From: a virus
IMG/VR virus record: IMGVR_UViG_3300020420_000572
Span: 1 to 37,210 of that record
Length of the DNA stretch: 37,210 nt
Strand: one strand, 5' to 3'
Shown here piece by piece: positions 1 to 37,210 of the stretch; position 1 is the first letter of the stretch; the number at the start of each line of letters is the position of its first letter. The notes under the pieces were generated by a model. The model did no database searches. It saw nothing but the letters and a program-made list of their open reading frames with translations, and was not told where the DNA came from. The position numbers were made by a program, and so were the translations under genes.

Positions 1-108
1 GAACGAAGTAGATATATTACAGATAAAGACTTAATTTCTATGATTGATAAGTTGGAGTTCTTTGTAAAAGAATTAAGAAAACACATAGTTAGAATAGATA
101 TTGAATAA
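1..108 (+). CDS. 3' end of an unidentified phage gene (partial)
   Basis: An open frame runs from the first base of the window to a TAA at 106-108 and shows 35 codons of a C-terminus rich in Lys, Arg and Ile. The TAA overlaps the ATG of the next gene by one base (TAATG), the same junction style as other genes here, which supports it being a real gene end. The visible part has no recognisable motif, so no function is proposed. The 5' part lies outside the window. Confidence 0.7.
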   Translation, partial: ERSRYITDKDLISMIDKLEFFVKELRKHIVRIDIE

Positions 109-1103
109 TGAACTACATTTTAGTTGATACTGCAAATACTTTCTTTAGATCCAAGTTCGCTATACAGAGCGATTTGGACAGTAAGATAGGTATGGCGTTG
201 CATATCACCTTTAATAGCATTAGAAAAGTATGGCAAGACTTTAAAGGAGATCACGTTGTATTTTGTTTGGAAGGTAGAAGTTGGCGTAAAGACTTTTATG
301 AGCCTTATAAAAGGAATAGAAAGAACGTTAGAGATGCCAGAACAGAGAAAGAGGTTGAAGAGGATGAAGTGTTTTGGGAAACTTTCGATAACTTCAAAGA
401 CTTCATAGATCAGAAGACTAATTGCACAGTTCTACAAAATAAGCAACTTGAAGCAGATGACTTAATTGCAGGTTGGGTACAAGCACATCCTAACGACAAT
501 CACTTTATTATAAGCACAGATGGTGACTTTGCTCAATTGATTGCTCCAAATGTTGCACAATATAATGGTGTTCAAGAGATTACAATCACACACGAAGGAT
601 ACTTTGACGACAAAGGCAACAGAGTTAAAGACAAGAAAACAGGAGAAGAAAGACCTGCTCCTAATCCACAATGGTTATTATTTGAAAAATGTATGAGAGG
701 TGATACTGCTGACAATGTGTTTTCAGCATATCCAGGTGTGCGTACAAAAGGTACGAAAACTAAAGTTGGTCTAACAGAAGCATTCGAAGATAGGAATTCA
801 AAAGGTTATAGTTGGAATAATATGATGTTGCAACGTTGGGTAGATCATGAAGGATTCGAACATAGAGTAATAGATGATTATCAAAGAAATGTTACACTAT
901 GTGATTTGTCAGCACAGCCAGATGAAATCAAAACTATTATAAAAGAAACAGTGGGAAGTGCAGAAACTAAAGCAATAGAACAAGTAGGATTAAAACTTAT
1001 TAAATTTTGTGCCAAATGGGATTTACAAAGGATCGCTGATTATCCTCAAAGTTATGCAGAACCATTAAACGCAAAATATGTTAAAGAAGAGGTAACGGCA
1101 TGA
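108..1103 (+). CDS. 5'-3' exonuclease, FEN/T4 RNase H-like
   Basis: This is a 331-residue PIN-like flap nuclease of the family that includes T4 RNase H, which removes RNA primers and flaps during phage DNA replication. The acidic metal-binding residues are visible in order: D7 in the N-terminal ILVDTAN strand, the E115-A-D117-D118 cluster, D138/D140 in STDGD, and the GDTADN motif with D199 and D202, followed by a helix-hairpin-helix-like stretch with PGVRTKGT. The Arg/Lys-rich segment WRKDFYEPYKRNRK (about 59-72) matches the family's DNA-binding arch. The acidic residue before it is E55 in CLEG, where FEN1 has Asp. The ATG overlaps the previous stop (TAATG), and the gene overlaps the next by 4 bases (ATGA). 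Family assignment is secure; the role in replication is inferred from T4. Confidence 0.93.
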   Translation: MNYILVDTANTFFRSKFAIQSDLDSKIGMALHITFNSIRKVWQDFKGDHVVFCLEGRSWRKDFYEPYKRNRKNVRDARTEKEVEEDEVFWETFDNFKDFIDQKTNCTVLQNKQLEADDLIAGWVQAHPNDNHFIISTDGDFAQLIAPNVAQYNGVQEITITHEGYFDDKGNRVKDKKTGEERPAPNPQWLLFEKCMRGDTADNVFSAYPGVRTKGTKTKVGLTEAFEDRNSKGYSWNNMMLQRWVDHEGFEHRVIDDYQRNVTLCDLSAQPDEIKTIIKETVGSAETKAIEQVGLKLIKFCAKWDLQRIADYPQSYAEPLNAKYVKEEVTA

Positions 1104-1594
1104 CAAACAAACTATACGCAAAGCCTATATTAGAAAATAGATTCTGGATACTAGAATCGGACGGTAAGAAAGTTGGAACTATATGTAAACAAGAAGACAG
1201 ACGTTTTATGTTTAGTTGTGAATCAGGAACAAGAATATTTGACAACGTGGACGCACTCCAAAAAAGTTTTACAGGTGATTGGATGTGGGGTACAAGTTTA
1301 TCAGCACCAGGACCTGTTGAGTCAGAGAAAAATGATGTTTATGATTACCCTAGCAAGTTCGTTCCTTACAACATGGTATTTGATGTAAAACGTAAACTGC
1401 CACTGTTTAACAAAAGTAAAAAATCCAAAAGCCTGTATTGTGCAGGTTATTACATAATCAAATTTGAAAAAGGATGGGTTAGAAGTTACTGTCCTAAATT
1501 ACTTACACTGGAAAGGTATCCATTCAAAGGACCATTTAGAACTATTTTAGAAATGAAAACGGAGTTGGCAAATGCAAACAAAAGAACCACTTAA
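1100..1594 (+). CDS. Conserved hypothetical phage protein (164 aa)
   Basis: The 164-residue product begins at an ATG that overlaps the stop of the nuclease gene (ATGA) and is preceded by AGAGG at 1088-1092. The centre contains SKFVPYNMVFDVKRKLPLF and then YCAGYYIIKF, a pattern I associate with a conserved small protein of T4-like marine phages, without known function. It has many aromatic and basic residues and no signal peptide or membrane helix. Its place directly after the RNase H-like nuclease would suit a replication-era accessory protein, but that is only context. The 3' end overlaps the next gene by 23 bases. Confidence 0.85.
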   Translation: MTNKLYAKPILENRFWILESDGKKVGTICKQEDRRFMFSCESGTRIFDNVDALQKSFTGDWMWGTSLSAPGPVESEKNDVYDYPSKFVPYNMVFDVKRKLPLFNKSKKSKSLYCAGYYIIKFEKGWVRSYCPKLLTLERYPFKGPFRTILEMKTELANANKRTT

Positions 1595-1820
1595 CACCGC
1601 AAGTTTACAAAGATTCATCGAGCAAGTTAAAGGTGCTGACATGGGTAATCAAAAAGAAGTGCGTATAGACATCAATACAGCCAAGCATATCACATATACC
1701 CTAGCCACAGTACTGGCCCGTCTAGCGGGGGATTATGAGGCTTTAATGGCCCATAATAATACCGCAGAAGCAAAGAAAGATGAAACTGTAAACGTTCAAG
1801 TAGACGGCGGTAAACTATAA
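1572..1820 (+). CDS. Small hypothetical protein (82 aa)
   Basis: This 82-residue product starts inside the end of the previous gene. GGAG at 1561-1564 lies 7 bases before the ATG and supports this start. The central part (about 25-65) is predicted helical by eye, and the tail is polar and acidic with Val and Asp. There is no recognisable catalytic or binding motif. I do not recognise the family. The tight overlap and the good ribosome-binding site make it likely to be a real gene. Confidence 0.75.
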   Translation: MQTKEPLNTASLQRFIEQVKGADMGNQKEVRIDINTAKHITYTLATVLARLAGDYEALMAHNNTAEAKKDETVNVQVDGGKL

Positions 1821-1834
1821 CACATCCATAAATT

Positions 1835-1843
1835 CGATAAATA
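1835..1843 (+). promoter_or_regulatory. T4-type late promoter-like motif CGATAAATA
   Basis: CGATAAATA sits in the short gap between 1820 and 1863, with 19 bases between the motif and the next ATG. It resembles the T4 late promoter core TATAAATA, which is read by phage sigma gp55 together with the sliding clamp. The same nine bases occur upstream of two other genes in this window (14898-14906 and the complement of 32881-32889). Activity is inferred. Confidence 0.6.
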
Positions 1844-1862
1844 CTCATATATTTGCAAAATT

Positions 1863-2153
1863 ATGAGTCGACCTAAACCAACAGTACTTTTAGAGTACAC
1901 AAATAAGAAAGACTACAAGTCTGAGCAGATCCTAGCGGCTGAAGGAATTTGGGCAGTGTTCTATAAGGGCAAACCGTTTAATCTTAAAAGTGCAAATTTG
2001 CTTAACAACTACCCAGGACCTAAATACAAAAAGGTTAGTTTTTCCAACCCTGGACACGCATTTAATCTAGCGAAGAAATTGAATACACTATTCAACACTA
2101 CAGAATTCACGGTGGTTAAATTAACCCAAGGTGAAACTGTAAGTGAAAAATGA
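1863..2153 (+). CDS. Conserved hypothetical phage protein (96 aa)
   Basis: The 96-residue product contains KPTVLLEYTNKKDYKSEQ near the start and YPGPKYKKVSFSNPGHAFN in the middle, a pattern I associate with a conserved small basic protein of T4-like marine phages; its function is unknown. It looks like one compact alpha/beta domain with no membrane segment. It is the first gene after the late promoter-like motif at 1835-1843. No clear Shine-Dalgarno sequence is visible before the ATG, and the transcript leader would be very short. It overlaps the next gene by 4 bases (ATGA). Confidence 0.85.
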   Translation: MSRPKPTVLLEYTNKKDYKSEQILAAEGIWAVFYKGKPFNLKSANLLNNYPGPKYKKVSFSNPGHAFNLAKKLNTLFNTTEFTVVKLTQGETVSEK

Positions 2154-2539
2154 ACTGGAAAGAAACCTATACTAAAATCTTCTTAAAAAATGCCAATATA
2201 GCAATTGGTGAAAATACTCTTAAGGAGTATATGCCAATGTGGTGGAAGAACAGTAGATCCAAAAACTTTGGTGGATTGAGATTGACAGATGAAGGTATAA
2301 CATTCATTAAGGAAAAACTACAACTTCAAACTTATGATGTGCCTTTTCCCAATGACTTCAACCTTACCACTCAAGTAATCATATTTTTAGACAAATATTT
2401 AGACACTCCATATTATCTAGCAGATGATGGCGTAATAGTGACCAATGAAAAGAAAGCAATGGAACTAATGCTATTTTCGGGAGATATTAGGAAATATGGT
2501 TTGAATAAAGCACTATCCCGCCTAGAAACGCAAGAATAG
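2150..2539 (+). CDS. Hypothetical phage protein (129 aa)
   Basis: The product has 129 residues with a Trp-rich N-terminal part (YMPMWWKNSRSKNFGGLRL, about 27-45) and a C-terminal half with alternating strands and helices. The segment GGLRLTDEGITFI looks like a winged-helix or small nucleic-acid-binding turn, but this is a weak resemblance. It is translationally coupled to the preceding gene through ATGA and is the last gene before a 121-base gap with a new promoter. I do not recognise a named family. Confidence 0.82.
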   Translation: MNWKETYTKIFLKNANIAIGENTLKEYMPMWWKNSRSKNFGGLRLTDEGITFIKEKLQLQTYDVPFPNDFNLTTQVIIFLDKYLDTPYYLADDGVIVTNEKKAMELMLFSGDIRKYGLNKALSRLETQE

Positions 2540-2596
2540 TTATCCACAGGGCAAATGACCCGCATAATCACTGACGTTTTTACCCTATCTTTCTGG

Positions 2597-2625
2597 TTGA
2601 CTTTTTTGGTACTAGAATATATTAT
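2597..2625 (+). promoter_or_regulatory. Sigma70-like promoter (TTGACT-17-TATTAT)
   Basis: TTGACT at 2597-2602 and TATTAT at 2620-2625 are separated by exactly 17 bases, a near-consensus bacterial housekeeping promoter. It lies in the gap before the AAA+ ATPase gene. A start about 7 bases downstream would give a leader of roughly 29 bases carrying AGGAG at 2648-2652, 8 bases before the ATG at 2661. The -35 hexamer and spacer length match those of the promoter at 30472-30500 on the other strand. Confidence 0.7.
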
Positions 2626-2660
2626 TAAACTATAACAACAAACTAATAGGAGTACAAAAA

Positions 2661-3776
2661 ATGCCAAGAAGAAAAAGTTCACCAGAAGTAGATGCTTTAA
2701 GCACTAGGCAATTATCGCCAAATAAGTGTAAAGCGTCTATCTTACACGCACTGAAGATTAAAAGACCTATCTTTGTATGGGGAGGCCCTGGAATAGGTAA
2801 ATCGGAAGTGATCCACCAAATTGCAAAGAATATCGATGCACACGTGATTGATATTAGATTAAGTTTATGGGAGCCTACAGATATTAAAGGTATTCCATAT
2901 TTCAACTCAAAAGAAAATAATATGGTTTGGGCACAACCTTCGGAATTGCCAACAAAAGCAGAAGCGAAGAAGCACAAAAATATTGTTTTGTTTTTAGATG
3001 AAATGAACTCCGCGGCACCTAGTGTGCAGGCGGCGGCTTATCAACTTATATTAAACAGAAAAGTTGGTCAATATGAATTGCCAGATAACGTATTAATTTG
3101 TGCGGCTGGTAATAGAGAAGCAGACAAAGGTGTTGTATATAGAATGCCTGCTCCGTTGGCTAACAGATTTATCCACTTAGAAATGAAGCCAGAATTTGAT
3201 GACTGGTTTGAGTGGGCAGTTGAACACAACATTCACAAAGATGTTGTTGGTTATTTGACTTTTAGCAAAAAGGACTTATATGACTTTGATCCAAAGTCTC
3301 CAAGTAGGTCATTTGCTACTCCGAGATCTTGGTCATTTGTAAGTGAATTGCTTTCAGATGATTTAGATGAGAACACCGTTACTGATTTAGTCAGTGGTGC
3401 AGTGGGCGAAGGACTTGCAGTTAAGTTCATGGCTCATAGAAAGGTAGCATCAGAACTACCTAATCCTTCCGAGATATTGGAAGGCAAAATAACAGAAATG
3501 AAATCGAAAGAAATATCAGCAATGTACTCCCTTACGGTTTCGCTATGTTATGAACTAAAAGAAGCAAACGATAAAAAAGATAAGAAATTTAATGACAAGG
3601 TCAGCAAGTTTCTTAGATTTATGATGGATAATTTTGATACAGAACTTGTTGTTATGGGTATCAAGATGGCATTAACTCAGTATCAATTACCTATTGATCC
3701 TGATGCAGTCAAATGCTTCGATGAGTTCCACGAAAAATACGGCAAGTATATTACTGCCGCACAGAGTACTAACTAA
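2661..3776 (+). CDS. MoxR-like AAA+ ATPase
   Basis: The 371-residue protein is an AAA+ ATPase of the MoxR type. Walker A is GGPGIGKS (41-48), Walker B ends in LDE with D113 and E114, the sensor-1 Asn is N151 in AAGNREAD, and an arginine-finger-like PLANRF has R169. MoxR ATPases act as chaperones that remodel or activate partner proteins, usually a VWA-domain protein encoded next door. The following gene encodes exactly such a partner. A sigma70-like promoter and a strong AGGAG ribosome-binding site precede it. In marine T4-like phages this pair recurs, but its substrate is not known. Confidence 0.92.
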   Translation: MPRRKSSPEVDALSTRQLSPNKCKASILHALKIKRPIFVWGGPGIGKSEVIHQIAKNIDAHVIDIRLSLWEPTDIKGIPYFNSKENNMVWAQPSELPTKAEAKKHKNIVLFLDEMNSAAPSVQAAAYQLILNRKVGQYELPDNVLICAAGNREADKGVVYRMPAPLANRFIHLEMKPEFDDWFEWAVEHNIHKDVVGYLTFSKKDLYDFDPKSPSRSFATPRSWSFVSELLSDDLDENTVTDLVSGAVGEGLAVKFMAHRKVASELPNPSEILEGKITEMKSKEISAMYSLTVSLCYELKEANDKKDKKFNDKVSKFLRFMMDNFDTELVVMGIKMALTQYQLPIDPDAVKCFDEFHEKYGKYITAAQSTN

Positions 3777-3784
3777 GGTGTTAA

Positions 3785-3808
3785 GTAGGGCATCTTAGGG
3801 TGCCCTAC
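3785..3808 (+). other. Intercistronic hairpin between AAA+ and VWA genes
   Basis: GTAGGGCA (3785-3792) and TGCCCTAC (3801-3808) form a perfect 8-bp stem with an 8-base loop in the gap between two functionally linked genes. No run of T follows, so it is not a typical intrinsic terminator. It could set mRNA processing, stability or translation of the second gene. Confidence 0.6.
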
Positions 3809-3827
3809 ACTAATAGGAATTATGAAC

Positions 3828-5093
3828 ATGACAACAGATATTATAGAACAAACAGAACAACCAGTAGAACTTACTCCTGCACAATTAGAAAGTATGAGAG
3901 CAGAAGTATTAGATAAAATTATTGTAGCCAGAGTTGGATTGCTTTTAAGACATCCTTTCTTTGGCAATATGGCAACTAGACTAATCATTAAAGAATGTGA
4001 TGACTGGTGTCCAACTGCCGCAACTGATGGAAGACATTTATACTACAACACTGAATTCTTCAACAAGATGAATACTAAAGAAATTGAATTCGTTATTGCA
4101 CATGAAATTCTTCATTGTGTATTTGATCATATGAAAAGAAGAGAAGACAGAGAACCACAATTACATAACATCGCTTGTGATTATATTGTGAACAATACTT
4201 TAATGGATCAGAACATTGGAGAGAAACCTAAAGACATACAGATATTCCAAGACTACAAATACAGTGGTTGGTCTTCAGAAGCAGTATATGATGACATATA
4301 CAAAAAAGGTAAAAAGGCTATGGAGAAATTAGGTAAACTTTTAGATGAGCACATTGATTGGGAGAAAGAACAAGGTGCTGGTGCAGGTAAAGGCAAGGAC
4401 AAAGATAAAAAAGGTGGCTCGCAACCTACATACACTAAAGCGGAGATGGATAAGATTAAAGATGAAATAAAAGAAAGCATGATACAATCTGCTCAAGCGG
4501 CAGGTAAAGAAAACTTACCTGAGGCAATTAAAAGAATTATTAATCAGTTCACTGAACCTAAAATGAACTGGAGAGAATTACTTCAGCAACAGATTGATAG
4601 TGTGCTTAAAAATGATTACAGTTGGGCAAGACCTAGCAGGAAAGGTTGGCATTCAGGTGTTATATTACCAGGTACATTGAATGAACAAACAATAGACCTT
4701 TGTATAGCAATAGACACTTCAGGTTCTATTAGGGAAGAACAAACAAGAGACTTCCTAGGTGAGGTGCAAGGTATTATGGATCAATACAGAGATTTCAAAA
4801 TTAAAATATGGTGTTTTGATACTGAGATACACAATGAACAAGATATTACTCCGCACGAAGGTGATTTACAAAGTTATGAAATACAAGGTGGCGGTGGTAC
4901 TGACTTCGATGCTAATTTTGAATACATGAAAGAGAATGACATACAACCTAAGAAATTTATAATGTTCACAGATGGTTATCCTTGGGAGAGTTGGGGAGAC
5001 GATTCATACTGTGATACTTTGTTCTTAATTAATGACCATCATGATAAAAATATGGAAGCACCTTTTGGTACAACGGTGCACTATGATGGATAA
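3828..5093 (+). CDS. HExxH metallopeptidase-like/VWA-domain protein, partner of the MoxR ATPase
   Basis: The product joins an N-terminal metallopeptidase-like domain with HEILH at residues 92-96 (DUF2201-type HExxH zinc motif), a linker rich in Gly, Lys and Asp (about 172-190), and a C-terminal VWA-like domain with a MIDAS motif DTSGS (286-290). Such proteins are partners of MoxR ATPases; whether this one cleaves protein is not shown. I prefer the ATG at 3828 (421 aa) to the in-frame ATG at 3822, because the AGGA at 3815-3818 lies 9 bases from the former and only 3 from the latter. A hairpin precedes it. The stop overlaps the next gene's ATG (TAATG). Confidence 0.9.
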   Translation: MTTDIIEQTEQPVELTPAQLESMRAEVLDKIIVARVGLLLRHPFFGNMATRLIIKECDDWCPTAATDGRHLYYNTEFFNKMNTKEIEFVIAHEILHCVFDHMKRREDREPQLHNIACDYIVNNTLMDQNIGEKPKDIQIFQDYKYSGWSSEAVYDDIYKKGKKAMEKLGKLLDEHIDWEKEQGAGAGKGKDKDKKGGSQPTYTKAEMDKIKDEIKESMIQSAQAAGKENLPEAIKRIINQFTEPKMNWRELLQQQIDSVLKNDYSWARPSRKGWHSGVILPGTLNEQTIDLCIAIDTSGSIREEQTRDFLGEVQGIMDQYRDFKIKIWCFDTEIHNEQDITPHEGDLQSYEIQGGGGTDFDANFEYMKENDIQPKKFIMFTDGYPWESWGDDSYCDTLFLINDHHDKNMEAPFGTTVHYDG

Positions 5094-5380
5094 TGTTTTC
5101 AAAAACTAAAGAACCAAATCCACTTAACTTTTTCGAATGTAGAAAGATAACCAAAAAACCTGACGGTCTTCAAATGCTCAAAATAAATTTTGATCATACC
5201 GAAACAAGTGAACACATGGAAAAATGGATTTTGGAAAACCTAAAAGGTAGATATTATATTGGTAAACATCTCGATGTCGACACTCACGGCTTAATAAAAA
5301 ATTATTTTTTGGTAGCATTCGAAAACTCAAAAGAACTGTCTATATTCAATCTTAGTTGTCCTTACATACAACGTCAGTAA
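5093..5380 (+). CDS. Hypothetical protein (95 aa)
   Basis: This 95-residue product overlaps the VWA gene by one base (TAATG). It has alternating charged and hydrophobic stretches typical of a small alpha/beta fold, and contains WILENLKGRYYIG near the middle. There is no signal peptide or membrane helix and no catalytic motif that I recognise. Translational coupling suggests it is made together with the MoxR-VWA pair, but a role in that complex is only a guess. Confidence 0.75.
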   Translation: MFSKTKEPNPLNFFECRKITKKPDGLQMLKINFDHTETSEHMEKWILENLKGRYYIGKHLDVDTHGLIKNYFLVAFENSKELSIFNLSCPYIQRQ

Positions 5381-5383
5381 ATA
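5377..5383 (+). promoter_or_regulatory. Possible variant late promoter (GTAAATA)
   Basis: AGTAAATAC overlaps the stop codon of the preceding gene, with 35 bases between the GTAAATA core and the ATG at 5419. It differs from the ATAAATA core by one base, so it is a weak candidate supported mainly by its location at a gene boundary. Confidence 0.3.
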
Positions 5384-5385
5384 CC

Positions 5386-5399
5386 TTTGTATATACAAA
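5386..5399. repeat. Perfect 14-base palindrome TTTGTATATACAAA
   Basis: TTTGTATATACAAA reads the same on both strands and lies in the 38-base gap between genes, just before the AAAGGAG ribosome-binding site. It could be a protein-binding site or a small RNA hairpin. Short AT-rich palindromes also arise by chance in such sequence. Confidence 0.4.
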
Positions 5400-5418
5400 T
5401 ATAAAGGAGCATTTTAAA

Positions 5419-5721
5419 ATGTCAGATACAAACAATACAAAGACGGTTACATCTCCTACACCCGCAGAAGTTACAGGACAAGCACCTGCAGAAGCAAAGG
5501 CACAAGCCGGCGCTGGAGCAGAATTGACTGTTCAAGACTTAACTGTGATTAGGTCAATAATAGATGTGGCGAGTCAACGTGGAGCCTTCAAAGCCAACGA
5601 GATGGCGGCAGTAGGAACCACTTTCAATAAACTAGATGGCTTTTTGAAGATTGTAGAAAAATCTCAAAAGGATGCCAAGGTCCCTGCAGAAGGTGACAAA
5701 AAAGAAGCGGAGAAAAAATAA
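5419..5721 (+). CDS. Conserved small phage protein, Ala/Pro-rich N-terminus (100 aa)
   Basis: The longest open frame starts at 5356, but AAAGGAG at 5404-5409 fits the ATG at 5419, giving a 100-residue product. The N-terminal third is low-complexity (Thr, Pro, Ala, Gly). A conserved-looking core LTVQDLTVIRSIIDVASQRGAF (about 37-58) is followed by a helix and a Lys/Glu-rich tail. This pattern resembles small proteins found near structural genes of cyanophages, with no assigned function. The stop overlaps the next ATG (TAATG). Confidence 0.82.
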   Translation: MSDTNNTKTVTSPTPAEVTGQAPAEAKAQAGAGAELTVQDLTVIRSIIDVASQRGAFKANEMAAVGTTFNKLDGFLKIVEKSQKDAKVPAEGDKKEAEKK

Positions 5722-6281
5722 TGGCTGAAATAAAACACGTAGGGCAAATGAAAGGTAGCAACGAAAAAGTTGCCGTTGTCTACAGAACTGTTCCAGGTGA
5801 CAGTAAATCAGCGGTTGTTATTCAAACGTCAAAAATTGATCCATTAGATCACGATGCCTTAATGAAAGTTATCGAATCTAACGCAGGTCAAACTGCTTTT
5901 GAATTACATGAAGTATTAGGTAGAAACTTAACTCCAGATGGACAAAGTATGTTGATTAAATTCCACACAGGTGGGTTTATGCAGAAAGTTCCAACGGACA
6001 CAGTTATGATGACACCTACACCTACTGATTCAGTACAGTTGGATGAGTTGAATAAAATCATCGCAGAACAAAAAGGTGTGGCGATTGATGACCTAGCAGT
6101 ACAACCAGATCAGGCTACTGTTGTGGCACAATCACAGACGTCAAGAAATACGCCTAACCAACCTTTGAGTGATGAACAACTAGCAGGTCAGATGAGAAGT
6201 AACGCAGATCGTTTTTACAAAGAAGCGGCAAAACTTCGTAAAGAAGCAGAGGCGTTATCACCAGCAAAAAAGTCTAAGTAA
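5721..6281 (+). CDS. Conserved hypothetical phage protein (186 aa)
   Basis: The product has 186 residues. The first 100 look like a compact beta-rich domain (MKGSNEKVAVVYRTVPGDSKSAV), followed by a Pro/Thr-rich segment (about 96-104), a polar linker, and a C-terminal charged helix with KEAAKLRKEAEAL, probably a coiled coil. It is coupled to the previous gene through TAATG. Its place among small genes before a tail-fibre gene would suit a virion or assembly protein, but I do not recognise it. Confidence 0.83.
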   Translation: MAEIKHVGQMKGSNEKVAVVYRTVPGDSKSAVVIQTSKIDPLDHDALMKVIESNAGQTAFELHEVLGRNLTPDGQSMLIKFHTGGFMQKVPTDTVMMTPTPTDSVQLDELNKIIAEQKGVAIDDLAVQPDQATVVAQSQTSRNTPNQPLSDEQLAGQMRSNADRFYKEAAKLRKEAEALSPAKKSK

Positions 6282-6286
6282 GTCTA

Positions 6287-6616
6287 GTGTCTGTCGTGGT
6301 CAAATTTACGAAAAAGAAATTGCCTAGGGAAGTGGTGCAACATTGGCCGGAAGTATTCGGCGACTTATCTATTGAGTCTATCCCTGTAGAGTATTTGCTG
6401 TCTATTAAAGTATCATTTAAAGATGGCAAAAACTGGGAGATTAGGCTTAAACCAAACAGACAAAAGATGACCAACAAAGAACTGGAAAAAACCATAGGCG
6501 ATCTATTCAAAACCTATGGGGATGATATCAAAAACGTTGATTTTAGGCTCGATACGAATAAAGTTAAAGCAGACATAACAAAACGCACTAAAACGTTCCT
6601 TAAAAAGCGAAAATAA
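6287..6616 (+). CDS. Conserved hypothetical phage protein (109 aa)
   Basis: The frame begins with GTG at 6287, six bases after the previous stop, and gives 109 residues. No strong ribosome-binding site is visible and a second GTG at 6296 is possible. The product contains LPREVVQHWPEVFGDLSIE and NVDFRLDTNKVKADI and ends in a very basic tail (KRTKTFLKKRK). This pattern recalls a small protein conserved in T4-like cyanophages. The basic tail might bind nucleic acid or the acidic surface of another protein. Function unknown. Confidence 0.8.
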   Translation: MSVVVKFTKKKLPREVVQHWPEVFGDLSIESIPVEYLLSIKVSFKDGKNWEIRLKPNRQKMTNKELEKTIGDLFKTYGDDIKNVDFRLDTNKVKADITKRTKTFLKKRK

Positions 6617-6641
6617 AGACTCCAGCAATTATATAAGTAGA

Positions 6642-6649
6642 ATAAATAC
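6642..6649 (+). promoter_or_regulatory. Late promoter-like motif AATAAATA
   Basis: AATAAATAC lies in the 58-base gap before the tail-fibre gene, 25 bases upstream of its ATG at 6675, with GGAG at 6661-6664 in between. The core ATAAATA is identical to that of the CGATAAATA sites in this window and to the T4 late promoter core. A late structural gene downstream fits this reading. Confidence 0.55.
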
Positions 6650-6674
6650 TACATACATTAGGAGCATTACTTAA

Positions 6675-7790
6675 ATGGCATTACAGATTAGAAGAGGTAC
6701 AGACGCACAAAGACAAGGTATCACACCTTTAGCAGGTGAACTTATCTTCACTACAGACACCAAAAAACTATTTGTTGGAGACGGTTCAACAGTAGGTGGT
6801 AATCAAGTAGACACAACATTATCAGCACAATATTTGAGTGTACCATCAAACATCACGCCAGATGCTACAAACACAAGAGATTTAGGAACAACCACTGCCG
6901 CTTGGAGAACAGGTTACTTCAACGGTATTGTTGCAACAGGTGAAATAGAAGCGGCTTCATTCACAGGTAATATTACATCAAACAATTCAACAGTAGTTGT
7001 AAATGCAAACGCAGGAACAGTGACAGCAAACTTAACTGGTGCTGTCGTTGGTAACGTTACAGGTAACACAGCAGGAACACATACAGGTCCAGTAACTGGA
7101 GATGTTAAAGGTTCATTATTTGGTAGCGATTCATCATTAAGAGTTGATGGTGATTCAGACTACATGACAAACGGTGTTATTGCACTTGACGGAAACGTTG
7201 TACAATTACAATCAGGTTCACAAGTAATATTCGGTACTACAAGTTCAGCGAACGGTGTAGGTCTTAGAATTAACTCAACTGACCATGCAAACAACATGGC
7301 AATACAAATTTATTCAGATGATTCAAACGCGACAACACACAACTCATTAGAAGCATACACATCAAAAGGTTCAATAGTAACACCAACAGCAGTTGCGGCA
7401 GATGATATTATGTTTTCTTATTCACACTACGGATATGATGGTTCACAATACAAATTATCAAGTGTGATCAGTGCAAGTGTTGATCCAGATGCAACAGTGT
7501 CAAGTGGTGCTGTACCAGGACAATTAATTATTGCAACTACTCCAGACAATGGTAGCACATTAAAATTTGTTGTACTAGACAAAGACGGTAATTTCGGAAT
7601 TAATGTAACTAATCCAACTAAAAAATTAGAAGTAAACGGTAATGGTCAATTTGCTTCTGAAGTATTGTTAGGCAGAATGGATCAGACAGCCATAAATGCT
7701 CTAACAGCCGCAAACGGAATGATTGTGTACAACACAACGACAAACAAATTCCAAGGCTACGAAAACGGTGCTTGGAGCAACTTAATCTAA
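6675..7790 (+). CDS. Tail fibre protein with GELIFTTDTKKLFVGDG N-terminus
   Basis: The 371-residue product begins with MALQIRRGTDAQR and continues to GELIFTTDTKKLFVGDG, the N-terminal pattern of many tail fibre and receptor-tropism proteins of marine phages. The middle has Gly/Thr/Asn-rich repeats such as GNVTGNTAGTHTGPVTGDVKG (about 125-145) that look like a trimeric beta-helical shaft. The C-terminal part carries LEVNGNGQF and ends in GYENGAWSNLI, a common fibre ending. It probably forms a virion fibre contacting the host. It is on the plus strand whereas the other tail-fibre genes lie on the minus strand about 23 kb away. It is preceded by a late promoter-like motif and GGAG. Confidence 0.88.
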   Translation: MALQIRRGTDAQRQGITPLAGELIFTTDTKKLFVGDGSTVGGNQVDTTLSAQYLSVPSNITPDATNTRDLGTTTAAWRTGYFNGIVATGEIEAASFTGNITSNNSTVVVNANAGTVTANLTGAVVGNVTGNTAGTHTGPVTGDVKGSLFGSDSSLRVDGDSDYMTNGVIALDGNVVQLQSGSQVIFGTTSSANGVGLRINSTDHANNMAIQIYSDDSNATTHNSLEAYTSKGSIVTPTAVAADDIMFSYSHYGYDGSQYKLSSVISASVDPDATVSSGAVPGQLIIATTPDNGSTLKFVVLDKDGNFGINVTNPTKKLEVNGNGQFASEVLLGRMDQTAINALTAANGMIVYNTTTNKFQGYENGAWSNLI

Positions 7791-7799
7791 TAACTCACA

Positions 7800-8363
7800 A
7801 TGAACATCCGAATAACGGGACACGCCAGGGGACTTGGCAGGAGCCTTTACGAATATTTTAAATCTTTAGGACACAATGTAGAAGGTTACAGCCTTTCAAC
7901 AGGGTATGACATCAATACCGTTGAAGGTAGAGAACAAATATTAGATGGTTTGGACAACGTCGACGTATTTGTTAACAATGCATGGTCAGAATATTCAGGA
8001 CAAACAAAACTATTAGAAGAAGTGATACAGGCATGGGACGGCAACAAAGATAAAAAGATATTGAACATAAGTTCTAAAGCCTGTTACAATTACAAAGATA
8101 TAAATGCAGATATGGAAAGATATGGTCAGAACAAAAGAGAACAGAACAAAATGATAGAAGACCGTATACAAAAATATGGTCCACACATATTAAATGTAAT
8201 TTTAGGTATGACAGATACACGCCTAGGAGAAGACTTCGAAGGAGAGAAAATGGATCCCGATGCAGTTTCTAAATGGATCGCTGATATGTTATTGTGTGAA
8301 ACTATGTATTTCCAAAGTGTTACAGTTGATGCTTCTAAATTAGATTATAGATTTAAACAATAG
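7800..8363 (+). CDS. Short-chain dehydrogenase/reductase-like protein (187 aa)
   Basis: The product has a Rossmann nucleotide-binding start, TGHARGLG at residues 6-13, an NNAWS motif at 59-63 in place of the SDR NNAG, an ISSKA strand with the expected Ser, and YGQNK with Tyr108 and Lys112 matching the catalytic YxxxK. At 187 residues it is shorter than typical SDRs (about 250), so the C-terminal substrate region is reduced. It probably oxidises, reduces or epimerises a sugar-like substrate using NAD(P). It is a paralogue of the protein at 12477-13031. It ends in an 11-base convergent overlap with the next gene. Confidence 0.85.
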   Translation: MNIRITGHARGLGRSLYEYFKSLGHNVEGYSLSTGYDINTVEGREQILDGLDNVDVFVNNAWSEYSGQTKLLEEVIQAWDGNKDKKILNISSKACYNYKDINADMERYGQNKREQNKMIEDRIQKYGPHILNVILGMTDTRLGEDFEGEKMDPDAVSKWIADMLLCETMYFQSVTVDASKLDYRFKQ

Positions 8364-9495
8364 AACTTTGTTTTACTTTTGATTCTTCCCAACTCTTCCA
8401 AGTCCATTCAGTAACTTCATAATCCATATCCTCAGGTTTGAAAAGATACTTAGGTGGCACTGTGTCGTGCAAAGGTTGTCCTTTGTTGACGTGACCATCT
8501 CGTAGCATTATTTGGTGTAAGAAATTTGTTACAGGTTTGCCAGGCACAAAGTCGCACCATGGACCACACTGCAACTGTTCCATGTCTATTGTTTTAGGAT
8601 CACTCCATTGTATAATTCTGTGTGGTATTCCATTTATGTTTACCATGTAATGATATAGATTATCATCCGCAGGTTTCTTTTCCCAGGTCCAACCTTTTTT
8701 ATCGCAAATACTTTTAATTAATTTCACGTGATCACTTAAAAAGAACTGTGGCTCATCTGGTGATCTTCCTATATCCGAACCTGCTCTAATTCTATATTGC
8801 CATGCACGATTGCCTAAACTTTGTATTTCTTCCAATACTTCTTCCATATGATCTATATGTTCTAAAGTGTATCCAACATAATAAACAAAAATACCTTCGG
8901 CGTTACAATTTTCAATAGCCTGTAATTGTTTCTTATGCACTTTCTCTCCTTGATAAGAATGGTGATTCATTCCAATCATTACCATAGTTGTACCTGCTTC
9001 CGCTATCTGTTTTGTCCATTTCCTATCTGCCAACTTTACACCATTCGTTAGGATACAAACATCTTCAGGTCTTTTCAATTCTTTTAATAGAACTTTTGTT
9101 CTGCTTATAAGTTCTGGTAGGTCTTTTCTTACAGTTGGTTCTGCACCTGCTAGTATCACAGCACCAGCACTGGCATCAAATCTATTTTCTATCTGCCATA
9201 GTATTTGTTCTATAGGCTTGTCTATTGTTTTGTTGTCTGGACCATGATAACAATGTGGACAATTTAAATTACATTTGTCAGTGACTTCTATCATTACACC
9301 TTGCGGTATGCTGTATCCCGACTTGTCATATTCTAATTGATTATAAAAATTAATATCAGTTTCCAAAAGATGTGTTGATTCGCCATGCTCTACACAGGTC
9401 TTTTTTAGATAAACACCATCTGGCATAGTCACCCTTTCAGCGACGCAATGCCTATAACATATGTGGCACAAACTGGTTGTTTTTGTATCTTCCAT
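8353..9495 (-). CDS. Radical SAM enzyme, MJ0619/tetraether-synthase-like
   Basis: The 380-residue protein has a radical SAM motif CNLNCPHC (C75, C79, C82) that would hold a [4Fe-4S] cluster, followed by GAEPTVRKDLPELI as the SAM-binding GGEP-like region. An N-terminal Cys-rich domain has LCHICYRHC (C10, C13, C17) and CVEHGE (C34, H37). That arrangement is typical of the MJ0619-type radical SAM group, which includes methylases and archaeal lipid-joining enzymes acting on unreactive carbons. Here the substrate is unknown. It is the last gene of a three-gene minus-strand cassette, 4 bases after the kinase-like gene, with no clear Shine-Dalgarno. Confidence 0.88.
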   Translation of the reverse strand: MEDTKTTSLCHICYRHCVAERVTMPDGVYLKKTCVEHGESTHLLETDINFYNQLEYDKSGYSIPQGVMIEVTDKCNLNCPHCYHGPDNKTIDKPIEQILWQIENRFDASAGAVILAGAEPTVRKDLPELISRTKVLLKELKRPEDVCILTNGVKLADRKWTKQIAEAGTTMVMIGMNHHSYQGEKVHKKQLQAIENCNAEGIFVYYVGYTLEHIDHMEEVLEEIQSLGNRAWQYRIRAGSDIGRSPDEPQFFLSDHVKLIKSICDKKGWTWEKKPADDNLYHYMVNINGIPHRIIQWSDPKTIDMEQLQCGPWCDFVPGKPVTNFLHQIMLRDGHVNKGQPLHDTVPPKYLFKPEDMDYEVTEWTWKSWEESKVKQSSIV

Positions 9496-9499
9496 ACTA

Positions 9500-10192
9500 T
9501 TACTTATAAATTGAAATCGCCTTATCTATAAATGAATCTGGATACACATTTCTAAAACTTTCTAAACATAGTATTTGAAGTTTATCGAATGGATATGTCT
9601 TATCTGCTTCAATGCCTAATTTTTCCATCTGTGGCATTAGTTCACTTTGACGTTCAATTGATATGTGGCTTAAATGATCTTTTACTGTGATTTGTGGTTC
9701 TGTGTTATGATATGCGAAAAAATAATTTATATTTTTAAGTTTCTGATCAACCACCCAATAACTGCTAGGGTGTAAACTGTATTTGTATATTCCAAGTTTT
9801 TTATGTTTTTCAAATATGTATAACATCTGTTCTTGCCAATCGGGCAACACATCTTCATAAGTCTTTCCATGACTCTCTTCCCAAAAATCCACGCCTTGTA
9901 TTTTAAAATAGATTGCTTGGTGGTCTGGATCTATTCTTGTTATTTCAGGAATGAGATCTTTATGATCAACATCAAGTGATAAAAGAAAATCCTTTTCCCT
10001 TGCATATTTAGACTCCATTAAAGATTGGTCTACAACCTGCTCGTGTCCTTTGTGATATTCTGAGTCGTGTTTGAACCACATACAAAATTCACTTTTAGAA
10101 TGATTTATCAGGCTAGTATAAATTAAATTGTTTCTACACAATCCTTTTCCCGGTACGTTGTTCCAGTAATATTTAAAATCTGTGAATGTCAT
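9500..10192 (-). CDS. Kinase-like protein (tentative), paralogue of 13574-14194
   Basis: The 230-residue product resembles the gene at 13574-14194: both have an aromatic-rich N-terminus, a helix with Glu (YAREKDFLLSL here), the motif IPEITRID (81-88; IPEILLMD in the other), a WQ-containing helix and a late HPSSYWVV segment (141-148) where the other has YPHTFFFDD. This order recalls a protein-kinase-like or aminoglycoside-kinase fold, with HPSSYW standing where a catalytic HxD...N loop would be. The classical catalytic Asp is absent, so activity is doubtful. It overlaps the upstream GNAT-like gene by 20 bases. Confidence 0.8.
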   Translation of the reverse strand: MTFTDFKYYWNNVPGKGLCRNNLIYTSLINHSKSEFCMWFKHDSEYHKGHEQVVDQSLMESKYAREKDFLLSLDVDHKDLIPEITRIDPDHQAIYFKIQGVDFWEESHGKTYEDVLPDWQEQMLYIFEKHKKLGIYKYSLHPSSYWVVDQKLKNINYFFAYHNTEPQITVKDHLSHISIERQSELMPQMEKLGIEADKTYPFDKLQILCLESFRNVYPDSFIDKAISIYK

Positions 10193-10763
10193 TTATAATT
10201 TGGGGCCATTGTTTTACATCATATAATTGTTTAAAATATACATCTGCATTGACACGCCATACAGTTTGACGTGTGCCTCTGTAATCTAGTTCTTTAATTT
10301 TTGTATAGACACCTGTGCTTTCAAGTGTAGGTGCCACAATAGAATGCACTAGCCTTTGTGTGCCTTCCGCATTTTCATTTGTAGTCACATAATAGTTTTT
10401 TCCAAACCCTGCCCAACAAATTCCAGCCACTTGGAAAAATTGTTGCGTGGTAGTTTGGTGTGTTTTAATTGTTTCACGTGTTCTCACCATTTGATATTCT
10501 TTAGGCAATTCATCTGTGAACGTACATATCCTACAAGCGATCCTATAACTGTCTGGACCCATTTCTGGAAAACTGTGAGCCGCAGTTGATCCTATAATTT
10601 TACCTTTGTATGATAACAACCAAACCATATATCTATCTTCATTGGACAGTGAATCCACCAACATTTTTTTGGTACTGTTGTTGACAAACCCTTTTTGTTC
10701 TGCTGTTTTGTAGAATTCGGTCAAATCCAAATTGTCTGAGTAACGTATTAACTGAAATGCCAT
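10173..10763 (-). CDS. GNAT-like acyltransferase (tentative)
   Basis: The 196-residue product contains a strand pair YMVWLLSYKGKIIGSTAAH (45-63), the usual beta2-beta3 hairpin and Gly-Ser/Ala step of GNAT acetyltransferases, preceded by helices containing LTEFYKTAEQKGF. The C-terminal half is less typical and contains Trp- and Tyr-rich strands. I did not find a clear acetyl-CoA-binding Q/RxxGxG/A loop, so this is a fold-level guess. It is the first gene of a minus-strand cassette that starts in a 39-base divergent gap shared with the plus-strand oxygenase gene. Confidence 0.78.
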   Translation of the reverse strand: MAFQLIRYSDNLDLTEFYKTAEQKGFVNNSTKKMLVDSLSNEDRYMVWLLSYKGKIIGSTAAHSFPEMGPDSYRIACRICTFTDELPKEYQMVRTRETIKTHQTTTQQFFQVAGICWAGFGKNYYVTTNENAEGTQRLVHSIVAPTLESTGVYTKIKELDYRGTRQTVWRVNADVYFKQLYDVKQWPQIINDIHRF

Positions 10764-10802
10764 AATATTTTCTTTGTGTTGTATTTAAAAGTAAATAGTT
10801 GT

Positions 10803-11609
10803 ATGATCAGAGGAATTGGCGGTCAACCGTACATAGCACTAGACGAACACATAGATATAGAAGGTTTTAGGAATTTACATCCAGAAATTTGTAGAGGCTT
10901 TGCTTTGGCAAGAGAATATGCCAAAGAAGGAACTTGGATGTCACCTGGATTCGATACAAAAGATATGAGTTACCAATTAAATTGGAAACCAATTTATATG
11001 GCTTTGGAAGAATACAAAGCACTACCAGAAAGTGATCCAATACGAAAAAACGGTGACGACTTGTACGCAAATATAAAAGATTACAAAACACGCAATCAAT
11101 TCACAAGATATCTTAAGTCTGTGTTGGGTGCAAAGGATCCTTACATTTATTATTTCCTTTGGGAAGAAGGAGATTGGGATCAAAGGAATACTGAAAGAAA
11201 TTTAACAGAAGAAGCAAAATATTTTCCAGGATTAGTTGCTTGGATTAAAGAATTAGTAAACACGGGCATCATAGAAAGCATAGGCAGAGTAATATTCTTC
11301 CATTGCGAACACGACGGGAAACCTTTTGAACATAGAGACCTTGATGGAAAGCACGGAGACAATCAAGGATACAGTGGTCACAAGAATGAATTCATACACA
11401 TAAGACACAACACAAAAAGAGGATTCTACATATGGGATCCTGAAAAACAAAACAAAGTATACATTAATTCTAATGCTTCGTTCTGGAATGATCAAGACTG
11501 GCACGGTGGAGAAGTTAATGCAGAACAAGAATACGGATTACGAATTGATTGTGTATTCACAGACAAGTTCCGTAAACAACTTGGCATAGAAAATATTTCG
11601 GAATACTAA
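10803..11609 (+). CDS. 2-oxoglutarate/Fe(II)-dependent oxygenase-like protein
   Basis: The open frame can be extended back to a GTG at 10776, but the ATG at 10803 gives MIRGIGGQPY and a 268-residue product and is preferred. A GTAAATA motif lies 5 bases before it and no clear Shine-Dalgarno is present, so expression may be unusual. The Fe(II) site is visible as H177-R-D179 with a distal H234 in DWHGGE, and R247 (YGLRIDC) would bind 2-oxoglutarate. The protein therefore looks like a double-stranded beta-helix oxygenase, perhaps a hydroxylase. The substrate is unknown. Confidence 0.85.
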   Translation: MIRGIGGQPYIALDEHIDIEGFRNLHPEICRGFALAREYAKEGTWMSPGFDTKDMSYQLNWKPIYMALEEYKALPESDPIRKNGDDLYANIKDYKTRNQFTRYLKSVLGAKDPYIYYFLWEEGDWDQRNTERNLTEEAKYFPGLVAWIKELVNTGIIESIGRVIFFHCEHDGKPFEHRDLDGKHGDNQGYSGHKNEFIHIRHNTKRGFYIWDPEKQNKVYINSNASFWNDQDWHGGEVNAEQEYGLRIDCVFTDKFRKQLGIENISEY

Positions 11610-11610
11610 A

Positions 11611-11715
11611 ATGAAAAAATTTTTATTAGATAGATTACCACAAGTGTTTATTATTTTAATGATAGTATTTGCATATACCATGGTTTTTAATCATGCGAAC
11701 GCAATGGTATTCTAA
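11611..11715 (+). CDS. Tiny membrane/signal-like peptide (34 aa)
   Basis: ATG at 11611 follows the previous stop directly and the TAA at 11713-11715 overlaps the next gene's ATG (TAATG), so the frame fills its gap exactly. The 34 residues begin MKKFLLDRLPQ, then run through a hydrophobic stretch VFIILMIVFAYTMVF and end NHANAMVF. This could be a one-helix inner-membrane peptide or a signal peptide with a possible ANA cleavage site, leaving almost no mature part. Many phages make such small membrane proteins. Function unknown. Confidence 0.65.
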   Translation: MKKFLLDRLPQVFIILMIVFAYTMVFNHANAMVF

Positions 11716-12347
11716 TGCCAGAGTTTAACAAAGACTCCTACACAGTCATAAGAGGTTTGATAGATCCTGATTGGTGTAAAACACTTTACGATTATTGCAG
11801 ATTAAGTGCCCAACGTTGTGAATTAAAACAACAACACGACGAAGAAAAATACAGAGAAGCATGGGACGGCACTTTCATAGACAAACAATGTCCTGGAAAT
11901 TATTCACAGTACGGTGATCCATTGATGGACAGTATGTTGATGATGCATGGCAAACATATTGAAATAGTCACAGGTATGCAACTTGCTCCTGCTTATTCCT
12001 ATTATAGACTGTACACAAACAAAGCCACATTAGAAAGACACACAGATAGACCTAGTTGCGAGATATCAGCGACAGTGTGCTTGGATTGGGACGATTCAAA
12101 TCAATCGCCACGCAAACCATGGAGCATATGGTTAAAGAATCATGAAGGCGAAATAGCAGTAGACCTTGAACCAGGTGATGCTATGATATACAAAGGTTGC
12201 GATATAGAACATTGGAGAGAACCTTTCCACGGAGTAGCCTGTGCCCAAGTGTTCTATCATTATACAGATGTTAATGGAGATAAATTTAATCCTTGGGACG
12301 GAAGACCACACGGTGGATTACCACGTGGTATGAAAGTTTCCAAATGA
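11715..12347 (+). CDS. 2-oxoglutarate/Fe(II) oxygenase, prolyl-hydroxylase-like
   Basis: The 210-residue protein has the iron triad H109-T-D111 in LERHTDRPSCEIS and a distal His in DIEHWREP (H166), in the order expected for a 2OG-Fe(II) dioxygenase of the prolyl-4-hydroxylase-like type found widely in cyanophages. LEPGDAMIYKG (151-161) is the typical strand before the distal His, and QVFYHYTD ends the barrel. It probably hydroxylates an amino acid or small-molecule group. It overlaps both neighbours: TAATG at the 5' end and ATGA at the 3' end. Confidence 0.9.
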   Translation: MPEFNKDSYTVIRGLIDPDWCKTLYDYCRLSAQRCELKQQHDEEKYREAWDGTFIDKQCPGNYSQYGDPLMDSMLMMHGKHIEIVTGMQLAPAYSYYRLYTNKATLERHTDRPSCEISATVCLDWDDSNQSPRKPWSIWLKNHEGEIAVDLEPGDAMIYKGCDIEHWREPFHGVACAQVFYHYTDVNGDKFNPWDGRPHGGLPRGMKVSK

Positions 12348-12490
12348 GGTTTATTATCAACTATACAATTATTCCATTATTTTATCTGACGGCATTACCC
12401 ATATGCATCATAATTGCACTAATGGATTCAAATAATGGTAAAGGTTTTAAAAAGAACTTACGTGAAGTTATGGGAATTAAAAACGTCTAA
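12344..12490 (+). CDS. Small one-helix membrane protein (48 aa)
   Basis: The open frame extends upstream to 12293, but the ATG at 12344 overlaps the preceding TGA by 4 bases (ATGA), the standard junction here, and gives 48 residues. MRFIINYTIIPLFYL and TALPICIIIALMD form one long hydrophobic segment (about 4-27), followed by a basic tail (GKGFKKNLREV). This would be a single-pass inner-membrane protein with a cytoplasmic tail. Its 3' end overlaps the convergent SDR gene by 14 bases. Function unknown. Confidence 0.65.
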   Translation: MRFIINYTIIPLFYLTALPICIIIALMDSNNGKGFKKNLREVMGIKNV

Positions 12491-13031
12491 TATCTAAAAC
12501 ACCTACATACATAGGTTCACTAATAATATAATCAACAGTCCTAATAATATCGTCTACGTTGCAAGTTGGTTCGCCTTCTCTTGATCCTGTCTTTTCACCA
12601 TAGTTTAAAACACGCACCAAAGTGAATTGACACTGTTCACCAAAAGGTTTTTGATTTGCTAGACTGTTGTTGACTGCATCTAGTTTATGCTTATCCGCTA
12701 GATACTGCCTGTCTATGTTTACGGCACGTAGAATGTCGTTGTCTAATTTTGTTGCCAGTGAACCAAAACTAATTGTAAGGAACAATCTGCTTTCTTTGTT
12801 CCATTTATTATTGATCATCAATAGCATTTGCGATTGTGCTGAACTGACGTGTGCAAGGTTTATAAAGATATCTGAATCTAAAGCCATATCAGTAACCTTT
12901 TCTACATCTTCTTGTTTTGTAAGATCGTATCCTGACTCTCTACTGACTCCTATAACTTCATGTTCCTTTACTAGATGGGCGTATAGTTCTTTACCCATAG
13001 GTGAAGTATGTCCTGTCATTAATATTTTCAT
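12477..13031 (-). CDS. SDR-like oxidoreductase, paralogue of 7800-8363
   Basis: The product starts MKILMTGHTSPMG; I prefer this ATG at 13031 because it lies one base after the upstream gene's stop and follows GGGGAT, and because it aligns with the start of the other SDR. The in-frame ATG at 13046 would add 5 residues. The Gly motif is TGHTSPMG (6-13), and Tyr110 and Lys114 in YLADK form the YxxxK pair. At 184 residues it is short for an SDR. It probably acts on a nucleotide-sugar or similar substrate together with the neighbouring oxygenases. It is the last gene of a four-gene minus-strand cassette. Confidence 0.85.
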   Translation of the reverse strand: MKILMTGHTSPMGKELYAHLVKEHEVIGVSRESGYDLTKQEDVEKVTDMALDSDIFINLAHVSSAQSQMLLMINNKWNKESRLFLTISFGSLATKLDNDILRAVNIDRQYLADKHKLDAVNNSLANQKPFGEQCQFTLVRVLNYGEKTGSREGEPTCNVDDIIRTVDYIISEPMYVGVLDIRRF

Positions 13032-13032
13032 T

Positions 13033-13581
13033 TTATCCCCAAACATTTAAAGTATACTTTGGAACTAATCCACAATTTGCACCGGCGTGCCATGATTTTC
13101 TGCTAGGCCATTTATAAACATTGCCTTGTTCTTGATTATATAAACAATGGTCATCCACAATTAATACGTGTCCGTCACTAGGTGGACTTATGTGACAATG
13201 ATACCTCTCAAATTCTTTTGTTTCATTTAAAGTTTTTTCATCATCTGTTATATCCCAATGCCATGGAGCAACGTCACCAGGTTTTACCATGCTAATCCAG
13301 GCATTTGTATACTTTTCCATTCCCACAAAGTCAATAAACTGTTCAACTACCTGCTTATCAAAATTAACTTCGGGCAAATACATTTCCCAACTAGCATTTC
13401 CACCTTCATGCTTCATTTTATATCCGGCATCTCTTAATTGTCCTGCAACTTCTTCTACACCAGGAACTTCTTGTCCTACATCATGTCTAGGACCTACATA
13501 AGCAGGTGTCTGATCTTCTAGTCCCGCAATTATTTTATTCCAATCAATTATGTTATTGCAATTTCCAACAAATTTAAGCAT
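13033..13581 (-). CDS. Asp/Asn beta-hydroxylase-like or cupin oxygenase
   Basis: The 182-residue protein has APWHWD with H108 and D110 as an HxD iron pair, then YHCHISPPSDGH and a distal His (H165, SWHAGAN), with K175 in PKYTLNVW as a possible 2-oxoglutarate ligand in place of Arg. This is the order of an aspartyl/asparaginyl beta-hydroxylase-type oxygenase. It overlaps the upstream kinase-like gene by 8 bases. The substrate is unknown. Confidence 0.85.
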   Translation of the reverse strand: MLKFVGNCNNIIDWNKIIAGLEDQTPAYVGPRHDVGQEVPGVEEVAGQLRDAGYKMKHEGGNASWEMYLPEVNFDKQVVEQFIDFVGMEKYTNAWISMVKPGDVAPWHWDITDDEKTLNETKEFERYHCHISPPSDGHVLIVDDHCLYNQEQGNVYKWPSRKSWHAGANCGLVPKYTLNVWG

Positions 13582-14194
13582 TTAAAAAATCTCCAGGCCA
13601 CTCTGCATAATTGGTTTTTATTGTTTCTTGATATAGTTTATGTGTATCTAATCTTTCATTCATTATAAATTTATCGAATCTTGTGCCACGTATTAAAGGT
13701 TTCAAGAACTTTGTGTCCAGATATCTACTATGCTTGTCCGTGCAACCATACAGATCCATTATGTGTGCGTTGCCTTCGTCATCAAAAAAGAAAGTGTGTG
13801 GGTACATATTAATTTTGAATATGTTATCCTTCTCTAAATCATCTTTTATCTCTTTTATCTTCTTCTGCCAGTTCTTTACTTTGTTGATTGTGTTGTTTTC
13901 TATCATCACATTTAAATTTTTGTCATACCATCTAAATTCAATGACACGTTTTTTTGTGTCCATGAGCAATATTTCAGGAATATATTTTTTGTTGCTTAAA
14001 TGCAACAGGTATTTGCATTCTTGATTAAACCAAAAGTTGTATAGTTCTTCCGTCATGAATTCATTATCATGATACTGATTTTTGTTCCAGTTCATACAAA
14101 AAATTTTTTTGTCTTTGCTTACAAGAGGTTCGTAAAGCAAATTCGTCACAGCGAGACCTTCTTTAAATTTGTAAAAATTTTTCCATTTATGCAT
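13574..14194 (-). CDS. Kinase-like protein (tentative), paralogue of 9500-10192
   Basis: The open frame reaches 14263, but the ATG at 14194 (MHKWKNFYKF) overlaps the upstream gene by only 8 bases (ATGCATAA) and avoids a 77-base overlap, so I use it (206 aa). It contains a helix with Glu59, IPEILLMD (72-79), a WQ helix, then YPHTFFFDDEGNAHIMDLYG (about 131-150). The last part looks like a kinase beta-turn with a DFG-like MDL (D147), and the order resembles a kinase-like fold. The classical HRD Asp is not obvious. It resembles the gene at 9500-10192. Confidence 0.78.
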   Translation of the reverse strand: MHKWKNFYKFKEGLAVTNLLYEPLVSKDKKIFCMNWNKNQYHDNEFMTEELYNFWFNQECKYLLHLSNKKYIPEILLMDTKKRVIEFRWYDKNLNVMIENNTINKVKNWQKKIKEIKDDLEKDNIFKINMYPHTFFFDDEGNAHIMDLYGCTDKHSRYLDTKFLKPLIRGTRFDKFIMNERLDTHKLYQETIKTNYAEWPGDFLNA

Positions 14195-14858
14195 TTCTAA
14201 TCTCAAATTTGAATCCACAAGAACGTTGCAGTTCTTTAATTCTAGTAATTTGTTCACTTTCAATTACAAATTCAATTTCTTTGTCACTTATTTTTTTAAA
14301 ATTAGTTATTTTCTCTTCTTTTTCTAATCTATTCAAAAGTATTGAAAAACTTTTATCAAATAGATATCTTGCATTGTATGGAGGGTCAATCAAAGTTAAA
14401 TTAAAGTACACTGGGTTGTCTAGTATTCTACCTTTTAATCTTTTACGTATAACCAGTTGATATCGTGGTTTGTATCCATAGTTACTTGCGGTGTGTAATC
14501 TTCCCGAATCCATTAGATATAGTGTACCATCTGCAACTAATTTGTACATCTTTTGATTTTTTAAATCTACAAGGTAACTTTCGTCAGCATCCAAAGTTAA
14601 ATGCCATCTATCATCTACATCAGCATGGGCAGAATAACTTTGTCCTGGTTCCATTACAATAACTCTTGCTTCGCCGTGCATAGGTATAAGGTCTAAAACT
14701 TTTTCTATTTCGGTACCCTTGTATTGTTCATCCAAGATATGTGGATCATAAAAGAAGTCGCCTCTAGGTTTGGTTAAAACATTTTTACCTGTGGGTAAAT
14801 TTTTTACCAAATCGTAGATTTCTTTGTAATTTATTTTGGTACCAACTACTGTGAGCAT
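14187..14858 (-). CDS. Asp/Asn hydroxylase-like oxygenase (223 aa)
   Basis: The first 140 residues form a beta-helix oxygenase: MEPGQSYSAHAD gives H78 and D80, GRLHTASN gives distal H122, and R132 in PRYQLVIRKR is the expected 2-oxoglutarate ligand. A C-terminal extension (about 145-223) is Lys/Glu-rich and may bind a partner. It is the first gene of a minus-strand cassette that begins in a 62-base divergent gap, with CGATAAGTA as a variant late promoter motif on its strand (14863-14871). No strong ribosome-binding site is visible before the ATG. Confidence 0.87.
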   Translation of the reverse strand: MLTVVGTKINYKEIYDLVKNLPTGKNVLTKPRGDFFYDPHILDEQYKGTEIEKVLDLIPMHGEARVIVMEPGQSYSAHADVDDRWHLTLDADESYLVDLKNQKMYKLVADGTLYLMDSGRLHTASNYGYKPRYQLVIRKRLKGRILDNPVYFNLTLIDPPYNARYLFDKSFSILLNRLEKEEKITNFKKISDKEIEFVIESEQITRIKELQRSCGFKFEIRNA

Positions 14859-14862
14859 AACG

Positions 14863-14871
14863 TACTTATCG
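14863..14871 (-). promoter_or_regulatory. Variant late promoter motif CGATAAGTA (minus strand)
   Basis: On the minus strand CGATAAGTA differs by one base from the CGATAAATA motif seen three times in this window, and only 4 bases separate it from the ATG at 14858. This spacing is much shorter than at the perfect copies, so a leaderless or nonfunctional site is equally likely. Confidence 0.3.
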
Positions 14872-14897
14872 GAAAAAATAATATGCGTATATAAACA

Positions 14898-14906
14898 CGA
14901 TAAATA
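14898..14906 (+). promoter_or_regulatory. T4-type late promoter-like motif CGATAAATA
   Basis: CGATAAATA lies in the divergent gap with 14 bases to the ATG at 14921, and is identical to the copies at 1835-1843 and 32881-32889 (minus). It would drive the five-gene plus-strand cassette that follows. The leader would be very short and no Shine-Dalgarno is visible. Confidence 0.55.
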
Positions 14907-14920
14907 TTAATGTCCAAATT

Positions 14921-15742
14921 ATGTCTAACAATGTTATAAAAAACGTATATCAAAATAGTCTGTATCAAAAGATTCTCCATGAGATAAACGGAGTTATATT
15001 TCCTTTATCTGATCAATGGAAAAGAATTGGTATTAGTGTAAGTGGTGGTTTAGACAGTGCATTGATGTCTGTTTTATTATGCAGTATAATCACACAAAAT
15101 TTATGGCTTACAAAGGTACACATCATAACAAATATTAGATGTTGGAAAACTAGACCTTGGCAAAAACAAAATAGTTTAGATGTTTACAATTGGTTGGTCA
15201 AATCATTTCCAAATATAGAATTTAAAAGACACGAAAATTTTATTGCTCCAGATTTAGAATGGGGTTCAAAAGGTCCAAACATCGTTGACGAATACGGAAA
15301 ATTAAAAAGCGGAAATCAAATAGAATTAAGGTCCCACGCAGAATACGTGGCACACACAGAAAAATTAGATGCTTGGTATTGTGGTGTAACACAAAACCCG
15401 GACAAAGAATTTGATGAACGTCTAGCAGACAGAGATGTCTTTATAGACTCTTTAGGTGATAAGACACTTGATAGACTCATCAAACCACACATGGGCGGCT
15501 ATGCTTGTCACCCATTCACATACGTAAAGAAAGATTGGATAGTTGCTCAATACAAAAAATTAGGCATAATGGACCTATTTGATCTTACTAGAAGTTGTGA
15601 AGGTGACGCTAACATATACCCTGATGTCTTTGGAGACTTAGACTATAAGACGTATGTGCCAGGGTCGCCCGTGCCAACGTGTGGTAAATGTTTTTGGTGT
15701 AAAGAACGAGAATGGGGAGTAGCGAACAGTGACAAAGAGTAA
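14921..15742 (+). CDS. QueC-like PP-loop ATPase
   Basis: The 273-residue protein has an SGGLDS PP-loop (41-46) for ATP pyrophosphate binding and a C-terminal zinc signature: C226 in TRSCEGD plus C254, C257 and C260 in CGKCFWC. This is the pattern of QueC, the 7-cyano-7-deazaguanine synthase, where the last three Cys also have a CxxCxxC spacing. No QueD, QueE or DNA deazaguanine transferase was seen in this window, so the substrate may differ. It is the first gene of a plus-strand cassette after a late promoter-like motif and overlaps the next gene by 14 bases. Confidence 0.85.
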   Translation: MSNNVIKNVYQNSLYQKILHEINGVIFPLSDQWKRIGISVSGGLDSALMSVLLCSIITQNLWLTKVHIITNIRCWKTRPWQKQNSLDVYNWLVKSFPNIEFKRHENFIAPDLEWGSKGPNIVDEYGKLKSGNQIELRSHAEYVAHTEKLDAWYCGVTQNPDKEFDERLADRDVFIDSLGDKTLDRLIKPHMGGYACHPFTYVKKDWIVAQYKKLGIMDLFDLTRSCEGDANIYPDVFGDLDYKTYVPGSPVPTCGKCFWCKEREWGVANSDKE

Positions 15743-16994
15743 AACTTTTTGTATGCATCCATTTACTGGATTAGCAACTAGAGAGGACGGAGCAATTAAA
15801 GTGTGTTGCCGTAGTCTTCCTATTGGCAATATTAAAGATATGAGTTTAGAAGAAGCATGGAACTCAGATGCAATGAAAGAAGTTAGAAGACAGGTACTAA
15901 ATGGTGAGAGACCTGATGTGTGTCAACCTTGCTTTGACCTAGAAGACCAAGGCGTACAAAGTTTAAGACAAAGACACATCACAGACTCTTCGCCAGAATC
16001 TAGGATTAATTTGTATCCGAATGCTTTAGACAGTTTAAGTGCTGATTACAGTATGCCATTTGAATTGCCCACAATGGAGATTAAGATTAATAATCTTTGT
16101 AATTTAAAGTGTAGAATGTGTAATCCTTTAGACAGTACACAATGGAAAGATTGGAAAAGCATTGTATCACACTATGAAAAAGAAGGAAACTATCTTGTAG
16201 ACGCAGTGAAAAATTTAGGATTGGAGAAAGCACCATACGTAGGATTGTTCGAAGACAAATTACATTTCTGGGAAAACTTGGAAAAACTATTGCCTTATTT
16301 CAAACGTGTAGAATTTGCAGGTGGTGAACCATTAATGGATCCTTCGCACTATAAAATATTAGACTTATTATCCAAGAATGGAAAAAATATTGAAATAAAA
16401 TATGCAACCAACGGTACAACCTTAGGTATAAAGGGTGGCAGAACAGTGCATGAGTATTGGCCCAAGTTTAAAAGTGTTGCAGTAAACGTTAGTATAGATG
16501 GTTTGCATGACACATACGAATACATTAGAGGTAACGGAAAATTTGCAGACGTTGAACACAATATAAAAGAAATGAAAAAAATACCCTCAGTAAGTCGTAT
16601 TGTAGGTGCGTTCACAGTTCAAGCAAATAATATTTTACAGATAGACAAAGTCATTGATTACTTTTTAAAAGATATGGAGATTGTGTTTTACAGTCATAGA
16701 GTAAATTATCCTCGGGCATTGTCGGCGCAAGTTCTCCCGGAAAAGTTAAAACAAGCAGTGGTTGTAAAATTAGAAGCAATGAAAGATAAAGTAAAAGACT
16801 ATCCTATAATACAAAAACATCCTGTACTGGAAAAAATTACTTTAAGACAAATACAAGACAATATTAATTTTTTACAGGCAAAAGACCTACACCAATATTG
16901 GGACGACTGCGTAGACTTTAATAGGAAATTAGATGAAACAAGAAACCAAGGACCTTTTGAAAAGATAAATCCGGAGTTTGCAAATTATGTTTAG
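15729..16994 (+). CDS. Radical SAM enzyme with N-terminal twitch domain
   Basis: The 421-residue protein starts at a GTG inside the previous gene. The N-terminal domain has FCMHPF (C8), CC at 26-27, GNIKDMSLEEAW and CQPC (C65, C68), the pattern of the phage-associated twitch-domain radical SAM family, which likely holds an auxiliary Fe-S cluster. The main cluster motif is CNLKCRMC (C124, C128, C131), followed by FAGGEPLM. Enzymes of this class often act on peptides or sugars. It is a paralogue of 19529-20947. The stop overlaps the next ATG by 8 bases. Confidence 0.9.
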   Translation: MTKSKTFCMHPFTGLATREDGAIKVCCRSLPIGNIKDMSLEEAWNSDAMKEVRRQVLNGERPDVCQPCFDLEDQGVQSLRQRHITDSSPESRINLYPNALDSLSADYSMPFELPTMEIKINNLCNLKCRMCNPLDSTQWKDWKSIVSHYEKEGNYLVDAVKNLGLEKAPYVGLFEDKLHFWENLEKLLPYFKRVEFAGGEPLMDPSHYKILDLLSKNGKNIEIKYATNGTTLGIKGGRTVHEYWPKFKSVAVNVSIDGLHDTYEYIRGNGKFADVEHNIKEMKKIPSVSRIVGAFTVQANNILQIDKVIDYFLKDMEIVFYSHRVNYPRALSAQVLPEKLKQAVVVKLEAMKDKVKDYPIIQKHPVLEKITLRQIQDNINFLQAKDLHQYWDDCVDFNRKLDETRNQGPFEKINPEFANYV

Positions 16995-17907
16995 AGTTGA
17001 ACACCTATATAAGCACGTACAGGAGAGTGTAAAAGTAGAATGGAACCTTGGAAAAAGATGCAATTATGATTGTACATATTGTCCTGCAGAGATACACGAT
17101 AATTTCAGTAAGCACACAGACATAAAAATTTTAAAAAATGCAGTTGATGATTTGATAAGTTCAATGCCTGACTTGAGAACAAAAGTAAGAATTAGTTTTA
17201 CTGGAGGAGAACCTTGTGTGCATCCAAAATTTTTAGAACTTTTAGAATATGCAAGACCAAAATTAAGTTGGTTAAATGTAACAACAAATGGAACAAGGAC
17301 TGGCAAATATTACATACACCTTTTAGACAATTTGGTAGATCATTTGGTATTCAGTTTACACTTTGAATACGACTACCAAAAAGTATTGAAATCAATTTTA
17401 AGGGCCGCACAAGGGTCGCAAAACAAAAATATACTTGTACACGTAATGATGCTTCCTGGTCGTTTAAATGACGTAAGAGACGTTTGTAGACACCTTTCTG
17501 AGGAGCAAATAAAGTTTGCATTAAGACCTATCCGTTGGACCAAAACACACGATATTTTTGAAGACATGAATCGGTACTCGCCGGAAGAATTGGAATTTTT
17601 GAAATTGGAAAATCATAATCCACCACACAACGTTTTGGTAGACAATGGACCAAAAACTTGCAACGTGAATGATATGCTAATTGAAAAAACTAACCAATTC
17701 AAAAATTGGAAATGCAACGCAGGCTTAGAAAGTTTAATGATTAATTGGGACGGCGACGTGCATAGAGCAACTTGTAGAGTGGGAGGCAGTTTAGGAAATA
17801 TTTACAAAGGCACATTTAAAAAACCTACTGAGCCAATAGACTGCACAAGAGATTGGTGTACGTGTGCCGCGGACATAAACATAACCAAAGTTAAAAATGG
17901 AAGTTAG
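16987..17907 (+). CDS. Radical SAM enzyme (306 aa), SPASM-like tail
   Basis: The ATG at 16987 overlaps the previous gene by 8 bases (ATGTTTAG); the longer frame from a TTG at 16978 is less likely. The cluster motif is CNYDCTYC (C25, C29, C32) followed by FTGGEP. The C-terminal part contains CNAGLESLMINWDGDV and a Cys-rich end with CTRDWCTCAAD, which may hold auxiliary Fe-S clusters as in SPASM/twitch proteins. It is closely related to the next gene and, more distantly, to that at 25195-26337. The overlap with the next gene is 11 bases. Confidence 0.9.
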   Translation: MFRVEHLYKHVQESVKVEWNLGKRCNYDCTYCPAEIHDNFSKHTDIKILKNAVDDLISSMPDLRTKVRISFTGGEPCVHPKFLELLEYARPKLSWLNVTTNGTRTGKYYIHLLDNLVDHLVFSLHFEYDYQKVLKSILRAAQGSQNKNILVHVMMLPGRLNDVRDVCRHLSEEQIKFALRPIRWTKTHDIFEDMNRYSPEELEFLKLENHNPPHNVLVDNGPKTCNVNDMLIEKTNQFKNWKCNAGLESLMINWDGDVHRATCRVGGSLGNIYKGTFKKPTEPIDCTRDWCTCAADINITKVKNGS

Positions 17908-18907
17908 AAGAACAGGATATAAATTCCAGGAATTTGATAGAGTATTACAAATAGAATGGACACTTGGTAACACTTGTAATTACAACTGTTCTTACTGTTT
18001 GCCAGTGCTACACGACAATTCCTTTCCTTGGATTGATTTAGATGAAAGCATTAAATTTATAGATCGTTTACATGAACACTATGGCAATATGGGTATGAAA
18101 AACTATATTTGGAAGTTTGGTGGAGGAGAGCCTACTCTTTATAAACACTTTGCTGACCTATGTGAATATATCAATAGTAAACCAAACAATTTTATTATTC
18201 CTATAACAAATGGAAGTAGGAAAATGCAGTGGTGGAAAGACAATTACAAAAATTTTTTCGCAGTGCATTTTAGTATTCATCCTGAATTTGTAGACACAAA
18301 ACATATTGTAGAAGTCTGCGACTATCTTATAGACGTAGGTGTTGATAGTATATGTCATGTAATGATTAAACCAGATGAATTCGATAAGTGTAAGCAGATA
18401 ATTGAGGATCTTAAATCAAGTAGAAATAAAAATTGGGGTATACAAGCGAAACCATTGCACCACATATGGGAAACAGATACAGCAGATGAACGTGACTTGT
18501 ATCCTTACAATTCAGAACAAAAAAATATTTTCAACAAAGTGATAAGACCACAAGATAGAATAAGTGAAAAAGCAGATGCAAAACTAAACAGAGATATGTA
18601 TATGTACGTTGCAGACACAAATGAAAAAGGCGAAATGGTATTGTCACGAAAAGACTTTGATCCTTATTGGGCAGTAACAAATGGTGTTACTGATTGGCGT
18701 CATTATCAATGCAGAGCAGGTATTAACAGAATTTATATTAACTATGACAAAAGAGTATACTTGGGAGCAGGTTGCAGAGTAGAATTAGGTAATTTTACAG
18801 GATTAAAGTATGATGATCCTGAATTACAATTTCCTGTGAACAGTACTTTTTGTACTCAAGAAAGGTGTGTATGTATAGCGGACGTTCAAGTGCCAAAAGG
18901 ACGATAG
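17897..18907 (+). CDS. Radical SAM enzyme (336 aa), paralogue of 16987-17907
   Basis: The cluster motif is CNYNCSYC (C27, C31, C34), followed by FGGGEPTLYKHF. The C-terminal region has CRAGINRIYINYDKRVY, then GAGCRVELGNF, and ends in CTQERCVCIAD, the same Cys pattern as in the preceding protein, consistent with one or more auxiliary Fe-S clusters. The two genes are tandem and probably arose by duplication, with divergence large enough to suggest different substrates. Its 3' end overlaps the SGNH hydrolase gene by 37 bases. Confidence 0.9.
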   Translation: MEVRRTGYKFQEFDRVLQIEWTLGNTCNYNCSYCLPVLHDNSFPWIDLDESIKFIDRLHEHYGNMGMKNYIWKFGGGEPTLYKHFADLCEYINSKPNNFIIPITNGSRKMQWWKDNYKNFFAVHFSIHPEFVDTKHIVEVCDYLIDVGVDSICHVMIKPDEFDKCKQIIEDLKSSRNKNWGIQAKPLHHIWETDTADERDLYPYNSEQKNIFNKVIRPQDRISEKADAKLNRDMYMYVADTNEKGEMVLSRKDFDPYWAVTNGVTDWRHYQCRAGINRIYINYDKRVYLGAGCRVELGNFTGLKYDDPELQFPVNSTFCTQERCVCIADVQVPKGR

Positions 18908-19584
18908 GTTTTTTCGGCGACAGTTTTGTAACACATCCTAGAAAGAATAATTGGATGGGTAAACTTGCGGACAAGTATGATGCTAAAATTGTAAACGTTG
19001 GAGTGAGTGGTTCTAGTTATTGGAATACTATGATACATTTCAAACAAAACTTCCATAAGTTTATAAATCTAGATTACATTGTGTTTGCTTGGACCGATCC
19101 TTTTAGAATATATCATCGCACTGGAGATATCACTCCGCCTAGTGCTTATGCTCATAGAAGTAAAAAACACAAAGCGGCAAGGCAATACTACGAACATTTA
19201 ATAGAATGGGACAAAGAAAGACTGAACTTTCAAACAGCGGCTTATTGGTTAGACAATGAATATCTTTCTAAATGCAAAGGAAAAATTATACACCTATGGA
19301 GTTTCGGAGATACTAAAGTTGAACCGTGGTCTGAAGCACAATTAAAAGATATTAATTTCTTATATAGATGGCGCAATGGCACAGAAGTACGTAAACCTTT
19401 ATACTATATTAGTTGTAGAACTGACCCTATTAGCGGTTGGTGTGAAAATAATCTACCTTGGTTACAAAATATTTTTAAATTTAGATTGAACCATATGGGT
19501 AGTGATGGCAGTAAAGAAGTGTTAAAACTTATAGAAGATGTGACAACTCCGGAAACACTTGCTTGGCGTCAACCTTCCTTATAG
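18871..19584 (+). CDS. SGNH/GDSL-like hydrolase
   Basis: I use the ATG at 18871 because AAAGG at 18861-18865 lies just before it; the longer frame starts at a TTG at 18850. The 237-residue product has the block I motif GDSF (16-19) with the nucleophilic Ser18, GVSGSSY (44-50) giving the block II Gly, and a possible catalytic His in LNHMGSDGS near the end. SGNH enzymes remove O-acyl groups from sugars or lipids, which fits a glycan-editing block. The block III Asn is not clear. Its last 56 bases overlap the convergent radical SAM gene. Confidence 0.82.
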   Translation: MYSGRSSAKRTIGFFGDSFVTHPRKNNWMGKLADKYDAKIVNVGVSGSSYWNTMIHFKQNFHKFINLDYIVFAWTDPFRIYHRTGDITPPSAYAHRSKKHKAARQYYEHLIEWDKERLNFQTAAYWLDNEYLSKCKGKIIHLWSFGDTKVEPWSEAQLKDINFLYRWRNGTEVRKPLYYISCRTDPISGWCENNLPWLQNIFKFRLNHMGSDGSKEVLKLIEDVTTPETLAWRQPSL

Positions 19585-20947
19585 CATCCAATTTAGTTAC
19601 ATATTCCTTAAATCCTGGCAACAAGTATGAATTGTCTTGTGCGTTCATATGCTTAACCACTGCGTCCCATCTCTTCCATCCGTAAGGATTATGTTTCCAA
19701 TAATCATCGTCCTGTCTATAATTGTCCCATAGCCAACCTTTGAATTCTTTGAAACGTTCTTCTACTTCTTGCTTATCCTCTTTAGGTAAAATTTGTATAC
19801 TTAGGAAAGTAGGAATGTACAACAAGTGCATATTAACTAGACCACCACCCATTTGTATGTCACCTGGCACAGTGCCTAGATTAAGTTTTTTAAATTTGCT
19901 TTGTACTTTCCATTTCATGAATTCTGGTAAGTGTTTTACATTGAATATTTGTATTGCTGTTGCTAAACTTGTTTGTATGTTATCTGGAGTTTCGTCCAAC
20001 ATACGCAAGTTCTTTTCAACTGTGTCCCAATTTGTTGGAAATCTAATATACTCATCACGTTTCTCTATTGCATCCATGCTAATTGCAAATTTAACTTTTT
20101 TAAATTTTTTCCACAATTCTATTAGGTCTTCGTCAACTAAAATACCATTAGAGTTGTAACGAAGTAAAATTTTGTCTTGATATCCTTGTCTTATAATTTC
20201 TTCAATAAATTTTTTGTGCTCTTTAATCATAAGCGGTTCGCCGCCTGCAAAATAAACTTGTTTTAGATTGGGTATTTGCTTGTACATTTCTTCCCAAAAC
20301 TCTGGTTTCTCATACCAGAAGTTATTGAATTCTTTTTTGCCCCATTGCAATTGATCCTTTACGTGCTTGTTTTCTAATTGTGGCATCAGTGTCTGCCAAT
20401 CTTTTACCCATTTGCTACTGTCATGTGGAGAACACATTACACATTTAATATTGCAAGTGTGTCCTAAACGTAAATCTAAGTAAACTAATTCTTCAGGCAC
20501 AGTACCATCTTCTTTTGTTTGTCTTATTAATTCATGAATATCAACGCCATCTTTGTGCCATGTTCCAGTTTCCCAAATACGTTTACTTACTACGCCTACT
20601 TTTTCTTCTTGGAAACATTTATTACAACTAGCAGGTATTTGTCCTTTAAGCATAGTCGTTCTAACACTTTTCATATATTCATTATTCCAAGCACTCATAG
20701 GAGTATCTTTTCCAAAGTTGGCAGGTGTGCCATCTTCTTTCTTAATAATACCTACTTCATGATCTGAGCCTGCTCCACTGGCATTTGCTGAACAGCATAG
20801 TCGCATATCTCCATTAGGTCTTGTTGCAAAGTGTATCCAAGGCAGAATACAAAAAGTATTACTGTTAGATACTTTGGCTAACTCTCTCTGCCATTTACCT
20901 AGTTGTGAGTCTTCTGGATTTAACCAGTATTCATTGCTGTCCGTCAT
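19529..20947 (-). CDS. Radical SAM enzyme with N-terminal twitch domain (472 aa)
   Basis: The ATG at 20947 (MTDSNEYW) overlaps the upstream gene by 17 bases and is preferred over one at 20980. The N-terminal domain has FCILPWIHFATRPNG (C33), CC at 51-52, and CNKC (C108, C111) near VGVVSKR, matching the twitch-domain family of 15729-16994. The radical SAM motif is CNIKCVMC (C165, C169, C172), followed by FAGGEPLMIKEH. It is the last gene of the long minus-strand cassette and overlaps the plus-strand SGNH gene tail-to-tail by 56 bases. Confidence 0.9.
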   Translation of the reverse strand: MTDSNEYWLNPEDSQLGKWQRELAKVSNSNTFCILPWIHFATRPNGDMRLCCSANASGAGSDHEVGIIKKEDGTPANFGKDTPMSAWNNEYMKSVRTTMLKGQIPASCNKCFQEEKVGVVSKRIWETGTWHKDGVDIHELIRQTKEDGTVPEELVYLDLRLGHTCNIKCVMCSPHDSSKWVKDWQTLMPQLENKHVKDQLQWGKKEFNNFWYEKPEFWEEMYKQIPNLKQVYFAGGEPLMIKEHKKFIEEIIRQGYQDKILLRYNSNGILVDEDLIELWKKFKKVKFAISMDAIEKRDEYIRFPTNWDTVEKNLRMLDETPDNIQTSLATAIQIFNVKHLPEFMKWKVQSKFKKLNLGTVPGDIQMGGGLVNMHLLYIPTFLSIQILPKEDKQEVEERFKEFKGWLWDNYRQDDDYWKHNPYGWKRWDAVVKHMNAQDNSYLLPGFKEYVTKLDAIRKVDAKQVFPELSHLL

Positions 20948-22322
20948 CTGTGTCCGTTTCTTTTTTCCATTCTTTACCAAATCTCCAAAGAGGTGCCCTT
21001 AAATCTTCAATGTCGCATTCTGTAAATTTACTTATCGGTCCTGAGTGTATAGGATATTCAACAAATCCGTCCCATGCGTGTACAGACACAATTAAGTTTA
21101 TTTTGTCATATTTTTCGTTTAGATATTTTATTAATTGATTTTCTTTGTAAACTCTATGCTTGGTTCCTATAAAAGGAGCAGTTGGCTCGTATGCAAAAAT
21201 ATTACTTACATGGAAAATTGTGTTGGGATCATTTTTTAATTTTAAATGAAAATCATTAAGTAAATCACATTCTACAAATTTAAATTTAACCTCGTCTTTG
21301 TATCTGTTGAAGTTTTTGACTTTGCTCATGTAATCTGCTATATCCATCTTGCTGTCTATCCAGTCATTTGTTTTGTGCTTGTTTACACTCTTAAGGAATT
21401 TATGATAATCTCCTCCTTCGAAATTTTCTATTGTTTGTTGCATATAATAAAGTGCAGTAGGATTGTAATCATAAAAAATAACTTCCGTATTTTTTTCATC
21501 TTGTATTCCATATTTGTCCAAGTAACTTACCCAATTAAATCCACTTGCCGGCATTATCAACTGACTAATTGGACCTTTCATAGGAACATCAAGCACCTCT
21601 TCTGTATTGATAGGATAAAACAGTCTACTTGCACTTAAATTGTATTTGTGGTATATGTGTTTGCTATTCTCCATAAAGTCCGTTTCGTGTGGTGCATAAT
21701 AACATCTTTTTGAATGTCTAATGTCTTCATCGAACACAATGATATTTTCACCATTGTCTAAAGCAGTTCTAACAAGATTCCAACCATGCCATTTGTGTGT
21801 GTATTTCTTAGGAGTATCTCCTGGCTTGACCCATAGAGGTGTGTAGTCGTCGTGAAAGTTTTCATCACTACGTATAGGTTCATTATCCATATGTTCTGCA
21901 TCAGGCTCTGCCTCGCCCACATCTGGACACTCTAATTCTTTATATTTGTTTAAGTTAACAACATAACATTGTTCATGAAGTTCGTAGTATCCTTCTTTTC
22001 TATCCAACACGTGACCTGCAATAAAAAAGTCTTTCTTAATCAATTCATGCAGATGTTCAAAAAATTTACCACCTTCGAATTCAGTGTCTGGTGTATATAC
22101 CACTGCGTAATCATACTTGTCGACTGCTTGTTGTAAACTTACAGTTTCACTTATAGCAATCCAAACATTGTAACCATTACTGGTAATATTTGTAATACCG
22201 TATTCTGCTATATTCATTATTGTTTCTTTTGTAGCATTATTTTTTATTAAATGAAAATTTGTACTACAGATAAAAATAATATTTTTGTGCTTTAAATTAG
22301 GTGCTTCAAATTCGAATGCCAT
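20931..22322 (-). CDS. Uncharacterised two-part protein (463 aa)
   Basis: I do not recognise a named family. The N-terminal part has NIIFICSTNFHL, DYAVVYTPDTEFEGG and FFIAGHVLDRKEGYYELHEQ (about 99-118), which together look like a nucleotide-binding alpha/beta fold, possibly glycosyltransferase-like, but I see no clean DxD. The C-terminal part has EVIFYDYNPTALYY followed by FVECDLLND, recalling a Rossmann methyltransferase-like strand order. Both are resemblances only. It overlaps the 2OG oxygenase-like gene upstream by 17 bases and the radical SAM gene downstream by 17. Confidence 0.82.
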   Translation of the reverse strand: MAFEFEAPNLKHKNIIFICSTNFHLIKNNATKETIMNIAEYGITNITSNGYNVWIAISETVSLQQAVDKYDYAVVYTPDTEFEGGKFFEHLHELIKKDFFIAGHVLDRKEGYYELHEQCYVVNLNKYKELECPDVGEAEPDAEHMDNEPIRSDENFHDDYTPLWVKPGDTPKKYTHKWHGWNLVRTALDNGENIIVFDEDIRHSKRCYYAPHETDFMENSKHIYHKYNLSASRLFYPINTEEVLDVPMKGPISQLIMPASGFNWVSYLDKYGIQDEKNTEVIFYDYNPTALYYMQQTIENFEGGDYHKFLKSVNKHKTNDWIDSKMDIADYMSKVKNFNRYKDEVKFKFVECDLLNDFHLKLKNDPNTIFHVSNIFAYEPTAPFIGTKHRVYKENQLIKYLNEKYDKINLIVSVHAWDGFVEYPIHSGPISKFTECDIEDLRAPLWRFGKEWKKETDTDDGQQ

Positions 22323-23013
22323 TTTTCTTCAAACTCCTGTCTAATAGTTCATTAAATTCTTTACGTTTGTTTCCAATGTGTGCCTGTGCTATCATATGAA
22401 TCCTGTCAACATTAGAATTGTTTTCTACTCTATGTTGTTTTAGAATATTAATTAGATACACTTTACCATTGCGCCAAGGAACAAGTCCATGGTCTTTTAA
22501 CTCCATATAACATAATGCTGGATTTACTATCGCAACATTAATTGGAATCAAGTAATCACAAAGATCATTGGGCAATTCATGTCCTGGATGATCGTCATGC
22601 CATTCAATTTTTCCGTGTGATTCTAATTTCATAAATCTTATTCTGCTATATCTTTCAGCGGGAAATTGTTTCCAAAACTTTGTAGCCAGTGGTGCATTTT
22701 CAGTCAATGCTGTCCAATCATAAGGAGCATTTAATTCATCTTTGTATCCGTATTGTCCTGCTACCTCAGTCAAGTCCATTCCCAAACCATGTAAACAACA
22801 ACTGCTCCAACCTTTGTTGCCGTACTCGTCACTTCTGTGTGGCACATAGTAAGGATCTACTGAATTTAATTCTTCTTTATTAATAAAATTTTTAAAGTCA
22901 ATGTCTAATTCTAACCAAGGCAAAGTTCCGTCTTTAAATTTATTAAAGACTTTTGTGGCTGTATCCAACCCTATGTTATGATATTCTTCTATGTCTTTGT
23001 TGCTCATTATCAT
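22306..23013 (-). CDS. Asp/Asn beta-hydroxylase-like oxygenase (235 aa)
   Basis: The 235-residue protein carries IEWHDDHPGHE with H139 and D141, then a distal His (H194) in LKQHRVENNS, and R204 in NVDRIHMI that would bind 2-oxoglutarate. This is the order in aspartyl/asparaginyl beta-hydroxylase-type oxygenases. The start ATG overlaps the AOX stop by one base; a second ATG two codons later is also possible. It lies next to the alternative oxidase, another O2- and iron-using enzyme. The substrate is unknown. Confidence 0.88.
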   Translation of the reverse strand: MIMSNKDIEEYHNIGLDTATKVFNKFKDGTLPWLELDIDFKNFINKEELNSVDPYYVPHRSDEYGNKGWSSCCLHGLGMDLTEVAGQYGYKDELNAPYDWTALTENAPLATKFWKQFPAERYSRIRFMKLESHGKIEWHDDHPGHELPNDLCDYLIPINVAIVNPALCYMELKDHGLVPWRNGKVYLINILKQHRVENNSNVDRIHMIAQAHIGNKRKEFNELLDRSLKKNGIRI

Positions 23014-23624
23014 TATATTAATCCTGCCCTTTTTCTTCTAATTTGATCTGCCATGTCATGATTTACGTCTCTATGTCCTTCTTCATCTTTACGAACTGCA
23101 ATAACAACATCACGAAGTTTTGCGTCTTTATCTAAATTATAATAATCGATTGCAATTTTAGGTGCTTTTATATTTTCCGCTCTACCCTCATCTATTTCTT
23201 TTAGATATTCAGTATAACTTATGCAGGCTTGTTCCTCAAAATATGCAACCATTCTATGAGCACACTGCGGAAAAAATATGTACAAGAACATATAAAAATG
23301 CCAGAAAATAAATTGTGCTGTAATAATCGCCCAACGTTCTATCCAATTAGGCTTTGCTATTCTCATAAAAATCATCAAATGCATACGTTCATTTTCCGCT
23401 TCTGCTAACAGAGTTTTAATCCAACCTCTGTCGTCTGGTTTCATTTTTCTTAAACTACGTAAATGATTCCACATACCTGCAACCATGCCTGGCACACCTG
23501 CGATAGTTTCTAATACAACCGCCCTGTGTCCATATCTCTTTTTAAAAAAACTATCTGCTATCCAACGCAAAAACATTGTAATTCTATAAGCAACTCTATC
23601 TGAAAAATTTACTGGTGCTTTCAT
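23013..23624 (-). CDS. aox: Alternative oxidase (ubiquinol:O2 oxidoreductase)
   Basis: The 203-residue protein has the six diiron ligands of alternative oxidase in the right order and spacing: E39 (LET), E79 and H82 (ExxH in NERMH), E130 (FEEQA) and E181/H184 (DEEGH). The matching ligands in trypanosome AOX are E123, E162, H165, E213, E266, H269. RAVVLETIAGVPGMVAGM and LRSLR are AOX-type, not PTOX-type. A hydrophobic helix (about 99-118) would associate with the inner membrane. AOX passes ubiquinol electrons to O2 without pumping protons. It overlaps the methyltransferase gene by 4 bases. Confidence 0.93.
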   Translation of the reverse strand: MKAPVNFSDRVAYRITMFLRWIADSFFKKRYGHRAVVLETIAGVPGMVAGMWNHLRSLRKMKPDDRGWIKTLLAEAENERMHLMIFMRIAKPNWIERWAIITAQFIFWHFYMFLYIFFPQCAHRMVAYFEEQACISYTEYLKEIDEGRAENIKAPKIAIDYYNLDKDAKLRDVVIAVRKDEEGHRDVNHDMADQIRRKRAGLI

Positions 23625-24226
23625 TTAGTATTTCCTATTATCATAAATCTATTATATTTTTCTGTTGGCATAGTGCCAGCGATATCTACATTTAAATTGC
23701 AATCTTTTTGAAACTCTTCTAATGTTTGTTTGCAATTGACGTGTTCTTCATGACTGAAATAGTCATTGCTCTGTAATACAATCCTTTTGTTTGATGGCAA
23801 TTTATCCAACCATTCGTTGTATTGGTCTGGTGTCATGTGTTCACATACAGTATTAATTATTAAATTGTGTTTATCATAATCGTTGTAAGCCAACATATCG
23901 GAAGTAATTGCTTTGAATCTGCCTTGCATTTCATAATCTTTGTTCATATTGTATGCAATATCTTCACATTTATTATCAATGTCCATACTTACAATTCTAG
24001 TAATATCTAGCCTACTATTAAACAATAGTGTCGCAAGTACTCCGTTCCATCCGCCGCATAATAATATATTGTATGGTCTATTTTGATGATACTTTTCTAA
24101 ATGTTCAATCAACCAAACTTTGCTGTTGATCTGACCTTTCCAGAAACTTTCAAGGGTACGATATCTATCATCAGATTCTCTGATTGCATCCATCCAAAAC
24201 AAAACATCTTTTATATTAATCTTCAA
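23621..24226 (-). CDS. Class I SAM-dependent methyltransferase-like protein
   Basis: The 201-residue product has NILLCGGWNGVLATLL (53-68) as motif I with the Gly cluster 58-62, then IVSMDIDNKCEDIA with the acidic residue that binds the SAM ribose, and LIINTVCEHM as motif IV. This is a Rossmann-fold methyltransferase whose target, whether small molecule, protein or sugar, is not visible. It overlaps AOX downstream (ATGA) and the SPASM-like radical SAM gene upstream by 11 bases. Confidence 0.82.
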   Translation of the reverse strand: MKINIKDVLFWMDAIRESDDRYRTLESFWKGQINSKVWLIEHLEKYHQNRPYNILLCGGWNGVLATLLFNSRLDITRIVSMDIDNKCEDIAYNMNKDYEMQGRFKAITSDMLAYNDYDKHNLIINTVCEHMTPDQYNEWLDKLPSNKRIVLQSNDYFSHEEHVNCKQTLEEFQKDCNLNVDIAGTMPTEKYNRFMIIGNTK

Positions 24227-25202
24227 ATTGTGCTCCTAACTTATCAAATGCTCCACACTGTCTACTACATTCACGCAAGGGAGTTATTTCCCAAGTGCTT
24301 TCTATGTCTTGGAAAAAATTGCTGTCAAAAATATCCTTTAAAGATTCCTTATACAAATTAGGAAACTTGTTAATTTTTTTCATATAATCCATTCTTGAAG
24401 GTTGTGTAGGTGGCATCCATTCAACATCTAACCAACAACACGGTGAAACATTTCCACAAGCACTAACATAGATTTGGTTATATTTTTTTGCTTTACAAAT
24501 TATGTTTGGTTTTATATCTTTACTTGCTTCTTTCATCATTGGAATCATTGCTTTACTTTTTTCCGATGGTCTCAATTTGTGCAAAGGATTTCCTTTTTCA
24601 TCTATTACTTGGAAATGATCATCCTTGAATCTTGTTGTATTTTTTGTTGTAAACATCTTGAAACCTAGTTCCTCTGACATTTGTTTTGCTTCTTCTACTT
24701 GATGTTCGTTGTGTTCAAACACCAGCATATGCCATTTGGCATATCCGCCAGCACCTATGAAAGCCTTTGCGTTGTCTATAATTTTGTTAAAGTCAGTTGA
24801 TATTCTATATAGATGATGTGTATCCTCCAAGCCATCTATGCCGAAAGTTACAATTACTCTATGTTTGGCAAGTTCTTTCCACCAGCCTGTCTCCCTTGCA
24901 CTACCATTTGTGTGCATACTCAATTTCATACGAGGGTTTACTTCACGTAGATGTTCAAATATTTCCATTGTGTCTCTACTAATAATCGGATCACCTAAAT
25001 TTCCACACATAAACATACTGTTCAATTGTTGTATAAACTGTCTTGGAAACCATTCCTTAAATCTATCTAGAGTGATGTCATCTAATTTAATGAATGGATT
25101 CATTGGTCCACCATTTATCCTTCGCGGACACATCGGACACTTTGCTTGACACTTGCTTGTAATTTCTAAATGCACGTCTCTTATGTCTTCAAATTTATAC
25201 AT
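24216..25202 (-). CDS. Radical SAM/SPASM-like protein (328 aa)
   Basis: The radical SAM motif is CQAKCPMC (C18, C22, C25) and the SAM-binding region has GNLGDP (68-72) in place of GGEP, as in some SPASM subfamilies. A C-terminal Cys cluster begins with C236 and C249 in VSACGNVSPCC (C255, C256) and ends with C312 and C316 in CSRQC, enough for one or two auxiliary clusters. Such enzymes often modify peptides or carry out sugar-linked chemistry. It overlaps its neighbours by 8 and 11 bases within the long cassette. Confidence 0.9.
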   Translation of the reverse strand: MYKFEDIRDVHLEITSKCQAKCPMCPRRINGGPMNPFIKLDDITLDRFKEWFPRQFIQQLNSMFMCGNLGDPIISRDTMEIFEHLREVNPRMKLSMHTNGSARETGWWKELAKHRVIVTFGIDGLEDTHHLYRISTDFNKIIDNAKAFIGAGGYAKWHMLVFEHNEHQVEEAKQMSEELGFKMFTTKNTTRFKDDHFQVIDEKGNPLHKLRPSEKSKAMIPMMKEASKDIKPNIICKAKKYNQIYVSACGNVSPCCWLDVEWMPPTQPSRMDYMKKINKFPNLYKESLKDIFDSNFFQDIESTWEITPLRECSRQCGAFDKLGAQFED

Positions 25203-26337
25203 CTGCGTAATATTCCTCTAACTTCTTTTTATAATCTTCTTCTGATAAGTTATGCCAACCGCAACATCTACCTGTAGGAGATCGTCCACATGGGCATTCT
25301 TTCTTTTTAGGTATTTTGCTGTCTGCACTGCTAACACAACTAGGCGTTATACAAGGCATGGCAGTTTTAAATAAATTAAATCCTTCGTCTATAGACCCTA
25401 GAGGTTGATCGTGACAACTATAACTTCTTTTTACTTCGCCACCTGGTTCCCTCACAATACAACTTTGAAATCCTGCATTGCAAGTCCAATTTTGAAATTT
25501 ATTAAAACCAAAAGCATTTAATCTTTCTGCTTGATCTAGGTAATATTCTTTCTTTTTATTATCTATAAGTTTCAATTGATATATTTTATTATCTACTCTA
25601 TCGGACCAGTTGGATTCAAAACTGTCGAAATTGTTATAATATTTTTGTGGAAACTGTTGCGGGAAACCTTGTTGTAAAAGTTCTTTTTGTTCGTCAGTGT
25701 ATCCATCAACAATAAAACTTGCTGTTGGATCGCTTTGAGGTTTAAGTGTAACGTTGATTCCTCTCTCATGAAATCTTTTGCATCGTTGATAAAGTTCATC
25801 AAATAGTTCTGGAACCATAACTTGATTTATTGTTACAAATACATCACGATTAGTAAGCATTAAGATTTTATCTCCGAACTCTTGTTCGTTTGCAAATTCA
25901 TGATGAAAACTTGCAGTGATTGATCTTCGTGATAATTGTTTTGTAGCATCTAACCAACGCTCCCACCATTTCATACCAGGACTTAAATTTGTTGTCATGT
26001 GAATACTTTGATATGTTGTGTCTGGGTCCTGATTGTAGTATTCAATCAGTTCTAAAAATTTTTTATACGCAGTAGGTTCACCACCACTAAAACTAAAATG
26101 AAAATCTGTAAAGCCATTGTCTCTTGCTTGTCTTTTTATTTCATCTATAGTTTGTTTGTATTGTTCTAAAGGTCTATGGTCCGCTTTGTTGCTATGAGCA
26201 TAGGGCCAACAATACGAGCAGTTGTAATTACAAAATCTACTTAATATCCAACTTACAGAAAAAAGTTTTTGATCCAACATAGTTTGTTGTCCAACTTCTA
26301 TTATATTTTTAAATGGTATGTCAAAATTAGTTTGCAT
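25195..26337 (-). CDS. Radical SAM enzyme with a CDGSH-like C-terminus (380 aa)
   Basis: The radical SAM motif is CNYNCSYC (C36, C40, C43), followed by FSGGEPTAYKKF. The body resembles the plus-strand genes at 16987 and 17897, including a CNAGFQSC segment. The last 35 residues add CPCGRSPTGRCCGWH (348-362), close to the C-x-C-x2-S...C-x2-x-H signature of CDGSH iron-sulfur domains, with C348, C350, C358 and H362, but one residue shorter between the second and third Cys than in mitoNEET. It overlaps the downstream gene by 8 bases. Confidence 0.9.
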   Translation of the reverse strand: MQTNFDIPFKNIIEVGQQTMLDQKLFSVSWILSRFCNYNCSYCWPYAHSNKADHRPLEQYKQTIDEIKRQARDNGFTDFHFSFSGGEPTAYKKFLELIEYYNQDPDTTYQSIHMTTNLSPGMKWWERWLDATKQLSRRSITASFHHEFANEQEFGDKILMLTNRDVFVTINQVMVPELFDELYQRCKRFHERGINVTLKPQSDPTASFIVDGYTDEQKELLQQGFPQQFPQKYYNNFDSFESNWSDRVDNKIYQLKLIDNKKKEYYLDQAERLNAFGFNKFQNWTCNAGFQSCIVREPGGEVKRSYSCHDQPLGSIDEGFNLFKTAMPCITPSCVSSADSKIPKKKECPCGRSPTGRCCGWHNLSEEDYKKKLEEYYADV

Positions 26338-26992
26338 TTTTGTAAATTTCTTCTAGCCAAGCAAAATCATTTATTTTTGAAATTGCTTCTTTGTTTCCTT
26401 TATTTTCTGTTCCATACTTTCTACCTGCTACTGCTCCGTCAACAGCAATTAAATCATTTGACTTGCACCAAGCATCTAGTCTTGCATCTGTTTCACTGTC
26501 CTCTTGTCTGTCAATGACTTTGCTAGACAATTTTACACACTCTCTAAAAGCACTTTTCCAAGTGTTGAAGGGTGTCGTATCGAAAGCGGAAACATTTGAT
26601 ATTTGCTCCATTGGTCTAAATCTATCACTTATACTTGTAGTCATATCAGTAGTTTCTGTATTCATATTTAATGTCAAATTGGTGGGCAATAGTTTTACAC
26701 CGCCATATCCATACACTAATTCATTTACTGGATTTTTGCTACGCCATACGTGAACAGCATTCATATCCTTTTCCGGCACTTTGTAATCAAAGTTGAAGTC
26801 TTCTTCTATTAATGCATCTCCATCCACCACATAAAACATTTTTGTACAGGCTTTTTTAGCGGCTTCGATGTGTGCTTGATGTATTCCTTTTACTCCATGT
26901 ACTCTTTGTGCAATAGGAAACCTATTTTGCAACTGTTTAAAATTTTCTTCTGCGTTAGGTTCTTGATAGGAAATAAAAATTATATCAAACAT
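26327..26992 (-). CDS. Glycosyltransferase-like protein (221 aa)
   Basis: FISYQEPNAEENF at the N-terminus is followed by VVDGDALI with a DGD motif (57-59) that would bind the metal and nucleotide sugar in a GT-A fold. The next gene has the matching FLSFDEPNAEKNF and DGD, so the two are paralogues. C-terminal blocks with TWKSAFRECVKLS are shared with the neighbour as AWRAGFREGVKMS. The donor sugar and acceptor are unknown. It overlaps both neighbours in the minus-strand cassette. Confidence 0.82.
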   Translation of the reverse strand: MFDIIFISYQEPNAEENFKQLQNRFPIAQRVHGVKGIHQAHIEAAKKACTKMFYVVDGDALIEEDFNFDYKVPEKDMNAVHVWRSKNPVNELVYGYGGVKLLPTNLTLNMNTETTDMTTSISDRFRPMEQISNVSAFDTTPFNTWKSAFRECVKLSSKVIDRQEDSETDARLDAWCKSNDLIAVDGAVAGRKYGTENKGNKEAISKINDFAWLEEIYKNAN

Positions 26993-27908
26993 TACCTCTC
27001 CTTTTCCATATCCTTGGAGTATTAAGATATACTTCTTTAAAAAATTTACTTTGTTCTGGACTTAAAGGTTCTGTCCCGAATTCCATATCATGTTTTTCTT
27101 TAATTTTATTACCTAGGTCTACAATTTGTTTTTTGCAACGTTCTTCTGTAAATGGATTATCATTGTCATTTGGATTAAGTTCTAATCTCCAATATTTTTC
27201 ATAGAAGTCAAACTCTCTTGTTTGAACAATATCCCAATCTGTACAATTAGTAAGATAACAACCTAGCCTTGCACCATGTATAGCAAAATATCCATTGTCG
27301 ACATCTGCACCAACATTTAACCATACAAGTAATCTTTGATAATTTTGCCACCATAAATCTTTTATATTGTTTACACGTGCATTTCTATCAAGACTCATCT
27401 TAACTCCTTCTCTAAAACCTGCTCTCCAGGCTTGGAAAGGACTTGCATTAATATAACTTGTTGAAAAATTTTCGTTAAATTGGTAATAGTTGTCAAAATG
27501 ACAAAACTCTATAACATTTTTATCTTTGCCATCATGGTTTTCATGTGTCTTCATTTGACGCACAAAGTCTTTTGTCCAACATTTTAAACTTCCGTTGCCA
27601 TATTGTAATCCATTAAGGTCTATTCGTCCACACCAACTAAATTGATATGTGTTATCTACTCCAAGACTGGGTAAGTCCACTATAACTTTTGTAAAATCAG
27701 GTTCAATTATGGTGTCACCATCTACTGTGATAAACCTATCTGTATCTGAAGCGTCAGCACAGGCTTTGTGTGCGGCATCAAACCCGTACACACCATGAAC
27801 TCTTTTCGCCCATGGTACTTTCTTTTTCAAATCGGCAAAATTTTTTTCAGCATTTGGCTCGTCGAAACTTAAAAATATAAAATCTGTGTCAGCAATTTTA
27901 AAACTCAT
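26985..27908 (-). CDS. Glycosyltransferase-like protein (307 aa), paralogue of 26327-26992
   Basis: The protein has FLSFDEPNAEKNF at residues 12-24 and TVDGDTIIEP with D63-G-D65, the GT-A-like DxD motif. Compared with its shorter neighbour it has an extra C-terminal region of about 80 residues with a charged helix (EERCKKQIVDLGNKIKEK). The shared HGV(K/Y)G block and AWRAGFREG argue for recent shared ancestry. It probably adds a sugar to a phage or host glycan. It overlaps the upstream gene by 11 bases. Confidence 0.82.
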   Translation of the reverse strand: MSFKIADTDFIFLSFDEPNAEKNFADLKKKVPWAKRVHGVYGFDAAHKACADASDTDRFITVDGDTIIEPDFTKVIVDLPSLGVDNTYQFSWCGRIDLNGLQYGNGSLKCWTKDFVRQMKTHENHDGKDKNVIEFCHFDNYYQFNENFSTSYINASPFQAWRAGFREGVKMSLDRNARVNNIKDLWWQNYQRLLVWLNVGADVDNGYFAIHGARLGCYLTNCTDWDIVQTREFDFYEKYWRLELNPNDNDNPFTEERCKKQIVDLGNKIKEKHDMEFGTEPLSPEQSKFFKEVYLNTPRIWKRRGNV

Positions 27909-28509
27909 CTAATACCTCATAAGAATAATTGTATAATTTCCTGCAAAATAGTCTTGGAACAAAATTAGGCGTATAATTAATTTCTACCTGTCTGTTCTTT
28001 ATCAAATCATTTAGATTTACTTCTAAAATACTATCCACTATCATGGTATTGTCTTGGTCGGTAGTAAAAAAGTTGTACACGTTAGTTTTTTTCATATCAA
28101 TTGTTTCTGACAGATTATCTGCTAGTGTATCATCTATTGTGACAATAAATTTTTTATTATTTTTGCTTAAAGTAAATCTTATACAAGAGTCTGTGTCGTT
28201 ATATTTTATTTCATACAAAAATTTGTTCTCAACAACAGCCATTGCATCAACATTGTTGTCTTTTACCTGAACTGCATCTTTCTGAACAAGAACATACTGG
28301 TTGTCTTGTAGTTCTACTTTGAAATCAAAAAATGTTTTAACACCTTTTTGTATTTGATTTGCTAGATACTCATCAATTGCTACGCAGTTGCCTTGTTTTT
28401 GTGGAGTCATTCCTGTAACTTTGCCTGTGTCTGGATTAAATGTCACATAAAAATTGTGTTTAGTTGGTTCTGTCGTGATTACTAACGGCGGTCTTACAAA
28501 TGGTTTCAT
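27898..28509 (-). CDS. Hypothetical phage protein (203 aa)
   Basis: The product starts MKPFVRPPLVITTEPTKH and appears mostly beta-stranded, with FTLSKNNKKFIVTIDDTL and a Tyr-rich C-terminus ending YNYSYEVLDEF. No catalytic motif, signal peptide or membrane helix is visible. Its position between two glycosyltransferase pairs could mean an acceptor-related or virion role, but the sequence does not show this. It overlaps the glycosyltransferase-like gene upstream by 4 bases (ATGA) and the one downstream by 11. Confidence 0.8.
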   Translation of the reverse strand: MKPFVRPPLVITTEPTKHNFYVTFNPDTGKVTGMTPQKQGNCVAIDEYLANQIQKGVKTFFDFKVELQDNQYVLVQKDAVQVKDNNVDAMAVVENKFLYEIKYNDTDSCIRFTLSKNNKKFIVTIDDTLADNLSETIDMKKTNVYNFFTTDQDNTMIVDSILEVNLNDLIKNRQVEINYTPNFVPRLFCRKLYNYSYEVLDEF

Positions 28510-29327
28510 TTTAAATTCTCCATTAGTTGTTCGTTAACAAAATTATCCTCCACATAATGGAAAATTCCTGTTTGAATGATATTGCCCACAGCGAGTTCTT
28601 TGTGTTTATTGAAGTTATAATCAATATATGCTGTCCAATTTTTAACATCGGCTTTCCAATTTTGTATTTTAGGCTTCATGTGTGTAAATGTTAACACATT
28701 GCTCTTACTAAACACCTGATGTTCTTTGTTTAGTAGTTTTATTGCTATTGCTGTCGCAACATCCATACTACACCATGTCTGTTTAAAATTATTTGCAAAC
28801 CGTTCACTGTATTCTTTATAATTTGTTACTACGTCTGACACCAGTGCGTAAAATTTTTCGTTACTTGCGGATTTCTTAAAATAGTGTAATCCACAGTACA
28901 CATTGGGTAGTTGGTTATGCACAAAGACTTTCCTATAAAAATCGTCATTTGCGATCTCATTCCTATAAGTTTTAACTTTGTTTGTGTAAAATAGTTCGTA
29001 TGGTTCCAATAAAGTCCAGAAATTTTGTAAATTTTCTAGCACTAGCATATCAACGTCTAAAACTATTGTTCTTTCGAACGGTGATGTGTTATAAATTTTA
29101 CTTCTATTTTCTATTTTCCAAGTTGAATTTGTGCTTAGGTCTTTACCAGGTATATCTTTTACAACATCAAAATACTTTTCATCTGCTTTTGCTACTTTCA
29201 TATCTGTAATAAGACATATCTTTTCATCTGGATTGAAAGACTTTATACTCATAGCACAGGCAACTGCCTGTTTGTAATAATCAGACCTTTCGTTCTTTTG
29301 TGCAAATAAACAGATACCCTTATTCAT
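28506..29327 (-). CDS. GT8-like glycosyltransferase (273 aa)
   Basis: The protein has an alpha/beta N-terminus (ICLFAQKNERSDYYKQA) and IVLDVDMLVLENL with D91-V-D93, a DxD motif typical of GT8-type glycosyltransferases that use a nucleotide sugar and a metal ion. PNVYCGLHYFKKS and a Trp-rich tail form the rest of the fold. The neighbouring gene at 29320 is a paralogue (TIVMDTDFIV). The acceptor is unknown. It is coupled to its neighbours by 8- and 4-base overlaps. Confidence 0.82.
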   Translation of the reverse strand: MNKGICLFAQKNERSDYYKQAVACAMSIKSFNPDEKICLITDMKVAKADEKYFDVVKDIPGKDLSTNSTWKIENRSKIYNTSPFERTIVLDVDMLVLENLQNFWTLLEPYELFYTNKVKTYRNEIANDDFYRKVFVHNQLPNVYCGLHYFKKSASNEKFYALVSDVVTNYKEYSERFANNFKQTWCSMDVATAIAIKLLNKEHQVFSKSNVLTFTHMKPKIQNWKADVKNWTAYIDYNFNKHKELAVGNIIQTGIFHYVEDNFVNEQLMENLK

Positions 29328-30123
29328 CTTTTATTACTTTCATTAAACCTATTTTATTCATTACATGAATGTTCATGTCTTCGATTTTGCAATCCAACTC
29401 ACCCTGCAATTTAAACTTCCATGTGTTGTCTTTGTAGGAAACAATTTTATCTCTATCTGTGATGTAAAATAATTTTATAGGCAATTGGATAGGCCAATCG
29501 CTTTTCATGTGACCATTTATAATGTGCAGTGCTATCGCAAAAGCAAAATCATTCCTGTACGTATTTTGTAATAGTTGATATCTGAATCTGTAAAAACTCC
29601 AGTGATCTTTTATATGATTTATTAAAGTGAATAAACGTCTTACTCTATCACATTTCTGAAAATAGAATACAGTTGCCCAACACATCTTTATACCACTGTC
29701 GCTAATGTATTTCATTTCATCTGTCATATTGCTTTCAAAGTCTAAATGTTGTGCCTCCTGATTGATCAAGAAGTCATGTCCTTTGCCAAACACTTTAAGC
29801 AGTAAATCGTTTTGCACAATAAAGTCTGTATCCATCACTATTGTTTCATCGTAAGGAGATAAGTCATATGCAGATGTTCTTGATTTGTTATTCCAGAAAG
29901 CCTTTTGTTTTGTGTCGCCATCATAAAAGTTCCTTGTCTGATTCTCTTCTTTTGGAATAACAATTATTTTGTCAAACAAATCTTTGTTAGGCACCTTATC
30001 TGCCGTAACTATTGTGACTGGCAACTGTAAATGTTTCTGTATTTTCTTGCAACAGAATTCAGCCTGTTCTACGTAATTGATTGCTTTATTGTTAAAAGCG
30101 AATAATACAACACCTCTGCTCAT
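29320..30123 (-). CDS. GT8-like glycosyltransferase (267 aa), paralogue of 28506-29327
   Basis: The product has VVLFAFNNKAINYVEQA at the N-terminus and TIVMDTDFIVQNDL with D98-T-D100, the DxD motif, in the same position as in the next gene, with the same Tyr/Asp-rich segments between. It likely binds a nucleotide sugar and transfers a sugar to a phage or host target. The start ATG overlaps the upstream stop by one base (TAATG), and it overlaps the downstream gene by 8 bases. Confidence 0.82.
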   Translation of the reverse strand: MSRGVVLFAFNNKAINYVEQAEFCCKKIQKHLQLPVTIVTADKVPNKDLFDKIIVIPKEENQTRNFYDGDTKQKAFWNNKSRTSAYDLSPYDETIVMDTDFIVQNDLLLKVFGKGHDFLINQEAQHLDFESNMTDEMKYISDSGIKMCWATVFYFQKCDRVRRLFTLINHIKDHWSFYRFRYQLLQNTYRNDFAFAIALHIINGHMKSDWPIQLPIKLFYITDRDKIVSYKDNTWKFKLQGELDCKIEDMNIHVMNKIGLMKVIKDE

Positions 30124-30458
30124 TAAATTCTGCCTTTGTCTTGTACAAGTTTGTTGTACTCAACAATATAAGCATTAAGATTCTGTTGGTACAAGTCCAA
30201 TATGTCAGTGTAAAAGGATTCTAAGTCTGCTATCCTTACAGGAAGGTCATAATCATCTAGCATGATTACGTCTTTTGTTTTGTCTTGGTTTTTAAGTGTG
30301 ATGCAATAGTTTATTAGTTTTAAATCTATTGTAAATTGATGACCAATTGTGAAATGAATGTTGCGTTCAAGATATTTTTCTTTCAACAATCGCAATTGAT
30401 TATTGTAGACTTTCATCTTGGTTGCGTGATCCAAAGATTCTTTAAGTGATTTATCCAT
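30123..30458 (-). CDS. Hypothetical protein, first gene of the minus-strand cassette (111 aa)
   Basis: The 111-residue product begins MDKSLKESLDHATKMKVYNNQLRL and is helix-rich, with a likely coiled-coil start and DIVMLDDYDLPVRIADLESFYT-like pattern in the second half (about 70-90). No enzyme motif is visible. Its ATG lies only 13 bases from the -10 box of the promoter at 30472-30500, so the mRNA would start a few bases before it, with no Shine-Dalgarno. An internal ATG at codon 15 is an alternative start. A tail-fibre chaperone or adapter is possible from the position but not shown. Confidence 0.72.
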   Translation of the reverse strand: MDKSLKESLDHATKMKVYNNQLRLLKEKYLERNIHFTIGHQFTIDLKLINYCITLKNQDKTKDVIMLDDYDLPVRIADLESFYTDILDLYQQNLNAYIVEYNKLVQDKGRI

Positions 30459-30471
30459 GATATTACAAGAT

Positions 30472-30500
30472 ATTATACTTTATTTTTGGATTTTAGTCAA
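30472..30500 (-). promoter_or_regulatory. Sigma70-like promoter (TTGACT-17-TATAAT), minus strand
   Basis: Read on the minus strand, TTGACT (30500-30495) and TATAAT (30477-30472) are 17 bases apart, a near-consensus promoter in the only clear gap before the 13-gene minus-strand cassette. The -10 box is 13 bases from the ATG at 30458, so the transcript would be leaderless or nearly so. The -35 hexamer and spacing equal those at 2597-2625. Confidence 0.72.
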
Positions 30501-30508
30501 ATAAGATA

Positions 30509-31384
30509 TTAGAAATTAGTGCCGGAACCTTCTGCTATACCCGGTGCTGTACCAATTATGTCCGTAGTTGCTGTTCCTGTAATGGCATCATAACTTAAAT
30601 TGGATACTGATTCGTCAATATTACCACCTGCTTGATCACGCCATACCAATCTAAATTGGATTTGTGTTGCATTTGGTGACTGTGCTTCGATGTAATAATC
30701 ATTGGCACTGTAGGCTCCACCACCGCCATCAAATCTTTGGTAGATGTATTGATATGATGAAGTTAATTCGTAATTGCCTAGCGAACCTGATGCACTACCG
30801 CTTCCGCCTGATGCTGTTGTGCCGTGTGCTTTGAAGTCAACATTACCAGCGCCTGATAACATAGTGTTCCAACTGCTGTCTTTTGAACTACCACCTGACA
30901 CTGAACTCGTCAATCTTATAAATCCTCCTTGATTAAAGAAATATCTTCTTGCGTCAGCACTGCCAAATGTTACATCTAATACTAAAGTGATGTCTCCGTT
31001 CCAACTGCCTCTTGTTCTTGATGACGCACTTGTAATCACTTGCTGTCCACCAGCAACTGTTAATCTGTTTGTGCTTATGTTAAGTGCTAATGCTTCGTAT
31101 TGATCCCAACCAGAATAGTTAACGCCGTCAGTGTCTTTGACAAGATCACCTGCACTAACCTGTTGTAATTGGTTACTTGCTGGATTGCCACCATTTTGGT
31201 GTTTGTAACATTTTCTGATGTCTTCGTAGATGGAATTAATTTGCGTTGCTTGAATTATGTCACCTGTTGAAATACTTGAACTGGTTGCAGTTTGACCATA
31301 GCCACTATCACCAGATCCTGTTTCTAAAACATTTGTAATTGATTGTCTTAATGTGTTGTATCTTGTTGCTGTAACTAAAGCCAT
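30509..31384 (-). CDS. Virion/tail structural protein (291 aa)
   Basis: The protein starts MALVTATRYNTLRQSITNVL and continues GSGDSGYGQTATSSSIS, a pattern common to a structural protein in T4-like cyanophage virions. The middle and C-terminal parts are rich in Gly and Ser, with SGGSGSASGSLG (about 194-205), and end in a Thr/Gly/Asn stretch, all consistent with an exposed fibre or appendage. A GTAAATA motif lies 16 bases upstream of the ATG, and AAGGAG precedes it. Its exact structural role is unclear. Confidence 0.85.
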   Translation of the reverse strand: MALVTATRYNTLRQSITNVLETGSGDSGYGQTATSSSISTGDIIQATQINSIYEDIRKCYKHQNGGNPASNQLQQVSAGDLVKDTDGVNYSGWDQYEALALNISTNRLTVAGGQQVITSASSRTRGSWNGDITLVLDVTFGSADARRYFFNQGGFIRLTSSVSGGSSKDSSWNTMLSGAGNVDFKAHGTTASGGSGSASGSLGNYELTSSYQYIYQRFDGGGGAYSANDYYIEAQSPNATQIQFRLVWRDQAGGNIDESVSNLSYDAITGTATTDIIGTAPGIAEGSGTNF

Positions 31385-31395
31385 TATTGCTCCTT

Positions 31396-32862
31396 CTAGT
31401 TATTTACCAGGCGCAATACTACCTCAACAAGTTTCGTGGATTCTTCTGAATTCGATTCTAGGGCAAAACCAATTTGTTCGCCATTTGCGTCTGTTGTTCC
31501 AAAACCGCCACCATTTGCATATACTCTTTCGCCTTTGGAAATAGCACCTTTTACCAAAACTGGTACTCTACCAACAAAAGCAACTGCTTGACCTTCAGCG
31601 TCTTTGTTCATTAAAAATCCTGGATTTTCAGATATTACTCCAAGTACTGGATCACCTGCTTCAACTGATCTTGCTTCTGCATCTCCGCCAATTGATACTA
31701 TTGTTCCCACTGGGTATTCTTGATCTGTTTTGTAAATCTCTGCCAAGTCAGCATAATTTGCCTGCGTTGCTCTACCACTGAAAGTGGTTGCCGCTATTGT
31801 GTTTGTTGCGTCTCTTAATGCAACTGTGTTCACCTGTGCAGTTGTGCTACCTGGATATGATGTACCACCTTGCAATATTGCTGTGGCTGTGTCTGAATTT
31901 CCTTTTAAAGATGTTGCGTGTACCTCATACCATTTGTCGGTTGCAGTACCTAATGTTCTGTTTCCGCTTCCTGGATTGATACCAGTTGTTACAACTTCTG
32001 CAATACTTGTTACAACGTTGTTAACATTTACTTTGAAATCTATTTTCGTTCCAACTTCATTTGCAAGTACACCTTCGTTACCATTTGCTATTGAAACTTT
32101 AAAATCATTTGAATCACCAACAGTAAAACCTGCATCTGCAAATCTTACAATTGAACTAAAATTTGTGCTACCTGATCTCAAGTAATCACTTGCTATAAAA
32201 CCACCTAATCTATCTGAGTTTGAAGCAGTTCCAAAAAATCTGTGATCAGTTGAAGTTACACCGTTAGTTGCCGCTTGAGTATTGACTAATGTAATACCTT
32301 TTTTAATTACGTCAAAGCCTGTAATTGTGTTTGACGATTGAGTTGAGTCTATTGTGAATTCTGTTGAACTGAATGCAACCACTGTCACATTGTTTACTTT
32401 ACCTTCAATTATAAGTTGTTGAGCACCTAAAGTGTCTTGAATCTGTCTACTTGTAAATTGTGTTACTGTTGAACCTACACCTTGTGGACCTACTAAAATA
32501 AAACTAGATCCGTCCCATGCATACAATTGACTGTTAGCAGTGTCCCACCAAAAGTCACCAGTTGTTAAACCTGTTGGAGCAGTTGAACTAATCTCAGCAC
32601 CACCAGTTGTTCTAAATTTAGCACCATCATAAAACTTTAATTTTGAAAGAGAACTGTCAAACCATAACTGACCTGACACTGGTCTTGACGGTGCAGTGCC
32701 TCCAGCAAAGTTTTCCAACATATGCAAGAAGTTTTCGTTTTGAATTTCACCATAACCTGCATAGTTTTTACCTATAAATCTTAGGTTAGTAGTGTTATCA
32801 ATAGTACCGTCTTCTACTGTTGCTATTAATGTTCCTGTAAAATTATTAACTGTATATGCCAT
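31396..32862 (-). CDS. Tail fibre protein, shared N-terminal domain (488 aa)
   Basis: The N-terminal 130 residues (GTIDNTTNLRFIGKNYAGYGE, NENFLHMLENFAG, GQLWFDSS, YDGAKF, GDFWWDT) match two adjacent tail-fibre genes, and the rest is a Thr/Ser/Asn-rich shaft. The C-terminal domain begins about residue 385 with YADLAEIYKTDQEYPVGT, a tip domain common in cyanophage fibres, and ends in VEVVLRLVNN. It is probably a fibre subunit that displays different tips on a shared base. A perfect late promoter motif (complement of 32881-32889) precedes it, and AAAGGG lies just before the ATG. Confidence 0.88.
   Translation of the reverse strand: MAYTVNNFTGTLIATVEDGTIDNTTNLRFIGKNYAGYGEIQNENFLHMLENFAGGTAPSRPVSGQLWFDSSLSKLKFYDGAKFRTTGGAEISSTAPTGLTTGDFWWDTANSQLYAWDGSSFILVGPQGVGSTVTQFTSRQIQDTLGAQQLIIEGKVNNVTVVAFSSTEFTIDSTQSSNTITGFDVIKKGITLVNTQAATNGVTSTDHRFFGTASNSDRLGGFIASDYLRSGSTNFSSIVRFADAGFTVGDSNDFKVSIANGNEGVLANEVGTKIDFKVNVNNVVTSIAEVVTTGINPGSGNRTLGTATDKWYEVHATSLKGNSDTATAILQGGTSYPGSTTAQVNTVALRDATNTIAATTFSGRATQANYADLAEIYKTDQEYPVGTIVSIGGDAEARSVEAGDPVLGVISENPGFLMNKDAEGQAVAFVGRVPVLVKGAISKGERVYANGGGFGTTDANGEQIGFALESNSEESTKLVEVVLRLVNN
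31401..31407 (-). promoter_or_regulatory. Variant late promoter motif GTAAATA (minus strand)
   Basis: GTAAATA on the minus strand has 16 bases to the ATG at 31384 and overlaps the end of the upstream tail-fibre gene. The distance is like that of the perfect motifs, and the core differs by one base from ATAAATA. Confidence 0.4.
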
Positions 32863-32880
32863 ATTGCCCTTTGTTTCTAA

Positions 32881-32889
32881 TATTTATCG
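32881..32889 (-). promoter_or_regulatory. T4-type late promoter-like motif CGATAAATA (minus strand)
   Basis: On the minus strand CGATAAATA has 18 bases to the ATG at 32862, in the 32-base gap between two tail-fibre genes. It matches the plus-strand copies at 1835-1843 and 14898-14906. A late structural gene downstream fits a late promoter. Confidence 0.6.
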
Positions 32890-32894
32890 TTATC

Positions 32895-35108
32895 CTATGT
32901 AATTTCTCTATCAAATTCCCATGCACCACTGTTGACACCAAATTGAAGTATTTTAGTTGTCGGAGCAAAAGTAATTGTACCAGTTACGCCTGTTGGATCA
33001 CTGATATCTTCTAATACTTGTTTGTTTGCTGATCCTACCACTGGAGTTCTTTGAGCAGTACCACTTGATGCATTGTAATTACCACCTAACAATCCACTTG
33101 ATTGTGAATCATAGTTTATTGTAATTGAAACATAGTTAGGTGCTTCCGCTGAAAATTCTGCTGATTGAACAGTGTAGTTTCCATCAATAGTACCTATACC
33201 ACCACTGAATGTTGTGTTTTGTACCACAACCGCTTGTCCTGTTTCATAAAAGTGTGCCGCTGTCATTGTTAATTTTGTAGTTGCGCCTAGTGAGTTATCT
33301 TGTGCGTATGTTGTAACACTAGCAATAGTTCTTTGTGCCGCTGTAATAGTTTGGTCCACTGGTGTAAAGTTTTTGTAAGAACCTAAACTTATACTAGGTA
33401 TACTAAAACCACCTGTTGTTCCATAGTCAAGTGTTCTAATTCTAGCAATAACTCCTTGTGCTCTTGCGGCTATGCTTGAATTGTAGAAAGGACTTGATGG
33501 GTTACCACTTCCTGGTGGTTGCGGACTTGTTGAGTCGTATCCACCTGCTGGAAATAATTTTTCTAGTAATACACCTACAGGAGCATAATTGTTTCCTGCG
33601 TTTGCATTCAATCCTGTAATATCTAATTGCACTCCAATGACTGTGCTTCCATCTGCGTAGGCTTTTGTTGCAACGTCCTGTGCCGCTGTTGGATCTGCAA
33701 CACCTGATATTTTTTTGTTCTGTACTTCTATGCTTGTTGTAGCACTGTCTAATTTTAGTGCGTTGGCATTTAAACTTGTGATTAAACCATCTGTTGGTCC
33801 AATTTTTACATTGGCAATAGTTGCTTGGTTAAGAGTTCCTATTGTAGTAAGACCTGGAGCAGAAGTAACTGTCGAACCTAAAGCGGTTTCAGTTAAAACA
33901 GAATTTGTGTTAATTTTAATTCCTTTACCTGATGCAAGATCAATATTTTCTGAACTTGTCCAAGAATCTGTTCCATCTTTCCATACAAAAGTTTTATTAC
34001 CTTGTGATGAATTTAGTATGATACCACCATCGTCTACTGCGGCATCATTTCCTACTGTGCCGTCATCTTTTTTACCTAAATCAATATTTTTGTCTTCAAC
34101 TACTAAAGTTGTTACATCTATAGATGTTTGTGTTCCACTTACTACAAGGTTACCGTCAATGTTTACATCTCCACCTACATCTAAAGTTTTACTTGGTGAC
34201 GCTTTGAAAATACCTACTCTAGCATTTGTGGCATCAATTTTTATTGCAGAAGTTTCAGCAGGTCTTCTAACTTTTACTTCTACGTCTTGTCCTGTTAATT
34301 GATTTGCTACTGTGAACGCATTGTTTGTGAATTCTAATTTTGTGTTGTTGTTAAGTCCTACCGTCAATCCACCATTGTTTTGGATTGTTATTGCACCTGT
34401 TGTTGTGTCATCACTATCCGCTGTAAGATACTGATCACCAGTTCTTACTATACCTGCACCATCTTTTAATGCTTCCGATACAGTAGATGTTCCAACAAAT
34501 TTGTAATCAGTTCCTACTGTGTTAAAACCTTTTGTAATTGCACCAGTTGTATTTGAACTTGTTACTAGTTCAGTGATTTGAGCACCCGCCGCCGGAGTAA
34601 ATGAAGCGTTACTGTGTACGCCTACTAGGCTACCGCCTACGAACATTTTCACAACATAGTTTGTAATACTTTGTGTATCTAACACACTAACAACTGTGAA
34701 GCCTGAAGTTCCTGATTGTCTTGAATAAGTTGGACCAGCAAGTCTTAAATTTGTTCCATCAAAGAAATATAATTGACTTGCATTGCTGTCAATCCAAAGA
34801 TCACCAGCAACCATGTTAGGTTGTGTTGCTTGAACAGTAACACCACCACTTGCCGTAAATGCCGTTCCGTTGTATACCTTTAATCTATTTTCTGTTGTGT
34901 CGAACCATAACTGACCTCTTGTAGGGTTAGTTGGTGCGGCACTGTTTGCAAAATTTTCTAATAGTTGAATGAAGTTTTCATTTAATACTTCACCAAATCC
35001 TGAATAGTTTCTTCCAATAAGTGTTAAGTCACTAGATGTTGTATCCAATTGACCATCTACTAGGTCAACAAGTAAACTGCCATCTGTTTTGTTCAACTTA
35101 TAACTCAT
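32895..35108 (-). CDS. Large tail fibre protein, shared N-terminal domain (737 aa)
   Basis: The N-terminal 130 residues match the adjacent fibre genes (LTLIGRNYSGFGE, NENFIQLLENFANS, GQLWFDTTENRLKVYNG, GDLWIDSNASQLYFFDG). A long Thr/Ser/Gly/Asn-rich shaft follows, with VVSGTQTSIDVTTLVVEDKNIDLG as a repeat-like stretch. The C-terminal part (after about 560) has PPGSGNPSSPFYNSS and ends in GAWEFDREIT, without an obvious enzymatic tip. It is one base overlapping the upstream fibre gene. It is probably one of the main host-contact fibres. Confidence 0.88.
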   Translation of the reverse strand: MSYKLNKTDGSLLVDLVDGQLDTTSSDLTLIGRNYSGFGEVLNENFIQLLENFANSAAPTNPTRGQLWFDTTENRLKVYNGTAFTASGGVTVQATQPNMVAGDLWIDSNASQLYFFDGTNLRLAGPTYSRQSGTSGFTVVSVLDTQSITNYVVKMFVGGSLVGVHSNASFTPAAGAQITELVTSSNTTGAITKGFNTVGTDYKFVGTSTVSEALKDGAGIVRTGDQYLTADSDDTTTGAITIQNNGGLTVGLNNNTKLEFTNNAFTVANQLTGQDVEVKVRRPAETSAIKIDATNARVGIFKASPSKTLDVGGDVNIDGNLVVSGTQTSIDVTTLVVEDKNIDLGKKDDGTVGNDAAVDDGGIILNSSQGNKTFVWKDGTDSWTSSENIDLASGKGIKINTNSVLTETALGSTVTSAPGLTTIGTLNQATIANVKIGPTDGLITSLNANALKLDSATTSIEVQNKKISGVADPTAAQDVATKAYADGSTVIGVQLDITGLNANAGNNYAPVGVLLEKLFPAGGYDSTSPQPPGSGNPSSPFYNSSIAARAQGVIARIRTLDYGTTGGFSIPSISLGSYKNFTPVDQTITAAQRTIASVTTYAQDNSLGATTKLTMTAAHFYETGQAVVVQNTTFSGGIGTIDGNYTVQSAEFSAEAPNYVSITINYDSQSSGLLGGNYNASSGTAQRTPVVGSANKQVLEDISDPTGVTGTITFAPTTKILQFGVNSGAWEFDREIT

Positions 35109-37123
35109 TAAATTCCTCCACTGTATATGATGTAATTAAGTGTTAAGTACGGGTTCATCACATCAAATAGTTGTCCCGTTGTGCCTGCTAATCCACCTGT
35201 GTTAGGTAATTGTTGTGCGCCGGCTGTGTTGTTTAAATCTGGACCACTTCTAGTTGTTACTTCTGCATCACCTGATGCTCCTGCAATCATTCTAGATGCA
35301 AAGAACTGATCTCCATTGTTTGCTTGGAGATTGTGTTCGTGTTGTGGTAAATTTTCTTTTGTAATTGTTTTCTTTTCTGCACCAGCACCTTGTCCTAGGT
35401 TATCAGCAAATACTGCCGTTGTTCTATCTGCAGAACCTTGTCCCATGTTGTCTTTACCTAATGGGAATCTTCCACGCAAGTCCGGAGTTTTGAATACTGC
35501 CGATGTGCTTGGCGTTCCAAATTGAGTACCTATAACTCCAAACAGTTTGTTGTATGTTGCTCTGCTTATTTCTGCACCATCACACATTAACCAATCTGTA
35601 GGAGCAGTTGCACCTGCATAAATCATAATTGATCCTATTGGTGGTGTAGGTATTGTGTTTACTATAGAACCAACAGTAGTTTTAAATATACCTGTTGTTC
35701 CTGATGTTCTGTTTATTATCAATTCGTCTGATACAGAACTTGTTGTTGTTAAAGTTTGATTTCCTATGAAAGAATTGCTTATAGATGTAGCAAAAGTTTT
35801 AGATGTTCCACCTGTTTGTCCATCAAAACTAAATGATGTTGCTGTAACATCTCCAGTCATATTAAATGTTGATGCTGTTGTTAATTTGTTTGCCTGACCG
35901 GCTGTGCCAGATACTGTTCCACTTACATTTCCAGTTACATTTCCTACAAAATTATTTGCGTATACATTATTGTATTGGTTGTTCGTAGCACCAATGCTGT
36001 GTGTGTTGTTAGCCTGTGGTAAAATATTGTTTGCTGTAACATCTCCTACGATATTTGTAGCGTCACCAACATAAAGTTTTTTGGCTATGCCTACTCCACC
36101 TTTTGCAATTATTGAACCTGAACTTACATTCGTTGCGTCAGTTGTGCTATCGGATTGTATAGAGCCACTTGATAAAATATTACCTGTTACGTCTAATGCT
36201 TGAGTTGGATTAGTTTTGTTTACACCAACTTGTCCTTGCGAACTTACTCTTAATACTGTTGTTGTTTGACCTTGATTGTTTAATCTGAAATCTATTTCTT
36301 CATCTAATGTACTTAATTGGAATATACCTGCTTGATTCTCAACGAACATTTTGAAAGAACCTGCCGCTCCAACTTCTACACCGTCATCTGTTTTTACTTT
36401 AATTGGAAAATTTGTTAAACTTGTTGTATCTGATCTTAAAAAGTTTCCTGCCGCGATAGTTGAAGTACCAACAACAAGGTTTTCTGCCTTTTGTGCCGTA
36501 CCATAAAATTTGCCTACACCGTCGCCAGTGATATTTGCTACACTTAAATTTAATCCTGGATATAAAGTTGAAAATCCTGCTATGTTACTTTTAGGTGTAA
36601 ACTGATCAGAAGCAATGATTGCCACAGTCTTTGCTGAAACTTCTAATTTAACAATACTGTAATTTAAATCATCTGTGCCAGTAACCACAACAGGACTTGC
36701 GCCTGTTGTTAGTCCTGAACTATATTGTGGACCTATAAGTACCCAACCTGTTCCTGTAAACAAGTAAAGTTGTTGTGCATTTGTATCAACCCAAAGGTCA
36801 CCTGTGACGCTTTCTGAAGCACTAGGTTGATTGATTGCTTTTTTAAGTCCACCTGACGCTACCCAATTGGTACCATCATACACTTTCAATTGATCTGTTC
36901 CTGCTGTCGTATCGAACCAAAGTTGTCCTTCAATAGGTCTCGATGGAGCGGTGCTATTTGCAAAATTTTCTAAAAGATGTAGAAAATTTTCTGCAATTAT
37001 TGTACCATATGATGTCGTATTTTTTCCTGGCAGTCTTAAAGTAGTTTCATTATTAATAGTATTGTCATTAATAGTGATAGTACCCTTGTTTATTGCGTCG
37101 GAAAAATTAATGGTATATGCCAT
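35108..37123 (-). CDS. Tail fibre protein with tail-collar tip (671 aa)
   Basis: The protein begins with the shared domain (TTLRLPGKNTTSYG, AENFLHLLENFANS, GQLWFDTTAGTDQLKVYDG). A shaft rich in Asn, Thr and Val follows. From about residue 491 it carries a phage tail-collar domain (IGSIMIYAGATAPTDWLMCDG, FKTPDLRGRFPLG), with NLPQHEH (about 601-607) as a possible metal-binding HxH tip. The collar domain is typical of short-tail-fibre and receptor-binding proteins. GAGGGG, inside the end of the upstream frame, precedes the ATG by 6 bases. Confidence 0.9.
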   Translation of the reverse strand: MAYTINFSDAINKGTITINDNTINNETTLRLPGKNTTSYGTIIAENFLHLLENFANSTAPSRPIEGQLWFDTTAGTDQLKVYDGTNWVASGGLKKAINQPSASESVTGDLWVDTNAQQLYLFTGTGWVLIGPQYSSGLTTGASPVVVTGTDDLNYSIVKLEVSAKTVAIIASDQFTPKSNIAGFSTLYPGLNLSVANITGDGVGKFYGTAQKAENLVVGTSTIAAGNFLRSDTTSLTNFPIKVKTDDGVEVGAAGSFKMFVENQAGIFQLSTLDEEIDFRLNNQGQTTTVLRVSSQGQVGVNKTNPTQALDVTGNILSSGSIQSDSTTDATNVSSGSIIAKGGVGIAKKLYVGDATNIVGDVTANNILPQANNTHSIGATNNQYNNVYANNFVGNVTGNVSGTVSGTAGQANKLTTASTFNMTGDVTATSFSFDGQTGGTSKTFATSISNSFIGNQTLTTTSSVSDELIINRTSGTTGIFKTTVGSIVNTIPTPPIGSIMIYAGATAPTDWLMCDGAEISRATYNKLFGVIGTQFGTPSTSAVFKTPDLRGRFPLGKDNMGQGSADRTTAVFADNLGQGAGAEKKTITKENLPQHEHNLQANNGDQFFASRMIAGASGDAEVTTRSGPDLNNTAGAQQLPNTGGLAGTTGQLFDVMNPYLTLNYIIYSGGI

Positions 37124-37126
37124 TTA

Positions 37127-37210
37127 TTACCCCTCGTTAAAACCTGTTAAACTTTGTACTCTAACAGTGTAATCTATTTGTATCAATCTGTTTAAACTTT
37201 TTTGTACAGG
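37127..37210 (-). CDS. 3' end of an unidentified minus-strand gene (partial)
   Basis: On the minus strand an open frame enters at the window edge, shows 27 codons including LIQIDYTVRVQSLTGFNEG, and ends in tandem stops TAATAA just before the tail-fibre ATG. The ribosome-binding site for the next gene (GAGGGG) lies in its last codons, a common arrangement in this phage. It is probably another virion gene, but the visible part shows no known motif. Confidence 0.55.
   Translation of the reverse strand, partial: PVQKSLNRLIQIDYTVRVQSLTGFNEG

Follow-up and report, generated by a model that had tools for sequence, protein, structure and literature searches.

What reaction would be catalyzed by a radical SAM protein that is encoded by a virus and resembles the enzymes that join archaeal lipids? 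The question is raised by the open reading frame at 8353–9495 of the window, the complete 37,210-nucleotide stretch of IMG/VR record IMGVR_UViG_3300020420_000572 that was analyzed here. In an earlier note, made from the sequence alone, the protein was placed in the group of MJ0619 and tetraether synthase (Tes; here GDGT-MAS, PDB 7TOL and 7TOM), and lipid or cofactor (pterin) chemistry in the infected cell was proposed. The source was said to be a phage, which agrees with the tail-collar, Mtd_N, and phage-type ATPase genes carried by this virus record.

Domain Organization and Model Scores

The features of the gene are given below. Conservation counts refer to an alignment of 54 of the 58 distinct viral proteins (L039, L046, L053, and L056 were omitted).

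8353–9495, minus strand: radical SAM protein of 380 residues, ATG start; HMPTM/rubredoxin-like ribbon, radical SAM core, and a C-terminal domain that appears reduced
9364–9483, minus strand: N-terminal ribbon, residues 5–44 (PF23545), ligands C10, C13, C34, and H37 (CX2CX20CX2H)
9250–9273, minus strand: radical SAM cluster motif, residues 75–82, C75-NLN-C79-PH-C82 (CX3CX2C; PF04055), 54/54
9133–9147, minus strand: G117-A118-E119-P-T, a GGE-type SAM-binding motif with Ala replacing the second Gly (A118 in 54/54)
8464–8667, minus strand: C-terminal segment, residues 277–344, by alignment conservation the counterpart of the GDGT-MAS C-auxiliary domain without its conserved Cys set

The Zn_ribbon_HMPTM model (PF23545) gave 41 bits over residues 5–44 and the Radical_SAM model (PF04055) 61.5 bits over residues 69–223, against curated cut-offs of 27 and 29.5, respectively. 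Matches to both above these cut-offs define the HMPTM-ribbon radical SAM superfamily, to which the protein thus belongs. An ordinary SPASM enzyme, the alternative weighed in the earlier note, was rejected: no such best match was obtained, and no SPASM domain (PF13186) appeared in the Pfam scan up to an E value of 0.1.

The best NCBIfam model was TrsS (NF045646; 99.1 bits, cut-off 490), followed by Tes/GDGT-MAS (NF045702; 76.2 bits, cut-off 450), and for both the best-matching stretch was the radical SAM core. The prokaryotic viperin model (NF038283) gave 32.2 bits, below its cut-off of 180. The top sequence match in the PDB was GDGT-MAS 7tol, with an E value of 4.8e-19 for the single sequence and 4.2e-33 for the 54-row profile (profile positions 1–201). 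GDGT-MAS was thus the nearest solved relative in sequence, and the Tes and TrsS models both scored far under cut-off.

Metal Sites

C10, C13, C34, C75, C79, and C82 are each present in 54 of the 54 distinct viral relatives. C10, C13, and C34, with CNLNCPHC at residues 75–82, had been described correctly at the outset; the fourth ribbon ligand, H37, had been overlooked and occurs in 53 of the 54, the sole exception having Cys. Because the ligands are kept in 54 relatives and H37 is exchanged once for Cys, as metal ligands allow, the motif is more than a chance arrangement. The exceptional protein (L085:192-1265) would have a metal site of four cysteines. The viral spacing C10X2C13X20C34X2H37 is identical to that of the rubredoxin-type motif of GDGT-MAS, C9X2C12X20C33X2H36, as given in the text available for PMC9433317.

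In the same text, the N-auxiliary cluster of GDGT-MAS is liganded by C73, C77, C80, and a His, and the C-auxiliary cluster has a labile Met439 (PMC9433317). There is no Cys in residues 35–74 of the window protein, which is therefore predicted to be without the N-auxiliary cluster, and no invariant or near-invariant Cys in this region of the 54-row alignment. No conserved Cys set for a C-auxiliary cluster was found across the 54 relatives. The D....D.....C signature of the cellular members survives in the viral proteins as D299, D304, and C310 of a mixed alignment, but the PFCxYN segment that follows is lost. The remaining cysteines of the window protein were counted as C314 (51/54), C197 (45/54), C310 (38/54), C264 (33/54), C147 (21/54), and C17 (16/54). 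By this comparison both auxiliary [4Fe-4S] clusters of GDGT-MAS appear to be missing from the viral family, and since no other counted Cys is invariant, the protein is predicted to have a single [4Fe-4S] cluster and a single mononuclear site. The family would be a natural version without auxiliary clusters, in which the role of the rubredoxin-like site is separable from theirs. The name of a Tes lipid or pterin enzyme was rejected, since two of the clusters that define Tes are lacking and the protein scores far under the cut-off of its model. The older claim of pterin methylation could not be corroborated by the authors of the GDGT-MAS study, according to the available text (PMC9433317).

The invariant residues of the C-terminal part are D277, N279, Y281, H282, M284, R293, Q296, W297, D299, N324, H327, Q328, R332, D333, N337, and D344.

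Predicted Fold and SAM-Binding Residues

The structure was predicted with AF2. The model obtained with the 54-row alignment (pLDDT 90.1, pTM 0.89) was used for the fold searches; an 11-row alignment had given a pLDDT of 63.6. In Foldseek, 7tol and 7tom ranked first with E values of 1.1e-19 and 1.3e-18, respectively (TM by query 0.66–0.67), and the next match had an E value of 2.0e-8. GDGT-MAS 7tom was aligned by VIA-align with a Z of 29.2 over 330 residues (rmsd 3.8, 24% identity), and the next family, MoaA, with a Z of 17.0. Viperins, SkfB, and SuiB were lower-ranked fold matches. In a structural search of BFVD, TM by query length was at most 0.46 among the matches listed. The affinity to MJ0619/Tes is therefore upheld by the best PDB sequence match, the closest predicted fold, and the spacing of the metal motif. 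Since the superposition on GDGT-MAS covers model residues 2–339, the region at the C terminus seems to be a reduced version of the corresponding GDGT-MAS domain and not an unrelated one.

Gln268, Ser271, Thr273, and Arg275 are among the residues of GDGT-MAS that hold 5'-dAH or join its hydrogen-bond network, as described in the available portion of PMC9433317. These residues fall in a QPVSFTGR stretch when the construct numbering is taken as native plus 20, an offset that was deduced. The viral counterpart is RAGSDIGR (residues 237–244), in which R237 and R244 are present in 54/54 and S240 in 49/54 relatives; S240 and R244 correspond to the SAM contacts S271 and R275. The two proteins thus share an SxxGR SAM-binding stretch along with the ribbon, the CX3CX2C motif, and the fold. 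They differ in the auxiliary clusters, in the GAE of the viral family versus the GGE of GDGT-MAS, in length (380 versus about 500 residues), and in their viral and archaeal origins.

Distribution and Phylogeny

Relatives were sought in IMG/VR with the single protein (22 relatives in 20 loci), the 11-row alignment (110 relatives, of which the best 80 were retained, giving 57 distinct proteins), and the 54-row alignment (203 relatives, best 80 retained). The window protein had no match in the 50,697 phage records searched for isolate phages, and two diverged family members gave matches to the radical SAM core only. Partial matches were present in 17 of 72,556 plasmid records, none spanning 80% of the query. 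A scan of genome contigs (patterns KGWTWEK and NFLHQIM) gave no full-length cellular relative and two weak loci; these patterns are family-specific, and cellular proteins of more distant kinship could escape them. One of these loci, L108/L190, contains a MoaA-type ORF and was rejected as a relative, and the other, L109, has 19% identity over residues 57–217.

The ribbon model PF23545 was matched in 22 of 299 genomes of a phylum sample centered on a Clostridia genome and in 33 of 285 of a sample centered on an Omnitrophota genome. From the matching genomes, 32 cellular ORFs were taken from 30 loci, 15 per sample. Many have a CPxDCGLC-type motif at the position of the GDGT-MAS N-auxiliary cluster. 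A second type passes straight to the radical SAM motif and was seen among the 32 ORFs only in the Omnitrophota-centered sample. The cellular sequences that come closest to the viral profile (166 and 158 bits) form a tandem pair in L371 of that sample. Like the viral proteins, this pair is without the N-auxiliary cluster and has a RIRAxxx(I/M)GR motif; unlike them, it still has C-terminal Cys motifs. Its surroundings encode a SPASM protein, an NAD epimerase, a TylF-type methyltransferase, a B12 radical SAM protein, and AMP-binding and PMT_2 proteins. In a second genome of this sample, several ribbon proteins were recognized by eye among radical SAM and aminotransferase-like ORFs. In the bacterial genomes L466 and L467, radical SAM genes of the ribbon type stand in tandem arrays, next to B12-type radical SAM and sugar-type genes.

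A ribbon and radical SAM core are shared as well with TrsS, a radical SAM selenoprotein, and with TrsS-like proteins of haloarchaeal and mycobacterial plasmids, which were aligned to the viral family by hhalign with a probability of 99.8 (columns 5–263). The viral protein differs from the former in its low score on the TrsS model (99 of 490 bits) and from the latter in that the plasmid proteins retain Cys motifs near the C terminus and are partnered by a methyltransferase.

A tree was built from 59 rows: 23 of the 54 viral proteins, the 32 cellular ORFs, and 4 plasmid proteins (from 4 of the 17 plasmid records with a match). The 23 viral rows lie on one side of a branch with support of 100/100 and a length of 1.77, and therefore form a monophyletic, virus-only branch in this tree. 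Upon midpoint rooting, this branch faces the L371 pair, which lies outside it, and the other cellular rows. The tetraether-synthase superfamily now extends to phages.

Marine phages were already known to carry radical SAM genes. In the texts available, a T4-like marine phage genome of 183 kb (TARA_ERS488813_N000010) carries 12 radical SAM genes (PMC5332604), host-recognition clusters of pelagimyophages contain glycosyltransferases and radical SAM cassettes (PMC7029224), and the prevalence of radical SAM genes is reported for Tasman Sea phages (PMC7150976). The present virus resembles the first two in its many radical SAM genes and in the host-recognition region. It differs in the ribbon-type family, none being named for them in the available parts of PMC5332604 and PMC7029224, and no earlier description of a phage enzyme of the ribbon type (Tes/TrsS-like) was found in open PMC text.

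Gene Neighborhood

The genes on either side of the radical SAM gene are as follows.

6675–7790, plus strand: Mtd_N tail-fiber-like protein (major tropism determinant N-terminal domain; PF18454, 48.4 bits)
7800–8363, plus strand: SDR/epimerase-like protein, convergent, overlapping the end of the radical SAM ORF by 11 nt (PF00106, E 5.4e-4, below cut-off)
9500–10192, minus strand: A4, kinase-like protein, 230 residues (profile matches TTK kinases at positions 60–165, E 2.5e-4)
10173–10763, minus strand: A3, GNAT/FeeM-like protein, 196 residues (a weak assignment from profile matches)
10776–11609, plus strand: A2, divergently transcribed, 277 residues, with an invariant H-x-D ... H-G ... R motif recognized by eye among the aligned members

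No Pfam family was matched above noise by A4. For A3, FeeM was matched in 4 of 19 members (best E 0.0096) and Acetyltransf_1 in 2 of 19. A2 is possibly an Fe(II)/2-oxoglutarate oxygenase, because of its H-x-D...H...R motif; no fold was assigned to it, and the best probability of its profile against other oxygenase-like neighbors was 21.3.

Recurrence was counted in 58 loci, which comprise the 57 IMG/VR loci with distinct proteins and the window. The families that recur closest to the enzyme gene are A4, present in 53 loci, A2 in 51, A3 in 45, and the Mtd_N-protein family in 40. A desaturase-like family (cluster 30, identified by eye) is present in 15, and no lipid-synthesis gene was recognized among the recurrent genes. 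Co-occurrence counts vary with flank length, hence the use of full-flank subsets. When loci were seeded with A3, the enzyme was present in 66 of 80 (36 of 42 with full flanks); when they were seeded with A4, it was present in 39 of 80 (13 of 34 with full flanks). In 19 virus records without the enzyme near the triad, the ribbon was absent throughout (0/19), and the 54-row enzyme profile gave partial matches only, in 17 of the 19. From the seeded counts, A2-A3-A4 is the wider unit, to which the enzyme is frequently added, and the module may be a neighborhood rather than a pathway.

Proposed Function

The phage enzyme probably carries out chemistry other than the joining of archaeal lipids. The best explanation, given a probability of about 0.4, is radical abstraction of hydrogen from a polar small substrate, whose product decorates the host surface or the virion. 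The SAM cluster would generate a 5'-deoxyadenosyl radical, which would remove one hydrogen atom from an unreactive C-H bond in a small sugar or amino-acid-like substrate that is polar and probably anionic, and the outcome would be oxidation, epimerization, or deoxygenation. The metal of the ribbon would feed electrons if it is iron and would be structural if it is zinc. The module proteins A4 (kinase-like), A3 (GNAT/FeeM-like), and A2 (a possible oxygenase) would then convert the product to a decoration of the infected-cell surface or virion, encoded in the same region as receptor-binding proteins.

Polarity of the substrate is suggested by the invariant polar residues, because they lie in the part that matches the pocket-bordering C-terminal domain of GDGT-MAS; not all of the conserved polarity would reflect substrate binding, since some invariant Arg and Ser residues occupy SAM-binding positions. 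The surrounding genes favor a role in modifying the surface or the virion over one in lipid synthesis. Decoration is favored by the Mtd_N-type neighbors, by the epimerase, TylF-type methyltransferase, PMT_2, and AMP-binding genes around the L371 pair, and by the glycosyltransferases and radical SAM cassettes in the host-recognition clusters of pelagimyophages (PMC7029224, as far as its text is available). Against a pathway formed by the module stand the triads that often occur without the enzyme and the weak assignments of A2–A4. If surface modification is correct, novel radical chemistry would take part in phage–host recognition by viruses with many radical SAM genes.

A fuller version of the decoration proposal, which is rather unlikely as stated, is that uncultured phages keep an ancient branch of their own within the tetraether-synthase superfamily, with one [4Fe-4S] cluster and a rubredoxin-like site, as the radical step of a viral tailoring pathway for a new surface or virion modification. 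If so, a virus-specific pathway would have been built on this superfamily.

The first alternative to decoration by a small product, with a modest chance of being correct, is that the enzyme modifies a protein or peptide, such as the neighboring receptor-binding protein or a host surface protein, after the manner of peptide-maturing radical SAM enzymes. In its favor, a receptor-binding family of the Mtd_N type recurs close by in 40 of 58 loci, the kinase-like and GNAT-like neighbors could also act on proteins, and SkfB and SuiB are among the lower-ranked fold matches; however, the enzyme is without a SPASM/twitch domain and without conserved auxiliary-cluster cysteines.

Action on lipid chains in the infected cell, Tes- or Grs-like, as first proposed, is quite improbable even though GDGT-MAS is the best solved relative in both sequence and fold. 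Coupling of the GDGT-MAS type through a cluster-bound intermediate is unlikely because the C-auxiliary cluster is missing. Lipid substrates would be compatible with loss of the auxiliary clusters, since GrsA and GrsB are thought to handle lipids with a SAM cluster and no auxiliary clusters (PMC11186832, available text), and the desaturase-like family in 15 of 58 loci would suit such a role. Against it are the absence of both GDGT-MAS auxiliary clusters, a Tes score of 76 of 450 bits, the polar conservation of the C-terminal part, and a recurrent module in which no lipid-synthesis gene was recognized. With the low TrsS score and the gene context, these findings leave the lipid or pterin chemistry of the earlier note unsupported. 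Least probable is that the enzyme supplies the infected cell with a nucleotide or cofactor, by viperin-like or deazaguanine-like chemistry or in a redox role similar to that of TrsS. Although TrsS is the top NCBIfam model, viperins are among the fold matches, and a PP-loop-like ORF lies at 14921–15742 (by eye; TilS E 0.031), the scores are far under the TrsS and viperin cut-offs, the viperin matches are confined to the radical SAM core, and the recurrent viral neighbors do not include the methyltransferase encoded after the TrsS-like gene of four plasmids.

Sequence Variation and Other Genes of the Virus

For the enzyme gene, dN was 0.036 and dS 0.50 versus L028, and 0.12–0.14 and 1.26–2.25, respectively, versus L037, L036, and L031. 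By a simple count over six comparisons, rough since dS is mostly above 1, dN/dS is about 0.04–0.11, and by these ratios the gene is under purifying selection. The DNA of the window is about 96–97% identical to that of L028 over 0.1–19.6 kb, with a drop to 83–88% over about 8860–9610, which includes the N-terminal half of the enzyme gene and the end of A4. The pattern resembles that of an allele exchanged locally by recombination. In the same comparison, a lesser drop lies near 16600–16850, within another radical SAM gene.

Seven radical SAM genes are present in the 37 kb record of the window, between 8353 and 26337. Two of them, 15729–16994 and 19529–20980, encode strong twitch-domain radical SAM proteins (NF033640, 333 and 403 bits, respectively, cut-off 170); their SPASM scores (PF13186) are 40.3 bits and 20.4 bits, the latter slightly under the cut-off of 21.5. 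Among 20 records that carry the enzyme gene, there are 1–16 radical SAM matches apiece, with the most in the 82.5 kb record of L071 (16) and the 269.7 kb record of L075 (14). In the 148 kb record with a single match, the rest of the island may be cut off, because the record ends about 4.5 kb away from the gene.

The nearest relatives of the AAA/MoxR-like ATPase (2661–3776) and the DUF2201 protein (3822–5093) are from PA5oct-type Pseudomonas phages of about 285 kb, with 49.9% and 44.5% identity, respectively, so the lineage may be that of a jumbo myovirus. The window also encodes an alternative oxidase at 23013–23624 on the minus strand (PF01786, 268 bits), for which the only relative among the 50,697 phage records is in Phage C48C1 (OQ984149), with 53.7% identity.
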